From Clostridia bacterium (GTDB lineage: Bacteria; Bacillota; Clostridia; Oscillospirales; UBA644), in the NCBI GenBank assembly GCA_017621705.1, contig JAGASR010000031.1, positions 1 to 64,000 of the forward strand: a DNA stretch of 64,000 nt, in the 5' to 3' direction. Positions 1 through 64,000 of this stretch are shown one piece after another. Each line of letters starts with the position of its first letter. Positions within the stretch are counted from its first letter, which is position 1. The notes under the pieces are model-generated. The model made no database searches. It had not been told where the DNA came from and saw nothing but the letters and a program-made list of their open reading frames with translations. The position numbers and the translations under genes were made by a program.

Positions 1-47
1 ACGGTTCAACACCCAAAAAAGATATTATGGATCTTTTGAAAAAATAA
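1..47 (+). CDS. 3' end of an upstream gene (partial, unidentified)
   Basis: An open frame enters from the left edge and reads GSTPKKDIMDLLKK before TAA at 45-47. Only 14 residues are visible, too few to name the protein. It ends 16 nt before the next start on the same strand, so it probably shares a transcript with the two S41 protease genes that follow. Confidence 0.5.
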   Translation, partial: GSTPKKDIMDLLKK

Positions 48-63
48 TTAAAAGAGGATTTCA

Positions 64-1281
64 ATGAAACCAAGAAAAGGTGTACGCATCGGAACAGTTT
101 TTTTTCTTATAGTTGTTACTGCATTTGTCTCCGCTGCTGCAACATATTATTATGTCAGTTCTCTTGTAAATGACCTTGGCAGAAACCAGACCATGTATCA
201 GAAGCTCGACATTATAAACCAGGTCATTTCAAGAAACTATATTCTTTCCATCGACGCAGTCGACGGTTACGATAATATCATCGACGGTATCGCCGCAGGT
301 TATATTCAGGGCCTCAACGATTCATCGTCGTATTATCTCAACGAGAAAAACTACAAATCCGCATCTATTACTCAGGATTCCACGCATATCGGAATCGGTA
401 TCGTATATTCTTATGATACGGGTACAGGCGGTATTGCTGTAGATTTCGCAAAATACGGTTCTCCCGCGCGCCTTGCAGGCATTGAAAAAGGAGACGTTAT
501 TATTGAGATCAACGGTATTAACGTTACCGAAGACGGTTATAAGAAAGCTGTCTCCAAACTTTCCGGCGAGGAAGGTTCAACCGTAAACCTCACTGTCGTA
601 CGTGCAGGCGAAAGCGATCTTCTTTCTTTTACAGTAACGAGAACTTCTTTTGTTCCCGAAACCGTTCAGTACAGACTTATCGAAAACAATATCGGATATA
701 TTTATATCAATGAGTTTGACAGAACGACCCTTACAAGCTTTAATGTCGCTCTCGAAGATCTTACCAATAAAGGTGCCAAGGGGCTGATTCTTGACGTAAG
801 ATTTAACTCCGGCGGCGATTTCGATTCCGTTATAGATGTTCTTGACAGAATAATGCCTTCGGGTATTATCGTTTCTATCAGAGAAAAATCTTCGGACGGT
901 CTTACCCCATATTTTTCCGATGATAAGAATATTTCTTATCCGATCGTTGTAATTCAGAACGAAGAGACTTCCGACGTTGCAGAAGTTTTCTCCGCAGCTT
1001 TGCGTGATACCGAAAAGGCGACTATCGTCGGTACAACCACAAAGGGTATCGGTGTCGGTCAGAGAGATATTCCGCTTTCCGACGGTACGGCACTTCATCT
1101 TTCGACTTATGAATATGTAACCCCCGGCGGAGAGAGATTTAACGGCGTCGGTATTGCACCCAACTACGTTATAACTCTTGACGATGCAAAGGCAGAGCGT
1201 TTTGAAGATCTTTCCATTGAAGAAGACGACCAGCTTCAGCTTGCACTCACAAGACTTAAAGAACTCATGGGTATGCAATAA
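64..1281 (+). CDS. S41-family (CtpA/CtpB-like) protein lacking the catalytic dyad
   Basis: 405 residues: an N-terminal membrane anchor (about residues 10-32), a central PDZ domain with a GDVIIEINGI-type ligand loop (about 105-190) and a C-terminal S41 tail-specific protease fold (about 200-385). The start is supported by AGAGGA upstream. In the family the nucleophile is the second Ser of the SASASE-type motif and the general base is a Lys 25 residues later. Aligned on the shared NEE..E and GVGQ landmarks, these positions are Asp304 (in NEETSDVAE) and Ile329 (in KGIGVGQ); the Gln of the family (Gln333) remains. The protein should be unable to hydrolyse by the usual mechanism. It lies 24 nt before an intact paralogue, so a regulatory, scaffold or substrate-binding role is inferred. 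A nearby Ser303 or Lys327 could act in a shifted site, but nothing shows this. Confidence 0.85.
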   Translation: MKPRKGVRIGTVFFLIVVTAFVSAAATYYYVSSLVNDLGRNQTMYQKLDIINQVISRNYILSIDAVDGYDNIIDGIAAGYIQGLNDSSSYYLNEKNYKSASITQDSTHIGIGIVYSYDTGTGGIAVDFAKYGSPARLAGIEKGDVIIEINGINVTEDGYKKAVSKLSGEEGSTVNLTVVRAGESDLLSFTVTRTSFVPETVQYRLIENNIGYIYINEFDRTTLTSFNVALEDLTNKGAKGLILDVRFNSGGDFDSVIDVLDRIMPSGIIVSIREKSSDGLTPYFSDDKNISYPIVVIQNEETSDVAEVFSAALRDTEKATIVGTTTKGIGVGQRDIPLSDGTALHLSTYEYVTPGGERFNGVGIAPNYVITLDDAKAERFEDLSIEEDDQLQLALTRLKELMGMQ

Positions 1282-1305
1282 TTTTTATATTACGAAGGCT
1301 TATAA

Positions 1306-2496
1306 ATGAATAACAGACGAAATATTTTTATTGCGATCATTCTTACTTTTGTTATAACACTTTCTCTCTTTTCTTTTGTATCCTGCAGTCTTATCGATTT
1401 CAGATTACATCCCGCAGGTGAGCCTGTCGAGATAAACGATAAGCTTACGGAAATCAAAGGCTTTATCGATGAATATGCAATCATGCCTTTTGATGAAGAG
1501 ACAGCTCTTTCCAATGCTATTTTTTTCTATGTTGCATCTATGGAAGACCCGTATTGTTCTTATATGGATGCCGAAGAGTATGCAGCATATCTTGAAGAAC
1601 TTTCCGGTTCCTTTACCGGTATCGGTGTCAATGTTATAACAACTACCGAAATTCTCGAAAACGGTCTTCTTATCTACCGCGTTATCGGCAATTCTCCAGC
1701 AGAACTCGCAGGTCTTAAAAACGGTGATATCATAATCGAAGCAAACGGCACATCTTTTGTTAATTTCCCTTATGAAGATGCTGTCGATATAATGCTCGAT
1801 GAACTCGGAACAACTATCAATCTTATTGTTGACAGAAACGGTGAACGTCTTGAATTCAACGTCGTCCGTCAGAATTTCACCAAGCGCCTTGTAGATTACG
1901 AAGTAATCGGAAATCTCGGTTATATTACAATTTACCAGTTTGAAGCAGCAGCTTTGGAACAGTTCGAAGAGGCTTTGAAATCTCTTGAAGCGTCCGGAGT
2001 CAAAGGATATATCTTTGACGTTCGAAACAATCCCGGAGGCGAGCTCAACACCGTTAAAAATATGGTAGATTATCTTGTACCGAAAGATGAGATCGTTGTC
2101 CTTCAGTATAAAGATTACGAATCCTCTCTTTATTCTTCCGATAACCGTCTTACCGATAAACCGTGCGTCGTTCTTATAAACGGCGAATCCGCATCCGCAT
2201 CCGAGTTGTTTTCTTCGGCGCTTCGCGATATTCTCGGCTCGAAGCTTATCGGGGAACAGTCTTTCGGTAAAGGTGTAGGTCAGACTACATTTTCTCTTTC
2301 CGACGGTTCTGCGCTTAAATTCACGACGTTCCGTTACGTCACAAAAAGCCGATACAATTACGACGGTATCGGTCTTGAACCCGACTATGTCGTAGAACTT
2401 CCGCTCGAGGATACCATTTATTATTACTGTATGTCCAGAGAGGATGACACACAGCTTGCTAAAGCAATTCAGGTTCTCGGCGAAGAAGTCGAATAA
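1306..2496 (+). CDS. S41-family C-terminal processing peptidase, intact active site
   Basis: 396 residues: a hydrophobic N-terminal segment (residues 7-26) ending in SFVSC, which could be a weak lipobox or simply an anchor; PDZ domain (about 95-180) with LKNGDIIIEANG; S41 catalytic domain (about 195-375). Ser297 in the NGESASASE motif and Lys322 in FGKGVGQ have the 25-residue spacing of the Ser/Lys dyad, followed by Gln326. Known members cut C-terminal tails of exported proteins or sporulation regulators outside the cytoplasmic membrane. It directly follows the paralogue without the dyad, and the two may work as a pair. Close to CtpB of Bacillus in layout, but its substrate cannot be told from sequence. 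Confidence 0.88.
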   Translation: MNNRRNIFIAIILTFVITLSLFSFVSCSLIDFRLHPAGEPVEINDKLTEIKGFIDEYAIMPFDEETALSNAIFFYVASMEDPYCSYMDAEEYAAYLEELSGSFTGIGVNVITTTEILENGLLIYRVIGNSPAELAGLKNGDIIIEANGTSFVNFPYEDAVDIMLDELGTTINLIVDRNGERLEFNVVRQNFTKRLVDYEVIGNLGYITIYQFEAAALEQFEEALKSLEASGVKGYIFDVRNNPGGELNTVKNMVDYLVPKDEIVVLQYKDYESSLYSSDNRLTDKPCVVLINGESASASELFSSALRDILGSKLIGEQSFGKGVGQTTFSLSDGSALKFTTFRYVTKSRYNYDGIGLEPDYVVELPLEDTIYYYCMSREDDTQLAKAIQVLGEEVE

Positions 2497-2541
2497 TTTA
2501 CGTGATCAATCTTTTATTATAAAACAGAGGAGTAAGTTTTA

Positions 2542-3027
2542 ATGGCAGATATCATTTTAACCGAAGAGGGCGTACTCAAACTTGAAGAGGAGCTCCGTTA
2601 TCTCAAAACAACAAAAAGACCCGAGATCGCTGAAAAAATCAAAGTAGCTCGTGATTTCGGCGACCTTTCCGAAAACAGTGAATATGATGCGGCTCAGAAC
2701 GAGCTTGCTATCATGGAAGCAAGAATCAAAGATATCGAAGAGACACTCAAAAACGTTGTCGTTCTTGACCAGTCTCAGCTTTCTAAAGATATTGTTTCCA
2801 TCGGTTCGAAAGTAACCATCCGTGATATGGAATATCCCGATGACGAACCCGAATGGTTCATTATCGTAGGTATGACCGAATCCAATCCTTCCGAAAACAA
2901 GATATCCGACCAGAGCCCCGTAGGTAAAGCTCTCCTTGGCAAAAAGAAAGGCGAGATCGTTCTCGTTGAAGCTCCCGGCGGAGAATTTGAATATGAAATA
3001 CTTAATATAGAGTTCGGAGAAGTGTAA
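2542..3027 (+). CDS. greA: transcription elongation factor GreA
   Basis: 161 residues, the usual GreA length. It starts [18 protein letters not shown], followed by the antiparallel coiled-coil arm with the conserved acidic tip in [12 protein letters not shown] (about residues 42-53), which reaches into the RNA polymerase secondary channel and stimulates cleavage of backtracked transcripts. The C-terminal globular domain (about 80-160) contains the [14 protein letters not shown] motif typical of the family. AGAGGAG precedes the start. It lies 1 nt upstream of lysS, an arrangement common in Firmicutes. Confidence 0.97.
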
Positions 3028-3028
3028 A

Positions 3029-4537
3029 ATGGCTGAACAGAATGAAAATATAAATCTTACTGCGGAAGAATACGAACAGCAGCTCAGTGAGCAGAACCGT
3101 ATCCGCCGTGAAAAACTGAAGGTGCTTCAAGACGCAGGTCAGGATCCCTTTCAGATAACAAAATATGAACAGACTCATCATAGTCTCGAAATTAAAAATA
3201 ATTATGCGGAATTTGAAGGCAAAGAAGTTTCCATCGCAGGCCGTATGATGTTCAAGAGAGTAATGGGTAAAGCATCTTTCTGCAATATCCAGGATCTTCA
3301 GGGCCCCATGCAGGTATACGTTGCAAGAGACTCTATCGGTGAAGAACCTTATGCAGGCTTCAAAAAGATGGATATCGGTGATCTTATCGGTATCAAAGGT
3401 ACCGTTTTTACCACAAAAACAGGCGAAATTTCCATCCACGCAACGGAACTCATTCTTCTTTCCAAGAGCCTTCAGCCTCTTCCCGAGAAATTCCACGGTC
3501 TTACAAATGTTGACCAGCGTTACCGTCAGCGTTACGTTGACCTTATCACCAATCCCGAAAGCAAAGATACCTTCATCAAACGCTCCAAGATCATCAGCGC
3601 TATCAGAAGATATCTCGATACTCAGGGCTTCATGGAAGTTGAAACTCCCATGCTCGTTACCAATGCAGGAGGCGCCGCTGCCCGTCCTTTCGTAACTCAT
3701 CATAACGCTCTTGACGAAGATTTCAAACTCCGTATTTCTCTTGAACTTTATCTCAAGAGACTTATCGTTGGCGGTCTTGAAAGAGTTTATGAGATCGGTA
3801 GAGTATTCCGTAACGAGGGCTGTGATACCCGTCATAATCCCGAATTTACCCTTATGGAACTCTATCAGGCATATACCGATTACCACGGCATGATGGATCT
3901 TACAGAAAATATGTACCGCTATGTAGCACAGGAAGTTCTCGGAACTACCACCATCGTTTATAACGGTATTGAAATGGATCTCGGTAAACCTTTTGAAAGA
4001 ATTACCATGGTAGATGCTGTCAAGAAATATTCCGGTGTAGACTTCAATGAAATCAAAACTCTCGAAGAAGCTCGCGCAATCGCTGACGAAAAACACGTTG
4101 AATACGAAAAACGTCACACCAAAGGCGATATTCTCAATCTTTTCTTCGAAACTTTCGTAGAAGAACATCTCGTACAGCCCACATTCGTTATGGACCATCC
4201 CGTTGAGATTTCTCCGCTTACCAAGAGAAAACCCGATAATCCTGATTATGTTGAACGTTTTGAGTTCTTTATGAACGGTTGGGAAATGGCAAACGCTTAT
4301 TCCGAACTTAATGACCCCATCGATCAGAGAGCACGTTTCGCAGCTCAGGAAGAACAGTTCGCCGCAGGTGACGAAGAAGCTAACCACACCGATGAAGACT
4401 TCCTCAATGCGCTTGAGATCGGTATGCCCCCGACAGGCGGCATCGGCTACGGCATCGACCGTATGTGTATGCTCCTTACAGACTCTTCAGCAATCCGCGA
4501 CGTTCTTCTCTTCCCCACAATGAAATCCTTAGACTAA
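3029..4537 (+). CDS. lysS: lysyl-tRNA synthetase, class II
   Basis: 502 residues. N-terminal OB-fold anticodon-binding domain (about 60-165, with the [14 protein letters not shown] strand), then a class II catalytic core. Motif 2 is [11 protein letters not shown] and motif 3 is [13 protein letters not shown] near the C-terminus. It charges tRNA-Lys in the cytoplasm. The start lies 1 nt after the greA stop, with a GGAGAAGTG site inside the greA end, so translation is probably coupled. A stem-loop terminator follows. Confidence 0.98.
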
Positions 4538-4546
4538 TACAATAAT

Positions 4547-4580
4547 AAAGACGGAGATATTTTCTCCGTCTTTATCTTTT
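4547..4580 (+). terminator. rho-independent terminator after lysS
   Basis: An 11-bp perfect stem (AAAGACGGAGA / TCTCCGTCTTT) with a short loop, followed by a T-rich stretch (ATCTTTTC). It closes the S41-greA-lysS transcript. Confidence 0.85.
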
Positions 4581-4696
4581 CAGTTAATATAAAATACTAT
4601 TTAACCGTTGAAAATACTCATTTTTTCTCTCTCTTTTTATACCATGGAAATGTTTGAATAATCTTTGTGTTTTTGCCGAATTTTCTTGAAAAGGTA

Positions 4697-4752
4697 TTGT
4701 TTTTATCCCGTAATTATGCTATAATCTACTCTGTTCGTTTAAGGGACAGAGT
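4697..4752 (+). promoter_or_regulatory. promoter and 5' leader hairpin of the antiporter gene
   Basis: TTGTTT (4697-4702), 17-nt spacer, TATAAT (4720-4725). Just inside the predicted transcript is an ACTCTGT / ACAGAGT stem (4728-4752). The leader runs about 100 nt before the start codon, longer than most here, and holds no visible terminator. Together with 4581-4696, which shows nothing else, this accounts for the 291-nt gap. Confidence 0.6.
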
Positions 4753-4828
4753 GTTCGAAAGATAAATTTAGAACATATGTTTTAAGTTTTATTTGGATAT
4801 TCTTATCAAAAGAAAGAAGGTATTTATT

Positions 4829-6121
4829 ATGAATGAAACAGCTAGTATTTTTATGAGCTTAGCTGTTGCTCTTCTTGCGGGTCTTCTTTTGTCCAGACTT
4901 GCAAAAGTAGTTAAACTCCCTGCTGTAACAGCATATCTTGTAGCAGGTGTTCTTATCGGCCCGTTTGTACTCGGTGCTTTTGATATCCCAGGTCTCGGTC
5001 TTACTCACGATCAAATTGACAGCTTCGGTCTTATTGCTGATCTCGCTCTCGGTTTTATCGCTTTTTCTATGGGTAATGAATTCAGACTTGCAGAACTCAA
5101 GAAAATCGGTAAACAGGCTACCGTTATCGGTGTTCTTCAAGCTGTTATAACAACGGCTGTTGTTGATGTTGCTCTTATTGCTCTTCATTTTGCTATGCCT
5201 GATAAACTTTCCATTCCCGCAGCTATCGTTCTTGCTTCTGTTGCAACTGCTACGGCTCCCGCCGCAACTCTTATGGTCGTTCGTCAGTATAAAGCAAAAG
5301 GTCCTGTTACAGACATCCTTCTTCCCGTTGTTGCTCTTGACGACGCTGTAGGTCTCGTTGTATTTGCTATTTCTTTCGGTGTTGCAAAGTCTATTAACAC
5401 CGGCGCCGTAGATGTTCTTTCTATTATCGTAGAACCTCTGCTTGAAATTGTCTTCTCTCTTCTCCTCGGTTTCGTTATGGGTCTTCTTTTTACCCTTTGC
5501 GAAAAATACTTCCATTCCCGTTCTAAACGTATGGCTGTTTCCGTTACGTTCGTTATGCTTACCGTTGCTTTCTCTTGCCTTAAATTTAACATTTTCGGTG
5601 TTCACGTCGGTTTCTCTTCGCTCCTCGCTTGCATGATGCTCGGTACTGTTTTCTGCAACATGTGTGAAGTTTCCGAAGAACTTATGGAAAGAGCAGACAG
5701 ATGGACTGCACCTATCCTCATTCTTTTCTTCGTAATCAGCGGTGCAGAACTTGAACTTTCCGTATTTGCGGATTGGGCTGTCGTTGTTGTCGGTATTGCA
5801 TATATTATTTCTCGTTGTATCGGTAAATATTATGGTGCGGGTATCAGCTCGAGAATGATGAAATGCGATCCCAATATCGTTAAATATCTCGGTATTACAT
5901 TGTTCCCGCAGGCAGGCGTTGCTCTCGGTATGGCTATCAAAGCTATTGAGCTCGGACCTGATGGCGCGATTGTTCGAAACATCACTCTCTTCGCTGTTCT
6001 TATTTACGAAATCGTAGGTCCGTTCCTTACCAAAGTCGCTCTTACAAAAGCAGGCGATATCAAAGAAGAAGGCCGCACAAGCGCTCGTGGTACTCAGATA
6101 CCCAAAAAAGCAAAAGTATAA
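4829..6121 (+). CDS. cation:proton antiporter (NhaP/Kef-type, PF00999)
   Basis: 430 residues with about 12-13 hydrophobic helices across the whole length, in the pattern of the monovalent cation/proton antiporter superfamily: LPAVTAYLVAGVLIGP near the start, FSMGNEF in helix 3, and DDAVGLVVF in the core, where the Asp pair would sit at the ion site. No C-terminal TrkA-N or TrkA-C nucleotide domain, so it is a bare transporter. An in-frame ATG 12 codons upstream exists, but AGAAGG lies 9 nt before 4829, so this start is preferred. Ion (Na+ or K+) cannot be decided. It is a single-gene unit between two hairpins. Confidence 0.9.
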   Translation: MNETASIFMSLAVALLAGLLLSRLAKVVKLPAVTAYLVAGVLIGPFVLGAFDIPGLGLTHDQIDSFGLIADLALGFIAFSMGNEFRLAELKKIGKQATVIGVLQAVITTAVVDVALIALHFAMPDKLSIPAAIVLASVATATAPAATLMVVRQYKAKGPVTDILLPVVALDDAVGLVVFAISFGVAKSINTGAVDVLSIIVEPLLEIVFSLLLGFVMGLLFTLCEKYFHSRSKRMAVSVTFVMLTVAFSCLKFNIFGVHVGFSSLLACMMLGTVFCNMCEVSEELMERADRWTAPILILFFVISGAELELSVFADWAVVVVGIAYIISRCIGKYYGAGISSRMMKCDPNIVKYLGITLFPQAGVALGMAIKAIELGPDGAIVRNITLFAVLIYEIVGPFLTKVALTKAGDIKEEGRTSARGTQIPKKAKV

Positions 6122-6150
6122 TCTTTGCCTTATAAAGTAAATATAATCAA

Positions 6151-6184
6151 AGAGGACTGCTACGACTAAAGTAGCAGTCCTCTT
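6151..6184 (+). terminator. 13-bp hairpin after the antiporter gene
   Basis: AGAGGACTGCTAC / GTAGCAGTCCTCT with loop GACTAAA. The trailing T run is weak (TCTTAAG). The stem core GGACTGCTAC is repeated exactly at 6569-6597, on the other side of the small XRE gene. Confidence 0.7.
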
Positions 6185-6195
6185 AAGCTGTATTC

Positions 6196-6285
6196 ATGTC
6201 ATAAGTTTATGAAATTTATGACATAGTGATGAATCACTAACATTCTGTTTAACATTGAGGTATCATATTATAGTGATATATCATT
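6196..6285 (+). promoter_or_regulatory. dyad-symmetric operator-like sites and promoter upstream of the small XRE gene
   Basis: Three inverted repeats precede the gene: ATGTCATAA-N11-TTATGACAT (6196-6224), AGTGAT-GA-ATCACT (6225-6238) and AGTGAT-AT-ATCATT (6272-6285). The half-site AGTGAT recurs. A weak promoter TTGAGG (6255-6260) with TATATC (6277-6282) would place the third repeat over the -10 box, which suggests autorepression (inference). Confidence 0.5.
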
Positions 6286-6311
6286 AATGCTGTATAAGGA
6301 TGTGTATTGTT

Positions 6312-6554
6312 TTGAATACCCGACAGGCTGTTGCAAAAAGAATACGTGATTTATGTGCGGAAAGGGGAATTACACCAAATGGTATCAGTTTAATTTCAGG
6401 TGTACCTCAGGCGACGGTTAAAAGTATTTTAAACGGAGAAAGTAAAAATCCCGGCATTGTAACTATAAAGAAACTCTGTGACGGCTTCGAAATCACTCTC
6501 GGGGAATTTTTCAGTACGGAGGATTTCGATTCGTTGGAACAAGAAATACAATAA
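6312..6554 (+). CDS. small XRE-family helix-turn-helix regulator
   Basis: 80 residues from a TTG start at 6312. AAGGA at 6296-6300 is too close to the ATG at 6300 and fits the TTG, giving MNTRQAVAKRIRDLCAERG, the usual N-terminus of this small Firmicutes family. The helix-turn-helix covers about residues 20-45 (ISLISGVPQATVKSILNG), and the rest is the five-helix XRE fold ending in TLGEFF. No extra sensor domain. It is monocistronic, between two copies of the same hairpin, with palindromes over its promoter. Targets unknown. Confidence 0.85.
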   Translation: MNTRQAVAKRIRDLCAERGITPNGISLISGVPQATVKSILNGESKNPGIVTIKKLCDGFEITLGEFFSTEDFDSLEQEIQ

Positions 6555-6568
6555 AATAACTATACAAA

Positions 6569-6600
6569 AAAGGACTGCTACTTTGTAGCAGTCCTTTAAT
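6569..6600. terminator. bidirectional hairpin between convergent XRE genes
   Basis: AAAGGACTGCTAC / GTAGCAGTCCTTT with a TTT loop, a 13-bp perfect stem with A and T runs on the two sides. It serves the small XRE gene (plus) and the membrane XRE gene (minus). Its stem matches that at 6151-6183. Confidence 0.85.
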
Positions 6601-6602
6601 CT

Positions 6603-7136
6603 TTATTTTTGTTTTGATTTTGATAATAACACTCGACCTGCTAATCCATATAGGACAAACCCAAAACTCACAAATAAAATTAAGAGTAACAGATAAAAAA
6701 ATCCTTCGGTTTCAGTTCCTTTTACAAAACCAATAACGCCCGTGAAAACTTTTGATCCTTCAACTGTTGTCCACGGATTAAGCGCTGAACAAACTATGAA
6801 AATAATAATTCCTGCAAAAGATAATCCTGAGAAAGTAAGTCCTAAACCAAAGCACAATCCAAATATATCTTTTATATTTGATTTGTTGTTCTGAATAACA
6901 ATAGGCGAGGAGTTATCTTCTTTAGTAACCGGATCTTCTTTTTTACCTTTTAAAAGAAAATCTGTCGTCACTTCAAATATTTCACTCAATCTGATTATAT
7001 ATTCGATATCAGGTGTCGACTGGTTCAGTTCCCATTTGGAAATCGTCTGTCTGGTCAGACCGAGTTGCTCGGAAAGCTGTTCCTGCGATAATCCTTTTTG
7101 TTTGCGCAGAGTTGTTATAGTTTCACCTAATGCCAT
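6603..7136 (-). CDS. XRE-family regulator with C-terminal membrane domain
   Basis: 177 residues. The HTH is at about residues 5-60 (KGLSQEQLSEQLGLTRQTISKWE), followed by a polar linker (70-95) and two hydrophobic segments (about 100-130 and 145-168). The start at 7136 is chosen over an in-frame ATG 5 codons upstream because GGAGG lies 8 nt before it and overlaps the upstream ATG. This HTH-plus-membrane layout is common in Clostridia. The membrane part is presumably a sensor (inference). A related gene lies at 22050-22622 with a similar promoter. Confidence 0.85.
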   Translation of the reverse strand: MALGETITTLRKQKGLSQEQLSEQLGLTRQTISKWELNQSTPDIEYIIRLSEIFEVTTDFLLKGKKEDPVTKEDNSSPIVIQNNKSNIKDIFGLCFGLGLTFSGLSFAGIIIFIVCSALNPWTTVEGSKVFTGVIGFVKGTETEGFFYLLLLILFVSFGFVLYGLAGRVLLSKSKQK

Positions 7137-7161
7137 ATTAAACACCTCCATGTCTGTGATT

Positions 7162-7226
7162 ATTATAGCATATCGGCTCGTTGCATTCTACCTTGCAACC
7201 TTGGAAATTGCGCAACGAAGCGTTGC
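7162..7226 (-). promoter_or_regulatory. promoter and GTTGC-type operator of the membrane XRE gene
   Basis: The minus-strand -10 is TATAAT (complement of 7162-7167). Two inverted repeats lie upstream: GTTGC-N10-GCAAC (7180-7199) and GCAACG-AAG-CGTTGC (7212-7226... arms 7212-7217 and 7221-7226). A weak -35 (TAGAAT, complement of 7185-7190) lies inside the first repeat. The same plan occurs at 22646-22710. Confidence 0.55.
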
Positions 7227-7235
7227 AATATCGTT

Positions 7236-7487
7236 TTACCATCTTCTGTCGTTCGCATTGGGGCATTTCAGCCGTTTATACGCAGCTCTGAATTCGACAT
7301 AGCAGCCGCATTTCATGCAGACACCCGAAATCAGATGATCGCAGTTTTTGCATTCTTCAAGCCTTTTCTGATACAATTCATTATCGGCTTTTTCGTTTTC
7401 GGAAAGTTTAACTATTCTTTCCTGAATGCTTTTTAAAGTGTCGGCTTCTGCCGCTTCGAGAAGAAGACAGCGCTTGCATTCCGCCAT
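7236..7487 (-). CDS. small Cys-rich protein (DUF6171-like)
   Basis: 83 residues with paired cysteines: CKRC near the N-terminus, then CKNC, CMKCGC and a final Cys, separated by a helical stretch (about 10-40). The pattern suggests one or two zinc sites. I recall similar proteins under DUF6171, with no known function. It begins 2 nt after the GH51 stop, so it is probably translated from the same mRNA, although a role with the enzyme is not implied. Confidence 0.7.
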   Translation of the reverse strand: MAECKRCLLLEAAEADTLKSIQERIVKLSENEKADNELYQKRLEECKNCDHLISGVCMKCGCYVEFRAAYKRLKCPNANDRRW

Positions 7488-7489
7488 TT

Positions 7490-8950
7490 TTATTTAACGA
7501 TAACTTTGATTACGCTGCACGGGGAAAGGGTGAGCTTAAATCCGTCGTTAAGAAGCGTAATATCCGTAAATTCCTTCGTATAAACTTCATTCTTATCTTC
7601 GAATGAGTTGTGCGCGTGAGCTTCGCCTGTAAGGATCTCTGCAACTGCGCTCTTGACTTCGCGGTCTGCGATCTGGCACTGAATTTCGGAAGACTCGGTA
7701 ATAGAAGTGTTAACGATCGTTGCAACGATGTCTCCGTCAGCATTGATGGAAGCACTTTCGATTAATGCAGGTACTTTGCCTTCTTGGTCAATATATTTTG
7801 TCGTGATGTAAGAACCGAGAAGAGTATTTTCCTGATGATCCTTGAACATCTTGAATACATAATAGGTGGGAGTGAGGAGCATATCTTCGCCGTCGGTAAG
7901 AGCAACTGCCTGAAGAACGTTGATTGCCTGCGCGATATTCGCCATATGAACTCTGTCACTGTGTTTGTTGAAGATATTGAGGTTAAGACCTGCAACGATC
8001 GCATCGCGCATTGAGCTCTGCTGGTAAAGGAATCCGGGGTTCGTTCCTTCTTCAACTTTGTGCCACATGCCCCATTCGTCAACGATAAGACCGATTCTCT
8101 TGTCGGGGTCGTAGCGGTTCATTATTTCGCCGTGACGGGTGACAAGTTCTTCCATCTTATATGCGTTTTTCATCGAAAGGATATAATCTTCTTCCGTGAA
8201 ATCGAGAGCGGTTTTGTTTGTACCCCATGTGTAATGATGAAGAGAAAGGCCGTTCATCTGATGACCGACATTTTTCATAAGGGTTTCTGTCCAGTGGTAG
8301 TCTCCGCTGTTCGGACCGCCCGCAATACGGTAAATAGGCTGGTTTCCATGATAATTTCTGACGTACACATTATAACGTCTGAACTGGTCAGCGTAGAATT
8401 CAGCGGTCATATTTCCGCCGCAGCCCCAGTTTTCGTTGCCTACGCCGAAATATTTAAGTTTCCATGGTTCTTCTTGTCCGTTTTTCTTACGGAGCTCTGC
8501 CATGGGAGAAACACCGTCAAAAGTCATATATTCAACCCATTCGCTCATTTCCTGAACGGTTCCGGAGCCTACGTTGCCGCAGATATACGGTTCACATTCA
8601 AGCTGACGGCAAAGTTCAAAAAATTCGTGAGTACCGAAAGAGTTGTCTTCAATAACGCCGCCCCAGTGGGTGTTGATCATTTTCTTTCTTGTTTCCTTGG
8701 GGCCGATACCGTCTTTCCAATGATATTCATCAGCAAAGCATCCGCCGGGCCAACGAAGAACGGGAAGTCCCATTTCTTTAAGTGCGTTGACAACGTCGCA
8801 TCTCATACCGTTAACATTCGGAATATTCGAGTTTTCGCCGACATAAAGACCTTCATAGACACATCTTCCGAGATGTTCGCTGAAGTTGCCGTATATTTCT
8901 TTATTTATCTTGCTGATTTTCTGATTGGGGTTTATTAAATATTTTTCCAT
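7490..8950 (-). CDS. alpha-L-arabinofuranosidase, GH51
   Basis: 486 residues, typical for cytoplasmic GH51 enzymes, which remove terminal arabinofuranose from arabinan and arabinoxylan oligosaccharides. No signal peptide. The (beta/alpha)8 barrel carries [14 protein letters not shown] (about 65-78), the acid/base Glu173 in GVGNENWG and the nucleophile Glu292 in [10 protein letters not shown]-terminal beta-sandwich follows (about 390-486). AAGGA precedes the start at a long spacing. It is transcribed divergently from a GH3 gene, which fits a shared plant-polysaccharide locus. Confidence 0.95.
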
Positions 8951-8983
8951 AATCAGATTGATCCTTTCTTTTTTTTTGATGCC

Positions 8984-9012
8984 ATTTTAACATATATATT
9001 TTTTGTTGTCAA
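8984..9012 (-). promoter_or_regulatory. promoter of the GH51 gene
   Basis: On the minus strand: TTGACA (complement of 9007-9012), 17-nt spacer, TAAAAT (complement of 8984-8989). It is divergent from the GH3 promoter, with the two -35 boxes about 33 nt apart. Confidence 0.7.
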
Positions 9013-9045
9013 TAAGCATGAGACGATTTTTGACAAAAAAAGTAC

Positions 9046-9075
9046 TTGACAAATCCACTTTGTGTGTTATATAAT
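9046..9075 (+). promoter_or_regulatory. promoter of the GH3 gene
   Basis: TTGACA (9046-9051), 18-nt spacer, TATAAT (9070-9075), about 57 nt before the start codon. A second TTGACA-like hexamer lies just upstream (9029-9035). Confidence 0.8.
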
Positions 9076-9131
9076 AATAAAAATATAATAAATAAAGAAA
9101 ATAAACTCTTATATATCTGTGGAGGTAAAAT

Positions 9132-11324
9132 ATGGATAATAATTCAAAAAAACGCGCAGAAGAACTCCTCAAAAAAATGACGCTTGAAGAAAAACTTCAC
9201 CAACTTTCAAGCGCAATGATCTTTGAGGTTGACAATCCCGATTATGAGGAAAAAAGAGATCCTCTTTGCGGAAACTACAGAAATCCGGGACATTTTCTAC
9301 ATAGAAACCGTAAAACTCCCGCAACTCCCGAAGAGGTCGCAAAAAAGATTAATCGAGATGTTGAGTTGAGTATCGAAGCTCAGCCCAATAATATTCCCCC
9401 GATCGAACACGGCGAAGCTCTCCATTGTCCTCTTTGGGGTATGACAACCTCTTTCCCTCAGCCTATCAATATGGCTTCTTCTTTTAACGATGAACTTGTA
9501 GCCGAAATTGCGGATGCGATCGGTAAAGAGTGTAGGGCAGTAGGCGTAAGACAGGCTCTTTCTCCCGTTGTTAATATTGCGCGTGATGTTCGCTGGGGCA
9601 GATCCGTCGAAACTTTCGGTGAAGACGTTCTGTTAAGCTCCAACATGGGCGTTGCTATGTGTAAAGGTCTTGAACAAAACGGCGTAGTAGCAACTCCCAA
9701 GCACTTTGTTGACAACTATTCTTACGGCGGAAGAGACTCCAACTATTCCGATAGCTCCGAAAGAGTAATGCGAGAAGTTTATCTCAAACCGTTTGAAAAG
9801 TGCTTTAAAGAGGGCGGCGCTCAGTCTGTTATGGCTTCTTACAATAGCTGGGACGGCGTACCCACTTCCTGTAGCAAGAAACTTCTTACGGATATTCTTC
9901 GTGATGAATGGAAATTTGACGGCTTTGTTGTTTCCGACTACGGCGGAGTAGAAGGCGTTTGGGGTTCTCACCACATGGTAGACGAACGTTTGAAAGCCTC
10001 TGCTGCTTGCCTTAAAGCCGGTCTTGATGCGAATATCCCCGGCAATGCATACAGCACGATGAAGGATGCTTACGATGCGGGATATATTACCGATGAAGAT
10101 GTTGATAAAGCTGTTCTTCGTATTCTTACAGTTAAATTTAGAATCGGTCTTTTTGAAGAACCTTATGCCGATGCATCAAAAGCAAATGAAATAGTTCGCA
10201 GTGAAAAACATAAAAAGATCGCTCTTGATTCCGCAAGAGAATCCATAATTCTTCTGAAAAACGAAAATATTCTTCCTCTTAAAAAGGATAAGTTGAAAAA
10301 GATCGCAGTTTTCGGTGCGAGTGCGAAAGAGTTCCCCGTAGGTAAAAACTATTCGGGCGCATTCGGTGTCGAATGGACAGCAGATGATGCGAAAACTCCG
10401 CTCCAGTATCTTACCGAATATCTCGACGGTTCTGCAGAGGTCGTTTTTGCTTCTGACAGTCAGATTGAAACCGTTGCTGCAGAGTGTGATGCCGCTATTT
10501 ACTTTACAACGATCGTAGAAGGCGAGGGCATGGACCGTTCCGACCTCAGACTTCCGGCTTATACCGAAAAGGTTCAGGTTGATGATAATGCCATTATCGT
10601 TAACAAGATCGGTATCTCTGTTAAAACAAACCAAGAAGAAAGTGTTAAGAAGATGATTGCGGCAAATAAAAATTCCGTTGTTGTTCTTCTTAACGGCAGT
10701 CCGATCGAAATGACTTCTTGGATCGGCGACTGTAATGCTGTTCTCGAAGCATGGTATCCCGGAGAACAGGGCTCTCAAGCAATTTGCGAGATTCTTTTCG
10801 GTGAATATTCTCCGAACGCTAAACTTCCCATCACCATTCCCAAGAGCGTCGGTCAGGTTCCGCTTTTCTATGCTTATAAACCCTCCGGTCGTGGTTACGG
10901 CTATAACGAAAATGACGGTAAACCTCTCTATCCGTTCGGCTACGGTTTGAGCTATACCGATTTCGAGATCAAGAATATTGCTCATAATATCAATGCGGAT
11001 AATTCCGTAACCGTCAAACTCGATATTTCCAATATCGGCGAATACGACGGTGCAGAGGTCATTCAGATCTACCTTTCCGGTAAAAACTGCGAAGTTGTAA
11101 GACCTATAAAGGAACTTAAAGCATATAAGAAAGTCAATGTCAAAAAAGGTGCGACCGAAAATACCGAGATCTTAATTCCCGAAGAAGCATTCTTCTATTA
11201 CGGTATCGATCTTGCATTCGATATCCATGACGGCGACTATTCCGTCCTCGTCGGAACTTCTTCCGAAAATATCATCGGTTCGTTCGAACTCAAAGTAAGA
11301 GACAAAAAAGTTATCAACGGCTAA
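9132..11324 (+). CDS. beta-glucosidase/xylosidase, GH3
   Basis: 730 residues with no signal peptide, so cytoplasmic. N-terminal GH3 barrel (about 10-330) with RWGRSVETFGED and KHFVDNYSYGGRDSNYSDS; the nucleophile is Asp269 in GFVVSDYGGVEG. C-terminal alpha/beta sandwich (about 375-610), then a fibronectin III-like domain (about 650-725). The acid/base residue of GH3 is not readable by motif. GGAGG lies 7 nt before the start. The exact sugar (glucose or xylose) is open. It is divergent from the GH51 gene and differs in layout from the PA14-containing GH3 pair at 44-50 kb. Confidence 0.93.
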   Translation: MDNNSKKRAEELLKKMTLEEKLHQLSSAMIFEVDNPDYEEKRDPLCGNYRNPGHFLHRNRKTPATPEEVAKKINRDVELSIEAQPNNIPPIEHGEALHCPLWGMTTSFPQPINMASSFNDELVAEIADAIGKECRAVGVRQALSPVVNIARDVRWGRSVETFGEDVLLSSNMGVAMCKGLEQNGVVATPKHFVDNYSYGGRDSNYSDSSERVMREVYLKPFEKCFKEGGAQSVMASYNSWDGVPTSCSKKLLTDILRDEWKFDGFVVSDYGGVEGVWGSHHMVDERLKASAACLKAGLDANIPGNAYSTMKDAYDAGYITDEDVDKAVLRILTVKFRIGLFEEPYADASKANEIVRSEKHKKIALDSARESIILLKNENILPLKKDKLKKIAVFGASAKEFPVGKNYSGAFGVEWTADDAKTPLQYLTEYLDGSAEVVFASDSQIETVAAECDAAIYFTTIVEGEGMDRSDLRLPAYTEKVQVDDNAIIVNKIGISVKTNQEESVKKMIAANKNSVVVLLNGSPIEMTSWIGDCNAVLEAWYPGEQGSQAICEILFGEYSPNAKLPITIPKSVGQVPLFYAYKPSGRGYGYNENDGKPLYPFGYGLSYTDFEIKNIAHNINADNSVTVKLDISNIGEYDGAEVIQIYLSGKNCEVVRPIKELKAYKKVNVKKGATENTEILIPEEAFFYYGIDLAFDIHDGDYSVLVGTSSENIIGSFELKVRDKKVING

Positions 11325-11343
11325 AACCATAATAAATCAAAGT

Positions 11344-11376
11344 GTCATCCTCTGTTTGCGCAGGGGATGACTTTTT
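11344..11376 (+). terminator. terminator after GH3
   Basis: GTCATCCTCTG / CAGGGGATGAC (11 bp, one G-U pair), loop of 6, then TTTTT. Confidence 0.9.
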
Positions 11377-11377
11377 C

Positions 11378-11407
11378 TTGACAGCCCCCTTTGTTTTATG
11401 GTATACT
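11378..11407 (+). promoter_or_regulatory. promoter of the sigma/anti-sigma-like operon
   Basis: TTGACA (11378-11383), 18-nt spacer, TATACT (11402-11407), directly after the GH3 terminator. The transcript would have a leader of about 110 nt before the chosen start. Confidence 0.7.
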
Positions 11408-11525
11408 CTTGTCATAGAGTTTTTAATTGTCAGAATGTGAATTTTTTGTAAAATACAGAAAAACGTGCAACAAATCATATCTGAAAAATCATCTTATAAC
11501 AGAGAGAAATTCAGAGGTGAAAAAT

Positions 11526-12119
11526 ATGTATGATGTTCTTTCAAAAGAACGAGTGTATGTTCCAAAAAATATAGGTTCCGGAGAACGGTCAATGAATAAA
11601 AGAAAAGAAACAGTAGACGGATTGTTTTTGCAACACAATGCGTATATACTGAATATCTGCAGATCAAAAGGTCTTTCAGGGGAAGACGCAAAAGACGTCC
11701 TTTCCGAGACATTTTTGAGATTCTGGCAGAATATCGATGATCTTATCGATCTCGTACCGTTACAACATAAAAAATGGCTTTACACAACCGCTGTCAACAT
11801 AACCCACGAAAAAATAAGACAACACATTAATATTGAGCCTGCCGATATCAGCGAGCTCGAAGCTACCGTTGCCGAGGAAAATAACGGTATCGATGCCGCA
11901 ATAGAAGAACAGGCTTTTGAGCATCTTTTAACTCAGATCGGCTCGGAATTATCCGATACCGAAAAGAAGACCCTTGATATGATCTTTGAGCATGAAAGAG
12001 GTGTATCGTATGAAGAATTATCTGAAAAATACGGTATACGCTCCGTCACTATACGCTCAATGATCCACCGATTGCGCAAAAACGTAAAAACGATTATTGA
12101 AAAACTGGCAGCACAGTGA
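11526..12119 (+). CDS. sigma-70 family (ECF-like) RNA polymerase sigma factor
   Basis: 197 residues from the ATG at 11526, supported by AGAGGTG 8 nt upstream. A later ATG at 11592 with GGAGA upstream would give 175 residues and also fits ECF length. Region 2 is about residues 28-75 (KDVLSETFLRFWQNID), and region 4 about 130-190 with the helix-turn-helix SYEELSEKYGIRSVTIRSMIHRLRK. No region 1 or 3. The next gene encodes a one-TM protein with a cytosolic N-terminus, the usual setting for a membrane-controlled ECF sigma. Target promoters cannot be named. Confidence 0.9.
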   Translation: MYDVLSKERVYVPKNIGSGERSMNKRKETVDGLFLQHNAYILNICRSKGLSGEDAKDVLSETFLRFWQNIDDLIDLVPLQHKKWLYTTAVNITHEKIRQHINIEPADISELEATVAEENNGIDAAIEEQAFEHLLTQIGSELSDTEKKTLDMIFEHERGVSYEELSEKYGIRSVTIRSMIHRLRKNVKTIIEKLAAQ

Positions 12120-12167
12120 TCCGTATTATGCGCAACAATAAATTATCAAAGAAAGAGGTATTCTATC

Positions 12168-13937
12168 ATGAGTATATCCGAAAATAAAACTCAAAGAATG
12201 ATAACATGGTTATCGGATGCTATAATGGCTGAAATGGCAAAACCGTATACCGAAATAGATACAGAATTCGTTGATTCCTGCGAACAGCTTCTCGACACTC
12301 TTCTCGGCGAACGAAGACTCTCCGATAATGAGATCAACGATATGTTAAAAAATATAACACGTAAGAATAAAAATAACCGTTCGGTTTCCGTTAAACGCAA
12401 AACAAAATCCGTTTTCATTGCCCTTATCGCGGCAATCATCTTCCTTTTTTCATGTGTTACGATCTGCGCCTTTACTCCTATCGGAGAAAGTATTGTTAAA
12501 AAGGTTCTTTTTACGGAATCTCAGGTTAAATTCAGTATGAAAACAAATCTCGAAGTTACTACTGTTGGTGATACGGAATATGGATTTGAAGAAAGTATCA
12601 GTATCGATGATCGATATGATTATATTGTCAGAACAGAAAAAATACTTGACAGACTTGATTCAGACAATTCAATCTCCATAAATATATATGCAAAAGAAAC
12701 ATACGACGAACATGTCGCCATTGGTTCCGCGGTCCATTCGTATCTCGAAGATCTTACCGATCTCGAAAATGCTATGGATATCATTTTTGCAACATACGGC
12801 GAATATTGCAATTACGGTCTGGTCTACGGATACGCAAATTATATCCTTAACGATCTTTCCGAAACGAAGACTGTTTTCTCCGACCCGATTATTTCCGCGG
12901 AAAACAAATATCTTGCATTGAATTATCTTTGTTTTCATCCCGATTTCGCTTCCGATGAGGATATATCGATAAATCAGAATATTGCAAACGCATTTGTCTT
13001 CGATTATATATCCGAGAACGGTGAAAAGGCATTTATCGAGATCCTGAAAGCAAGCGGAAACGTCGAAAAGGTTGATATATCAAATAAAGCTCTTTCCGAC
13101 TATTATTTAAAACATGGCGTGTCTGTTTTCCTTACACGTAATTTGTATAAAGACGGCGGACAGGCGGATCATTATTGCGTAATGTCCGAGTATGCAACTT
13201 TTGAAATACCGGAAAACTGGATTGACGGTCTGACTTTATGGGTACCCTATCACTATGGTGAAGATTATGATTATCCCAACCTTTATGACGGTTTTCTTAA
13301 TAACGATTATGCGAAAACAGAGAGATTTTTTGATGTAAATCTCGAACAGATGCGTCAATATGAGAAACTTTTCTCTCTTGAGAAGTATAGAAGAAACGTA
13401 TTAATAACTTTTCAATCTCCCAGATCGGCTGTTGATTCTTCCCATGCTCATAAAGGAAATGTTATTTATATTAAAAATTTAAGTTCTGTTATTTCTCTTT
13501 ATCTTTTTGATATTCTCCGTTATGCCGGTGGCTATCAGGAATGGAAGGCAGATGGTTTTAGAAATTATTATGCTTATCGTTATGATGAATACGGTAATGC
13601 TATGATTGAACACGATTGGTTGAATAGCGATCCGGGAAAGCTCTTTGTTCAAAAAACAGATAGACCTATTGACTTCAAAAATGATATATATATGATATAT
13701 AATATTCGTGTATATCAGCGATATATTGAAAGAGGGGAAATTAAGCCTCAGGATTCAGTGACCCATACGGTTTCATTTATAGACTATCTCGTAAACAACT
13801 ATGACGAACAAAAAGTAATTGAATACTTTACCGTAACCAATGATCTTAAAACTTTTACAGATAAAAAATACCCCGAACTCGTCGAAGATTGGATAGATTA
13901 TCTTGAAGAGACATGTGCCGTATACTTTGAGGAATGA
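12168..13937 (+). CDS. membrane partner of the sigma factor; outer domain resembles a degenerate gluzincin protease
   Basis: 589 residues. Residues 1-80 are cytosolic and helical; a single TM segment spans about 81-103, and about 485 residues are predicted outside. Position after an ECF sigma and this topology suggest an anti-sigma factor. In the outer part, YQEWKADGFRNYYAYR (about 454-470) and TVSFIDYLVNNYDEQKVIEYF (about 525-545) resemble, in order and spacing, the 'W..EGFA.Y' helix and following helices of peptidase MA-like gluzincins, but where HExxH is expected the sequence is LYLFDILRY. If the resemblance is real, the domain is a protease fold without zinc ligands and could be a sensor. 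AGAGG precedes the start. Function is inferred from context only. Confidence 0.6.
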   Translation: MSISENKTQRMITWLSDAIMAEMAKPYTEIDTEFVDSCEQLLDTLLGERRLSDNEINDMLKNITRKNKNNRSVSVKRKTKSVFIALIAAIIFLFSCVTICAFTPIGESIVKKVLFTESQVKFSMKTNLEVTTVGDTEYGFEESISIDDRYDYIVRTEKILDRLDSDNSISINIYAKETYDEHVAIGSAVHSYLEDLTDLENAMDIIFATYGEYCNYGLVYGYANYILNDLSETKTVFSDPIISAENKYLALNYLCFHPDFASDEDISINQNIANAFVFDYISENGEKAFIEILKASGNVEKVDISNKALSDYYLKHGVSVFLTRNLYKDGGQADHYCVMSEYATFEIPENWIDGLTLWVPYHYGEDYDYPNLYDGFLNNDYAKTERFFDVNLEQMRQYEKLFSLEKYRRNVLITFQSPRSAVDSSHAHKGNVIYIKNLSSVISLYLFDILRYAGGYQEWKADGFRNYYAYRYDEYGNAMIEHDWLNSDPGKLFVQKTDRPIDFKNDIYMIYNIRVYQRYIERGEIKPQDSVTHTVSFIDYLVNNYDEQKVIEYFTVTNDLKTFTDKKYPELVEDWIDYLEETCAVYFEE

Positions 13938-14060
13938 TATTAAAACTCATAAATGTCACAATTTTTATGAAAATTTCTACTAAATACATCTTGCAAAAAT
14001 CCCGAAAGTATGATATACTCATATCAGGAATAAATCATACTAATATAGGGTGTATTTAAT

Positions 14061-14735
14061 ATGTCAGAATATCAGCGCGAAGCGGATAAATACGTAAAAG
14101 ATAAATGGTATAAAAATATCTGGTATCATTATAAGATACCTATCTGTCTGATCGGATTTTTCGCTTTTGCGCTGTTCTTTTTTGCATACAGTTCCGTCAC
14201 TAAAGAGAAAATCGACCTTTATGTTATGTATATAACCGAAGATCCGGAAGTATATACCGAAAAGGTCAATGCTCTTGAATCAACGCTCTCTCTTTATACC
14301 GAAGATAAAACGGGGGACGGCGAGATTGTCGTTTTTGTCGATAATATCTTTATCGGAGACGATCATGAAGACGATGTTGTTTATCAGAATAAAGAACGTA
14401 TCATGACCGCGCTCCGCGCAGGCTCCTGCATGCTTATTCTTTGCGATGGGGAAGGGCTTGAGTATATGACTAACGCTGAAGCTCTCTGCGATCTTTCCGA
14501 GGAATTTCCCGATACTGATCTTGACGGCAATTACTACACTCTCAACGAAACTTCCTTTATGCAGAAAGACACCATGGTCGATTGGAATAACGATCTTTAT
14601 ATCTCTCTCCGTCTTTATAAAGGCACGGTCGCAGAGCTTATTCCGTCAAGCCAGGTCAATTTCGAACATGCGAAAACGACTGTTTCAAATGTTATTTCCG
14701 ATAATGTTATAAATATAGGTGACAGCAATGAATAA
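14061..14735 (+). CDS. uncharacterised single-pass membrane protein
   Basis: 224 residues. Basic aromatic N-terminus (KWYKNIWYHYKIP), one TM helix at about 27-47, then a soluble acidic domain predicted outside. I do not recognise the domain; the N-terminal KW..YWYHYK signature is familiar from hypothetical proteins of gut Clostridia. The last codons overlap the luxS start by 8 nt, so the two are translationally linked. A TTGCAA/TATACT-like promoter lies in the 123-nt gap upstream. Confidence 0.75.
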   Translation: MSEYQREADKYVKDKWYKNIWYHYKIPICLIGFFAFALFFFAYSSVTKEKIDLYVMYITEDPEVYTEKVNALESTLSLYTEDKTGDGEIVVFVDNIFIGDDHEDDVVYQNKERIMTALRAGSCMLILCDGEGLEYMTNAEALCDLSEEFPDTDLDGNYYTLNETSFMQKDTMVDWNNDLYISLRLYKGTVAELIPSSQVNFEHAKTTVSNVISDNVINIGDSNE

Positions 14736-15183
14736 AATCGAAAGCTTTAAGATAAATCATCTTACTCTTCTTCCCGGTTTTTACGTTTCCCGTGTTGACG
14801 GAGATATAACCACTTACGATATGCGCTTCGTAAAACCGTACTCCGGAGAACTCATAACCCCTTCCGAAATGCATTCTCTTGAACATATGTTTGCAACCTA
14901 CATAAGAAACTCCGAAATTTCCGAGGATGTCATTTATTTCGGTCCTATGGGTTGCCAGACAGGGTTTTATCTTCTTATAAGAAATGCCGAATATCAGAAT
15001 GTCCTCAAGCACGTAAAAATCGCTCTCGAAGGCATTATCTCTCATGACGGTGAAATGTTCGGTAACTCTGAAATCGAATGCGGTAACTGCTATACGTTAA
15101 GCCTCGATGCTGCAAAAAATCTTTCAAAAAAATATCTCGATGTATTAAATAATTCAGAAAATACGGGTGTTTACTCCGAATGA
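14728..15183 (+). CDS. luxS: S-ribosylhomocysteine lyase LuxS
   Basis: 151 residues, the usual length. It converts S-ribosylhomocysteine to homocysteine and DPD, the AI-2 precursor. The metal ligands are His and His of MHSLEHMF and Cys of ECGNC; the catalytic Cys lies in GPMGCQTGFY. The ATG at 14728 is preferred over a GTG 3 codons upstream because AGGTGA lies 8 nt before it. It overlaps the upstream gene by 8 nt and the downstream gene by 4 nt. mtnN, which makes its substrate, is three genes downstream. Confidence 0.96.
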   Translation: MNKIESFKINHLTLLPGFYVSRVDGDITTYDMRFVKPYSGELITPSEMHSLEHMFATYIRNSEISEDVIYFGPMGCQTGFYLLIRNAEYQNVLKHVKIALEGIISHDGEMFGNSEIECGNCYTLSLDAAKNLSKKYLDVLNNSENTGVYSE

Positions 15184-15512
15184 GGAGTTTGATCCAATAT
15201 CTTAACGATTTCATCGAAAGAAGATTGATGATAAACCCACCGCGGAAAATATTGATAATTTACTGGATAGTTTTGGCGATCGTGTTATTTACACTCGTCA
15301 CCCTTTCAAAAAGTATCATTTTATTTATAACTGTTCCGTTATTTGTTATCTGGTTTATATTTTTTCTTTATTTTATGAGATTGTGGAATTTTTTTCGTTA
15401 TTCGAAACTAATTGCAATTATTCCTTTAGTATTATTGGGTTTATCTGCTTTTCTTTTGGGCCCTGTTATCAGAGGCGCTTTGCTTTCGTTGATTAATTCT
15501 TTATTAGGTTGA
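15180..15512 (+). CDS. small three-helix membrane protein, unknown
   Basis: 110 residues with a basic N-terminus and three hydrophobic segments (about 23-42, 45-68, 79-105). The start ATG overlaps the luxS stop (ATGA), so it is translationally coupled. No recognised motif. It sits between luxS and a MutS-like gene; any link to AI-2 export or uptake would be speculation. Confidence 0.75.
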   Translation: MRSLIQYLNDFIERRLMINPPRKILIIYWIVLAIVLFTLVTLSKSIILFITVPLFVIWFIFFLYFMRLWNFFRYSKLIAIIPLVLLGLSAFLLGPVIRGALLSLINSLLG

Positions 15513-15522
15513 GGTGAGAGGT

Positions 15523-17121
15523 ATGAACGAAGAAAAATTATCTTTGATCTGGTCTGACGATGATTCGAGAGAAACTTTTTCTTCCGTGAATTTTATCGAA
15601 GACCTTAAATTGAACACAGTCATAGATATAAACACTTTTATTCCGTTAACAAAAAAAAGGCTTAATATCTGCGATTTTCTTACTTTAAACAAAAATACTG
15701 TAAAGAAAAGAAACGACTTGTTTTCAGATCTTCTTAAAAACAGGAATATTATTCCCCGTCTTAAAGAGTTGACTGTTAAATTAAGAGATCTCTGCGATAT
15801 AAACACCGTAAAAATGAAAGTCGATTCTTCGTTGGAGCATAATTTGTATTCCATAAAGGAATTGGGAATTTATATCGACCTGATAAAAGGATACAATAAT
15901 CTTTTTCATAATGTTGCTTTTAAATCGGATTCTTTGATTAGATTTTCTTCAAGAATTAATGAGATATGTTTATCTGATGAATTTGTCTCTCTTTGCGAAG
16001 AAACGGAAAAACTTGATAATAGAGTAAATAATATCAAGAGTATAACCATCGGACTTAATCTTGACAGTCAATTACGTCCCACAGAAGCCGGAATTATCAG
16101 CCTGAACGAGGAAAGTTTCATTTCAGGCGACATCATCGATAAAATATTAAGACTTGATTTCAAAGATAATCCGTACTCATGTCTTGTCCCTCTTGAACCG
16201 ATAGAGAAGGGATTGAATAATTCTGAAAAAGCAGCCATTAAACTTTCGGTCAACAGCACCTTGAGTTCAATGCTCTCAAGATCTTTCATCAGTTGGAAAG
16301 AATCCATTAAAAGGTTTAATAGCGAACGTTCCAAATGGCTCTACTCTCTTTTTTATGAATTTTGTTTTATACTCGGTTGCACAGATTTTCTTCTCGCACT
16401 GTATGATAGAAATTTACCTCTTTGCAGTCCTGATTTTTCAGAGGAAGAATCTATAACCGAATTATATAATCCTTGTCTTGTACTGAACAAAGATGAAGGT
16501 TATATCGTAAAAAACGATATTAATTTTGACAGCTCTGCAAGAATCTATATTCTTACCGGACCCAATCAAGGCGGTAAATCAATTTTTACAAATGCAGTCG
16601 GACATCTTTATTCGATGCTGCATTTAGGAATGTTACTACCTGCGAAGTCTGCAAAAGTTAAACTTGTCGATAATATTTTTACGCATTATCCGTCAAAACT
16701 CACAGATAGATATCAGCAGGGAAGATTTGCGACCGAATGTGCCGTTCTTTCAGACATCAGTAAAAAAATGACAGATAAAAGCTTGTTTTTATTTGACGAA
16801 AGCCTTTCAAGTACAAGTAATATCGAATCAACGGCAATTGCCTCCGAAATTCTTGCCGCATATCTGAATATTGGATGTAAAGGAATATTCACCACTCATC
16901 TTCATGATCTTTGTGCTATGACAGACGAACTGAATTCCGACAAGGATGCTGTTGGTAAAGTTGAAAATCTTTCTGCAGTTCTTTCAGATAATTCGAACGA
17001 CCGAACGTTCAAGATCGTAAAAGGAAGACCATACGGTAAAAGTTTTGCGTTTGATATCGCATCACAGTTCGGTTTAGATAAAAATGCGATATTGAATTCT
17101 TTAATTAATAAAAAACAGTAA
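15523..17121 (+). CDS. MutS-like ATPase (MutS core and domain V only)
   Basis: 532 residues. The C-terminal ATPase shows Walker A GPNQGGKSIF (about residue 350), Walker B LFLFDESLSST and the H-loop TTHLHDL, all in the MutS order. The N-terminal half (1-300) is helical and could correspond to the lever/core domains. It lacks the mismatch-recognition domain with the Phe-x-Glu motif and the C-terminal Smr nuclease of MutS2, so it is neither classical MutS1 nor MutS2. GAGGTGAG lies before the ATG at 15523. Role unknown; its place between luxS and mtnN is unusual. Confidence 0.88.
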   Translation: MNEEKLSLIWSDDDSRETFSSVNFIEDLKLNTVIDINTFIPLTKKRLNICDFLTLNKNTVKKRNDLFSDLLKNRNIIPRLKELTVKLRDLCDINTVKMKVDSSLEHNLYSIKELGIYIDLIKGYNNLFHNVAFKSDSLIRFSSRINEICLSDEFVSLCEETEKLDNRVNNIKSITIGLNLDSQLRPTEAGIISLNEESFISGDIIDKILRLDFKDNPYSCLVPLEPIEKGLNNSEKAAIKLSVNSTLSSMLSRSFISWKESIKRFNSERSKWLYSLFYEFCFILGCTDFLLALYDRNLPLCSPDFSEEESITELYNPCLVLNKDEGYIVKNDINFDSSARIYILTGPNQGGKSIFTNAVGHLYSMLHLGMLLPAKSAKVKLVDNIFTHYPSKLTDRYQQGRFATECAVLSDISKKMTDKSLFLFDESLSSTSNIESTAIASEILAAYLNIGCKGIFTTHLHDLCAMTDELNSDKDAVGKVENLSAVLSDNSNDRTFKIVKGRPYGKSFAFDIASQFGLDKNAILNSLINKKQ

Positions 17122-17137
17122 AAGGTGTTTACAACAA

Positions 17138-17824
17138 ATGATAGGTATAATTTGTGCGATGGATATTGAACTCAAGCAGATCCGTGAACTTGCTTGTGAA
17201 TGTGAGAATATCAAAGTCGCTTCGTTTGAATTTGTAAAAGGTAAGATATACGGTAGGGAAGTCGTAATGTGTGTCTGCGGTGTCGGCAAGGTTTTTGCGG
17301 CGCTTTGTGCTCACACCATGATAATGTCTTTCTCGCCCGAGATCATTATAAATGTCGGTGTTGCGGGAAATCTTTCCGATAAACTCAAAATAGGGGACAT
17401 CGCTATTGCAGACAGTCTTGTTCAGCATGATATGGATACTTCGGCGCTCGGCGATCCTGTCGGACTTATTTCCGGCATCAATGTTATTAACTTTGAGTGC
17501 TCAAAACCTGCTGTTGAAAAAATAAGTGCTATTTGCAACGATATCGGTATCAACAGCCTCGTCGGAACTATCGCAACAGGCGACAGATTCGTCGCATCGC
17601 AGGCTGAAAAAGATCGCATTGTTTCGCTCTTTAACGGTATTTCCTGCGACATGGAAGGCGGCGCGATCGCACAGGCTTGTTATATAAACAATGTTCCCTT
17701 TGCCGCAATCCGAGCTCTTTCCGATGATGCCGACAGCGGTTCTCCTTCCGATTTCGGTGAATTCTGTAAAACATCTGCAAAGAATTCTGCGGAAGTCGTA
17801 AGGCGTTTTATCGAGAATTATTAA
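17138..17824 (+). CDS. mtnN: 5'-methylthioadenosine/S-adenosylhomocysteine nucleosidase
   Basis: 228 residues, typical length. It cleaves adenine from SAH and MTA; the SAH product feeds LuxS. Family landmarks are MDIELKQI near the N-terminus (catalytic Glu), NVGVAGNL, CDMEGGA (ribose-binding Glu) and ALSDDAD (catalytic Asp). AAAGGTG precedes the start. It is the last gene of the 14061-17824 operon, which joins both steps of SAH recycling; other clostridia often keep luxS and mtnN (pfs) apart. Confidence 0.96.
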   Translation: MIGIICAMDIELKQIRELACECENIKVASFEFVKGKIYGREVVMCVCGVGKVFAALCAHTMIMSFSPEIIINVGVAGNLSDKLKIGDIAIADSLVQHDMDTSALGDPVGLISGINVINFECSKPAVEKISAICNDIGINSLVGTIATGDRFVASQAEKDRIVSLFNGISCDMEGGAIAQACYINNVPFAAIRALSDDADSGSPSDFGEFCKTSAKNSAEVVRRFIENY

Positions 17825-17876
17825 TATCAATTTATATATCGAACCTGCCGGAAAGTTTCTTTTTGATTCTGACTCG

Positions 17877-17948
17877 AAAGGTATGCGCATAGCAACGTGA
17901 AAACAAACCGTTTTCATTCATTTGCCGTACCTTTGGGTACGGCTTTTT
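17877..17948 (+). promoter_or_regulatory. candidate attenuator/riboswitch before the hydrogenase-maturation operon
   Basis: A terminator hairpin GCCGTACC / GGTACGGC (17924-17931 and 17936-17943) followed by TTTTTG ends only about 9 nt before the ribosome site of the next gene, leaving no room for a promoter. An upstream segment, AAAGGTATG (17877-17885), can pair with CGTACCTTT (17926-17934), nine pairs with one G-U, which would break the terminator. Between them is a TGAAAAC / GTTTTCA hairpin (17898-17916) and the palindrome TATGCGCATA (17882-17891). The two mutually exclusive helices are those expected of an attenuator. I do not recognise a known aptamer. Confidence 0.6.
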
Positions 17949-17964
17949 GATTGAAAGGAGTTTT

Positions 17965-18213
17965 ATGGAAACAAGAGTTGCCGTTATGGGCATAATAGTT
18001 GACGATACCGAAAATGTTTCGAAACTCAACGAATTGTTACACGAATACGGGAAATATATAATCGGAAGAATGGGCATACCGTACAGAGAAAAGCATATCA
18101 ATATCATGTCTGTTGCCATAGATGCTCCTCAGGACGTTATTTCCGCTCTTTCGGGAAAAATCGGAAATATTGAAGGAATAAGTGTCAAGACCGCATATGC
18201 GGCATCTAAATAA
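17965..18213 (+). CDS. TM1266-family protein (iron-only hydrogenase system regulator)
   Basis: 82 residues with an ACT/NikR-C-like beta-alpha-beta fold: TRVAVMGIIVDD at the N-terminus, GRMGIPYREKHINIMSV in the middle. Members are found almost only beside [FeFe]-hydrogenase maturases and are presumed regulators. The ATG at 17965 is preferred over an in-frame upstream codon because AAAGGAG lies 5 nt before it. It starts the maturation operon, 2 nt before hydE. Confidence 0.88.
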   Translation: METRVAVMGIIVDDTENVSKLNELLHEYGKYIIGRMGIPYREKHINIMSVAIDAPQDVISALSGKIGNIEGISVKTAYAASK

Positions 18214-18215
18214 TA

Positions 18216-19265
18216 ATGAACGAACAAGTTAAAAATCTGATAGATACTCTTGAAAGAGAACATTCTCTTTCAACCGAAGAATATAAATATCTTGTAGAAA
18301 ATATCAGCAAAGAAGCGGCCGATTATGCGGCGCAAAAAGCAGTTGCGGTTCGAAAATCCGTTTACGGAAACTCTGTTTTTATCCGCGGACTTATCGAAAT
18401 AGGAAACGTCTGTAGAAATGACTGCTATTATTGCGGTATCCGTAAATCCAATAAAAACTGCGATCGCTATCGACTGACCGAAGAACAGATCCTTGAGTGC
18501 TGCAGAGAAGGCTATCCTTTGGGATTTCGGACTTTCGTTATGCAGGGCGGAGAAGACGGCTCTCTTTCAGCCGAAAAAGTCTGTCGCATCGTTGAAAAGA
18601 TCAAATCGGAATTTCCTGACTGTGCCGTAACTCTATCTCTCGGAGAATATCCGACCGAAGATTATATCGCAATGTTCGAATCTGGTGCCGACCGTTATCT
18701 CTTGCGTCACGAAACCGCAAACAAAGAGCATTACGAAAAACTGCATCCCGAAAATATGTCGTTTGAAAACAGAATGAGATGTCTTCATGATCTTAAACAG
18801 ATCGGTTTTCAGGTCGGCTGCGGCTTTATGGTCGGTTCCCCTTATCAGACTTCGCAGACTATTGCGGAAGATCTCAAATTTATCGAGACTTTTTCTCCCG
18901 AAATGTGCGGCATCGGTCCGTATCTTCCCCATAAAGATACTCCGTTTTTCGATAAGCCTGCAGGAAGCGTAGATATGACTGTCTATTTGCTTTCACTGAT
19001 CAGACTTATCAAACCTACGATCCTTTTGCCTTCAACTACCGCCCTTGCATCTATTGAAAAGAACGGCAGAGAAAGAGGCATTCTCGCAGGCGCAAATGTC
19101 GTCATGCCCAATCTTTCACCGTTCTCGGAAAGAAAAAAATATTCTTTGTATGACGGTAAAGCGTATTCCGGAAGCGAATCTGCCCAGTCTCTGATCGAAC
19201 TTAAAGAGCAGATGGCAAGAATCGGATACGAAGTTGTTGTCGCCAGAGGCGACGTATCAAAATAA
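18216..19265 (+). CDS. hydE: [FeFe]-hydrogenase H-cluster radical SAM maturase HydE
   Basis: 349 residues. The radical SAM cluster motif is CRNDCYYCG (CX3CX2C, about residue 67), followed by SAM-binding QGGEDG and a BATS-type C-terminal domain as in biotin synthase relatives. HydE acts with HydG and HydF to build the 2Fe subcluster of the H-cluster. It is flanked by the TM1266-like gene and hydG on the same strand. Confidence 0.96.
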   Translation: MNEQVKNLIDTLEREHSLSTEEYKYLVENISKEAADYAAQKAVAVRKSVYGNSVFIRGLIEIGNVCRNDCYYCGIRKSNKNCDRYRLTEEQILECCREGYPLGFRTFVMQGGEDGSLSAEKVCRIVEKIKSEFPDCAVTLSLGEYPTEDYIAMFESGADRYLLRHETANKEHYEKLHPENMSFENRMRCLHDLKQIGFQVGCGFMVGSPYQTSQTIAEDLKFIETFSPEMCGIGPYLPHKDTPFFDKPAGSVDMTVYLLSLIRLIKPTILLPSTTALASIEKNGRERGILAGANVVMPNLSPFSERKKYSLYDGKAYSGSESAQSLIELKEQMARIGYEVVVARGDVSK

Positions 19266-19341
19266 GCGTTAAATAAAACTAAAAATAAATTAATTATCTG
19301 AACGGAAAGTTAATTCTGACCGTAAGAAAGGAACTGAAAAA

Positions 19342-20790
19342 ATGGCTAAATACGATCCCAAATCTTTAAAAGCAGAAGAATTTATCAACGACGAGGAGAT
19401 CCGTGCAACCCTCGAATATGCAGAACAGAATAAAAACAATGTCGAGCTTATTGACAGTATTCTCGAAAAAGCACGTCCTGTCAAAATAGGCAACGAAACC
19501 CGTTGCGCAGGTCTTTCGCATCGAGAAGCCTCTGTTCTTCTTGCGTGCGAAATTCCCGAAAAAGTCGAGGAAATGTATAAACTTGCGGAAGAGATCAAAC
19601 TTGCGCTTTACGGCAACCGCATAGTTATGTTTGCACCTCTCTATCTTTCCAATTATTGCGTAAACGGTTGCGTATACTGCCCGTATCATGCGAAAAACAA
19701 GAATATATGCCGTAAAAAACTCTCTCAGGAAGAGATCGAAAAAGAAGTTATCGCTCTTCAGGATATGGGACACAAACGTCTTGCTCTCGAAGCAGGCGAA
19801 GACCCTGTTCACAATCCCATTGAATATATCCTTGACAGTATCAAGACTATCTACAGCATCAAGCATAAAAACGGTGCTATTCGCCGCGTAAACGTAAATA
19901 TTGCCGCTACGACCGTCGAAAACTACCGTAAACTCAAAGAAGCAGGAATCGGAACATATATCCTTTTCCAGGAAACTTACCACAAAAAGAGCTATCTTGA
20001 GCTTCATCCCACAGGCCCCAAACATGACTACGATTACCACACCGAAGCTATGGACAGAGCTATGCAGGGCGGTATCGATGACGTAGGTCTCGGTGTTCTT
20101 TTCGGTCTCGAACTTTATAAATACGAATTTGCAGGCCTTCTCATGCATGCCGAACATCTCGAAGCCGCTTTCGGAGTAGGTCCTCACACAATTAGCGTTC
20201 CCAGAATCAAACGCGCGGACGATATCGACCCGTCTGTATTCGATAACGGTATTGATGACGAAACATTTGCAAAGATCATCGCTTGTATCCGTATCGCTGT
20301 TCCGTATACGGGTATGATCATTTCTACCAGAGAAAGCCAGGCAGTAAGAGAACGTGCGCTTAATATCGGTATTTCCCAGATCAGCGGCGCTTCCCGTACT
20401 TCCGTCGGCGGTTATACAGAAGAAGACCGTCCTCACGATACCGAACAGTTTGATGTTTCAGACCAGAGAACGCTCGATGAAGTCGTCAACTGGATGATCG
20501 GTCTCGGCTTTATTCCTTCTTTCTGTACGGCTTGCTACAGAGAGGGTAGAACGGGCGACAGGTTCATGAGCCTTTGCAAGAGCGGTCAGATTCTCAACTG
20601 CTGTCACCCCAATGCTCTTATGACTCTTACGGAATTCCTTTCCGACTATGCATCGGAAGATACAAAAAAGAAAGGTCTCGAACTTATCAAGCGCGAACTT
20701 GAAAGAATTCCCAATGAAAAAGTAAGAAAGATCGCAGAAAAGAATATCGAAGCGATCACAACTTCCAACAGCAGAGACTTCCGTTTCTGA
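19342..20790 (+). CDS. hydG: [FeFe]-hydrogenase H-cluster radical SAM maturase HydG
   Basis: 482 residues. The radical SAM motif is YCVNGCVYCPYH (CX3CX2C, about residue 97). The C-terminal extension with CTACYREGRTGDRFM and a later Cys pair before HPNALMTLTEFL binds the auxiliary cluster; HydG lyses tyrosine to make CO and cyanide for the H-cluster. AAGGAACTG precedes the start. The 76-nt gap after hydE shows no terminator. Confidence 0.97.
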   Translation: MAKYDPKSLKAEEFINDEEIRATLEYAEQNKNNVELIDSILEKARPVKIGNETRCAGLSHREASVLLACEIPEKVEEMYKLAEEIKLALYGNRIVMFAPLYLSNYCVNGCVYCPYHAKNKNICRKKLSQEEIEKEVIALQDMGHKRLALEAGEDPVHNPIEYILDSIKTIYSIKHKNGAIRRVNVNIAATTVENYRKLKEAGIGTYILFQETYHKKSYLELHPTGPKHDYDYHTEAMDRAMQGGIDDVGLGVLFGLELYKYEFAGLLMHAEHLEAAFGVGPHTISVPRIKRADDIDPSVFDNGIDDETFAKIIACIRIAVPYTGMIISTRESQAVRERALNIGISQISGASRTSVGGYTEEDRPHDTEQFDVSDQRTLDEVVNWMIGLGFIPSFCTACYREGRTGDRFMSLCKSGQILNCCHPNALMTLTEFLSDYASEDTKKKGLELIKRELERIPNEKVRKIAEKNIEAITTSNSRDFRF

Positions 20791-20808
20791 TTTTGAAAGG
20801 AGATATTT

Positions 20809-22011
20809 ATGGGCCTTAACGATAAAGCAACTTCCGAACGAGTCCATATAGGTTTTTTCGGTTTACGTAACGCAGGAAAATCGAGTGTCGTAAATGCTGT
20901 TACGGGGCAGAGTGTGTCTGTCGTTTCAGACGTTAAAGGAACAACGACAGATGCCGTCGAGAAATCTATGGAGCTTCTGCCGATAGGTCCCGTTGTTATT
21001 ATTGACACTCCCGGTATAGATGATTCCGGTGAGCTCGGAGATCTTCGTGTTAAGAGAACGAAAAAGGTTCTTAATAAAACTGATATCGCCGTTCTTGTTG
21101 TCGATGCTCAAAAGGGAATGAGTGAACACGATATTTCTCTCAAAACTCTTTTTGAACAGAAAGAGATCCCGTATGTTATCGCTTATAACAAAAGCGATAT
21201 GCTTGCGGATATTCCCGCAGAGACTGACAATGAAATATATGTCAGCGCAAAAAACGGAACGAACATCTACGAACTGAAAGAAAAAATCGGTAAACTTTCG
21301 GGCGCTGAAACAAATCAGAAAAAAATTGTCGGAGATATAATCGAACCGGGTGATAATATTGTCCTTGTCGTTCCTATCGACTCATCTGCGCCCAAAGGAC
21401 GCCTTATTTTGCCGCAACAGCAAACTATCAGGGATATTCTCGACTCGGGCGCTATTGCTACCGTAACGCGCGATACAGAGCTTAAAAAAGCACTTTCGTC
21501 TCTTGCGGATAAGCCGAAACTTGTAATAACCGACTCTCAGGCATTCGGTAAGGTCGGAAAAGATACGCCCGAAGATATTCTTCTTACTTCTTTTTCGATT
21601 CTGTTTGCCCGTTATAAAGGCGATCTTCTTCAGGTCGTAAAAGGTGCCGCAAAACTCGGAAAACTTCAGGACGGCGATACTGTTCTTATCTCCGAAGGCT
21701 GTACGCACCATCGTCAGTGTAATGATATCGGCACCGTTAAACTTCCCGGCTGGATCAAGGGTTTTTGCGGTAAAGATATTAATTTTGAGTTTACATCAGG
21801 CGGTGATTTTCCCGAAGATCTTTCAAAATATGCTTTGATCGTCCATTGTGGCGGCTGTATGCTTAACGAACGCGAAATGAAATACCGTATCCGTCATGCA
21901 TCAGATAACGAAATACCCATAACAAACTACGGTATCGCGATCGCGCATATCCATGGCCTTTTGAAACGCTCGCTTTCACCGTTCCCCGAAATTCAGAAAG
22001 AGCTTGATTAA
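20809..22011 (+). CDS. hydF: [FeFe]-hydrogenase maturation GTPase HydF
   Basis: 400 residues. N-terminal GTPase domain with the P-loop GLRNAGKSSV (about residues 21-30), DTPGID and NKSD; a middle dimerisation domain; and a C-terminal FeS domain with CTH and HCGGC, the cluster ligands of the family. HydF is the scaffold on which the 2Fe unit is assembled and passed to the hydrogenase. AAAGGAG precedes the start. It ends the operon, just before a strong terminator. Confidence 0.96.
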   Translation: MGLNDKATSERVHIGFFGLRNAGKSSVVNAVTGQSVSVVSDVKGTTTDAVEKSMELLPIGPVVIIDTPGIDDSGELGDLRVKRTKKVLNKTDIAVLVVDAQKGMSEHDISLKTLFEQKEIPYVIAYNKSDMLADIPAETDNEIYVSAKNGTNIYELKEKIGKLSGAETNQKKIVGDIIEPGDNIVLVVPIDSSAPKGRLILPQQQTIRDILDSGAIATVTRDTELKKALSSLADKPKLVITDSQAFGKVGKDTPEDILLTSFSILFARYKGDLLQVVKGAAKLGKLQDGDTVLISEGCTHHRQCNDIGTVKLPGWIKGFCGKDINFEFTSGGDFPEDLSKYALIVHCGGCMLNEREMKYRIRHASDNEIPITNYGIAIAHIHGLLKRSLSPFPEIQKELD

Positions 22012-22018
22012 AAATATT

Positions 22019-22050
22019 CCCCGAAAGATCTATTCTTTCGGGGTTAAATT
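22019..22050. terminator. terminator after hydF
   Basis: CCCCGAAAG / CTTTCGGGG (9 bp), loop of 7, then TTAAATTT. It lies between convergent hydF and the membrane XRE gene and could serve both. Confidence 0.85.
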
Positions 22051-22622
22051 TATTTTCTTTTTATATGTCGATATATCAGATGTCCTGTATAAAACATTAA
22101 TGCGAAAAAGAGTATGCCTATCAGAATTGAATGCCAGAAATTAAATCCGAAGATATACGGGCTTGCAATCAATAAAATCAGCGTTGTAACCCAACCGATT
22201 ATGATAAGCGCATACTTCTTTGCACACAAGCAGATTATACTGCAGAATAAAGCGTATATTCCGATGAATATAAATAATCTTCCAAAGAAGAATGATAATA
22301 TCAGGCAGTTCAATCCTATTGTCAGTAGAATATAACCGATAATCTTTTGTGTCAAAGAATCTTTGGGTCCCGATGTTTGACGATTATCAATTACAGTGAC
22401 TTCATTTATATTGCCGATTTCAGGCTTCTTGTGCAGAACAAGCTCATCCAATGTTATTTCAAACAAGTCGCTTAATTGAATAAGTTTGTCAAGTTCGAGA
22501 ATGCTTGCGTTTGTTTCCCATTTTGAAACAGATTGTCTTGAAACGTCAAGCTGTTCTGCGAGATCGCTTTGAGACATATTTTTTGAATTTCTCAGTTCGG
22601 AGATCTTTTCTCCCAAGGTCAT
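22050..22622 (-). CDS. XRE-family regulator with four-helix membrane domain
   Basis: 190 residues. The HTH is at about 5-60 (KNMSQSDLAEQLDVSRQSVSKWE), a polar linker runs from 70 to 95, and four hydrophobic segments follow (about 96-185). It is a paralogue in layout of the gene at 6603-7136 and has a promoter of the same plan. A membrane-tethered repressor responding to envelope state is plausible but unproven. Confidence 0.85.
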   Translation of the reverse strand: MTLGEKISELRNSKNMSQSDLAEQLDVSRQSVSKWETNASILELDKLIQLSDLFEITLDELVLHKKPEIGNINEVTVIDNRQTSGPKDSLTQKIIGYILLTIGLNCLILSFFFGRLFIFIGIYALFCSIICLCAKKYALIIIGWVTTLILLIASPYIFGFNFWHSILIGILFFALMFYTGHLIYRHIKRK

Positions 22623-22645
22623 TTTATCACCTGCTTTCTGATGTT

Positions 22646-22710
22646 ATTATAGCATAATTACGGTTGATTGTCTACCAACCGAGCTTGTTTTTTTAGCAAC
22701 TGACGGTTGC
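22646..22710 (-). promoter_or_regulatory. promoter and GTTG-type operator of the second membrane XRE gene
   Basis: Minus strand: -35 TAGACA (complement of 22669-22674), 17-nt spacer, -10 TATAAT (complement of 22646-22651). The -35 lies inside GGTTG-N9-CAACC (22662-22680), and a second repeat GCAAC-N5-GTTGC follows (22696-22710). The inner TCTACC is shared with the operator at 7180-7199. Confidence 0.6.
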
Positions 22711-22737
22711 ACCTGCTTTTTTATTATAAAAATAACA

Positions 22738-22765
22738 ACAGACATACCCAAATGAGTATGTCTGT
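22738..22765 (-). terminator. terminator of the TraX-HAD transcript
   Basis: ACAGACATAC / GTATGTCTGT (10 bp) with loop CCAAATGA; on the minus strand it is followed by a T-rich tract. The loop with its closing pair, CCCAAATGAG, recurs in the hairpin at 52811-52839. Confidence 0.75.
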
Positions 22766-22772
22766 GTCTGTT

Positions 22773-23504
22773 TTATCCAAAATATTCAATTAATTCCGCA
22801 AAGTCGTTTACGACAACTTTTGCCGCTGCCTTGACTTCCGGTTTTGCATTCTGAACAGCAGCACCGTTGAACGCTTTGATCATCGGGATATCATTGTAGT
22901 TGTCTCCGATAGTTATAATATCCTTTTCAGCAACTCCGAATATCTCTGCGACTTTTGCAATTCCGACCGCCTTTGAAATTCCGTAGGGAGGAATATCAAC
23001 GCAGCCACCGTTCTGATGAGCTGTAAATTCGCCAACAAACTCCTTATTGACTTTTTCGACAAATATTCTCGCTTCATCTTCGGTCGCAAAATATGTGTTC
23101 ATCTGAGTAGTGTAGGGGATGCTCTTCATAAGCTCTACATCAAGTTCGGGATGGTTTCTGTTGTATAGATCAACATGGTTTCTCGGGAGTGCAACTCCGC
23201 AGGAAAGACCGCCGTTTTCTCTTATAAACATTGCAAGCTTTTGGATCTTTTCGTTATCGCAGGTGTATGCAAAAAGATCTTCTTTATCTGCGCCTACAAC
23301 ATGTCCGCCGCTTGCTCCCGCAAGAAAGTCAAATTCGAATTTGATCGCTTCCTGTTCCCAGATAAGACCGATAGTTGCTCTTCCGGAAACTAAACCGAAA
23401 ATATTACCGTCTTTTCTCCATTTGGAAATAGCGTCTCTGTCTATCTGAGTTAATGGACCTCCTCTGCAAAGAGTTCCGTCAAAGTCTGATGCTATAAGTT
23501 TCAT
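22773..23504 (-). CDS. HAD-superfamily (Cof-type) sugar-phosphate phosphatase
   Basis: 243 residues. Motif I DFDGTL at residues 8-13, motif II SGRAT, and motif IV GDNYNDIPMI near the C-terminus, with a Cof/C2B cap between about 85 and 175. Such enzymes dephosphorylate small metabolites in the cytoplasm; the substrate cannot be assigned. GAGG precedes the start. It follows the TraX-like gene by 20 nt in the same direction. Confidence 0.88.
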   Translation of the reverse strand: MKLIASDFDGTLCRGGPLTQIDRDAISKWRKDGNIFGLVSGRATIGLIWEQEAIKFEFDFLAGASGGHVVGADKEDLFAYTCDNEKIQKLAMFIRENGGLSCGVALPRNHVDLYNRNHPELDVELMKSIPYTTQMNTYFATEDEARIFVEKVNKEFVGEFTAHQNGGCVDIPPYGISKAVGIAKVAEIFGVAEKDIITIGDNYNDIPMIKAFNGAAVQNAKPEVKAAAKVVVNDFAELIEYFG

Positions 23505-23524
23505 ATCTTTTTTCCTCGATTAAA

Positions 23525-24163
23525 TTAAATTTGAAGTAATATATAAATCAACACCATGTGCAAAGGGTAAAATATGTAAAACAGATATTTTGCATTCGGA
23601 CCTTTTTTACCGTTGGCAAGGCATATTAACGGCAATGCGCAAAGTCCGAAAAGTTGGACGAGATTAAGCCGAAAATACGATTCGCCTTTGCCTAAAAATG
23701 TCATCATATATACGGCATAGACGGGTATGGGATACAGAAGATTTTTTAGCTTGTCACCGTTGGCGTGATAAAAAGCAATTATCAGAAAAACTCCCGTAAA
23801 AGACCAGTCACTTTGCAGTAAATGAGCAATATATGCAAAGATCGCATACGAGAAAATTCTGCACCAATTTTTCTTTGTATACAGAGATGCTACACCCAGA
23901 AATATCGTGATAATAACATTTGAGTGACGTTCAAAAAGCAAATAGTAAAACGGTTCGGAAACCAAAGCGAATATTCCGAGTCTCAAAAGATATTTCGGGA
24001 CATTTTTTGTTTTACGGTATCCTGTAGCTGCCTGATATGCCATTATCGGCATTGTTATGCGACCGATAGCCCGTAGCCATAACTCAGAAGGAAAGACCTT
24101 TGCACCGATATGATCACACGCCATCGCCACGATGGCAATCAGTTTTAAAATGAAAGATGACAT
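23525..24163 (-). CDS. TraX-family membrane protein
   Basis: 212 residues with about 7-8 TM segments. The N-terminal KLIAIVAMACDHIGAKVFP and the later RLGIFALVSEPFYYLLF are typical of the TraX family (acyltransferase-3-like). TraX of plasmid F acetylates pilin; the role of chromosomal TraX proteins in Firmicutes is unclear. An in-frame ATG 16 codons upstream has no ribosome site, so the ATG at 24163 is used. No conjugation gene is nearby. Confidence 0.82.
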   Translation of the reverse strand: MSSFILKLIAIVAMACDHIGAKVFPSELWLRAIGRITMPIMAYQAATGYRKTKNVPKYLLRLGIFALVSEPFYYLLFERHSNVIITIFLGVASLYTKKNWCRIFSYAIFAYIAHLLQSDWSFTGVFLIIAFYHANGDKLKNLLYPIPVYAVYMMTFLGKGESYFRLNLVQLFGLCALPLICLANGKKGPNAKYLFYIFYPLHMVLIYILLQI

Positions 24164-24348
24164 ATCTTTTCTCTTTTCGCACTTTATGTCAATGTTCTTT
24201 AAATATATCATATTTCGTTATAAATGTCAAGTTTTGTGACGTAATAATGTCGAAATAGGGTTTTAATCGATCGAATGTTGCACATATTTTACTTAATATT
24301 GTCTAAAATAAAACTTTGTAAAATAAATGAAAAATCGCAAAAAAGGGG

Positions 24349-24377
24349 TTGACAAATCGAGATTTTTGTTATATAAT
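24349..24377 (+). promoter_or_regulatory. consensus promoter of tRNA-Gln
   Basis: TTGACA (24349-24354), 17-nt spacer, TATAAT (24372-24377), 43 nt before the tRNA. Both hexamers match the sigma-A consensus exactly. The rest of the 257-nt gap (24164-24420) shows nothing else. Confidence 0.9.
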
Positions 24378-24420
24378 ATACAAGCTGATTGCAGGCGATG
24401 AAAAATCGCCGTCAGCATAT

Positions 24421-24494
24421 TGCGGGATTGTGTAATGGTAGCACGGCAGACTCTGACTCTGTTTGTGAGGGTTCGAGCCCTTCTCCCGCAGCCA
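24421..24494 (+). tRNA. tRNA-Gln (anticodon CUG)
   Basis: 74 nt including encoded CCA. The cloverleaf closes fully: acceptor TGCGGGA/TCCCGCA with the U1-A72 pair typical of bacterial tRNA-Gln, D stem GTGT/GCAC, anticodon stem GCAGA/TCTGT with loop CTCTGAC (anticodon CTG at 24453-24455), a four-base variable loop, T arm GAGGG-TTCGAGC-CCTTC, and discriminator G73 as in bacterial Gln tRNAs. It stands alone between its own promoter and terminator. Confidence 0.95.
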
Positions 24495-24495
24495 T

Positions 24496-24528
24496 AATTC
24501 CCAAGTCGAAAGGCTTGGGAATTTTTTT
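24496..24528 (+). terminator. terminator of tRNA-Gln
   Basis: AATTCCCAAG / CTTGGGAATT (10 bp), loop TCGAAAGG, followed by a run of seven T. It begins 2 nt after the tRNA CCA. Confidence 0.95.
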
Positions 24529-24542
24529 ATATAAAGAATTAT

Positions 24543-24573
24543 GTAGGCGACACAGTTTTTCTGTGTCGCCTAC
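24543..24573. terminator. 13-bp hairpin 3' of the six-hairpin hydrolase gene
   Basis: GTAGGCGACACAG / CTGTGTCGCCTAC, perfect 13-bp stem, TTTTT loop, without a clear T run on either side. It probably ends the minus-strand glycan operon. Confidence 0.6.
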
Positions 24574-24602
24574 CTTCATCATGAAATCAGTTTATATTTT
24601 TT

Positions 24603-26513
24603 TCAAACATTTACTTCCCTGTATTCTCCGTTTTTACCCTCAGCGAGGACAGTACCGTCGTTTCTTACAACGGTATATCCTTCTTTTTCGAGAAGAATAT
24701 CAAAAATTATACCATGTGCGCGGATGTTCGTTAAATACAGATGATCGAGAGCATCCGGCAGTGTGGGTTTGATACTGAATGAATTAAGTCCGGTCGGTTT
24801 GATATCAAGAAGACCTTCCGTTATTACTTTACAAAAGAGTGCCGATTCACCGGATAAATGACGTCTTGCACCTTCGGGATATGCCTCAACTGCGTAGGGA
24901 ACTCGTTCTCCCAGTAATCTGTTTTCTGAGTACTGCAAAAGAAGTTTTGTCGCTTCATCCGTATATCCCGATGCGAAAATACCGCGGAGAGCATATAATG
25001 TCGATCTGTCCCAAATCGTGGAACATCCTTCTGCTGTAAGGAATCCGTCGGGCTTCATCAGATATTCGGAAGTAAGAGCATCGACCGTAGCTTTTGATCG
25101 ATCGTAAATTCCGACACATAACGGCATACATATCCAGCTTCTCATTATCTCACATTCTTTATAATAACGGTAAGTCGGTATTCCGTGTATGTCTACGCCG
25201 AAATAGTTTTCGATCGAATCACGAAGCTCGGCTGCACGGTTTTCATATTCTTTGGCAAGATCGGGATTTCCGAGCTCGAGTTCCAATGCGGAGGCTGCAA
25301 GATAACCTGAATAGGTGAGGGTAGATGTGCAAAGATTTGCGGTACCGGAAGGGAATCTTCCTTCGAGCTCATCACTGTCCGATGCTATGACTCCGTCTTC
25401 GTTTTTCTTTCTGTTGCAGTATTCTGCGCACCATTCAATACCGGGACGAAGTTCTTCTGCCAAAGCCCGATCGCCTGTTGTCAAAGCAAATCTTGACGCG
25501 CCGTATAAATACATTGCCGCGTCACCTCGGTCTCCTGCGCCGTTCCAGTAGTCTATGCCTTCTGCAATAACGGATGACGGGATCGGTTGATATTTTGAAG
25601 ACATAAACGGCATGTACATACGGTACGCATTAGCGCTGCATTCGATCAACGCATCGTCCCCTGTATATGCAAAATACGGTCCTGCATACTCAACCTGGTC
25701 ATTGCACCATGTTGCGGCGTAGTAGCTTTTACCGCCGGGGCTGTGAATTAATCCGTATTTTGTGTCGAAAACAGATTCGCCCGCTCTTATCTTTGCAAAA
25801 CGGAACATTGTATCGAGAAGCTGATTTCCCGTATCAAGTTTCATCGGCGATGTCAATCTTTCGATATTTGCGATTCTTTTACGTAATTCTGTTTTGGGAT
25901 CTGTATAATCGGGCAGCAAACAGTCCGGAATTTCGTTTGCGACACGACCCGAAAACAATATATAATATGTATATTCTTCGCCTGTTTTCAGCGCTCTGTC
26001 TTCGAAATCGGTTGAGACTTCCATTATATTTATGCCCATCGGGCCCATCGTCTGATCGACCTCGTTATTTTTGACTGTAACCGTTATGTTGACAGATTTA
26101 TTCCCGTTATTTTTAACGGTTACCTCTTCATATGTTATACGGTAATCCGTGGATGGATAACAAGTGTGTACAATTTCAAGGTTATTCTTTGTATCTGCAC
26201 AATAAAGAGTCAGAATGCCGTTTTGTTCAACTCTTGTAAGTTCTTCGTTGACAATTTCTCCGTCAATTATCAATTTCGGTACGTTTTCATCGGGGATATC
26301 GAGCTGATAAGTTGCGTGGGTATTGTTGGGCCTTAATCTTAGAGTCGGAAAAGTAGGTCTGTGCATGAGTTTAAATCCGTCTTCGGTCATTCCGTATGTG
26401 ACTGTGTCTGCAACGTAAAAGCCTGCCATCTCTACGTCGTCCGTATGTATATCGCCTTTTTTTACGTTCCATTCGATCGCATGACCGTTACGGATAATAT
26501 TCCATCTTGTCAT
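24603..26513 (-). CDS. (alpha/alpha)6-barrel glycoside hydrolase-like protein
   Basis: 636 residues with no signal peptide. The N-terminal half (1-220) looks like a beta-sandwich; the second part (about 225-560) is a six-hairpin barrel with repeated helical pairs, e.g. GDRGDAAMYLYGASRFALTTGD and LCTSTLTYSGYLAASALELELG; a short beta domain closes the protein. The layout resembles families such as GH78, GH95 or GH63, but no family-specific motif lets me choose. AAAGGAG lies before the start. It is downstream of GH29 and probably acts on the same glycan. An internal hairpin (26557-26594) may reduce its transcription. Confidence 0.7.
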   Translation of the reverse strand: MTRWNIIRNGHAIEWNVKKGDIHTDDVEMAGFYVADTVTYGMTEDGFKLMHRPTFPTLRLRPNNTHATYQLDIPDENVPKLIIDGEIVNEELTRVEQNGILTLYCADTKNNLEIVHTCYPSTDYRITYEEVTVKNNGNKSVNITVTVKNNEVDQTMGPMGINIMEVSTDFEDRALKTGEEYTYYILFSGRVANEIPDCLLPDYTDPKTELRKRIANIERLTSPMKLDTGNQLLDTMFRFAKIRAGESVFDTKYGLIHSPGGKSYYAATWCNDQVEYAGPYFAYTGDDALIECSANAYRMYMPFMSSKYQPIPSSVIAEGIDYWNGAGDRGDAAMYLYGASRFALTTGDRALAEELRPGIEWCAEYCNRKKNEDGVIASDSDELEGRFPSGTANLCTSTLTYSGYLAASALELELGNPDLAKEYENRAAELRDSIENYFGVDIHGIPTYRYYKECEIMRSWICMPLCVGIYDRSKATVDALTSEYLMKPDGFLTAEGCSTIWDRSTLYALRGIFASGYTDEATKLLLQYSENRLLGERVPYAVEAYPEGARRHLSGESALFCKVITEGLLDIKPTGLNSFSIKPTLPDALDHLYLTNIRAHGIIFDILLEKEGYTVVRNDGTVLAEGKNGEYREVNV

Positions 26514-26556
26514 TGTTTATTCTCCTTTGATTTGCTTTGAAACTTTTTTTGAAAAT

Positions 26557-26594
26557 GCCCCACAAAAATCTCTCTTTATAGGGTGTTGTGGGGC
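26557..26594 (-). terminator. intra-operon hairpin between GH29 and the six-hairpin gene
   Basis: GCCCCACAA / TTGTGGGGC (9 bp) with a 20-nt loop; on the minus strand it is followed by ATTTTC and A-rich sequence. Probably a partial terminator or processing site. Confidence 0.55.
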
Positions 26595-26620
26595 TATTAA
26601 TATCTATTTTGCTTTGTCAG

Positions 26621-28045
26621 TTATTTTACGGTTTCGTAAATACCGATAAACGAGAGGGTAGGTTCCGTTCTTGCATCGGTTATTCTTATTCTGATGCAAT
26701 CTGTTTCGATATTTTTCAGAGGGACGATTCTCTTGTAACCGATAACTGTTCCGCTGAAAATTTCGGTAAATTCGCCGTCTTTCAATGCGTCAATAGCAAA
26801 TGTTTCGATACGCTGACTGCAGAGAATGTTTTCTTTAAGAACGATATTTCCGATATTTACAGGCGTATCCCATTTAGCAATTATTGTTGCTGTCGAGCAA
26901 CCTTTTTTAGCAATATAATAATTATCGTAGTTGTCTTCGAGTACGTTTTCGATAGAATATCCGTTTTCATAACTGTCAACAGTCAATTCCGAGCGTTCAG
27001 TAATATTGGTTTTGAACGCATTTTCGATATAATCTCCGATTTCTTTAAGACGCTTAACGTCGTTATCATGGATCAGACCTTCGTTTGTCGGTGGAACGTT
27101 AAGAAGAAGAGTTGCGTTGCCGCCAACGGAGTTATAATATATATTTATAAGCTCTTCGAGTGAACGTACCTTGTCATTTTCGTATTCATGCCAGAACCAA
27201 CCCGGGCGGATGGAAGTGTCAACTTCTGCAGGATACCAAATTAATTCGGTTTCATCTTTGAGAATCTCACGGCTTCCGAGATCTGCATCGGTTGCTTTTA
27301 TCTTACGCTGTCTGAATTCATCGTTATCAGACTGCTGGCTTGCTTCCGCGATTTTCTCTGTATCACGTGTTCTCTTGGGAACAACGCTCCATTCTGCGTG
27401 TCTTGTTTGACCTGCCTCATTTCCACACCAGCGAACGTCGGGACCGCAAACCGATATACATGCATTAGGTTGAAGTTCTCTTATTTTTGCATAATATCTC
27501 GGCCAATCATAATATTGCTTCCTGCCCGAAGGACCTTCTCCGCAAGCACCGTCAAACCAAACGGAAAATAATTCACCGTAATTGGTCAGAAGCTCTGTAA
27601 GTTGTCCGATAAAGAAATCATCGTATTCTTTTCCCTGACCGTAGATCTTGCAGTTTCTGTCCCAGGGAGAAAGATAAACGCCGAATTTGAGACCGTATTT
27701 TCTGCACGCATCGGAAACTTCTTTAACGATATCTCCTTTGCCGTCTTTATAAGGAGACGATTTTACAGAGTGTTCTGTATATTTGCTCGGCCAAAGGCAA
27801 AAACCGTCATGATGTTTGCATGTAAGAATGAGACCTTTCATTCCTGCGGATTTTATGGCTTTAACCCACTGTTCCGCATCGAGCTTGTAGGGGTTGAAAA
27901 TTGCAGGATCTTCCGTTCCTTCTCCCCATTCTTTATCAGTGAATGTATTTATTGTAAAGTGAATGAAACTGTAAAATTCAGTCTGCTGGTGAGCGATCTG
28001 TCTTGGACTAGGTACTGTCTGAACCAATCTTTCATCAAGTGTCAT
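26621..28045 (-). CDS. alpha-L-fucosidase, GH29
   Basis: 474 residues with no signal peptide. The GH29 barrel begins with FYSFIHFTINTFTDKEWGEG and KHHDGFCLWPSKYT; the nucleophile Asp lies in SVWFDGACGEGP. The C-terminal domain (about 345-474) is a galactose-binding-like sandwich of the kind that follows GH29 barrels. The acid/base residue of GH29 is poorly conserved and not assigned. The ATG at 28045 is preferred over one 6 codons upstream because AGAGGA lies 8 nt before it. It removes terminal fucose from glycans; as it is cytoplasmic, it would act on imported oligosaccharides. Confidence 0.93.
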   Translation of the reverse strand: MTLDERLVQTVPSPRQIAHQQTEFYSFIHFTINTFTDKEWGEGTEDPAIFNPYKLDAEQWVKAIKSAGMKGLILTCKHHDGFCLWPSKYTEHSVKSSPYKDGKGDIVKEVSDACRKYGLKFGVYLSPWDRNCKIYGQGKEYDDFFIGQLTELLTNYGELFSVWFDGACGEGPSGRKQYYDWPRYYAKIRELQPNACISVCGPDVRWCGNEAGQTRHAEWSVVPKRTRDTEKIAEASQQSDNDEFRQRKIKATDADLGSREILKDETELIWYPAEVDTSIRPGWFWHEYENDKVRSLEELINIYYNSVGGNATLLLNVPPTNEGLIHDNDVKRLKEIGDYIENAFKTNITERSELTVDSYENGYSIENVLEDNYDNYYIAKKGCSTATIIAKWDTPVNIGNIVLKENILCSQRIETFAIDALKDGEFTEIFSGTVIGYKRIVPLKNIETDCIRIRITDARTEPTLSFIGIYETVK

Positions 28046-28063
28046 GATTTTTCCTCTTTTCAT

Positions 28064-29317
28064 TTATCTATGTTTTTCGCAACATTCGCGGATTATTTCA
28101 ACGTAACGTCTTACCTTGTGATATGTGTTGTTTATCTTGTAAACGTCTCTCTGTACAAATTCAAGAGTACATCCCTGCGCAGCCTCTACCGTTGCGCTTA
28201 TATGTTTTCTCGTCGCATCTTCGTCAAGTTCGCTTCCTACTCCGATTAAGTTCGGGGAGGGTTTCCTTAAATACATGATCTCTTTTCCTGCAAGCTGTTC
28301 ACCCATGTATTTTTCATTACACCAAGGAGAGATCGAGACTTTTGAAAGATTCGGAAGTTTCGATACAGAGTCTTCCCATATCAGATCGACAGCCTCGCAG
28401 CAACCGTAAGAAAGAAGGCCGTACGTATCTGCAATTTTCTTGTAGTACGGGAAAATGAACTCGTTAAACATAGCAGGGGAGATACCCTGTGTTTCCTGCG
28501 AATCCAAAAATCCCCAAATGTCGTTTGATGTATATTTTTCAAGATCAGAATGAAGTTTATCCGTAAATGCATATGTTCCCTGGGCAACAGGTTCAAATGA
28601 AGTTGTCGATCTTAAAACGCCCGAGTCTGATAGTTTTTTATTCAGCTCAACATAATCATCTGTCAGCATGTCCATCATTTTATGGAAAAGATCGGGATAG
28701 TCGCACATTGCTGTAAACATATCTTCCATATCCATTATATGTACTATTGCCTGTGTGGGACAAGCATAAAGCGCTCCGCCTGTTCTTTTAGCAGGAAGTA
28801 TATCTCCGAAAATCTCGTTCCATTCGTTTATTGCATTTTCGGTGGAAGTGGGATCACCGACATATATAGGTGATTTTTTGAGTTTATGAAAATCTTCTTC
28901 AAGGTCTACGATCTTTGATATAAAGTGATGACCGAGCCTGTCTCCGTCTTTATTTTCAGCACGAACAGTCTCGACAGGAATATCAAAAGGAGAAAGCCAT
29001 CCGGAGTAGGAAAAACCGACATACGGGGCAACGATCGTATCATCATCAAAAAGTTCGTGATTAACAATACGTGAAAGAAATCCCCATTCAATACTTCTTC
29101 CCTGTTCGGATTCACATTCCATCAACTGCGGAATAATATCAGAGGCAAAAGTGCCGAGTTCAATGAGGACCATTGGTCTTGATCCTTTTTCAAAACGTCC
29201 GTGTGCCTCCCATTCTTTGATAAGCTTCTGCATCTTCGGAGAAGATGCTATTTTTGCCTGCTTTTCGGCGAGATGAAGCAGACGAGATTTATCTTTTTCC
29301 GATAAAATTATAGGCAT
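28064..29317 (-). CDS. uroporphyrinogen-decarboxylase-like (UroD/MtaA superfamily) protein
   Basis: 417 residues with the UroD-type TIM barrel: FEPVAQGTYAF, DSQETQGISPAMFNEFIFPYYKKI, and a C-terminal IGVGSELDEDATRKHI helix region. There is no haem pathway nearby, and distant UroD relatives are often corrinoid methyltransferases or of unknown role. It is the promoter-proximal gene of the operon ending in GH29 and a six-hairpin hydrolase; such UroD-like genes recur in glycan clusters of gut bacteria, with unproven function. AGCGGTGACCG precedes the start. Confidence 0.8.
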   Translation of the reverse strand: MPIILSEKDKSRLLHLAEKQAKIASSPKMQKLIKEWEAHGRFEKGSRPMVLIELGTFASDIIPQLMECESEQGRSIEWGFLSRIVNHELFDDDTIVAPYVGFSYSGWLSPFDIPVETVRAENKDGDRLGHHFISKIVDLEEDFHKLKKSPIYVGDPTSTENAINEWNEIFGDILPAKRTGGALYACPTQAIVHIMDMEDMFTAMCDYPDLFHKMMDMLTDDYVELNKKLSDSGVLRSTTSFEPVAQGTYAFTDKLHSDLEKYTSNDIWGFLDSQETQGISPAMFNEFIFPYYKKIADTYGLLSYGCCEAVDLIWEDSVSKLPNLSKVSISPWCNEKYMGEQLAGKEIMYLRKPSPNLIGVGSELDEDATRKHISATVEAAQGCTLEFVQRDVYKINNTYHKVRRYVEIIRECCEKHR

Positions 29318-29395
29318 TTAACGGTCACCGCTTTCTTTATTTCTTGAATCTTTTTTTGAGTAAATATGTTGAGAAAATATGTCATTTACAATAAA

Positions 29396-29424
29396 ATTAT
29401 AGCATAAATAAAATAAAAAATCAA
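29396..29424 (-). promoter_or_regulatory. promoter of the UroD-GH29-GH operon
   Basis: Minus strand: TTGATT (complement of 29419-29424), 17-nt spacer, TATAAT (complement of 29396-29401), about 80 nt before the UroD-like start. Confidence 0.75.
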
Positions 29425-29501
29425 TACCCGAAATAGACCGTAAAAATATTATTTGCATATTTTATAAATATTAATAATAATGATATAGGGGAGGGGAGAA
29501 A

Positions 29502-30017
29502 ATGACAGTTTTCAGACGTCTTGCTGTTTGTTCTGTTGTAATTGGAATAATCGGTGCTATTTATGCTGTTTACATCATCGGTATAGATAGCACAACGGTT
29601 ATTTCTGAAGCTCAAAATGTATTGTCTTTAAATAAAAATACATTTTATCCTTTCTTTTCCAGGTTCAAAACCGTTTTTGAAATATTTATCTGCGGTTTCT
29701 TTGCGTTCGGCTGGCTTGCGGTTTTGCCTGTGCTTTTTTACCGTACTTTTTCATTATCTATCGGATTGTTTTCCGTTTTCCTCCTGAACGGAAAAGAAGC
29801 GGCAGTTTATCTGCCGCTTCTCGTTCCGTTTATTATTGAATTGTTTTCAATAGTTCTTTTTATACCGTCTGCAACAAAATTCTCGCTGTCTCTTTGCGAA
29901 AGATCGAATATTCGGTTTTCAGCAAGGTTTCTGCAATATCTTCTTTCTTTTTTGCTTATCGGTATTACTGTTAGCCTTTCGGCTTTCTGCGATATCCTTA
30001 TTTCAAAATATTATTAA
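29502..30017 (+). CDS. integral membrane protein, possibly SpoIIM-like
   Basis: 171 residues with about five TM segments. The central FKTVFEIFICGFFAFGWLAVLP followed by a re-entrant FSLSIGLFSVFLL recalls stage II sporulation protein M, but the match is weak and rests on pattern alone. GGGGAGGGGAGA, a very strong ribosome site, lies 3 nt before the start. Its stop overlaps the stop of the convergent deacetylase gene by 4 nt. If it is SpoIIM-like, the organism may sporulate. Confidence 0.55.
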   Translation: MTVFRRLAVCSVVIGIIGAIYAVYIIGIDSTTVISEAQNVLSLNKNTFYPFFSRFKTVFEIFICGFFAFGWLAVLPVLFYRTFSLSIGLFSVFLLNGKEAAVYLPLLVPFIIELFSIVLFIPSATKFSLSLCERSNIRFSARFLQYLLSFLLIGITVSLSAFCDILISKYY

Positions 30018-31276
30018 TTCTTGGGTTTTACATATTGCACAACAGGTGCCGAACCGTCTGTAAGAACACCGAAAGAATAACCTTTTTCGATAAGACCCTC
30101 GATTATTTCGGGAAGAGCCTGAACGGTCGTTCCTTTTGTGTTGGTATCATGCATAAGGATAACGATTTTTTTATAGGTTGCGCCCGAAAGAACATTCTTA
30201 ACGATCGTATCTTTAGATGCTCCTTTTGAACTTGCCGCATCTCCGCTGTCCACGTTCCAGTCATAATATTCCATGCCCATATCAGCAAGTGCACTGATCG
30301 CGGGCTGAATAATATTTGTATTGTAGCTTTTGTGAACGGTGTTGTTCGAACCGCCGGGAAATCTGAAAATAGTGGGTCTGTATCCCGTAAGATCTTCGAT
30401 CTTGTCATTGAGCTTTGTGACTTCCGAAATAAACCCGTCAAGCGAGGAATAAACATCTTTATATTCGTGAGAATACGTGTGGTTTCCGATTGCGTGACCT
30501 TCGTCTACCATCCTTTTATATTTTGCCTGATAATCCGTTATGCCGCTTCTCCAGTTCGGGAAAAATGTGGCTTTAACATTATATTTTGCAAGAATATCAA
30601 GAATATCGTTGGTATATTTCGATACGCCGTCGTCAAAAGTAAGATATGCGATCTTTCCGGATGATTCGGTTGAAGTTGAAGTGTTTTCTTCTGTCAGTTT
30701 ATCATCCGATTCGTCAGTACCGCCTTCTTCGGGAACTGTCTGTCCAAGCCCTTCGATAGTATCTCTTAACGCCTTGTTCTCATTTTTCAAAGTCGTTACA
30801 GTCGAATTGAGTGTTGAGATCTGGTTTGAAAGAGATTTATTTTTATCAGTAAGAGAACTGTTTGTGTTCTTTACTGTTGAAAGCTGCTTTGAAACAGAAT
30901 CAAGTTCGGTCTGAAGGCTGTCTTTTTCGGTATTCAACTGAGAGACCTGTGTCTGCAGATCCGTTATTGTTGCTTGAAAAGTTGCGGTATCCGAATTTAA
31001 CTGATCGTATTTTCTTGAAAGGTCATCGTTTTTTGACGTCAGCTGAGAAACCTGATTTTCCAGAGAAACGTTTTCGTTCGTCATTGTTGTAAGATCATTT
31101 CTCATATCGTTAAGCTGAGATTTAAGATCTTCAATTTCCGAACAGGCGGAAACTGCCGAATATACCGTATATGCGGAAACTGCAACAAGGAGTATTGCAA
31201 GTATCACCGTCAACGCTCTGAAAAGCTTGAGTTTCTTTTTGGTTTTACCCTTCTTTGGGCGAGATATATCTTCCAT
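30014..31276 (-). CDS. membrane-anchored polysaccharide deacetylase (CE4/NodB) with coiled-coil stalk
   Basis: 420 residues: a basic cytosolic tail, TM helix (about 19-44), a long coiled coil (about 46-172) rich in Asn, Ser, Thr and Leu heptads, an acidic linker, and a NodB domain (about 207-415). Motif 1 is YLTFDDG (Asp215, Asp216), motif 2 is HTYSH (His266, His270 as metal ligands), motif 3 is FRFPGGSNN, and LMHD lies near the end. CE4 enzymes N-deacetylate peptidoglycan or related polymers. The stalk would hold the catalytic domain in the cell wall. It lies 17 nt after proS. Confidence 0.92.
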   Translation of the reverse strand: MEDISRPKKGKTKKKLKLFRALTVILAILLVAVSAYTVYSAVSACSEIEDLKSQLNDMRNDLTTMTNENVSLENQVSQLTSKNDDLSRKYDQLNSDTATFQATITDLQTQVSQLNTEKDSLQTELDSVSKQLSTVKNTNSSLTDKNKSLSNQISTLNSTVTTLKNENKALRDTIEGLGQTVPEEGGTDESDDKLTEENTSTSTESSGKIAYLTFDDGVSKYTNDILDILAKYNVKATFFPNWRSGITDYQAKYKRMVDEGHAIGNHTYSHEYKDVYSSLDGFISEVTKLNDKIEDLTGYRPTIFRFPGGSNNTVHKSYNTNIIQPAISALADMGMEYYDWNVDSGDAASSKGASKDTIVKNVLSGATYKKIVILMHDTNTKGTTVQALPEIIEGLIEKGYSFGVLTDGSAPVVQYVKPKN

Positions 31277-31293
31277 TTATATAACTCCGTTTA

Positions 31294-32727
31294 TCAATAA
31301 GCCTTGCCCCACATAACCATGTGTTTAGCGGGACGTCCGCATATCGGACAAACATCTCCGAGATTTTCCTGTTCGAACGGAATGCAGCGGGAACCTACAC
31401 CGTAAGTATCTTTGACGGCTTTTTCGCAAGCTTCGTCTCCGCACCACATCATCTTGATGAAACCGTTCTTCGATTCGGTAACTTCTTTAAGTTCATCAGT
31501 ATTATGAACGGCGTAAGTCATTTCATCCCTGCGAGCTTTTGCCTTTTCATAAAGACCGACCTGAACATCTTCGAGAAGAGCTTTGATGTTTTCTGCAAGA
31601 TTTTCGATGGGAAGAGTCTGTTTTTCACCGTTATCGCGGCGAGCAACGACTACAACACCGTTTTCGATATCTCTCGGGCCGATTTCGATACGAACGGGAA
31701 CACCCTTCATTTCGTATTCGGAATATTTCCAGCCGGGGGAGTTGTCGCTGTCGTCAAGTTTGATTCTAATGCCGGCATTTTTGAGTTCTTCGTAAATTTC
31801 GTTTGCTTTATCGAGAACACCGGGTTTATGCATTGCAACTGGGATAATAACAGCCTGGGTCGGAGCGATTCTCGGCGGAAGAACAAGACCGCTGTTATCG
31901 CCGTGTACCATTATAATAGCACCGATAAGACGGGTAGTAACACCCCAGGAAGTCTGGAATACATACTGAAGCTTGTTGTTCTTATCAGCATACTGAATAT
32001 TGAATGCTTTTGCGAATCCGTCACCGAAATAGTGAGAGGTACCTGCCTGGAGGCAAACACCGTCGTGCATAAGCGCTTCAATAGCATAGGTTGCTTCTGC
32101 ACCTGCAAATTTATCGCTTTCGGTCTTACGGCCTTTAACTACGGGCATTGCAAGGTAGTTTTCACAGAAGTCAGCGTAAACGTCGAGCATACGTTCGGTT
32201 TCTGCAATAGCTTCTTCTGCGGTCGCATGTGCTGTGTGACCTTCCTGCCAGAGGAATTCTCTGGAACGGAGGAAGGGGCGGGTGGTCTTTTCCCAACGTA
32301 CAACGGAGCACCACTGGTTGCAGAGCTTCGGAAGATCTCTGTGAGACTGAATGGTGTGTGCGTAATATTCACAGAAGAGGGTTTCGGAAGTAGGTCTTAC
32401 GCAAAGTTTCTCTGCGAGAGGCTCGTTACCGCCAATTGTTACCCATGCAACTTCGGGAGCAAAACCTTCTACATGATCCTTTTCTTTCTGAAGAAGACTT
32501 TCGGGAATAAACATCGGCATATATACATTAGTATGTCCGGTTGCTTTAAACATTCCGTCAAGTGTCTTCTGAATATTTTCCCAAATAGCGTAGCTGTAGG
32601 GCTGGAGAATAATGCATCCTTTTACGGAAGAGTAATCGATGAGATTTGCTTTTGTTACGATGTCCGTATACCATTTTGCAAAGTCTTCATCCATTGAAGT
32701 AATTTCTTTGACGAGTTTTTCTGCCAT
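31294..32727 (-). CDS. proS: prolyl-tRNA synthetase, archaeal/eukaryotic-like type
   Basis: 477 residues. Class II core with [35 protein letters not shown] motif 2 (no bacterial editing insertion), a HGTP-type anticodon domain, and a C-terminal zinc domain ([16 protein letters not shown]) ending in a conserved Tyr (WGKAY). This is the short ProS type 3 used by some Bacillota rather than the E. coli type. It is co-directional with the deacetylase gene. GAAGGATATG lies before the start. Confidence 0.96.
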
Positions 32728-32773
32728 ATTTTCATATCCTTCTAAAATAATAATATTAGTATGGTTTTGTAGT

Positions 32774-32802
32774 ATTATACACCAGAAAAATCAAATTGTC
32801 AA
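32774..32802 (-). promoter_or_regulatory. consensus promoter of proS
   Basis: Minus strand: TTGACA (complement of 32797-32802), 17-nt spacer, TATAAT (complement of 32774-32779). Confidence 0.85.
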
Positions 32803-32856
32803 CAACTGTAACAAAAAATGTTTGTAAACTTGTCGTAATTTTGAATAAATTTTTTG

Positions 32857-32885
32857 TTGCAATCCTGATAAATTTTTGGTATACT
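32857..32885 (+). promoter_or_regulatory. promoter of the GH2-like lipoprotein gene
   Basis: TTGCAA (32857-32862), 17-nt spacer, TATACT (32880-32885), 45 nt before the start, followed by GGAGG at the ribosome site. Confidence 0.75.
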
Positions 32886-32929
32886 TATACTCGTAAACAA
32901 AAATAACCTAATTTGGAGGTTAAGTTCAA

Positions 32930-35900
32930 ATGAAGAAATCACTTAAGCGTCTGCTTCAGTGTGTATCTGTCATTCTTCTTCTCTCGCTTGTGGTAGCTTG
33001 CGGTAAGAGCGTGACGATATTTACTGAAAACGGTGAATGGAAAAACGACACGGTGTCGAGAAACAAACTCAACCCGACCACCACTCTTATTTCCTATACC
33101 GATGCTGACAGCGCAGCAAAGGCGGACATCAAATCGTCTCCGTATTATCTCTCCCTTAACGGTACCTGGGATTTTACGTTTACTAACAACGATGCGTATG
33201 TTCCCGCTGATTTTATGAAACCCGAATTCGTTTACCCCGATCCCAACGAAGAAGTTCTTACTTCCAGTGATACCCAGATCCTTTACTGGGATACCATTGA
33301 AGTTCCTTCCAACTGGGAACTTTCCGGTTACGGTACTCCTATCTATACCGATTCCAAGTACGCATGGGGTACTTCTCTCAAACCGAACAATGTTCCTGAA
33401 ACGAACAATGAGATCGGTTTGTACAGATCGACCTTTACTATCCCCGAAAACTGGGACGGTCGTGAAGTGTTTATAACCCTCGAAGGCGTTTCTTCCGCTT
33501 GTTACGTTTACGTTAACGGCTACATGGTAGGTTACGGCGAAGACGCTTTCACAAACAAATCTTTCTGGATCACCCAGTATCTCCAGGAAGGCGAAAATAC
33601 TATTGCTGTTAAAGCATATAAGTATTGCTACTCTTCTTGGCTCGAAGCTCATGACTCCGTCAAACTCGGCGGTATCTTCGGCGATGTTTATCTTTACTCT
33701 TCTCCCAGCGTTTACATCAGAGACGTTGCTATTGACTCCGGTCTTGACGATGAGTTTGAAAACGCTCTTATGCAGATCGAAGTAGAAGTTGCTACTTTTG
33801 CAGAAGCTCCTTCCGGCTATACTCTCGATGTTGCACTTTATGATGATGAAGGTAACGTTTATGTTTCCAATCGTCAGCTCGGTTCCGAGATCCAGTTCGG
33901 CGTTAACAAAGTAGGTAACTCTTATGTTTCTGCCTGCGGTGGACGTCTCCCTGTTTCCGCTCCCGAAAAATGGACTGCTGAAACTCCCAACCTCTATACT
34001 GCAGTATTTACCCTTAAAAATGCTGACGGTGAAGTTGTCGACGTTGTAAGCACTCAGTATGGTTATATCTCTACCGGATTTGTTTACGATGATGACGGTA
34101 ATCAGACCTTCATTGTCAACGGTGAGCCTGTAACCCTTTACGGCGTTGTTTATGATGAATTCAGCTCCGAAACCGGTAACGCTGTTCCTTACGAAGTAAA
34201 AGAACAGGATGTTCTCAGAATGAAAGCTATGAACATCAACGCTGTTCGTTCTCCCGGTATCCCGTTCTCCAACGACTTTATCTCTCTTTGTAACAAATAC
34301 GGTCTCTATATCGTTTCCGATATGAACCTTCAGTCCACTCCGTACTCCAACTCCGGCGAATCCACCATTCCCGGTGACCAGTCCATCTGGCAGAGTGCTC
34401 TCGTTGACCGTCTCGTTAACGTTATCGAAAGAGACAAGAATAATCCTTCTGTTATCATGTGGGCTCTCGGTAACGAAAGTGGCGCAGGTACTAACTTCAA
34501 GAACCTCCGTGACTTCCTCCAGGGCGAAGATGACCGTATGATCCTTTACGACGGTGATTCCGCATACAGTGACATAGTTGTTGCTATTGACTGGGATTTC
34601 TCTAAGATCGAAGAAGTTCTCAATGACGGTTCTGTAAAGAAACCCGTTCTTCTCCAGTCCTATACCATGGGTTATCTCAACGGTGCAGGCGACATTAAAT
34701 CTTACGTTGAATATATCGACAATAATGACAAGATCCTCGGTGGTTTCTTTAACTACTGGGTAGACAGAGCTCTTTATTGGCCCACCGATCCCATCAACGC
34801 AAGCTTCGTTCTCAGCGAAACTCCTTATGCTGATTACCCCGAACTTTACTCCCTCACTTGGGCAGGTAACTGGGGCGAAAGCATTTCCGACGGTACTGTA
34901 GGTCTTTCCGGTGTTCTCAACGCTGACAGAACCGTTCAGTCCGATGCTTACGAAATCAAGAATGCATACTCTCCCATTAAGATCACCGAAGTTGATCTTG
35001 CTGCAGGTAAATTCACTGCTGAAAACAGAAACTCTTTCATCAACTTTGAAGATAACTACGAAATCAAATACGAAATCGTAGAAGGCACTGAAGTTGTTTC
35101 CAACGGTACTGTTTCCGGCATTACTCTCAATCCCGGCGAATCCAAAGAATTTACCGTTAATTACGGTTCTTTCAATAAAGACACTGAATACTTCCTCAAC
35201 CTTTACGTTGTATCCAAATCTTCTTCCGATTGGACCAACGCACTTTCCGGCAACGTATTCTTTGAACAGTATGATATTACCGGTTTCGAAACAATGCCTA
35301 AGACCGGCGCTGTTAAATCCGATGCAGGCGATGCTCTTACTGTTACCATCGTTCAGAAACCCTCTATCGATGCAACTCTCCTTGACATCGTTGCAGGTGA
35401 TTTCTATGTAACCAACAACGCTGAAAGAACTCTCAGCGAAATCTACGATTGTACCTATACCCTTACCGAAGTTAACAACTACTGGAAGAATCCTCGTCCC
35501 GTTGTTATTTCCGAAGGTACCATCGATCTCAATGTTCCCGCATACACCAAGGGCGAAAAGATCCATATCGATTACAACACTCCTCAGAAAGCTGTTGATG
35601 GCGGTAACTATGCCCTTACCATCACCCTCACTCAGAAGATCGATCTCGGCGATATCCCCGCAGGTTATCAGCTTAAATGGGTTTACGACGTTAACTACTT
35701 CGGCGTAGAACTTCCCTTCGAAGTTGATCCCGCAAGAACTCCGACTCCTATCCTCGACGAAGAGGGTAATCAGATGAAGGACGAAGACGGCAACCCGATG
35801 TTCAACTATCCTGACGTTGAACCCGAGTTCGAAGAAGAAGAGGAAGAATACGAAGAAGAATATGATGAATATACTCCGTATATCCTCATCGAAAACGACC

Positions 35901-37861
35901 TCGTATCCGTTGAAGTCAACGCTGAAACCGGCAGAATTTCTTCCGTATACTACGGCGACGAACTCATTCTTAAGAATGCTCCTCGTTTCACCGTTAACAG
36001 AACCCTTACCGGTGGCGACGTTTATTCTGAAGTTTCCGAAGGCAACGCTAAGATCGTTTCCAAAGTTTCTTCCAGCCAGTATCTCCGTGACTATATCGGT
36101 ATCAATAAGATCTCCGATAATCACTATCAGCTCGTTGTAGAACTCGCTTGCGTTTCTTATGACTATGCGCTTTATGACAGTGACTCTATGAACGCAGACC
36201 TCACCATGTACTACGATATCTATGGTGACGGCGAAATCGTTGTAAGCTATGCATACGATCCTTCTAACTATTCCGGTATTCCTCTTAACATTGCAACTAC
36301 CATGGATCTTCCTGAATCCTTCTCCGAACTTACCTGGTACGGTAGAGGCCCCGGCTCCAGCTATCCCGATAAACTCGCAGATACCAAAGTAGGTATTTAC
36401 GATGAAACCGTAGTTGCTAATACTAACTCCGCATACTATATCAACAATACTCTCGGCGATAAATCCGAAACCAGATGGGTTGCTCTTCAGGATTCCGAAT
36501 CCGGTAATCAGCTTCTTATCACCAGTGATACTTCTAACTTCGCATTCAATGCTTCTGCTAAATCCGGTGCTACCAACATTAGCATCATTGCAAAACAGAG
36601 AGGCGCAAGCGCAGGTAACCTTACCGATGCAGAATACTATGTAGATCCTTCCATCATTATCCCCGGCGAAAATATTGAATTCTCTTACAGAATCATCCCT
36701 CTTGCTGAAAATGCAGATCCTGCTAAGGAAGCTGCAACTTCCAACCCCGTTGACGGTCCCAGCGTTAAATCTCACGATATTATCAACGGCGGTTCTTATT
36801 CCATCCTTTCTTCTACTTCAAGCAATGCTTACGTAACTGCAGGTCTTGAAATTGCAACCGGTATCGGCGGCGACAACCAGCTCTGGTACTATGAAAAGGA
36901 TAACGACAGCGGTCAGAAGGACTCCTTCAGACTCAAGAGCGTACAGCATGGTCAGTACCTTAGCCAGCTCTATATCAAGCCCAGTGCACCTAGCGTTGAT
37001 GCAGGTCTTGTTAATTACGATTACGCTGTAGATGGTCATTACTGGACCAACCTTAACCACAGCGGTAATAACTCCAACATCTTCTCTGTAGGTGTTAACT
37101 GGTCCTTCCAGCCTATGTCCAATACTATGGGTTGCCGTATCGCTGTTCTTAAACAGCCTAAAGACCTCGACCTTAATACCGCTTGGGAACTTGAATATGT
37201 TGATGAAGAAAAGGGTATTGTCAGAGTAAGAAATATCGGTAACGGTTATTATATGTCCGTAATCGACGAAATGTCCTTCAGAACCGTTCTCGGTGAAATC
37301 GAAAACGATAGAATCAGAAACTACAGCCCGAGCATTAACTGGAACAATTATGCAGATCTTTCTGCTGAACGTTATGCTCCTGATACTGTAGATAGCAACT
37401 GGGCATACTCTGATAAGTATATTACTCAGTGGGAACTCCTTCCCGGTGCTTCTCAGCATTGGACCTTTACCAATGTAGAAGGTAATTACTACACCATTAC
37501 CAACAAAGAAACCGGCCTCGCACTTACCCTTAACGGCGATTTTCTTTCCGAAGAAAATAATACCGGTTCTGCTAATCAGCTTTGGGCTGTTACCGAAGAA
37601 AACGGTCTGTTCTCTATCATTAACAAGTCCAACGATTACGCTCTCGGCATCGCTGTTCAGCGTGTAATGTACGATGACGAATACCTCGCAAGTAACTATA
37701 TCAGAACCGAAGATGATAAGTATTATGAAGTAAGCTATCTCATCGCTTCCGAATATCACGGTCTTGCAACTCAGAAATGGCTCCTCAACACCGACGAAGA
37801 TCAGAAGATCATCGTTGAGGCAGGTAACGACTGGTACTACGTACCTGTTGAAGAGGAATAA
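32930..37861 (+). CDS. giant GH2-architecture lipoprotein without the GH2 nucleophile, with ricin-like tail
   Basis: 1643 residues. Lipoprotein signal with lipobox LVVAC (Cys24), GH2 sugar-binding sandwich (about 70-260), Ig-like domain (about 265-385), GH2 barrel (about 390-690), two more beta domains, an acidic linker (about 963-985), a beta-galactosidase small-chain-like domain (about 990-1250) and a C-terminal region with QLW/QKW repeats like ricin-type beta-trefoils (about 1270-1640). The acid/base Glu516 is kept (WALGNESG). The nucleophile position of the CEYAHAMGN-type motif reads LLQSYTMGYLNG, i.e. Ser577. The usual RHEH, SHYP and NIETHG motifs read VYDEF, SPGIP and NLQSTP. Retaining GH2 chemistry looks impossible, so glycan binding is more likely. 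Codon use resembles highly expressed neighbours. Confidence 0.88.
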   Translation: MKKSLKRLLQCVSVILLLSLVVACGKSVTIFTENGEWKNDTVSRNKLNPTTTLISYTDADSAAKADIKSSPYYLSLNGTWDFTFTNNDAYVPADFMKPEFVYPDPNEEVLTSSDTQILYWDTIEVPSNWELSGYGTPIYTDSKYAWGTSLKPNNVPETNNEIGLYRSTFTIPENWDGREVFITLEGVSSACYVYVNGYMVGYGEDAFTNKSFWITQYLQEGENTIAVKAYKYCYSSWLEAHDSVKLGGIFGDVYLYSSPSVYIRDVAIDSGLDDEFENALMQIEVEVATFAEAPSGYTLDVALYDDEGNVYVSNRQLGSEIQFGVNKVGNSYVSACGGRLPVSAPEKWTAETPNLYTAVFTLKNADGEVVDVVSTQYGYISTGFVYDDDGNQTFIVNGEPVTLYGVVYDEFSSETGNAVPYEVKEQDVLRMKAMNINAVRSPGIPFSNDFISLCNKYGLYIVSDMNLQSTPYSNSGESTIPGDQSIWQSALVDRLVNVIERDKNNPSVIMWALGNESGAGTNFKNLRDFLQGEDDRMILYDGDSAYSDIVVAIDWDFSKIEEVLNDGSVKKPVLLQSYTMGYLNGAGDIKSYVEYIDNNDKILGGFFNYWVDRALYWPTDPINASFVLSETPYADYPELYSLTWAGNWGESISDGTVGLSGVLNADRTVQSDAYEIKNAYSPIKITEVDLAAGKFTAENRNSFINFEDNYEIKYEIVEGTEVVSNGTVSGITLNPGESKEFTVNYGSFNKDTEYFLNLYVVSKSSSDWTNALSGNVFFEQYDITGFETMPKTGAVKSDAGDALTVTIVQKPSIDATLLDIVAGDFYVTNNAERTLSEIYDCTYTLTEVNNYWKNPRPVVISEGTIDLNVPAYTKGEKIHIDYNTPQKAVDGGNYALTITLTQKIDLGDIPAGYQLKWVYDVNYFGVELPFEVDPARTPTPILDEEGNQMKDEDGNPMFNYPDVEPEFEEEEEEYEEEYDEYTPYILIENDLVSVEVNAETGRISSVYYGDELILKNAPRFTVNRTLTGGDVYSEVSEGNAKIVSKVSSSQYLRDYIGINKISDNHYQLVVELACVSYDYALYDSDSMNADLTMYYDIYGDGEIVVSYAYDPSNYSGIPLNIATTMDLPESFSELTWYGRGPGSSYPDKLADTKVGIYDETVVANTNSAYYINNTLGDKSETRWVALQDSESGNQLLITSDTSNFAFNASAKSGATNISIIAKQRGASAGNLTDAEYYVDPSIIIPGENIEFSYRIIPLAENADPAKEAATSNPVDGPSVKSHDIINGGSYSILSSTSSNAYVTAGLEIATGIGGDNQLWYYEKDNDSGQKDSFRLKSVQHGQYLSQLYIKPSAPSVDAGLVNYDYAVDGHYWTNLNHSGNNSNIFSVGVNWSFQPMSNTMGCRIAVLKQPKDLDLNTAWELEYVDEEKGIVRVRNIGNGYYMSVIDEMSFRTVLGEIENDRIRNYSPSINWNNYADLSAERYAPDTVDSNWAYSDKYITQWELLPGASQHWTFTNVEGNYYTITNKETGLALTLNGDFLSEENNTGSANQLWAVTEENGLFSIINKSNDYALGIAVQRVMYDDEYLASNYIRTEDDKYYEVSYLIASEYHGLATQKWLLNTDEDQKIIVEAGNDWYYVPVEEE

Positions 37862-37883
37862 TTCCTTAGTTTAATCATTTCGA

Positions 37884-37914
37884 ATATAGCCCCGAATTTA
37901 TTTCGGGGCTATAT
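37884..37914 (+). terminator. terminator after the GH2-like gene
   Basis: ATATAGCCCCGAA / TTCGGGGCTATAT (13 bp), loop of 5, then TTATATAT. The following 37915-38058 shows nothing else. Confidence 0.85.
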
Positions 37915-38058
37915 TTATATATAATTCGATTTTGTTATTGAAAACATTCTCTTTAAAAAAATATTTAATTTCAATTCATGTATTTAAAATAATAGGGGAT
38001 TAATTATATATTCTGTAAGGTGAATTTTGAAAAAAAAGCGAAAAAAATCGATAGCTAC

Positions 38059-38087
38059 TTGAAAAAATTGATCGGATGATGTATTAT
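38059..38087 (+). promoter_or_regulatory. promoter of the stator-like/guaB operon
   Basis: TTGAAA (38059-38064), 17-nt spacer, TATTAT (38082-38087). A second -10-like TATAAT lies at 38097-38102 without a good -35. Confidence 0.6.
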
Positions 38088-38148
38088 ATATCTAAGTATA
38101 ATTTATTGTCTTATGACAGTTTTTTATAAGTTCGGAGGTAGATATACC

Positions 38149-38463
38149 GTGGAAAAGAATAAAGATCCTTTTGTAGCCTCTCAGGCTCAGGCTAGTGAAC
38201 TTTTTGCAAATGCTCAGAATAATCAGGTTCGTTTCGGTGTTGTTTCAACCGCAGAAATCGAGCAGATCCGTCGCGAATATATCGAACGTGCACAGAGAAG
38301 AATAGATATATATCGTGAAAATGAGCAGGAGCATCTTGAAAATATGATGCGCGAAATTGACGAACAGCGTGTAGATAAGCTTCGCCGCATTAAAGTGGCC
38401 TATGATAGCAACGGCACACAGTGGATAGATGAGATTTTTAAAAGCATTATATCTGCTGATTGA
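38149..38463 (+). CDS. coiled-coil protein resembling V-ATPase stator subunit G/H
   Basis: 104 residues from the GTG at 38149, placed 9 nt after GGAGGT; an ATG 12 codons upstream has no ribosome site. After a short N-terminal part (1-35) the protein is a charged helix, with heptads around EIEQIRREYIERAQRRIDIYR, and ends in QWIDEIFKSII, much like the C-terminus of archaeal-type ATPase subunit G/H (AVDFIVERVV pattern). The match is by pattern only. The next gene resembles subunit E, its stalk partner. No rotor, catalytic or membrane subunit is in the window. Confidence 0.55.
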   Translation: MEKNKDPFVASQAQASELFANAQNNQVRFGVVSTAEIEQIRREYIERAQRRIDIYRENEQEHLENMMREIDEQRVDKLRRIKVAYDSNGTQWIDEIFKSIISAD

Positions 38464-38500
38464 TTATTAACTAACATTAATTTCGGAAAAGAGTGTAAAC

Positions 38501-39016
38501 ATGACTCAGATCGACGGAACTATCAACAATGCGGAAACAAACGCAATAAATAACGATAAGAACAAGTTGGAAGATCAGCTTCTTTCTGAAGCGTATGATA
38601 TGATTCAGCAGGGCGTTTTCGATATCAAGAGCGAAATGTCCCGTGAACTTTCTATGCACAAAATAGAAAGTAAAAAAGAAGTTTATGCTGAAAAAGAGCA
38701 TTATATTGAGACGGTTTTTGCTGTTGTAAAAAAACAGTTGCTCAACTTCAGAAAAACAGAATCCTATATAGATTATCTTGCAAAATGTGCTGCCAAGGCT
38801 CATGAAAAACTTGGTGGCCTCACTAAAATATATGTTACACGTACCGATCTTGAAATTATGAAAAGAATCGTTACAGGTGTTGAGGTAAAGCAGGATCTTC
38901 GTATCATGCTAGGCGGCATTATTGCTGAAAACGACGGTCTGACCATGGACTTTACTTTTGATAAAAAGATCAGAACCGAGCGCGAAAAATTCGAACAGAG
39001 AATCGATGAAATATAA
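38501..39016 (+). CDS. protein resembling V-type ATP synthase subunit E (orphan)
   Basis: 171 residues. N-terminal helical half (about 20-85) and a C-terminal globular part; LGGIIAENDGLTMDFTFDKKIRTERE (about 140-165) follows the GG.i.....G...vd.Tf...l pattern that ends V-ATPase subunit E. In the enzyme, subunits E and G form the peripheral stalk. Here the pair lacks ntpI, ntpK, ntpA, ntpB and others and is followed 41 nt later by guaB. Either the other subunits lie elsewhere or the pair has another use. Confidence 0.6.
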   Translation: MTQIDGTINNAETNAINNDKNKLEDQLLSEAYDMIQQGVFDIKSEMSRELSMHKIESKKEVYAEKEHYIETVFAVVKKQLLNFRKTESYIDYLAKCAAKAHEKLGGLTKIYVTRTDLEIMKRIVTGVEVKQDLRIMLGGIIAENDGLTMDFTFDKKIRTEREKFEQRIDEI

Positions 39017-39039
39017 ATCTAAACACATATCAAATATAA

Positions 39040-40533
<1,494 letters not shown>

Positions 40534-40554
40534 TCTCAATATTGATCATAGGTC

Positions 40555-40582
40555 AAACAGGCAGGATCTTTCCTGCCTGTTT
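40555..40582 (+). terminator. terminator after guaB
   Basis: AAACAGGCAGGA / TCCTGCCTGTTT (12-bp perfect stem), loop TCTT. Only a short T run follows. Confidence 0.85.
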
Positions 40583-40708
40583 ATAAGTTAAAATGTTTAA
40601 TTTTTGAGTCGGTATAATTATTTTTGTACAGGGAAAACTGTTCTTGAATTTATATCTGAAATTACAAGCATGACATGAAAATTTCCACTTAAATTTAACA
40701 TTTTTCTC

Positions 40709-40737
40709 TTGACATTACCGTTAAGAATACGTATAAT
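40709..40737 (+). promoter_or_regulatory. consensus promoter of the Cys-rich membrane protein gene
   Basis: TTGACA (40709-40714), 17-nt spacer, TATAAT (40732-40737). The hexamers match the consensus exactly, which predicts strong basal expression. Confidence 0.85.
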
Positions 40738-40779
40738 ATAGTTAATTATTATTATCATCTGAAAGTAGGGTATGTATTA

Positions 40780-41127
40780 ATGAAAAATTCCACAAAATTC
40801 TTTATCGGTCTTGCTGTTGGCGCAGTTGCTGCAGTTGCCGCTGTTGCTGCATACAAAACCGTAAAAGCTATAAAAGAAGCAAAAGAACTTGAAGAACTCG
40901 AAGGCTGCGATTGCTGTTGCGACGACGACTGCTGCTGCGGTTGTGAAGATGACTGCTGCGAAGACGATTGCGCTTGCGGTTGCGATGAGTATATCTCTGT
41001 TGATCACGTAAACACCGATGCCTGCGGTTGCTGCTGCGAAGATGATTGCTGTGAAGATGAAGAATGCTGCTGTGGCTGCGGTTGCGAAGAAACCTGCGAA
41101 GCTGAAGAAGTTTCTGACGCTGAATAA
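40780..41127 (+). CDS. membrane-anchored protein with a 25-cysteine acidic tail
   Basis: 115 residues. Residues 1-26 form an Ala/Val-rich TM anchor (FFIGLAVGAVAAVAAVAAY), 27-42 a charged helix (VKAIKEAKELEELE), and from Gly43 on come 25 Cys within about 66 residues, interleaved with Asp and Glu. Two imperfect repeats can be seen, CCCGCEDDCCEDDCACGC and CCCEDDCCEDEECCCGCGC, separated by a short spacer with one His (EYISVDHVNTDA). It looks like a metallothionein or metal-store domain on a YtxH-like anchor. AGTAGGG precedes the start. It is a single-gene unit with its own strong promoter and terminator. I recognise no family; metal binding is inferred from composition. Confidence 0.85.
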   Translation: MKNSTKFFIGLAVGAVAAVAAVAAYKTVKAIKEAKELEELEGCDCCCDDDCCCGCEDDCCEDDCACGCDEYISVDHVNTDACGCCCEDDCCEDEECCCGCGCEETCEAEEVSDAE

Positions 41128-41141
41128 CTTATGATTTTATA

Positions 41142-41179
41142 AAATAACCGTTTTCAGAATGAAAACGGTTATTTTTTTT
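41142..41179 (+). terminator. terminator after the Cys-rich gene
   Basis: AAATAACCGTTTTC / GAAAACGGTTATTT (14 bp), loop AGAAT, with a long T run within and after the right arm. Confidence 0.95.
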
Positions 41180-41181
41180 GA

Positions 41182-41210
41182 TTGACAATTCTCCGTATTC
41201 ATGGTATACT
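41182..41210 (+). promoter_or_regulatory. promoter of the acyltransferase genes
   Basis: TTGACA (41182-41187), 17-nt spacer, TATACT (41205-41210), 31 nt before the start. Confidence 0.85.
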
Positions 41211-41241
41211 GAAGAAAATACGGAAATTGAGGCGTTATATC

Positions 41242-42507
41242 ATGAAAATCAAAATCAAATCAAAAAGTTATGATTACGTATCATCTCTTCCTCAACCAAA
41301 GCATTTTAAACCTTTAAAACAGTCTATTTTGTTTCGTACGCTTTTGAAGGTTCTTTCGTTTTTAGATACATTTGCAGTTAAATTAAAATGCGAAAAAAGA
41401 GGAATGGAAAAGCTCGGAAAGAAAGAGCCGTGTCTGTATTTGATGAATCATTCAAGTTTTCTTGATTTGAAGATTGCCTCAACCATTATTTATCCACGAC
41501 CTTTTAATATCGTTTGTACTACAGACGGTTTTGTCGGAAAAAACCTTCTGATGCGTCTTTTAGGCTGTATCCCGACAAAAAAATTTATAACGGATCTTTC
41601 TCTTGTCCGTGATATGATGTATGCTTTCAAGACACTGAAAAGCTCTGTTTTGATGTTTCCCGAAGCAGGTTATGCTTTTGACGGTACGCCTATACCGATT
41701 CCCGACAGCCTCGGAAAATGCCTTAAAATATTTGGTGTTCCCGTTGTGATGATAAAAACAAACGGAGCGTTCCTTCGTGATCCGCTTTATAATAATCTTC
41801 AACTTCGAAAGATAAAAGTTTCGGTTGAAATGCAGTATTTGCTTTCTCCCGAAGAAATTGCCGAAAAATCAGTTGAAGAGCTTAATTCTATTTTGCGAGA
41901 TGCCTTTACTTTTGACGGTTTTAAATGGCAGCAGGAAAACAAGATCCGTATTACAGAAAAATTCCGCGCCGATGGTCTCAACCGACTTTTATATAAATGC
42001 CCGAAATGCCTTGCCGAAGGATATATGAAAGGCGAGGGGACGACGCTTACGTGCAATTCCTGCGGAAAAGTTTATGAACTTGATGAGTATGGTTTTATGC
42101 GTGCTCTTGACGGTAATACGGAATTTCCGCATATACCCGATTGGTTCGAATGGGAACGTCAATGTGTAAAAAATGAGATAACCGACGGTAAATACAGCTT
42201 AGAAGCACCTGTAGATATCTATATGCTTGTCGATATGAAATGTCTGTATAAAGTAGGGGATGGAATTATAAAACATTCTCATGACGGCTTTATTCTTAGA
42301 GGGTGTGACGGCAAACTTGAATATACTCAGAAAACTACGGCTTCATATACGCTTAATGTGGATTTCTTCTGGTATGAGATCGGTGATGTTATCTGTATAG
42401 GCAACAATAATGCGCTTTACTATTGCTTCCCTAAAAATATGCCCGATATTGTAACAAAAACACGGTTTGCCGCCGAAGAACTTTATAAACTGAACAGAAT
42501 AAGATAA
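41242..42507 (+). CDS. PlsC-type acyltransferase fused to a zinc ribbon
   Basis: 421 residues. The acyltransferase domain (about 30-240) has motif I NHSSFLDL (His70, Asp75, HX4D) and motif III MFPEAGYAFDG. After it comes a four-Cys zinc ribbon, CPKC and CNSCGK (about 252-276), and a C-terminal region of about 145 residues with no recognised domain (WFEWERQCVKNEI). PlsC proteins acylate lysophosphatidic acid at the membrane; a zinc ribbon is not part of ordinary PlsC. The ATG at 41242 is chosen over one 20 codons upstream because GAGG lies before it and the upstream ATG falls inside the promoter. Confidence 0.82.
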   Translation: MKIKIKSKSYDYVSSLPQPKHFKPLKQSILFRTLLKVLSFLDTFAVKLKCEKRGMEKLGKKEPCLYLMNHSSFLDLKIASTIIYPRPFNIVCTTDGFVGKNLLMRLLGCIPTKKFITDLSLVRDMMYAFKTLKSSVLMFPEAGYAFDGTPIPIPDSLGKCLKIFGVPVVMIKTNGAFLRDPLYNNLQLRKIKVSVEMQYLLSPEEIAEKSVEELNSILRDAFTFDGFKWQQENKIRITEKFRADGLNRLLYKCPKCLAEGYMKGEGTTLTCNSCGKVYELDEYGFMRALDGNTEFPHIPDWFEWERQCVKNEITDGKYSLEAPVDIYMLVDMKCLYKVGDGIIKHSHDGFILRGCDGKLEYTQKTTASYTLNVDFFWYEIGDVICIGNNNALYYCFPKNMPDIVTKTRFAAEELYKLNRIR

Positions 42508-42524
42508 GAAAGGAATGACTTATT

Positions 42525-43178
42525 ATGACTGAAGAACAGAAAATTTTTAAAGGTGTTCTTTTTTGCCCCGGTGATCCCGAATTAAGAGCTATCAAGCTCA
42601 GATCTCATAATCTCAGTAAAGATTACAGCAATACATATGAAGATGAAACAGAAAAGCGGGCCGCACTCGCAAAAGAAATCCTTGCCGAATTCGGTGAAGG
42701 CAGTTTCATGCAGGGCCCCGTCTTTTTTCATTACGGAAAACATACAAGGATCGGTAAACGAGTCTTTATTAATTATAACTTTACTGTTCAGGACGATGCA
42801 CTTGTCACTATCGGCGATGACTGTAATTTCGGACCGAATGTTACTATTGTTACTCCTATTCATCCGATGGTCCCCGAAGAGCGTAAACTTATGCTAGATA
42901 AAGACGGAAACGATAAACGTTTTTGTTATGCAAAGCCTGTTGTTATCGGCTCAAACTGTTGGTTCGGTGCAAACGTAACAGTTTGTCCGGGTGTTACGAT
43001 CGGTGACGGTTGTGTTATCGGCGCCGGCAGTGTCGTAACAAGGGATATTCCTCCCCGTACTTTTGCCGCAGGCGTTCCCTGCAAAGCAATAAGAGAAATA
43101 ACAGATGACGACAGTATGGTTCACAAACCTGAGATCCTTGACGGAAACAGCATTAAACTTGACTGGAAACTGTTTTAA
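42525..43178 (+). CDS. maltose/galactoside O-acetyltransferase-like hexapeptide protein
   Basis: 217 residues. N-terminal Mac domain (about 5-60), then a left-handed beta-helix with hexapeptide turns (IGDDCNFGPNVTIVTPIHPM, VIGSNCWFGANVTVCPGV, IGDGCVIGAGSVVTRDIP). The His in TPIHP is the catalytic His of the family. It transfers acetyl from acetyl-CoA to sugars. GAAAGGA precedes the start, and it follows the PlsC fusion by 17 nt. Substrate unknown. Confidence 0.92.
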   Translation: MTEEQKIFKGVLFCPGDPELRAIKLRSHNLSKDYSNTYEDETEKRAALAKEILAEFGEGSFMQGPVFFHYGKHTRIGKRVFINYNFTVQDDALVTIGDDCNFGPNVTIVTPIHPMVPEERKLMLDKDGNDKRFCYAKPVVIGSNCWFGANVTVCPGVTIGDGCVIGAGSVVTRDIPPRTFAAGVPCKAIREITDDDSMVHKPEILDGNSIKLDWKLF

Positions 43179-43182
43179 AAAT

Positions 43183-43217
43183 AAAGTCCATGAGTTCAAA
43201 CAAACTCATGGACTTTT
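43183..43217. terminator. bidirectional terminator between the acetyltransferase and AlkD-like genes
   Basis: AAAGTCCATGAGTT / AACTCATGGACTTT (14 bp) with a 6-nt loop, A run upstream and T run downstream. Confidence 0.9.
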
Positions 43218-43896
43218 ATCTTTTCAATGTTTTTAAATATTCTTTTTGTTCTTTTGTTATTCTGTAGCTTTCAACTGCTTTTTGTATGGTTTTGTTATGC
43301 GTCCATATATCCAGAACGTTATTTTCGAGATAGGGCATGGTTTTATAATATTGTTTTGCAAGCGCAGTTGCAAAATACCATGCAATCATCATTTTGACGT
43401 AATACTCATCCGAATGTATTTTCGAAATAAATTCCGTATGTTCCGATGAAAAATTCTCATCAAGGAAATAGACCATAAACATTTCGATGCCGAAACGAAC
43501 AGTATAGGCTTCAGTTGACTTGATCCACTCTTTTGCTTTAACTTCCAATTTATCAAGATTTCTTTTGAATACTTTGGGTCGCATCGAGTCGCATGTAGCC
43601 CAATTATCAACGTACGGTAAAAACTTTTCGAGGGCTTCAATGCAGTTGTCGAAATTATTAATCCTTTCGATCAGAAATGCGTGAAGATTGTTTTCTTCAA
43701 AGAAATTATGCGGAAGTGCCTGCATGAATTCTGTTGCGGCTTCAGTCCCGTATATTTCTGCAGCATACTTACGTAATAAAGGAGTTTTGATCCCGAGTAC
43801 GGTTTTCGGGTCTATGGTAGGCATCAGTTTTGCGCTGAAATTTGCGTGCTTTTCGTCCCTCATTTTTAACAGGACATCTGTTATCTTTTTACACAT
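43216..43896 (-). CDS. DNA alkylation repair protein (AlkD/HEAT-like)
   Basis: 226 residues, all helical, with the HEAT-like repeats of AlkC/AlkD glycosylases. Landmarks are GIKTPLLRKYAAEIYG, HNFFEENNLHAFLI and VDNWATCDSM, where the Asp/Trp pair corresponds to the lesion-handling region, and RFGIEMFMVYFLD. It would remove positively charged alkylated bases. It begins 1 nt after the regulator stop, so the two are co-transcribed. Confidence 0.88.
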   Translation of the reverse strand: MCKKITDVLLKMRDEKHANFSAKLMPTIDPKTVLGIKTPLLRKYAAEIYGTEAATEFMQALPHNFFEENNLHAFLIERINNFDNCIEALEKFLPYVDNWATCDSMRPKVFKRNLDKLEVKAKEWIKSTEAYTVRFGIEMFMVYFLDENFSSEHTEFISKIHSDEYYVKMMIAWYFATALAKQYYKTMPYLENNVLDIWTHNKTIQKAVESYRITKEQKEYLKTLKR

Positions 43897-43897
43897 T

Positions 43898-44260
43898 TTA
43901 CTTTGAAATATGCTCTTTTATTTTATCAAAAGTCTCATCGCTGATAACATGTTCTATTCTGCATGCATCGGCAGATGCCGTTTCTTTGTCAACACCGATC
44001 TTTTCAAAGAATTCGGTAAGAACTTTATGTCTTTCGTAAACTTTTATTGCACGTGCTTCGCCTGCTTCTGTAAGGGTAATATATCCTGATTTATCAACAA
44101 CAATAAGCTCGTCCTTTTTTAAAAGTCCGAGAGCTCGGCTGATGCTCGGTTTTGTATAACCCGTATAATTAACTATATCGATCGCTCGCACTTGCGGCAT
44201 TTCACCGCGAAGAACCAGTATGCTTTCAAGATACATTTCGCCTGATTCTTGTATTTTCAT
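43898..44260 (-). CDS. DtxR/MntR-family metal-dependent regulator
   Basis: 120 residues. Winged helix (about 1-65: GEMYLESILVL, YTGYTKPSISRALGLLKKDELI) and dimerisation/metal domain (about 66-120) with ADACRIEHVISDETFDKI, where Glu, His and Glu are candidate metal ligands. Length fits MntR-type proteins without the SH3-like domain. Such repressors sense Mn2+ or Fe2+. Pairing with an AlkD-like gene is unusual. GGAGG precedes the start. Confidence 0.9.
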   Translation of the reverse strand: MKIQESGEMYLESILVLRGEMPQVRAIDIVNYTGYTKPSISRALGLLKKDELIVVDKSGYITLTEAGEARAIKVYERHKVLTEFFEKIGVDKETASADACRIEHVISDETFDKIKEHISK

Positions 44261-44310
44261 TATTTATCCTCCAAAAAAATATAAAGGTAAACTAAATACT
44301 GTTTCTTCTT

Positions 44311-44339
44311 ATTATACCATGATAATAAGGAATTGTCAA
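44311..44339 (-). promoter_or_regulatory. consensus promoter of the DtxR-like/AlkD-like operon
   Basis: Minus strand: TTGACA (complement of 44334-44339), 17-nt spacer, TATAAT (complement of 44311-44316). Just downstream is TTTAGTTTACC, distantly like a DtxR/MntR half-box; autoregulation is possible. Confidence 0.8.
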
Positions 44340-44365
44340 GGCTTTAAGGCTAATCTGTAAATAGA

Positions 44366-44397
44366 ATGGAAGAACAGCCTCTCGACTGTTCTTCCAT
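44366..44397 (-). terminator. terminator of the first PA14-GH3 gene
   Basis: ATGGAAGAACAG / CTGTTCTTCCAT (12 bp), loop of 8. The T run on the minus strand is weak (TCTATTT). Confidence 0.7.
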
Positions 44398-44408
44398 AAA
44401 TTATAAAC

Positions 44409-44856
44409 TTATTTAACGATCATAAAGTCGGACTGGAGCGGAAGATCAACAGAACTTGAACCAACCATAACTCTCATCTGACCGGGTTCAACGACCCACT
44501 GATATTTCGGGTTGAGTGTTCTGAATGCGAGCTCACCGAGTTCGATTTCAATTCTCTTTGTTTCGCCTGCTTTAAGCGCAACTCTCTGGAATCCTTTGAG
44601 TTCCATACCGGGTTTAACAACTGAAGCAAAGTAGTCTCTGATATAAACCTGAGCAACTTCTTCGCCGTCAACGTCGCCTGTATTTGTTATATTGAACGAA
44701 ACTTTAAGTGTTTCATCTGTCTTGATCTCATCTTTTGAAAGCTGGAGATCGGAATATTCAAAGGTCGTGTAAGAAAGACCGTAACCGAACGGGAAGAGGG
44801 GATTTCTGTCGATACCTTCAACGTATCTCTTGCCGCCTGCGGGTTTTCTGCTGTAA
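44409..44856. repeat. near-identical 3' segment shared with the second PA14-GH3 gene
   Basis: This stretch, the last ~150 codons of the GH3 gene, matches 47105-47552 almost base for base, with a run of more than 100 identical nucleotides around 44580-44718. In protein only three residues differ. Upstream of the HYSRKP codons the two genes diverge clearly. It looks like gene conversion or a recent recombination tract. Confidence 0.85.
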
Positions 44857-46994
44857 TGGACGGGAATCTGACCGAGGGTCTTCGGGAAGGACATCGGGAG
44901 TTTACCACCGGGATTGACATCGCCGAAGAGTGCGTCAACAATAGCTCTTGCACCAAATTCGCCGCCGGGGAACGCTTGAATGATTGCGGGAATATTTTCA
45001 TTTTCCCAAGTGATAGTCATCGGACGACCGCCTTCGAGAACGAGAATGACAGGAGTTCCTGTTGCATGGATAGCTTTGAGGAAATCGAGCTGTTTACCGG
45101 GGAGGTTAAGGTCGCATCTGTCAAGGTTTTCACCGCTTGTTATTTCGTGGAAGTCACCGAGTGCCGCGATTGCAATATCAGCATTCTTAACAATTTCAAT
45201 AGCTTTGTTGATATCCGCAGGCTTATGCTGCCAACCGAGAACAACCGCAACACCGCGTTCGTCGTTTCTGTATTCGATCTTTATATTATAGTGCTTCTTT
45301 TCGAACTTGAACGGAACAAGGCTGTCGCCTTTCTTATCATCCCATGCATCGATAATAAGTTTGTCATCGATCCAGAGTTTTATGCTGTCCTGACATTTAA
45401 ATCCGATAAATGCGTCTGCTTCAATAGGACTTTCAATAATACCGGTCCAACGTGCAGAGAATTTTGCATCAACACAGTCAGCAGTCTTTGTAGCGATAAA
45501 GCTAAAATCTATAGCTTTGTCTTCACGTATAAGAACAGGTTCACCGATAGGACCTTCAGGATTGTTGTAATATTCACCTGTAAGTTTTACATACCATTCG
45601 TTGGGGATGCGGTTCATTGTAAGTTCTTTAAAATCGCAACCTTTTTCGTAAACAACTTCTGTTTCGTCGCTTACAACATCCTTGATGCAGCTTAAAATCG
45701 TGATCTTATCGTAATTTTTATCTGAAATAGAGTAGTTACCAAAGTTAAGAATATTACCGAGAGGACCGACAACTGCTATTTTCTTCAGATCTTTCTTGAG
45801 AGGAAGAATATTGTCTTTATTCTTCAAAAGAGTAATGGATTTCTTTGCGATCTCGTATGAGAGTTTTTGATGTTCTTCGCAATGGAATACTTTCTCTTCA
45901 AGAGTTTCGTCAATATAAGGATTGTCAAAAAGACCGAGATCATATTTGACTCTTAAAACTCTGCTTACCGCAAGGTCAAGAGTTTCCATGGACATAGTGC
46001 CGTTGTTGATATGATCGATAATTGCAGTCTGATAAAGGTCATGAGGGAAGTCGTAGAGCTGAACTTCTGTTCCCGCTTCGAGTGCCATTCTGATTGCTTC
46101 CTGCTTTGTTTCTGCAACGTTATGGTCACAGTTAAGCATGGAGATTGCACACATATCTGAGCGTACAAAACCTCTCATTTTCCATTGTTCACGGAGTACC
46201 TCTGTAAGAAGCTCTCTGTCGGAAGGTACAGGCTGACCGTCTATTGAGCTGTAAGAACACATAACATTATATGCACCGGCATCTTTAACAGCTGCTTCAA
46301 ATACGGGCTGGCAGTATTCATACATTTCGTGTTTACCGATAGCTGCGGGTGAACAGTTTAAACCACCTGTGGGTTCGCCGTAACCGGTATAGTGTTTAAG
46401 TTCAGATGCAACTTTGTCCGGACGTGAAATATCATCGCCCTGAAGACCTCTTACGATATGATATGCAAATCTTGAAGAATGATATGTGTCTTCACCATAG
46501 TTTTCTTCTGTTCTGCCCCAACGCGGTTCTCTTGCAAGGTCACAAACAGGAGCCCAAAGTTCCTGGACGCCGCATGCTCTTGCCTCTCTTGCCATTACTT
46601 CGCCCATTGCTTCGCCGAGTTCGGGTTCAAATGTTGAACCTAAAGCGCTTTGCTGTGGGAATACAGTGGCGCCTTCTTTGCAATAGCCATGAAGTGATTC
46701 TTCGCAACAAAGAATGGGAATACCGAGACGGGTATTTTCAATAGCATAGCGCTGAATGTCGTTGTATGCTTTTGCGTTACTGTTTCTTAACTGAACAACG
46801 CCGTAGGGATTATCACCCATTATACCGAGTTTTTCATAATTTGCTATAAGTTTTCCTGTTTCCGGATCCTCATAAGTGATATCAGATGCCGAGTACTGGT
46901 CTAGCTGACGTGCTTTTTCTTCGAGAGTCATTTTAGACAGAAGATCGGCAATTCTTTCCTCAACGGGAAGGGATTTATCTTTATATTTTTCCAT
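44409..46994 (-). CDS. GH3 glycosidase with PA14 domain, copy 1
   Basis: 861 residues from the ATG at 46994 (AGGAGG 6-7 nt upstream; a further ATG 12 codons upstream lacks a site). GH3 barrel (about 1-340) with nucleophile Asp280 in GFVRSDMCAI and KHYTGYGEPTGG; alpha/beta sandwich interrupted by a PA14 domain (about 465-610: GEYYNNPEG, LWIDDKLIIDAW, IEYRNDERG); then a fibronectin III domain (about 740-855). PA14 inserts shape the substrate pocket in GH3. No signal peptide. Beta-glucosidase, xylosidase or related activity. It has its own promoter although it follows a tandem paralogue. Confidence 0.92.
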   Translation of the reverse strand: MEKYKDKSLPVEERIADLLSKMTLEEKARQLDQYSASDITYEDPETGKLIANYEKLGIMGDNPYGVVQLRNSNAKAYNDIQRYAIENTRLGIPILCCEESLHGYCKEGATVFPQQSALGSTFEPELGEAMGEVMAREARACGVQELWAPVCDLAREPRWGRTEENYGEDTYHSSRFAYHIVRGLQGDDISRPDKVASELKHYTGYGEPTGGLNCSPAAIGKHEMYEYCQPVFEAAVKDAGAYNVMCSYSSIDGQPVPSDRELLTEVLREQWKMRGFVRSDMCAISMLNCDHNVAETKQEAIRMALEAGTEVQLYDFPHDLYQTAIIDHINNGTMSMETLDLAVSRVLRVKYDLGLFDNPYIDETLEEKVFHCEEHQKLSYEIAKKSITLLKNKDNILPLKKDLKKIAVVGPLGNILNFGNYSISDKNYDKITILSCIKDVVSDETEVVYEKGCDFKELTMNRIPNEWYVKLTGEYYNNPEGPIGEPVLIREDKAIDFSFIATKTADCVDAKFSARWTGIIESPIEADAFIGFKCQDSIKLWIDDKLIIDAWDDKKGDSLVPFKFEKKHYNIKIEYRNDERGVAVVLGWQHKPADINKAIEIVKNADIAIAALGDFHEITSGENLDRCDLNLPGKQLDFLKAIHATGTPVILVLEGGRPMTITWENENIPAIIQAFPGGEFGARAIVDALFGDVNPGGKLPMSFPKTLGQIPVHYSRKPAGGKRYVEGIDRNPLFPFGYGLSYTTFEYSDLQLSKDEIKTDETLKVSFNITNTGDVDGEEVAQVYIRDYFASVVKPGMELKGFQRVALKAGETKRIEIELGELAFRTLNPKYQWVVEPGQMRVMVGSSSVDLPLQSDFMIVK

Positions 46995-47020
46995 AAATAG
47001 CCTCCTAAATGTTTTTATTA

Positions 47021-47049
47021 ATAATAACATATTAATTTATTATTGTCAA
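47021..47049 (-). promoter_or_regulatory. promoter of PA14-GH3 copy 1
   Basis: Minus strand: TTGACA (complement of 47044-47049), 17-nt spacer, TATTAT (complement of 47021-47026). The same pair of hexamers and spacing occurs before copy 2 (49723-49751). Confidence 0.8.
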
Positions 47050-47062
47050 GTTTTTATCCAAA

Positions 47063-47094
47063 AAATGAGTTCGGATTTTTCACCGAACTCATTT
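47063..47094 (-). terminator. terminator of PA14-GH3 copy 2
   Basis: AAATGAGTTCGG / CCGAACTCATTT (12 bp), loop of 8, followed on the minus strand by TTTTTGG. It separates the two GH3 transcripts. Confidence 0.85.
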
Positions 47095-47104
47095 AATATT
47101 TGTT

Positions 47105-47552
47105 TTATTTAACGATCATGAAGTCTGACTGGAGAGGAAGATCTGCGGAGTTTGTACCTACCATGACTCTCATCTGACCGGGCTCAACGACCCACTGATA
47201 TTTCGGATTGAGGGTTCTGAATGCGAGTTCACCGAGTTCGATTTCGATTCTCTTTGTTTCGCCTGCTTTAAGAGCAACTCTCTGGAATCCTTTGAGTTCC
47301 ATACCGGGTTTAACAACTGAAGCAAAGTAGTCTCTGATATAAACCTGAGCAACTTCTTCGCCGTCAACGTCGCCTGTATTTGTTATATTGAACGAAACTT
47401 TAAGTGTTTCATCCGTCTTAATCTCATCTTTTGAAAGTTGGAGATCGGAATATTCAAAGGTCGTGTAAGAAAGACCGTAACCGAACGGGAAGAGGGGATT
47501 TCTGTCTATACCTTCAACGTATCTCTTGCCGCCTGCGGGCTTTCTGCTGTAG
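47105..47552. repeat. near-identical 3' segment shared with PA14-GH3 copy 1
   Basis: Partner of 44409-44856 in direct orientation; see that entry. The boundary of similarity falls at the HYSRKPAGG codons in both copies. Confidence 0.85.
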
Positions 47553-49690
47553 TGAACGGGGAGCTGACCTATTGTCTTCGGGAAGGACATGGAAAGTTTT
47601 CCGCCGGGATTTACCTTTCCGAATAATGCATCTGCAATAGCTCTTCCGCCGAGTTCACCTGTAAAGAATGCCTGAACGATTGCGGGAATATGTTCGTTTT
47701 CCCATGTGATGGTCATCGGACGGCCGCTCTGGAGGACGAGAACGACGGGGGTGCCTGTTTCGTAAATAGCTTTAAGGAAGTCGAGCTGTTTACCGGGGAG
47801 GTTAAGATCGCATCTGTCGAAGTTCTCGCCTGTAGTGATCTCAGCGTGGTCACCGAGAGAAACGATTGCAACATCTGCACCTTTAACGGCTTCAAGAGCT
47901 TCATTTATATCAGCGGGTTTATCCTGCCAACCCATCATTACAGAAGCACCGCGCTCGTCATTACGGTATTCGATCTTAATGTTGTATTTTCTCTTTTCAA
48001 ACTTAAACGGAACAAGACAATCGCCTTTCTTATCGCCCCATGCATCGATAATAAGTTCATCATCGATCCAGAGTTTGACACTGTCCTGACATTTGAACCC
48101 GATAAACGCATCGCCTTCAATATCCGGCTGCATAATACCTGTCCAACGTGCGGAGAATTTAGCATCAACACAGCCTGCAACTTTTTCTGCAATAAAGCTG
48201 AATTCAATTCCGGATTCTGGACGAACAAGCGCAGGTTCTCCTACAGGTTCTTCGGGATTGTTGTAATATTCACCTTTAAGTCCCGTAAACCATCTGCCGT
48301 TAATCTTTTTCATTGTAAGCTCTTTGAACTCACAGCCTTTTGCGTATACAACTTCCGTTTCGTCGCCGACGATCTCTTTGATTGAAGAAACTAAAGTAAT
48401 CTTATCATATGTTCTGGGAGAAACGCTGTAGTCGCCAAAGTTGAGAATATCAGCGGTGGGGCCTACAACTGCGATCTTCTTCATACCTTTTTTCAAAGGG
48501 AGGAGATTGTTTTCGTTCTTGAGGAGTGTTATGGATTTAGCGGCAATTCTGTATGCAAGGTCTTTATGTTCCTGGCAGTGCAGAACTTTATCCTGAAGAC
48601 TTTCGTCAATATACGGATCATCGAAAAGACCGAGGTCGAATTTTACTCTCAACATGCATCCAACCGCATCGTCAAGAGTTTCCATGGAAATAATGCCTCT
48701 CTGTACATAGTCGATAATTGTTCCCTGATAGAGATCATGGGGGAAGTCGTGAAGTTGAACGTTTGTACCTGCTTCAAGAGCCATTCTGATAGCTTCCTGC
48801 TTCGTATCGGCAACGTTGTGGTCACAGTTAAGCATCGAGATCGCGCACATATCGGAACGTACAAAGCCTCTCATTCCCCACTGATCGCGGAGGACATCAC
48901 GAAGAAGTTCTCTGTCGGAGGGAACGGGCTGACCGTCGATAGAACTGTACGAACACATAACATTGTATGCGCCTGCATCTTTGACAGCTGCTTCGAATAC
49001 GGGCTGACAGTATTCGAAAACTTCGTGTCTGCCCATTGCTACAACTGAACAGTTAAGACCGCCTGCAGGTGCGCCGTATGCCGTGTAATGTTTAAGTTCT
49101 GCAACAACCTTATCGGGTTTGGAAACATCGTCACCCTGAAGACCGCGTACTATATGATAAGCAAATCTGGAAGAATGGTATGTATCTTCGCCCCAGTTTT
49201 CCTCGGTTCTGCCCCAACGGGGTTCTCTTGCAAGGTCACATACGGGAGCCCATGCTTCCTGAACGCCGCAAGCTCTTGCTTCTCTTGCAATTGCGGCACC
49301 CATTTCTTCGCCGAGAGAAGGTTCAAATGTACAGCCGAGAGCCAGCTGCTGAGGGAACACGGTTGCCCCCTGTTCAGTATAACCGTGGAGAGCTTCCGTA
49401 CTGAAAAGAATGGGAATACCGAGGCGGGTATTCTCGACAGCATGGCGCTGAAGTTCATTGTAAACTTTCGCATTGCTCTTGCCGAGACCGATAACACCGT
49501 AGGGAATATCGCCCATTTCTTTGAGTTTTTCGTAGTCAACAAAACGATCACCTGTTTCCGGATCTTCACGAGTAAGATCAGAGGGCGAATACTGGTCGAT
49601 CTGGCGGACTTTTTCTTCAAGGGTCATCTTTGAGAGAAGATCTGCAATTCTCTCTTTGACGGGAAGTGATTTATCTTTATATTTTTCCAT
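47105..49690 (-). CDS. GH3 glycosidase with PA14 domain, copy 2
   Basis: 861 residues, same length and domain order as copy 1: GH3 barrel with the Asp nucleophile in GFVRSDMCAI, PA14 insert (about 465-610), fibronectin III tail. AAAGGAG lies before the start. It differs from copy 1 throughout the barrel (e.g. FSTEALHGYTEQG against CCEESLHGYCKEG), which suggests a shifted specificity, while the last ~150 residues are almost identical. It lies downstream of the MATE exporter on the same strand, separated by a terminator and its own promoter. Confidence 0.92.
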   Translation of the reverse strand: MEKYKDKSLPVKERIADLLSKMTLEEKVRQIDQYSPSDLTREDPETGDRFVDYEKLKEMGDIPYGVIGLGKSNAKVYNELQRHAVENTRLGIPILFSTEALHGYTEQGATVFPQQLALGCTFEPSLGEEMGAAIAREARACGVQEAWAPVCDLAREPRWGRTEENWGEDTYHSSRFAYHIVRGLQGDDVSKPDKVVAELKHYTAYGAPAGGLNCSVVAMGRHEVFEYCQPVFEAAVKDAGAYNVMCSYSSIDGQPVPSDRELLRDVLRDQWGMRGFVRSDMCAISMLNCDHNVADTKQEAIRMALEAGTNVQLHDFPHDLYQGTIIDYVQRGIISMETLDDAVGCMLRVKFDLGLFDDPYIDESLQDKVLHCQEHKDLAYRIAAKSITLLKNENNLLPLKKGMKKIAVVGPTADILNFGDYSVSPRTYDKITLVSSIKEIVGDETEVVYAKGCEFKELTMKKINGRWFTGLKGEYYNNPEEPVGEPALVRPESGIEFSFIAEKVAGCVDAKFSARWTGIMQPDIEGDAFIGFKCQDSVKLWIDDELIIDAWGDKKGDCLVPFKFEKRKYNIKIEYRNDERGASVMMGWQDKPADINEALEAVKGADVAIVSLGDHAEITTGENFDRCDLNLPGKQLDFLKAIYETGTPVVLVLQSGRPMTITWENEHIPAIVQAFFTGELGGRAIADALFGKVNPGGKLSMSFPKTIGQLPVHYSRKPAGGKRYVEGIDRNPLFPFGYGLSYTTFEYSDLQLSKDEIKTDETLKVSFNITNTGDVDGEEVAQVYIRDYFASVVKPGMELKGFQRVALKAGETKRIEIELGELAFRTLNPKYQWVVEPGQMRVMVGTNSADLPLQSDFMIVK

Positions 49691-49722
49691 GGTTTAATCT
49701 CCTTTATTTTATTATTTTTTTT

Positions 49723-49751
49723 ATAATAACATAATATTTTACTGTTGTCAA
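49723..49751 (-). promoter_or_regulatory. promoter of PA14-GH3 copy 2
   Basis: Minus strand: TTGACA (complement of 49746-49751), 17-nt spacer, TATTAT (complement of 49723-49728). Confidence 0.8.
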
Positions 49752-49782
49752 GCAAAAAAGTATACATTTTATTTATAAAAAA

Positions 49783-49812
49783 GCATCTGTACAAAAAACA
49801 AAGTACAAATGC
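49783..49812 (-). terminator. terminator of the MATE gene
   Basis: GCATCTGTAC / GTACAAATGC (10 bp with one mismatch), followed on the minus strand by TTTTTTATAAAT. Confidence 0.75.
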
Positions 49813-49819
49813 CATTTCC

Positions 49820-51217
49820 TTATTTATTTTCTTTGATAATATTTTTTGCCCAGATTCCCGACATAAGCATAGGAAGTCCTATACAGATTTTTATAATATC
49901 CGAGAACTGAACAATGAAATATATCAGAACTATTCCAAGCGTTGTATATCTGCAAAGCAGGAACGAAATAACGACCGGCACGCACCATGTATAAACGCTG
50001 TCGAAAAGAAATGTTATAAATGTCCGCCCACCCGAACGTATCGTAAAATATGTTACATGAATAAACGCATGGATAGGCAGCGATGCGCCTGCAACCATCA
50101 GAAAATTGGTTGCGAGATCATAAACTTCTTGTTCTGTATTATATATGAGCGGAATGAACGGTGCTGACGCTATAAGAAGTAGACCTATAACTGTATTTGA
50201 AGCAACGGAAAGAAAGATCAGTTTTCTGTCTATATCTTTTGCCTCTTCGATCTCTCCTGCACCAAGCTTTTGTCCGACAAGAATACTTACCGCACTGCCC
50301 ATAGACATCATTATTATACAGAATATATTCCAAACTGTCGATGAAATATTGTTTGCCGCAACGACTTCGAGGCCTCTTGTGGAATAGTTCTGGTTTACGA
50401 ATGTTGTACCCATAGACCAGAGAACTTCATTAAGAAGAAGGGGAGTGCCTGTCTTGATTATTTTCCATACAAGAGGAAGCGGTACTTTGAGAGATCTGTA
50501 AACACCGTCAATGAAAGGATATTTCCCTTTATTTTTATGTGTGTATAAGACTATATATATCATCTCGATAAATCTTGCGATGACCGTCGCGAGAGCCGCA
50601 CCGCGAACACCCATTGCAGGGATCCACAAAAAGCCGAAAATAAGGACTAAATTGAGAACAAAATTTACCCCGATCGAAATAACGGAAGCAATCATAGGAG
50701 CTACCGTTTCTCCGGTTTCTCTTAAAGTGCTCGTGTAGACCTGAACTATCATAAACGGAACAAGTCCGATTATTGCGATCATCAGATAGTCGAGTGCATA
50801 TCCGAGGGTTATCGTAAGGTCGAGATCCGCATTTGCCTCATTGTCAAGGAAGAGCATTATAAGTTCATCACCGAAAGGTATCAACGCGGAAAGAGCGATC
50901 GCCGTAGAAACAACACAGAAAATGAATTTAAATCTGAATGTGTGTTTTACGCCTAAATTATCACCGATACCGAAGAATTGTGCACCGAATATGGAAACAC
51001 CCGAAATTCCGCCGAATATCGTCAGGTTAAAAACAAATATGATCTGGTTTACTATCGCAACACCGCTCATCGGTTCCGTTCCCAGTGAACCTACCATTAT
51101 GTTATCAAGCAGGTTTACAACGTTTGTAATACCTTGCTGAATTATTATGGGAATAATGAGTTTAATAACTTTCTGGTAGAAAGCTTTGTCTCCGATGAAT
51201 TTCTTTAGAATTTTCAT
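49820..51217 (-). CDS. MATE-family efflux transporter
   Basis: 465 residues with 12 predicted TM helices in two pseudo-repeats. Landmarks are LIIPIIIQQGITNVVNLLDNIMVG at the N-terminus, PAMGVRGAALATVIAR in the middle and the NQNYSTRGLEVVAANNIS loop. MATE proteins export cationic drugs or metabolites with Na+ or H+. It is divergent from an AraC-type gene with a 101-nt spacer, so the regulator may control it. Substrate unknown. Confidence 0.94.
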   Translation of the reverse strand: MKILKKFIGDKAFYQKVIKLIIPIIIQQGITNVVNLLDNIMVGSLGTEPMSGVAIVNQIIFVFNLTIFGGISGVSIFGAQFFGIGDNLGVKHTFRFKFIFCVVSTAIALSALIPFGDELIMLFLDNEANADLDLTITLGYALDYLMIAIIGLVPFMIVQVYTSTLRETGETVAPMIASVISIGVNFVLNLVLIFGFLWIPAMGVRGAALATVIARFIEMIYIVLYTHKNKGKYPFIDGVYRSLKVPLPLVWKIIKTGTPLLLNEVLWSMGTTFVNQNYSTRGLEVVAANNISSTVWNIFCIIMMSMGSAVSILVGQKLGAGEIEEAKDIDRKLIFLSVASNTVIGLLLIASAPFIPLIYNTEQEVYDLATNFLMVAGASLPIHAFIHVTYFTIRSGGRTFITFLFDSVYTWCVPVVISFLLCRYTTLGIVLIYFIVQFSDIIKICIGLPMLMSGIWAKNIIKENK

Positions 51218-51318
51218 AAAAACCTTTTTACCTCTTGATTTTTTTATTTTATTGAGTTATAATTATTGACAGTAAATTATCCGTTACGGTTTTTGCGGCG
51301 GCAAAATGGAGAATTATT

Positions 51319-52176
51319 ATGGCAGGAAATAAACGAAAGATCATCGAACATTCATATCTTCAGATGGTCGGAGTCCCTCTTATTGCGATGTATTCAAATT
51401 CGTCTTCTTCGACGATGCTCGATACTCACGATCACGGCAGTCTGTTTGAGATATGTTATCTTAAACGCGGATCCCAAAAATATTGTATAGGTAAAGAGGA
51501 ATACTCTCTCAGCGGCGGCGAAGTGTTTATAACTTTTCCCCGAGAAAATCATTCTTCGGGTAATGATCCGCAGTCCAGAGGCTGTCTTTATTGGTTTCAT
51601 CTCGACAGCAGATGTCCCTCTTTGCTCGGTCTTGATTCGGAAAGCTCTGAAAGACTGATCGAACATCTTTTTGCCATAAATGTCCGTAAATTCAAAATTC
51701 ACGATGATATTGCCGCCAAGCTTTTAAAAGCATACGCTTTATTTGACCGCGGTACCGAGATCGATATAATCGCCGCAAAAGCTTTTTTGACAGTTTTTCT
51801 CTGCGAACTTATCGATGCCGAACGGAATATCGATAAACCGAGGGAAATTTCCGATCCGATAAACCGTGCAAAAACTTATATGGATGAAAACATAAAAGAA
51901 CGCCTGAACCTTGCCGAGATATCCGAGATGATCAATTTCTCCCTTTCTCATTTTAAACTCAAATTTAAAAAAGAGATCGGTATTCCTCCGGGAGAGTATA
52001 TCATGCGGCAGAAAATATATGATTCGATCAAACTGCTTTCGGAAAAATCACTTACATATATTGCCTATGAATATAACTTCTCCTCGCCGCAGCATTATTC
52101 GAAAAATTTCAAGGCAATAACAGGTATGACTCCAAAAGAATATAAAAATAAAATGAAGTCGTCTGTCGATTTGTGA
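51319..52176 (+). CDS. AraC-family transcriptional regulator
   Basis: 285 residues. N-terminal cupin-like sensor (about 30-110: THDHGSLFEICYLKRGSQKY, LSGGEVFITFPRENHSS) and a C-terminal double helix-turn-helix (about 185-282) with NLAEISEMINFSLSHFKLKFKKE and SSPQHYSKNFKAITGMTPKEYK. GGAGA precedes the start. AraC regulators of this type often control sugar-use genes; the adjacent MATE and GH3 genes are candidate targets (inference). TTGACA at 51266-51271 is a candidate -35. Confidence 0.94.
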   Translation: MAGNKRKIIEHSYLQMVGVPLIAMYSNSSSSTMLDTHDHGSLFEICYLKRGSQKYCIGKEEYSLSGGEVFITFPRENHSSGNDPQSRGCLYWFHLDSRCPSLLGLDSESSERLIEHLFAINVRKFKIHDDIAAKLLKAYALFDRGTEIDIIAAKAFLTVFLCELIDAERNIDKPREISDPINRAKTYMDENIKERLNLAEISEMINFSLSHFKLKFKKEIGIPPGEYIMRQKIYDSIKLLSEKSLTYIAYEYNFSSPQHYSKNFKAITGMTPKEYKNKMKSSVDL

Positions 52177-52225
52177 TTATATCACAATTTAAAAATAAAG
52201 TCAATAATCAAAAGAGGTTACTATT

Positions 52226-52783
52226 GTGGAAACTATGCATGCTCATGAAAAAATTATAAATACGTTCGATTACAATGGTACTTCTGTTGATCTTGTCGAA
52301 TGGTATGATAGTATTTGGTGCGGGAAAGTCGGTTATGCCGCTGATAATATCGATGAACCGGATGTAGAAAAAATAATGAATGATTTTATGGCTACCTTCG
52401 AGCCGAAAATTGTTCCTAATAAACGTGAGGAAAATTGGGATGTATGCATGAGCTTAAATTATCTTTCATCAGAGCATCCGAATGGCGTCTTCTTTGGTTT
52501 TCGAGTTGAAACAGATAAACAGCCCGACTGTTTTGATATTATTAAAGTGCCTTCTTCAACGTATATGCGTGTTTGTATCTGTGAAGAAACATTCAAAGCT
52601 TTGAATGTTGAGCCTTGGATGGGCGGTATCCCTCCGTATGAGTGGATATGCGAAAAAATAGCGCCTGAGTTTGGATATCAAAATGGTTCGGATACCTTAC
52701 CGATCTTTGAATATTACGGTCATAATGCTGAAGATAATCACATTGAAATTTGTTATCTGTATGTGCCTGTTAAAGCAAAATAA
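52226..52783 (+). CDS. GyrI-like small-molecule-binding protein
   Basis: 185 residues from GTG at 52226 (AGAGG 8 nt upstream; an ATG at 52235 is possible). It appears to be a stand-alone effector-binding domain: VPSSTYMRVCICEETFKAL, GIPPYEWICEKIAPEFGY and a closing HIEICYLYVPVK strand fit the GyrI/AraC-E pattern. No DNA-binding domain. It follows the AraC gene by 49 nt and could bind the same class of ligands. Family assignment by pattern only. Confidence 0.75.
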   Translation: METMHAHEKIINTFDYNGTSVDLVEWYDSIWCGKVGYAADNIDEPDVEKIMNDFMATFEPKIVPNKREENWDVCMSLNYLSSEHPNGVFFGFRVETDKQPDCFDIIKVPSSTYMRVCICEETFKALNVEPWMGGIPPYEWICEKIAPEFGYQNGSDTLPIFEYYGHNAEDNHIEICYLYVPVKAK

Positions 52784-52810
52784 TTGACTGTTTTTTGTAT
52801 ATAAAATAAT

Positions 52811-52839
52811 AACTGACTGCCCCAAATGAGCAGTCAGTT
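52811..52839. terminator. bidirectional terminator between the GyrI-like gene and hflX
   Basis: AACTGACTGC / GCAGTCAGTT (10 bp) with loop CCCAAATGA, flanked by A- and T-rich sequence. Confidence 0.85.
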
Positions 52840-52844
52840 TTCGT

Positions 52845-54143
52845 TTATTCTTCTTCGGTTACGATATACGGTTCGATCCTGTTTAAAATATCAAAAGATG
52901 CATCTGTTCTTATTTTCATATGTGTGCCGTCTTCTTTGCTGTCAGCAGAGAGGACTTTTGTTTTCTGATAAAGAATATTTAAAACAGAACCGTCGGAATA
53001 GGGGATAATAAGATCGTATTCTCTTTCTGTATCGAAATGTTTTATTATCGCATTTCTTAATTCTTCAATGCCTTCGCCCGTTCTTGCCGAGACATAAAAC
53101 ATATTTTCATGCGTTTTTTTCTGTATTGCAAAGCCTGCAGGACCGTTTTCGCACAGATCGGATTTATTCAAAATTAAAAATAACGGTTTTTCCGCAGCTC
53201 CGAGTTCACCTAAAAGCGTTTCGACAATTTCGATATGACGCGGTGCTTCTTCGTCCGAACAGTCTACAACGTGAAGCAGCATATCAGCTCCGAGGGATTC
53301 ATCAAGAGTCGATCTGAATGCTTCAACAAGAGTGTGCGGAAGTTTTCTTATGAAACCGACGGTGTCAACGAGCAAGATATCTTTTGCAGGTATCTGTTCA
53401 ATATTCATCCTGCGAACGGTCGGATCAAGCGTTGCGAAAAGTTTATCTTCAGCATAGACATCGGCGCCGCAAAGAGTATTCATCAATGTGCTTTTTCCTG
53501 CATTCGTGTATCCGACAAGCGCGCAGGTCGGAACTCCGCCTCTTGAACGTCTTCTTCCGGAAACATCGCGTCTCTTATCAGCTTCTTTGATCTGACCCTG
53601 AAGAGCATATATTCTGCGGTTTATATGACGTCGGTCGGTTTCAAGCTTCGTTTCGCCGGGACCTCTCGTTGCAATACCGCCTTTGCCGCCGCCACCTATT
53701 CTTGAAAGCGATTTTCCGAGGCCAGCAAGTCTCGGTAATCTGTATTTTAACTGCGCAAGTTCTACCTGTAAACGACCTTGAGAAGATTCTGCCCTCATAG
53801 CGAATATATCAAGGATGAGCATTGTTCTGTCTATTACTCGAACGTCCGTTCGGTCTTCGAGATTTTTTGTCTGTGATCCCGTAAGTTCATCGTCCGCTAT
53901 GATCAGATCAATTTCGTTTTCTTCGCAAAACTGCTTTATTTCGTCTATTTTACCTTCACCGAGATAAGTCGCAGGATGAGGTTCTGATCTTTTCTGGAGC
54001 ATTGATGCCACTGTTTCCGCCTGCGCGGTGTCTGCAAGACGTTCCAGTTCGCTTATCGAACGTTCAGCCTCCGTGGTATCTCCCGTGTCGATACCAATAA
54101 GAAGTACTCTTTCTTTTTGAGTGCTTGTTTCGTGCATATTCAT
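52845..54143 (-). CDS. hflX: ribosome-associated GTPase HflX
   Basis: 432 residues. N-terminal HflX domain (about 20-115: TYLGEGKIDEIK, LIIADDELTGSQTKNLE), a glycine-rich turn (GGGGKGGIATRGPGETKLE) in a helical linker, and a G domain with GYTNAGKSTL, DTVGF and NKSD, then a C-terminal tail. It binds the 50S subunit and rescues stalled or heat-damaged ribosomes. AAAGGTAA precedes the start. It is the last gene of a four-gene minus-strand run starting at 57744. Confidence 0.96.
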   Translation of the reverse strand: MNMHETSTQKERVLLIGIDTGDTTEAERSISELERLADTAQAETVASMLQKRSEPHPATYLGEGKIDEIKQFCEENEIDLIIADDELTGSQTKNLEDRTDVRVIDRTMLILDIFAMRAESSQGRLQVELAQLKYRLPRLAGLGKSLSRIGGGGKGGIATRGPGETKLETDRRHINRRIYALQGQIKEADKRRDVSGRRRSRGGVPTCALVGYTNAGKSTLMNTLCGADVYAEDKLFATLDPTVRRMNIEQIPAKDILLVDTVGFIRKLPHTLVEAFRSTLDESLGADMLLHVVDCSDEEAPRHIEIVETLLGELGAAEKPLFLILNKSDLCENGPAGFAIQKKTHENMFYVSARTGEGIEELRNAIIKHFDTEREYDLIIPYSDGSVLNILYQKTKVLSADSKEDGTHMKIRTDASFDILNRIEPYIVTEEE

Positions 54144-54167
54144 AAAAAATTACCTTTCGGTTTAAAC

Positions 54168-55982
54168 TTAAATTTTCTCCGTCGAAACATAACGGATATT
54201 ATATATTCTTTCTTCTGTGGGAAGATCAGAGTTTGGAAGATCGGGAAAAGTCGGTCGCACGTCAATTCCCGGCGCCTTTCTCGGTGCTTTTGTTCTGAAT
54301 GTAAGACGCGATACTGCGTTTATTTTCTGCATGTTACGCAAAACTCCGACTTTCTGTCCGTCGAAATATACCGTATAATCGCAACTTATGCAGTCCTGTT
54401 CGACAGTGATTTTATGCCAGTCATTATCTATGCGGCATAATCCGTTTTTTACAGAAGTGTATCTCGCTGAAACGTGACCGTCTTCTATCATGATTCGTGC
54501 GCAAACTTTACCCGATTCATCAGAAAGCTCAATATAGAAGGCTTCATTGTATTTTTCGCATTTTATCTCAATCTCGGCTCTTAATTTTTCGCAAGGACTG
54601 AAATTTAATTCCGCAAGAGCGTAATCTGTCGGATCTTTATCTGTCAGAACCATAATACCGTCTCTGTTTTCGACATACGCCCATTTAGCGGAATAAGTGT
54701 TCCACGGCTCGAGATATTTATCTGCTCCGAAATTTCCGCGGAAATATCCGTCTGAATATTTTTTTACGGGCACGGGAATACGGCTTACCCATATATCTTC
54801 TTTATTGACACTGTATGTTATCCACATCGCATCATCTGGCTGATGCCTTCGTGTTTCGCTTATTCCGCGAACATACTGCGGACCGAAATCTTTAAAAATA
54901 CCGTCATATCTTCTCGGCGGAGTCTCGCCGAAAATACTCACAAGTCCGTCGAAATCAATTCCGTTATCTGCTGTCACGCATGCGAGTGGATAACGGTGCT
55001 CGCTTGAAAGATTGTTGACGTATACTATTGCATATTTCCCGTCAGAAGTCTTTTGTCCCCATGCTTTTGCTCCCGAAGTTGCAAATGAGGGCTCTCTTTT
55101 GAGTGCCCACGTTCCTCCGTTGTCTTTTGAAATTCCGACAACAGCATGCTTCCAGAGCGCTGCGACTGTATTATCGTCAATATGATATCTTGAAAAAGCC
55201 TGGTACGGTTTATTTTCATTCTTCCCGAAAGCTTCGTTATGAGTTTTTAACATGATATATTCGCTGTCATTTCCGTGTTCTTCAACCCATTGCTGCGTTT
55301 CGAATTTATCGTTAAGCAAAGCTTCGCATGCGGAAATAAAATCGGGATCATTGCTTTTCGTAAATTCGGGGTATGGCAGGGTATCTTTGTTCCAACCCGA
55401 TTTCTTCATAACGTAGATAAAATATATCGGTCCGAAACTGCCGTCTTCATATATTTCACGGACAACTCTGCCTAGTCCGTTCTTTTCCCATGGTACAGCG
55501 TGATTCGGCGAATAACCGTAAAATCCGGTTGTAAGAAGCTTTCCGTTCGGCGCAATATAAAATGCGGTACGCTGGTGCATAACTGCATATTCGTTTTCCG
55601 GAATAGTCACGACCGATCCGTCCTCACAAACATTATTACCTGCAGGAAGAAGCAGTTTCGGAAAAGATATTACGGGCTTGTCCCAGTTGATTCCGTCTTT
55701 TGATTTTACAATCAAAGATAATCCGCCCGGTTCATGCTCGTCAATTTGATTGGAGATATACTGAACCCAAAAATATCCGTTCCGGTATGTCATATCGGGC
55801 GCATGGTTGTACGTAAAACCCAATCCGTCCGCAAATTCGGGATGATTACGGTTTGCACGCATTATCTGGTAATGTGAAACCCCTGCGGCGTGAGGCAGAC
55901 CGCCGTCGCTTTTATCTGTATCTGCAAAAAGATTTCCTATATATCTCGGAGTTTCGTTTTCAGCTTCAAAATAGTTGCTCAT
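54168..55982 (-). CDS. sialidase-like beta-propeller protein with C-terminal sandwich domain
   Basis: 604 residues with no signal peptide. The first ~415 residues look like a beta-propeller of the sialidase superfamily, with Asp-box-like KSKDGINWDKP and SKDNGGTWALKREP turns and a repeated WxQ..S pattern. The last ~160 residues (about 440-600) resemble a concanavalin/LamG-like sandwich. I cannot assign a sialidase active site (the Arg triad is not evident), so the substrate is open. The ATG at 55982 is preferred over a GTG 7 codons upstream that overlaps the preceding gene, because GGTGGA lies before it. Confidence 0.65.
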   Translation of the reverse strand: MSNYFEAENETPRYIGNLFADTDKSDGGLPHAAGVSHYQIMRANRNHPEFADGLGFTYNHAPDMTYRNGYFWVQYISNQIDEHEPGGLSLIVKSKDGINWDKPVISFPKLLLPAGNNVCEDGSVVTIPENEYAVMHQRTAFYIAPNGKLLTTGFYGYSPNHAVPWEKNGLGRVVREIYEDGSFGPIYFIYVMKKSGWNKDTLPYPEFTKSNDPDFISACEALLNDKFETQQWVEEHGNDSEYIMLKTHNEAFGKNENKPYQAFSRYHIDDNTVAALWKHAVVGISKDNGGTWALKREPSFATSGAKAWGQKTSDGKYAIVYVNNLSSEHRYPLACVTADNGIDFDGLVSIFGETPPRRYDGIFKDFGPQYVRGISETRRHQPDDAMWITYSVNKEDIWVSRIPVPVKKYSDGYFRGNFGADKYLEPWNTYSAKWAYVENRDGIMVLTDKDPTDYALAELNFSPCEKLRAEIEIKCEKYNEAFYIELSDESGKVCARIMIEDGHVSARYTSVKNGLCRIDNDWHKITVEQDCISCDYTVYFDGQKVGVLRNMQKINAVSRLTFRTKAPRKAPGIDVRPTFPDLPNSDLPTEERIYNIRYVSTEKI

Positions 55983-55999
55983 TTTTATCCACCGTTTGT

Positions 56000-56998
56000 T
56001 CACTGATAATAGTATGATAATATTCCCATCACTGTCTGGAAAAGGAAGATTATGAAAAACAGAATGAACGGAATAGAAAAAACCGCAGATACCGTGAAAT
56101 CTTTTCCGCTGACAGCAGGTACAATATTGTAATTGGTGGATGATTTTTCTTTTAACCTTAATACAATAAACATAATCAAACAGATTATTCCGAGCGCAAC
56201 GCTTGAAATATCATAGATCATGACGGCTTTTTCATATGTTTCCATAGCGATATTTTCATAAAGCATCATGAAAATACAGCTTACAAAGTTATTTAAAAAG
56301 TGAAGGAGTATGCAAGGTATAAGTGAATCATATTTAACGTAAAGATAGCTGAGAAATAATCCCATTATAAATGCAAACGGGATCTGCTGAACCGTGGAAT
56401 GGACAAGGCTGAATGCAATGGTTGAAAAAACAATTGCGGCGGTTTTATTATAACTTTTAAAGATGCCGCAGATAATTCCTCTGAAAATTATTTCTTCGCA
56501 AATTGCCGGCATAATGGCGATTGATATTATATAAAGCGCGAATTCCCATGTGTTTTTCGGCATCGCGATATATTCGCTCATATCGGGGACAGGAACTCCG
56601 AGCATTATTATAATTTGCGTTATAAAATCGGATAAATAAGTACCGACTGTTCCCATTCCGAGAAAGATTCCGAGTGCGAGAAGAACATCTACAGCCGGAG
56701 GATCATTGAATTTTATAAGCTGTTGTTTAGTCTTCCCGGAAAAACCGATCATGAAAAACGCAGCGATCAGCGTAAAAACAGGATAAAGTATCTGCGGAAC
56801 GGCAAACGTGAAAATATATTCACTTGATTCACTTATCGGAAGACCGAGAATTGACGAAAAGATAACATATACGTATGTCGGAATAACTGCAAATACTGCA
56901 ATAACGGGAAAAGTGCAAAGAATGTAGAATACCGCTTTTATTGATTTTTTAAGATCATTTTTTGCCGGTATACTTATGTTTGTTGTCAAATCATTCAT
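56000..56998 (-). CDS. CPBP-family intramembrane metalloprotease
   Basis: 332 residues with about 8 TM segments. The CPBP (Rce1/Abi) motifs are present in order: CEEIIFRGI (EExxxR), AFSLVHST (FxxxH) and HFLNNFV (HxxxN). These proteases cut prenylated or peptide substrates in the membrane; in Firmicutes they are often bacteriocin self-immunity proteins, but no bacteriocin gene is visible here. The start overlaps the stop of the preceding GNAT-like gene (ATGA), so translation is coupled. Confidence 0.93.
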   Translation of the reverse strand: MNDLTTNISIPAKNDLKKSIKAVFYILCTFPVIAVFAVIPTYVYVIFSSILGLPISESSEYIFTFAVPQILYPVFTLIAAFFMIGFSGKTKQQLIKFNDPPAVDVLLALGIFLGMGTVGTYLSDFITQIIIMLGVPVPDMSEYIAMPKNTWEFALYIISIAIMPAICEEIIFRGIICGIFKSYNKTAAIVFSTIAFSLVHSTVQQIPFAFIMGLFLSYLYVKYDSLIPCILLHFLNNFVSCIFMMLYENIAMETYEKAVMIYDISSVALGIICLIMFIVLRLKEKSSTNYNIVPAVSGKDFTVSAVFSIPFILFFIIFLFQTVMGILSYYYQ

Positions 56999-57744
56999 TT
57001 TATATCCTCCTTGCGAATAATACCGATACCGGCTCCTATCTTGATGCCTTTACGGTTTAGTTCCAATGTCTTTTTTGCGAGAGATGAGTTTGTGTTTGAT
57101 CCGAACTGTTTATCGAAAATACGTTCTTCTGCCTGACCGTCGTTTTGATCCGATGCTATTAACGTAAACCGATTCTGAAATTTGATTATATTACTGCTTT
57201 CGGGTAATATGCTTTTGAGTATTGGAGACAAAAGCCATGAATGACATGTATAATAGTCAAAATCGTAGTCAAAGTATTTTTTGAAAAACTCGGGTGCTTC
57301 GAAGAACGAACTGTTGCATTCATCTTCGGCAAGAGGACAACCCTGAGATATATGTATCTCCATTATTTTATCTCCGATTGTGAGGGGACTATCGGCAAGA
57401 TCCGTCCAACTGTCATTATAGTAAAACTCAGCAGGTCTGAATTGCAGTCTTCCGAGGGCGAAAAGCTCCAAATTAAGATGATTCATTATCCAACCGATCT
57501 CTTCAATACCGCAGTATCCTGTTTTTCTGTAATAGTTTTCAGTCCAGACGGATATGTCGGCCATTGTATCATTATAAATCTTATCTGAAATGCCTTTTTC
57601 CCTGTATTTTTCTTTTGCTTCTTCTGCGAGCATAAGTATCGCAGACAGTACAGAAGGTCCGACTGTCGGATCACATTTGATTAATTCAATAATCTGTCCG
57701 ATTTTTCTATCTTTTAAAAGGTTTTTTATTTCTGAAGAGTTCAT
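56995..57744 (-). CDS. GNAT-like acyltransferase-domain protein (uncertain)
   Basis: 249 residues from the ATG at 57744, preceded by GGAGA; an ATG 4 codons upstream has no ribosome site. The middle and end (LNLELFALGRLQFRPAEFY, IHISQGCPLAEDECNSSF, FDYYTCHSWLLSPILKSILP, IIKFQNRF) follow a pattern I recall from proteins with NAT_N and GNAT_C domains. The N-terminal part is helical. Substrate unknown. It is the first gene of the operon with the CPBP protease, the sialidase-like protein and hflX. Confidence 0.65.
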   Translation of the reverse strand: MNSSEIKNLLKDRKIGQIIELIKCDPTVGPSVLSAILMLAEEAKEKYREKGISDKIYNDTMADISVWTENYYRKTGYCGIEEIGWIMNHLNLELFALGRLQFRPAEFYYNDSWTDLADSPLTIGDKIMEIHISQGCPLAEDECNSSFFEAPEFFKKYFDYDFDYYTCHSWLLSPILKSILPESSNIIKFQNRFTLIASDQNDGQAEERIFDKQFGSNTNSSLAKKTLELNRKGIKIGAGIGIIRKEDIK

Positions 57745-57773
57745 TTCATTCTCCATGTTGACGATATATGCTT

Positions 57774-57802
57774 ATTTTAACAGATTTAAACATAAAAATC
57801 AA
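57774..57802 (-). promoter_or_regulatory. promoter of the GNAT-CPBP-propeller-hflX operon
   Basis: Minus strand: TTGATT (complement of 57797-57802), 17-nt spacer, TAAAAT (complement of 57774-57779). Confidence 0.65.
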
Positions 57803-57883
57803 TACCGCATTGAATATTTTCATTATTAAATAATCGGTTTTTCTCAAAATGATAAATATAGCTTTTTATTTTTATAAAAATAC

Positions 57884-57912
57884 TTGACAATTCGAGCGAA
57901 AAGAGGTATAAT
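57884..57912 (+). promoter_or_regulatory. consensus promoter of the membrane protein gene at 57963
   Basis: TTGACA (57884-57889), 17-nt spacer, TATAAT (57907-57912). Confidence 0.85.
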
Positions 57913-57962
57913 AATCAGAGTTGATAAACTGAAATTAAGATCAAAAAGGATATTATTCCCTG

Positions 57963-58847
57963 ATGAAAACAAAATACTATACCAAAATGCTTTTTCCCCT
58001 CGGTCTTTTCGGTCTTATCTTCCGCGTTCTCGAGATTATGTTTGCAATCGAGCCGTCGAGCGGATTTTATTATACGGAAAGCGTAATCCCGTTGCTTTGC
58101 AATATTTATATTTTCCTTGTCATCGCGTTTTTTCTTTCCGAGATTTTTCTTATCAAACCTGAGTCGAAGTCTTCAAGAAAGCGTTTGGGCGGTATCTCAA
58201 ACGTTGATAAGATTCTCTGGCTCTGCGCCGCCGTATTTATATTGGCAAATGCGTTAAAAGGTTTTCTCAATGAACTTAATGTTGAGTTCAATTATGCATC
58301 TGTTTCAGATATCTTTATGGACGTACCTGTATATGTTTTGATATGTGCGGTCCTTGCAAGTATATTTATCGTTCTCTTTGTTTCTGCACCGAAAAAATAT
58401 GCCGGCAGTTCTTTTATGTCTGTATTATCTCTTTCCATAACCGCTTTCTTCCTTATACGTCTTTTTACACGCTTTATGGATCTTAATGAGATACTTTCCA
58501 AGGCATACGGAACCCATACCATTCTTCTGCTCGGTTTCCTTGTCCTTTCTTTTATGAACTTTTCTAAAGTTATGGCAGGTATTCTTGCAAAAAGATATTT
58601 TATAGCATTCGGTTTGTGCGCTGTGTTCCTCGCATCAATGCACCTTGCGGAATTTATTATGTATTTCCTTCCGGGAAATCCGTATAATATAACTATTGAT
58701 CTTTTTGCTTATGCCGCAGATTTCTTCAGCGCAGCCGTTATTCTTAAAATGGTTCTTCTTGTTTCAAGAAAGCCGGATAAACAAGAAAAAAACAAATCTT
58801 TGCCCGAAGATAATAAGGTTGTTGAAAAAGAAGTAATATCCGAATAA
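57963..58847 (+). CDS. polytopic membrane protein, unknown
   Basis: 294 residues with about eight TM helices and a charged C-terminal tail (KPDKQEKNKSLPEDNKVVEKE). I recognise no family. AAGGA lies 12 nt before the start, a rather long spacing. It has its own promoter and is followed by a separate yajC promoter, so it is probably monocistronic. A weakly charged interior with few polar residues does not suggest a channel or protease motif. Confidence 0.75.
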   Translation: MKTKYYTKMLFPLGLFGLIFRVLEIMFAIEPSSGFYYTESVIPLLCNIYIFLVIAFFLSEIFLIKPESKSSRKRLGGISNVDKILWLCAAVFILANALKGFLNELNVEFNYASVSDIFMDVPVYVLICAVLASIFIVLFVSAPKKYAGSSFMSVLSLSITAFFLIRLFTRFMDLNEILSKAYGTHTILLLGFLVLSFMNFSKVMAGILAKRYFIAFGLCAVFLASMHLAEFIMYFLPGNPYNITIDLFAYAADFFSAAVILKMVLLVSRKPDKQEKNKSLPEDNKVVEKEVISE

Positions 58848-58900
58848 GTGATAAATTTGCTTTTAAAGTTAAATTATCGGAAAAATGTCATAATATTCTC

Positions 58901-58929
58901 TTGCTTTTTCTTTCTGTGTATAGTATAAT
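58901..58929 (+). promoter_or_regulatory. promoter of the yajC-SCIFF operon
   Basis: TTGCTT (58901-58906), 17-nt spacer, TATAAT (58924-58929), 31 nt before yajC. Confidence 0.75.
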
Positions 58930-58960
58930 TTAAACATAATATCGAAATGGAGGACTATTA

Positions 58961-59380
58961 ATGTCTCTTTCTAAACTTACCGCGAATCTTGCGATCCTTC
59001 TTGATTCGGCTGTTGATAACGTAGATAGCTATATTAACGGTGATACCGTTACCGATGCTGTTGATGGTGCAGTCGAAAGCGGAGCAGGCGCTCAGCCCGG
59101 CTTCCTTGAAATGCTCGTAAGCTTCCTTCCCTTTATTCTTATTATTGTTGCTTTCTACTTCTTCCTTATCAGACCCCAGCGCAAACAGGAAAAAGAAACT
59201 CAGAAAATGCGTAATAGCATTGAGATCGGCGACCAGATCACCACTATCGGCGGCATCACCGGCGTAGTTCGTCAGATCAAGGATGAAGATACTTATATCA
59301 TCGAAACCGGCGCTGATAAAAACAGAATTTCCATTAAAAAATGGGCTATTCAGTCTAAAGATACAATTTCCGATTCCTGA
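58961..59380 (+). CDS. yajC: preprotein translocase accessory subunit YajC
   Basis: 139 residues. The single TM helix (about 53-68, LPFILIIVAFYFFLIRPQRKQEKE) and the following domain (SIEIGDQITTIGGITGVV) are typical YajC. The N-terminal ~45 residues before the helix are longer than in E. coli YajC and Asp-rich (DSAVDNVDSYINGDTVTDAVDG). YajC associates with SecDF-SecYEG. GGAGG precedes the start. It opens the run that includes SCIFF, a frequent arrangement in Clostridia. Confidence 0.94.
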   Translation: MSLSKLTANLAILLDSAVDNVDSYINGDTVTDAVDGAVESGAGAQPGFLEMLVSFLPFILIIVAFYFFLIRPQRKQEKETQKMRNSIEIGDQITTIGGITGVVRQIKDEDTYIIETGADKNRISIKKWAIQSKDTISDS

Positions 59381-59449
59381 GTTATTATTTCAGAGAGGCT
59401 TTCATATAATCAAACATAACATTAAAGGTTGATTTTATGGAGGTCTCAT

Positions 59450-59842
59450 ATGGAAAAACAAAACAGTATATATTCAGTAGGGGATAAAGCCATCAGATTT
59501 CTGACGGGTGCACTTTGCGGCGCTGTCGTTTCTGTCATTCTATCATTGATATTCGCTTTATTCTTTACGCTGACCCCCGTTTCCGAATCGTTTGTTTCGG
59601 CTGCGGCATATATTGTTTTTAGTTTGTCTGCGTTTTTATGCGGACTTATTTCGGTCCTTCGTTTGAGAACGGCAGGACTTATCAACGGATTTATATCCGG
59701 TACATGTTTCTTTGTTTTATATGCGGTATTTTCCCTTGTTTTCGGTTCGGGGGCGTTATTTTCGGTCTCAACCCTGATAATGCTTGTTTTAAGTATTATT
59801 TTCAGTACACTTGGAGGAATACTTGCTGTAAATATACGTTAA
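59450..59842 (+). CDS. TIGR04086-like four-TM membrane protein
   Basis: 130 residues from ATG at 59450 (GGAGGT 5 nt upstream; an ATG 7 codons upstream has no site). Four TM helices with FLTGALCGAVVSVILSLIF and GLINGFISGTCFF resemble the TIGR04086 family, which is commonly found next to SCIFF genes. Function unknown. Confidence 0.8.
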   Translation: MEKQNSIYSVGDKAIRFLTGALCGAVVSVILSLIFALFFTLTPVSESFVSAAAYIVFSLSAFLCGLISVLRLRTAGLINGFISGTCFFVLYAVFSLVFGSGALFSVSTLIMLVLSIIFSTLGGILAVNIR

Positions 59843-59866
59843 AAATACTTAAGGAGAGATATAAAA

Positions 59867-60016
59867 ATGAAACAGATCAAAACCCTTATCAAAAAGACTC
59901 TTAAGAAATCTGCTTGCAAAGGCGGCTGCGGCGAATGCCAGACTTCCTGCCAGAGCGCTTGCAAAACTTCTTGCACCGTCGCCAACCAGAAATGTGAGAA
60001 CGAAGCTCGTAAATAA
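59867..60016 (+). CDS. scfA: SCIFF ribosomal peptide precursor (seven-Cys variant)
   Basis: 49 residues, below the usual gene-calling limit. The N-terminus MKQIKTLIKKTLKK is the leader, followed by the core CGECQTSCQSACKTSC and a last Cys in NQKCEN. The six Cys of the 'six cysteines in forty-five' family are C21, C24, C28, C32, C36 and C43; an extra Cys17 precedes them. The family's maturase forms a Cys-to-Thr thioether; from memory it joins Cys32 and Thr37 in the C. thermocellum peptide, and both exist here at those numbers. AAGGAGAG precedes the start. The stop TAA is directly followed by the maturase ATG. Confidence 0.93.
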   Translation: MKQIKTLIKKTLKKSACKGGCGECQTSCQSACKTSCTVANQKCENEARK

Positions 60017-61426
60017 ATGCTTCATCTTTACACTCAAAACGACGTAAATATCGTTCTGGACGTTGAAAGCGGCTCGGTTCATGTTCTTGAGCCGGCCGCT
60101 TATGAACTTTGCGGACTCATTAACGCTGTGTGCGATGGCGACCGCGCAGACTGCTGTTCACCTAAAACAATATTTTCCGAGAAAGCTTGCCCTGCTGAAT
60201 TTAAGGACAAGCTCGTTTCTGTTTACGGTGAGGAGCAGGTCGAAGAGGCGTTTAGTGAGCTTAAAGAACTTTTCGAAGAAGATCTTTTATTCGCAGAACG
60301 TGATTACGAAATCAATCTTCCCGATGATTATCCCATAAAGGCTCTTTGCCTTCATATTTCCCATGACTGTAACCTTCGCTGCAAATATTGCTTTGCGGAA
60401 GGCGGCGACTTCGGTCACGGCAGAAAGAATATGCCTTTCGAGGTAGCTAAAAAAGCTATAGATTTTGTTATTGCAAGATCCGGTACGAGACATAATCTTG
60501 AAATCGACTTTTTCGGCGGCGAACCGCTTATCAATTTCGATGTCGTCAAGCAGACAGTCGACTATGCACGCTCTCTTGAAAAAGAACATAATAAAAACTT
60601 CCGTTTTACTTTGACTACAAACGGTATCCTTCTCAATGACGAGATTATGGATTACATTAATCGTGAAATGTCAAACGTTGTTCTTTCTCTTGATGGCAGA
60701 AAGAGCGTAAACGATGCTGTCCGTTATGATGTTGGCGGTAACGGTTCTTATGACAGGATCGTTCCCAAATTCAAGAAACTCGTTGAAAACCGCAACGGTA
60801 AGGATTATTATGTCAGAGGTACTTTCACTTCTCAGAATCTTGACTTTGCCGCTGACGTTGAACATATCCGTTCCCTCGGTTTCGATCAGGTTTCTGTTGA
60901 ACCTGTTGTTCTAGACAAAAACGATCCTCTTGCGATCAATCCCGAGCATCTTCCACGTATTTTTGAAGAATATCAGACCCTTACCGACAATATGTCTGAT
61001 CTTCAGAAAAAAGGCGAATTCTTTAATTTCTTCCATTTCATGATCGACCTTGAGCAGGGACCGTGTGTTGTTAAGCGTGTTAAAGGCTGCGGTTGCGGTA
61101 CCGAATACGTTGCGATCACTCCCGATGGCGATATATTCCCTTGCCACAGATTTGCAGGCATGGACGATTTTAAACTCGGTAACGTTCTTGATAATTTCGA
61201 AACGAAACAGGAACTCGTGGACTATTTCAAAAAGTCCACGGTTCTCAATAAACCCGAGTGTGAAAAATGCTGGGCTAAGTATTATTGTTCCGGTGGCTGT
61301 GCTGCGAATAACTTCAACTGCCATGGAGATATACTTAAACCTCATGAAGTTTCCTGTGAAATGGAAAGAAAGCGTATAGAATGCGCTATCGCGCTCAAGG
61401 CTCTTGCGGCTTGCGATGAAGAATAA
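60017..61426 (+). CDS. scfB: SCIFF radical-SAM maturase
   Basis: 469 residues. An N-terminal RiPP-recognition-like region (about 1-95), a radical SAM core with CNLRCKYCFAEGGD (CX3CX2C, about residues 118-125) and FFGGEPLINF, and a C-terminal SPASM domain with Cys-rich segments (GCGCGTEYVAITPDGDIFPCHRF, CEKCWAKYYCSGGCAAN, CEMERK). It installs thioether links in SCIFF using SAM and FeS clusters. The start follows the scfA stop without a gap, so the two are translationally coupled. Confidence 0.96.
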   Translation: MLHLYTQNDVNIVLDVESGSVHVLEPAAYELCGLINAVCDGDRADCCSPKTIFSEKACPAEFKDKLVSVYGEEQVEEAFSELKELFEEDLLFAERDYEINLPDDYPIKALCLHISHDCNLRCKYCFAEGGDFGHGRKNMPFEVAKKAIDFVIARSGTRHNLEIDFFGGEPLINFDVVKQTVDYARSLEKEHNKNFRFTLTTNGILLNDEIMDYINREMSNVVLSLDGRKSVNDAVRYDVGGNGSYDRIVPKFKKLVENRNGKDYYVRGTFTSQNLDFAADVEHIRSLGFDQVSVEPVVLDKNDPLAINPEHLPRIFEEYQTLTDNMSDLQKKGEFFNFFHFMIDLEQGPCVVKRVKGCGCGTEYVAITPDGDIFPCHRFAGMDDFKLGNVLDNFETKQELVDYFKKSTVLNKPECEKCWAKYYCSGGCAANNFNCHGDILKPHEVSCEMERKRIECAIALKALAACDEE

Positions 61427-62210
61427 TCTCGGTCTTTCCACCGGTTGTTACTATCCAAGGCTAACAGAAGACATAATCAAAGATATATCCGAAACAGGTG
61501 TCTCGCTTGTCGAATTGTTTATCAATACCGATAGTGAGATGTCTGACGGATTTATCCGAGAACTTAACCGTAAACTTGAGTTTTACGGTATAAGTGTCGG
61601 CTCTGTTCATCCTTTTACTTCTTTTGCGGAAAGTTATCTGTTTTTTTCAGATTATCCGAGACGCAGAGATGACGGCATCCGTATATATGACCGTTATTTT
61701 GAAATATGCAATATGCTCGGTGCAAAGATCGTTAATTTTCATGGAATGCTTTCTACTTTCAAAGCATCTTTTGAACGTTACTGCGAAGGCTACGGCCTTC
61801 TCTATGAGCGTGCAAAGAAAACAGGTGTAATCTTTTCGCAGGAGAATGTTAGAAATCACGTTTGCGGTGATATCGAATATATAAGAAGATTTTCCGAAAA
61901 ACTCGGCAATGATGTTGCTTTTACTTTTGATGTCAAACAGTCGCATATGATGGGTTATGACCCATTGGAATTTATCAGGGTTGTTTCCGATAAGCTTTGT
62001 CTTGTTCATCTTAACGATTTTGATAAAGAAAATCCGTGTCTCTTACCCGGATGCGGTACTTTTGAAACAGAAAAATTTATATCATACCTGAACTCAGTCG
62101 GTTATTCCGGAAACTATGTCATTGAGGTCTATTCCGGTAATTATTCCGATGAAACGGATATTTTGAGATCCGTACAACACACAAATAAAATCCTCAAGGA
62201 GTGGTCATAA
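61416..62210 (+). CDS. sugar phosphate isomerase/epimerase-like TIM barrel protein
   Basis: 264 residues. The xylose isomerase-like barrel shows NNLGLSTGCYY, FHGMLS, FSQENVRNH, FTFDVKQSHMMG, LVHLNDFDKE and YVIEVYSG, with Glu, Asp, His and Glu at the usual metal positions of AP-endonuclease-2-type barrels. The ATG at 61416 lies inside the scfB end (11-nt overlap), so translation is coupled and the site is weak. A direct role in SCIFF processing is not established. Confidence 0.85.
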   Translation: MKNNLGLSTGCYYPRLTEDIIKDISETGVSLVELFINTDSEMSDGFIRELNRKLEFYGISVGSVHPFTSFAESYLFFSDYPRRRDDGIRIYDRYFEICNMLGAKIVNFHGMLSTFKASFERYCEGYGLLYERAKKTGVIFSQENVRNHVCGDIEYIRRFSEKLGNDVAFTFDVKQSHMMGYDPLEFIRVVSDKLCLVHLNDFDKENPCLLPGCGTFETEKFISYLNSVGYSGNYVIEVYSGNYSDETDILRSVQHTNKILKEWS

Positions 62211-62665
62211 TGAGATGTCCGTATTGCGGATATTTTGACAGTAAAGTTTTGGACTCCCGTCCGGTTGACGAGAAAATTCGCCGTCGCCGTGAATGTACAA
62301 GCTGTCAGAGACGTTTTACAACATATGAAGAGGTAGAACACGCACCTCTTATCGTTATTAAAAGAGATAAAACAAGAGAAGAATTCAGCAGAGAGAAACT
62401 TCTGACCTCTTTCCGTCGTGCATGTGTAAAAAGAGATGTTCCGTATGCTGTTCTCGAAAAAACGGTTGCAGATATAGAGCAGGATCTGATATTTGAATCA
62501 GAACGAGAGATCCCGTCCCAGAAGATCGGCGAACTCGCAATGAAAAAACTCGTTGATATTGATGACGTTGCATATGTTCGTTTTGCTTCCGTATATAAAG
62601 ATTTTAAGGACATCGATACTTTTAAACTCGAGCTCGAAAGTATAACAAAAAAAGAAAAGAATTGA
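62210..62665 (+). CDS. nrdR: ribonucleotide reductase repressor NrdR
   Basis: 151 residues, the usual length. Zinc ribbon MRCPYCG...CTSCQRRFTTYEE (residues 1-43) followed by an ATP-cone (about 48-140). NrdR represses ribonucleotide reductase genes according to dATP/ATP. The start ATG shares one base with the preceding stop, with AAGGAG upstream. No NrdR box is evident inside the window. Confidence 0.97.
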   Translation: MRCPYCGYFDSKVLDSRPVDEKIRRRRECTSCQRRFTTYEEVEHAPLIVIKRDKTREEFSREKLLTSFRRACVKRDVPYAVLEKTVADIEQDLIFESEREIPSQKIGELAMKKLVDIDDVAYVRFASVYKDFKDIDTFKLELESITKKEKN

Positions 62666-62672
62666 TCTTGTT

Positions 62673-63368
62673 ATGGCTTCAGAAAATATTCACGAAAATC
62701 ACAGAGAACGTCTTCGCGATATGTATCTCAAAGGCGGTTTTGACAGCATGGCACCTCATCAGGTCCTTGAATTTATGCTGTTTTATGCCATTGCAAGAAA
62801 AGATACCAATCCTCTTGCACATAAATTAATCGACCGTTTCGGCTCTATAACGGGGGTTCTTGAAGCTGATCCGGAAGATTTAATGGCTGTTGACGGAGTC
62901 GGTAAATCGACCGCCGCATATCTTAAAATGTTTATCGATGTTTTTAAGATGTATGAGACGGAAAAATCCTCAGGTTTCGAACAGCTCATGTCTGTTAAAG
63001 AACTCGGCGCATTTCTTCGACCGTATTATATCGGAGAGAGAAACGAAGTTGCTCATTTGCTATGTCTTAATGCGAATATGACGGTCATAACCTGCGAAGA
63101 AATATCACGAGGCGATATCCGTTCAACGGGATTGAGCTTCCGTCGAGTTGCAGAGATTGCGTTAAGAGTCAACGCTTCTTTTGTCGTTCTTTCCCATAAT
63201 CATCCGGGGGCTACGGCCATTCCATCAAACAACGATATCGCAACAACTCAATCTGCGCAAAAAGTATTGAAAGAATTGGGTATAATAGTTATCGATCATC
63301 TTGTCTTTGCTGAAGGAGATTTTGTATCGATGGCTCAGAGCGGATTTATGAAGACTTATAATTATTAA
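62673..63368 (+). CDS. radC: DNA repair protein RadC (JAB/JAMM domain)
   Basis: 231 residues. N-terminal helix-hairpin-helix (about 55-90: PEDLMAVDGVGKSTAAYLK) and a JAMM metalloprotease-like domain with SHNHPGATAIPSNNDIATT, i.e. the HxH...D zinc motif, intact. Function in vivo is debated. It follows nrdR by 7 nt. The ribosome site is weak (GATCTTGTT), so coupling to nrdR is likely. Confidence 0.95.
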   Translation: MASENIHENHRERLRDMYLKGGFDSMAPHQVLEFMLFYAIARKDTNPLAHKLIDRFGSITGVLEADPEDLMAVDGVGKSTAAYLKMFIDVFKMYETEKSSGFEQLMSVKELGAFLRPYYIGERNEVAHLLCLNANMTVITCEEISRGDIRSTGLSFRRVAEIALRVNASFVVLSHNHPGATAIPSNNDIATTQSAQKVLKELGIIVIDHLVFAEGDFVSMAQSGFMKTYNY

Positions 63369-63377
63369 GGAGTTCCG

Positions 63378-64000
63378 ATGTTTCAGGTAGTTTCACCTTT
63401 TTCACCTGCAGGCGATCAGCCTCAGGCAATAGAAAAACTTTCAGACGGTATAAAAAAAGGATATAAAGAGCAAACGCTCCTCGGTGTTACGGGGAGCGGT
63501 AAAACATATATAATGGCAAAAGTTATAGAAAACGCGAAGAAGCCTACTCTTGTTCTTGCACACAACAAGACCCTTGCCGCACAGCTTTGCAGTGAGCTAA
63601 AAGAGTTCTTTCCCAACAATGCCGTCGAATATTTTGTGTCCTATTATGATTATTATCAGCCCGAAGCATATCTTCCTCATACCGATACTTATATCGAAAA
63701 AGATATGAGTATAAATGATGAGATAGACAGACTTCGTCATTCAGCGACTTCAGCGTTGTTTGAACGTGATGATGTAATCATTGTTTCGAGCGTTTCCTGC
63801 ATATATACTCTCGGTGACCCCGATGCGTATAAAAATATGACTGTTTCCGCGCGTGTCGGTCAGATTTACGATCGTGACGAACTTATGGAAGATCTTGTTA
63901 AGATACGCTATAACCGAAACGATTTCGACCTTGCTCGCGGCACATTCAGAGCAAGAGGGGATGTACTTGAAATCTTCCCGTCTGCAGAAAATGAAAAACT
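63378..64000 (+). CDS. uvrB: excinuclease ABC subunit B, N-terminal part (runs off the window)
   Basis: Open frame from ATG at 63378 (AAGGAG upstream) to the window edge, about 207 codons. It shows [14 protein letters not shown], Walker [22 protein letters not shown] and the beta-hairpin region [21 protein letters not shown], diagnostic of UvrB. The 3' two-thirds are not seen. It follows radC by 9 nt. Confidence 0.97.

Follow-up and report, generated by a model that had tools for sequence, protein, structure and literature searches.

A conserved, covarying RNA stem as a predicted off-switch of [FeFe]-hydrogenase maturation genes in Clostridia

The H-cluster maturation operon in the window, which is the whole stretch of 64,000 nucleotides analysed here, contains two copies of a conserved and covarying RNA stem. 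We consider it probable that this stem acts as an off-switch, likely held by the protein TM1266 or by the signal of TM1266. Little is known of how bacteria tune the oxygen-sensitive machinery that assembles the H-cluster. That one RNA element is common to TM1266, hydE, hydG, hydF and related importer operons marks them as a regulon, makes the mechanism testable and offers a handle on the signal; the stem would also serve hydrogen production in Clostridia as a natural switch.

The maturation operon and its leader

The operon has the order TM1266-hydE-hydG-hydF on the forward strand, with all four genes above the NCBIfam cut-offs: TM1266, encoding a protein that resembles the NikR regulatory domain (17965-18213; TIGR03959, 118.4 bits), hydE (18216-19265; TIGR03956, 560.1 bits), hydG (19342-20790; TIGR03955, 925.8 bits) and hydF (20809-22011; TIGR03918, 565.7 bits). 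The ATG of TM1266 at 17965 is preceded by the Shine-Dalgarno sequence AAAGGAG (17954-17960, forward strand). Directly upstream of the leader lies a gene for an MTA/SAH nucleosidase (17138-17824), which is also found immediately 5' of TM1266 in the five nearest same-genus relatives (loci L002-L006). No promoter-like site was listed between the nucleosidase stop at 17824 and the start of the stem at 17841. Given this and the conserved neighbour, the window leader is probably transcribed from upstream. The lack of a promoter-like site would also suit a simple terminator belonging to the upstream gene, combined with a DNA operator, the RNA stem being incidental; we regard this as very improbable, because base pairs that change on both sides, antiterminators specific to their partners and copies overlapping ribosome sites indicate RNA.

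The region upstream of TM1266 (14719-17824) encodes an S-ribosylhomocysteine lyase and a MutS2/KamC-like ATPase in addition to the nucleosidase. MTA/SAH nucleosidase could clear the 5'-deoxyadenosine produced by HydE and HydG. Elsewhere in the same genome, four matches to the [FeFe]-hydrogenase large subunit (PF02906) are located on contigs C14, C32 and C36, apart from the contig of the maturation operon. The sole Rfam match in the window at the gathering score is a tRNA gene at 24421-24491.

The conserved sensor is a pseudo-symmetric stem of about 40 nt of the form CUGA-NNN-AAAG / CUGA-NNN-AAAGG, located in the window at 17841-17884. In the order-wide consensus, strand A (CUGA-NNN-AAAG) is followed by a variable hairpin and strand B (CUGA or CUGC-NNN-AAAGG), and the NNN triplets pair with each other. 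Two internal loops, each with UGA opposite AAA, are placed around a short covarying helix of variable length; as they point in opposite directions, the stem is pseudo-twofold symmetric. The antiterminator strand begins with the same AAAGG that closes strand B.

Stem copy 1 (17841-17884, forward strand) consists of CUGC-CGG-AAAG (strand A) and CUGA-CUCG-AAAGG (strand B), with the helices P1 (17843-17846/17879-17882), P2 (17849-17851/17874-17876) and P3 (17854-17855/17868-17869), all three of which are reproduced by the minimum-energy fold. It was outside the training set of covariance model R2, which scores it at 18.6 bits (E 7e-4 in 5.5 kb). The copy is divergent, being significant locally (5.5 kb) and not genome-wide: R2 gave no match in its own genome at E≤0.05, and model R1 gave an own-genome match on contig C41 at E 0.11. 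The sequence-only reading, made before the present analysis, had placed the start of the feature at 17877; it begins at 17841, and the sensor stem lies upstream of the interval described there. Also overlooked there was stem copy 2 before hydG (19294-19332, forward strand; R2 11.2 bits, E 0.094 in 5.5 kb). It reads CUGA-ACGG-AAAG, UUAAUU and CUGA-CCGU in succession and runs into the hydG Shine-Dalgarno sequence AAAGGA (19327-19332). Its ACGG/CCGU helix is perfect, and its fold on its own is no better than chance (z -1.17).

The intrinsic terminator (17924-17948, forward strand) was recognised from its sequence and by a terminator scan as an 8-bp hairpin, GCCGTACC-TTTG-GGTACGGC (17924-17943), followed by TTTTT (17944-17948). 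As had been noticed earlier, this GC-rich hairpin and its T run end just before the TM1266 ribosome site and leave no room for a promoter, which can be read directly. Likewise present is the reported complementarity of nine pairs, one of them G-U, between AAAGGTATG (17877-17885), which the stem uses at its 3' end as well, and CGTACCTTT (17926-17934), which overlaps the terminator in its left arm and loop; both lie on the forward strand and form the predicted antiterminator. The duplex of 9 bp has an energy of -14.7 kcal/mol, within the best 3% of values when the window tail is combined with the terminators of 82 other leaders. The 140-nt leader folds with z -2.89 (1/200 shuffles equally good) and the segment 17838-17948 with z -3.62 (0/200).

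The five same-genus leaders follow the same three-segment logic, with GGTGCG / CGCACC / GGTGCG vs GGTATG / CGTACC / GGTACG in the window, and have a conserved CCYGACGGAAAG...CTGA upstream of these segments; the stem is absent from a sixth relative (L018) with a more distant TM1266. Two further helices proposed between the antiterminator strands, TGAAAAC (17898-17904)/GTTTTCA (17910-17916) and TATGCGCATA, do exist in the window. They are not seen in L002-L006, so we did not retain them as functional helices and treated this segment as what it looks like, a species-specific spacer.

A leader-peptide mechanism would find a five-codon ORF, ATGCGCATAGCAACGTGA, within the leader from 17883, but L002-L006 have GGTGCG where its ATG would stand; as this ORF is not conserved there, the leader peptide was rejected. 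T-box attenuation meets with the finding that the leader has no Rfam match at E≤1, T-box included (best E 3.8). We give attenuation of either kind almost no credence.

In the window leader, a conserved, folded sensor is coupled to an expression platform in which antiterminator and terminator exclude each other, an arrangement conserved with covariation. This supports its assignment, from sequence analysis, as a putative terminator/antiterminator attenuator of the H-cluster maturation genes.

Covariation and novelty of the stem

The helices of the stem covary. In a seed of 25 sequences, 90.5% of the cells were paired vs 75.3% after shuffling, and the covariation was 0.535 vs 0.239 (0/500), with slid controls at 0.141 or below. 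An alignment of 50 sequences, which was fitted to the model and is hence biased towards it, gave 91.2% vs 74.1% paired and a covariation of 0.547 vs 0.223 in shuffles (0/500); one closing pair in it is GC in 25, AU in 22, UA in 3 and broken in 0 sequences. Because these sets had partly been chosen by pairing, the test was redone with a sequence-only pattern, which fits 57/183 TM1266 leaders. The inner triplets paired in 76.6% vs 51.9% (sd 3.2) with partners reshuffled, and full helices numbered 34 vs 10.0 (sd 2.4). In the form found upstream of hydG, the triplets paired in 79.2% vs 58.0% (24 scored; 3/27 outside the scoring pattern), and P3 pairing was uninformative (50.0% vs 50.0%). Conservation and covariation in homologous leaders, by which the sequence-only reading was to stand or fall, were both found.

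The stem belongs to no Rfam 15 family. That no known aptamer had been recognised agrees with the search of the leader at E≤10, which returned five weak unrelated matches only. Twenty homologous loci yielded only two 5S rRNAs and 15 loci at E≤0.5 a single tRNA, the stem being unmatched in both cases. Reportedly, a list of 224 candidate RNAs was compiled in 2017. Within the titles and opening lines of abstracts covered, no leader RNA of TM1266 or of hyd genes was encountered, and hydE, hydG, hydF or hydrogenase are not mentioned in the main text of the RNA-discovery papers PMC8632094, PMC11109978 and PMC6429828. The stem would represent a new RNA family, whose pseudo-symmetric core is easy to probe.

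Two expression platforms and their predicted polarity

A terminator-like hairpin follows 91/93 motif copies vs 28% of dinucleotide shuffles, and under a strict score 80/93 vs 1.4%. These 93 copies comprise 75 of 102 matches and 18 of the 26 loci L229-L254; duplicates, copies in the hydE-hydG gap, weak or badly placed matches and short loci were left out. The antiterminator was assessed in 83 non-redundant leaders by comparing the duplex energy of each motif tail with its own terminator arm and loop and with swapped partners. The mean was -11.68 kcal/mol for own and -8.26 (sd 0.28) kcal/mol for swapped partners (0/5000 permutations), and the own partner outperformed the swapped mean in 67/83 leaders. 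With the conserved GAAA removed, the values were -6.86 vs -4.72 kcal/mol (0/5000). An antiterminator of at least 7 bp occurs in only 49/83 leaders (31% of swapped pairs). The antiterminator pairing is conserved and varies leader by leader with the terminator, which supports the earlier interpretation of a terminator/antiterminator leader before H-cluster maturation genes.

A second form has no terminator. Upstream of hydG, in 27/73 distinct regions, the stem runs into the Shine-Dalgarno sequence (CUGACCC-AAAGAAAGGA); copy 2 of the window at 19294-19332 is of this form, as is a locus before hydF (L298).

In the mechanism that we propose, AAAGGTATG would pair with CGTACCTTT when no effector is present, and RNA polymerase would read on. 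With effector, first the stem and then the terminator would form, and transcription would stop near 17948. The folded stem would take the antiterminator strand before TM1266-hydE, and before hydG it would hinder the ribosome. As stem folding removes or crowds the antiterminator strand or the ribosome site in both forms, we infer that stem formation means OFF in both layouts. This polarity is based solely on the overlap of AAAGG with the antiterminator and the Shine-Dalgarno region, which speaks for weighing the opposite sign, an effector-bound stem that promotes expression. We judge the opposite sign to be unlikely, given that the stem uses or adjoins the strand required for expression in both output forms.

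Distribution and associated genes

The covariance model finds the stem across Clostridia, with carriers including Mobilitalea, Lutispora, Sporobacter and Massilioclostridium, and at single loci in Bacilli (Loigolactobacillus rennini, which was in the training set) and Erysipelotrichia (Holdemanella porci, a weak carrier with 24 bits). R2 was searched over 391 genomes of the class, and gene associations were counted at two thresholds: 43/46 matches at E≤0.01 and 39/40 at E≤1e-3 precede operons with TM1266, hydE, hydG or hydF. The training alignment already contained five of the class matches, and further ones may lie on contigs used in training. The exceptions, L263, L268 and L270, have no hyd gene.

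The motif occurs before TM1266-hydE operons, before hydE alone (L243, L248, L269) and before hydG alone (L253, L256, L258, L264). It is also found downstream of TM1266, where it precedes hydG (L235, L237), hydE (L230) or hydF (L247), and at L261 before hydF and a gene that by its sequence resembles aspartate ammonia-lyase. Such recurrence before TM1266, hydE, hydG and hydF in many genomes, together with the position of the covarying stem ahead of the antiterminator, agrees with the attenuator or riboswitch form seen in the sequence-only reading.

In an order sample of 245 genomes, R2 gave 37 matches at E≤1e-3, many of which had been in its training; 30 lie before TM1266, four before hydE/hydG operons, one before an ABC transporter (L272/L276) and two at contig ends (L271, L274). 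R1 gave many weak matches over 245 genomes. Among eight inspected R1 loci away from TM1266, L222 and L225-L228 have no hyd gene nearby, and the other three precede hydG with an acetyltransferase-like gene (L217, L223) or hydE (L224). An R2 match lies within 300 nt in 74 of 183 distinct TM1266 upstream regions (with at least 24 bits in 65), and 109 regions, L018 included, have no model match that close. A sensitive search of 37 TM1266-positive genomes that were negative in the first pass returned 15 matches, three of them before TM1266 or hydF. The first regular expression for the motif flagged 69/183 leaders, false positives among them, and failed to detect the window genus; the covariance models took its place.

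Importer genes were observed in several motif-led operons. Those at L285, L286 and L275 (genomes G056, G049 and G606) combine TM1266, or an ABC ATPase that carries a TM1266 domain, with a FecCD permease, a NifH-like protein, two proteins resembling nitrogenase components and a periplasmic binding protein. HydE is encoded at L285 (TIGR03956, 521.8 bits) and at L275 too, yet neither G056 nor G606 has a HydG that passes the cut-off. At L287, L288 and L289 motif and TM1266, and at L276 the motif alone, head the operon of an NMT1-like ABC transporter, a possible second importer of the regulon, in genomes that mostly lack HydG.

TM1266 or a directly sensed ligand as effector

TM1266 has 82 residues, is slightly acidic, is often encoded by the first gene of the operon and in some operons is fused to an ABC ATPase. 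Its structural model (pLDDT 95) matches 2nzc and NikR regulatory domains among the Foldseek matches listed. The family name of TIGR03959 goes no further than 'putative regulator'.

Outside the order, 37/39 motif-positive genomes of the class were tested (G252 and G320 were left out as false matches); 35/37, covering all 25 genera, encode TM1266, and three of the 37 lack HydG. Nine order genomes in which no HydG passes the cut-off likewise carry motif and TM1266 together. A search near the hyd genes of 24 HydG-positive, TM1266-negative genomes, 17 of which were already motif-negative in the first R2 class search, gave no motif, sensitive filters included. TM1266 was also present in 63/80 HydG-positive motif-negative genomes (80 of 200 such genomes of the class tested). 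The co-occurrence of TM1266 and motif has a p of 0.03, uncorrected for relatedness, and is weak evidence because TM1266 is common without the motif. Within TM1266, Q56 best separates motif-bearing loci (0.98 of 51) from other loci (0.68 of 66), again uncorrected for relatedness.

We favour the TM1266 protein, made from the first gene, as the effector that would close a feedback loop like that of PyrR; in our estimation the chances of this are about even, with a directly sensed ligand ranked close behind. For this role speak its frequent place as the first gene, its presence in nearly all motif-bearing genomes tested, the lack of the motif near hyd genes in the TM1266-negative genomes, the nine order genomes and the NikR-like model; against it speak the many motif-negative genomes with TM1266, its slight acidity, its fusion to an ABC ATPase and the uneven length of the helix between the two loops. 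In its fullest version, which we offer tentatively, TM1266 would sense a metal or an H-cluster precursor as a protein of the NikR type whose target is now RNA in place of DNA; loaded with ligand, it would clamp the UGA/AAA stem, and termination and ribosome-site block would silence TM1266 itself along with hydE, hydG and hydF. If so, the cofactor assembly of [FeFe]-hydrogenase would be subject to feedback at the RNA level.

A true riboswitch is quite possible, if short of probable. The RNA itself would bind a metabolite or metal of H-cluster supply (iron, an iron-CO/CN precursor, SAM or its products), and TM1266 would merely be a co-regulated sensor of the same compound. The compact conserved internal loops and the two output forms would fit a riboswitch, as would the importers among the targets (the FecCD-ABC-HydE operon at L275 and the NMT1-like ABC transporter at L272/L276 and L287) and the occurrence of TM1266 within an ABC ATPase, where it is likely a ligand domain. 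Against a riboswitch stand the 24 TM1266-negative genomes and, as we read the architecture, the variable length of the helix between the loops, which fits two separate sites better than one pocket.

Comparison with known systems

PyrR is the protein attenuator of the pyr operon in Bacillus. The predicted hyd switch resembles it in that the first gene would encode an RNA-binding regulator, and in that one RNA element is copied before several pathway genes and would govern a choice between antiterminator and terminator. It differs in its RNA, in the additional ribosome-site form, and in TM1266, a putative RNA-binding protein that is NikR-like and not a phosphoribosyltransferase. From the nickel repressor NikR, TM1266 is in turn set apart by its small size and by having no ribbon-helix-helix DNA-binding part. 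With orphan and classical riboswitches the hyd stem shares a compact conserved structure whose 3' strand overlaps the antiterminator, the OFF layout and the use of two expression platforms, whereas its pseudo-twofold UGA/AAA loops, its lack of an Rfam match and its regulon of H-cluster assembly distinguish it from them.
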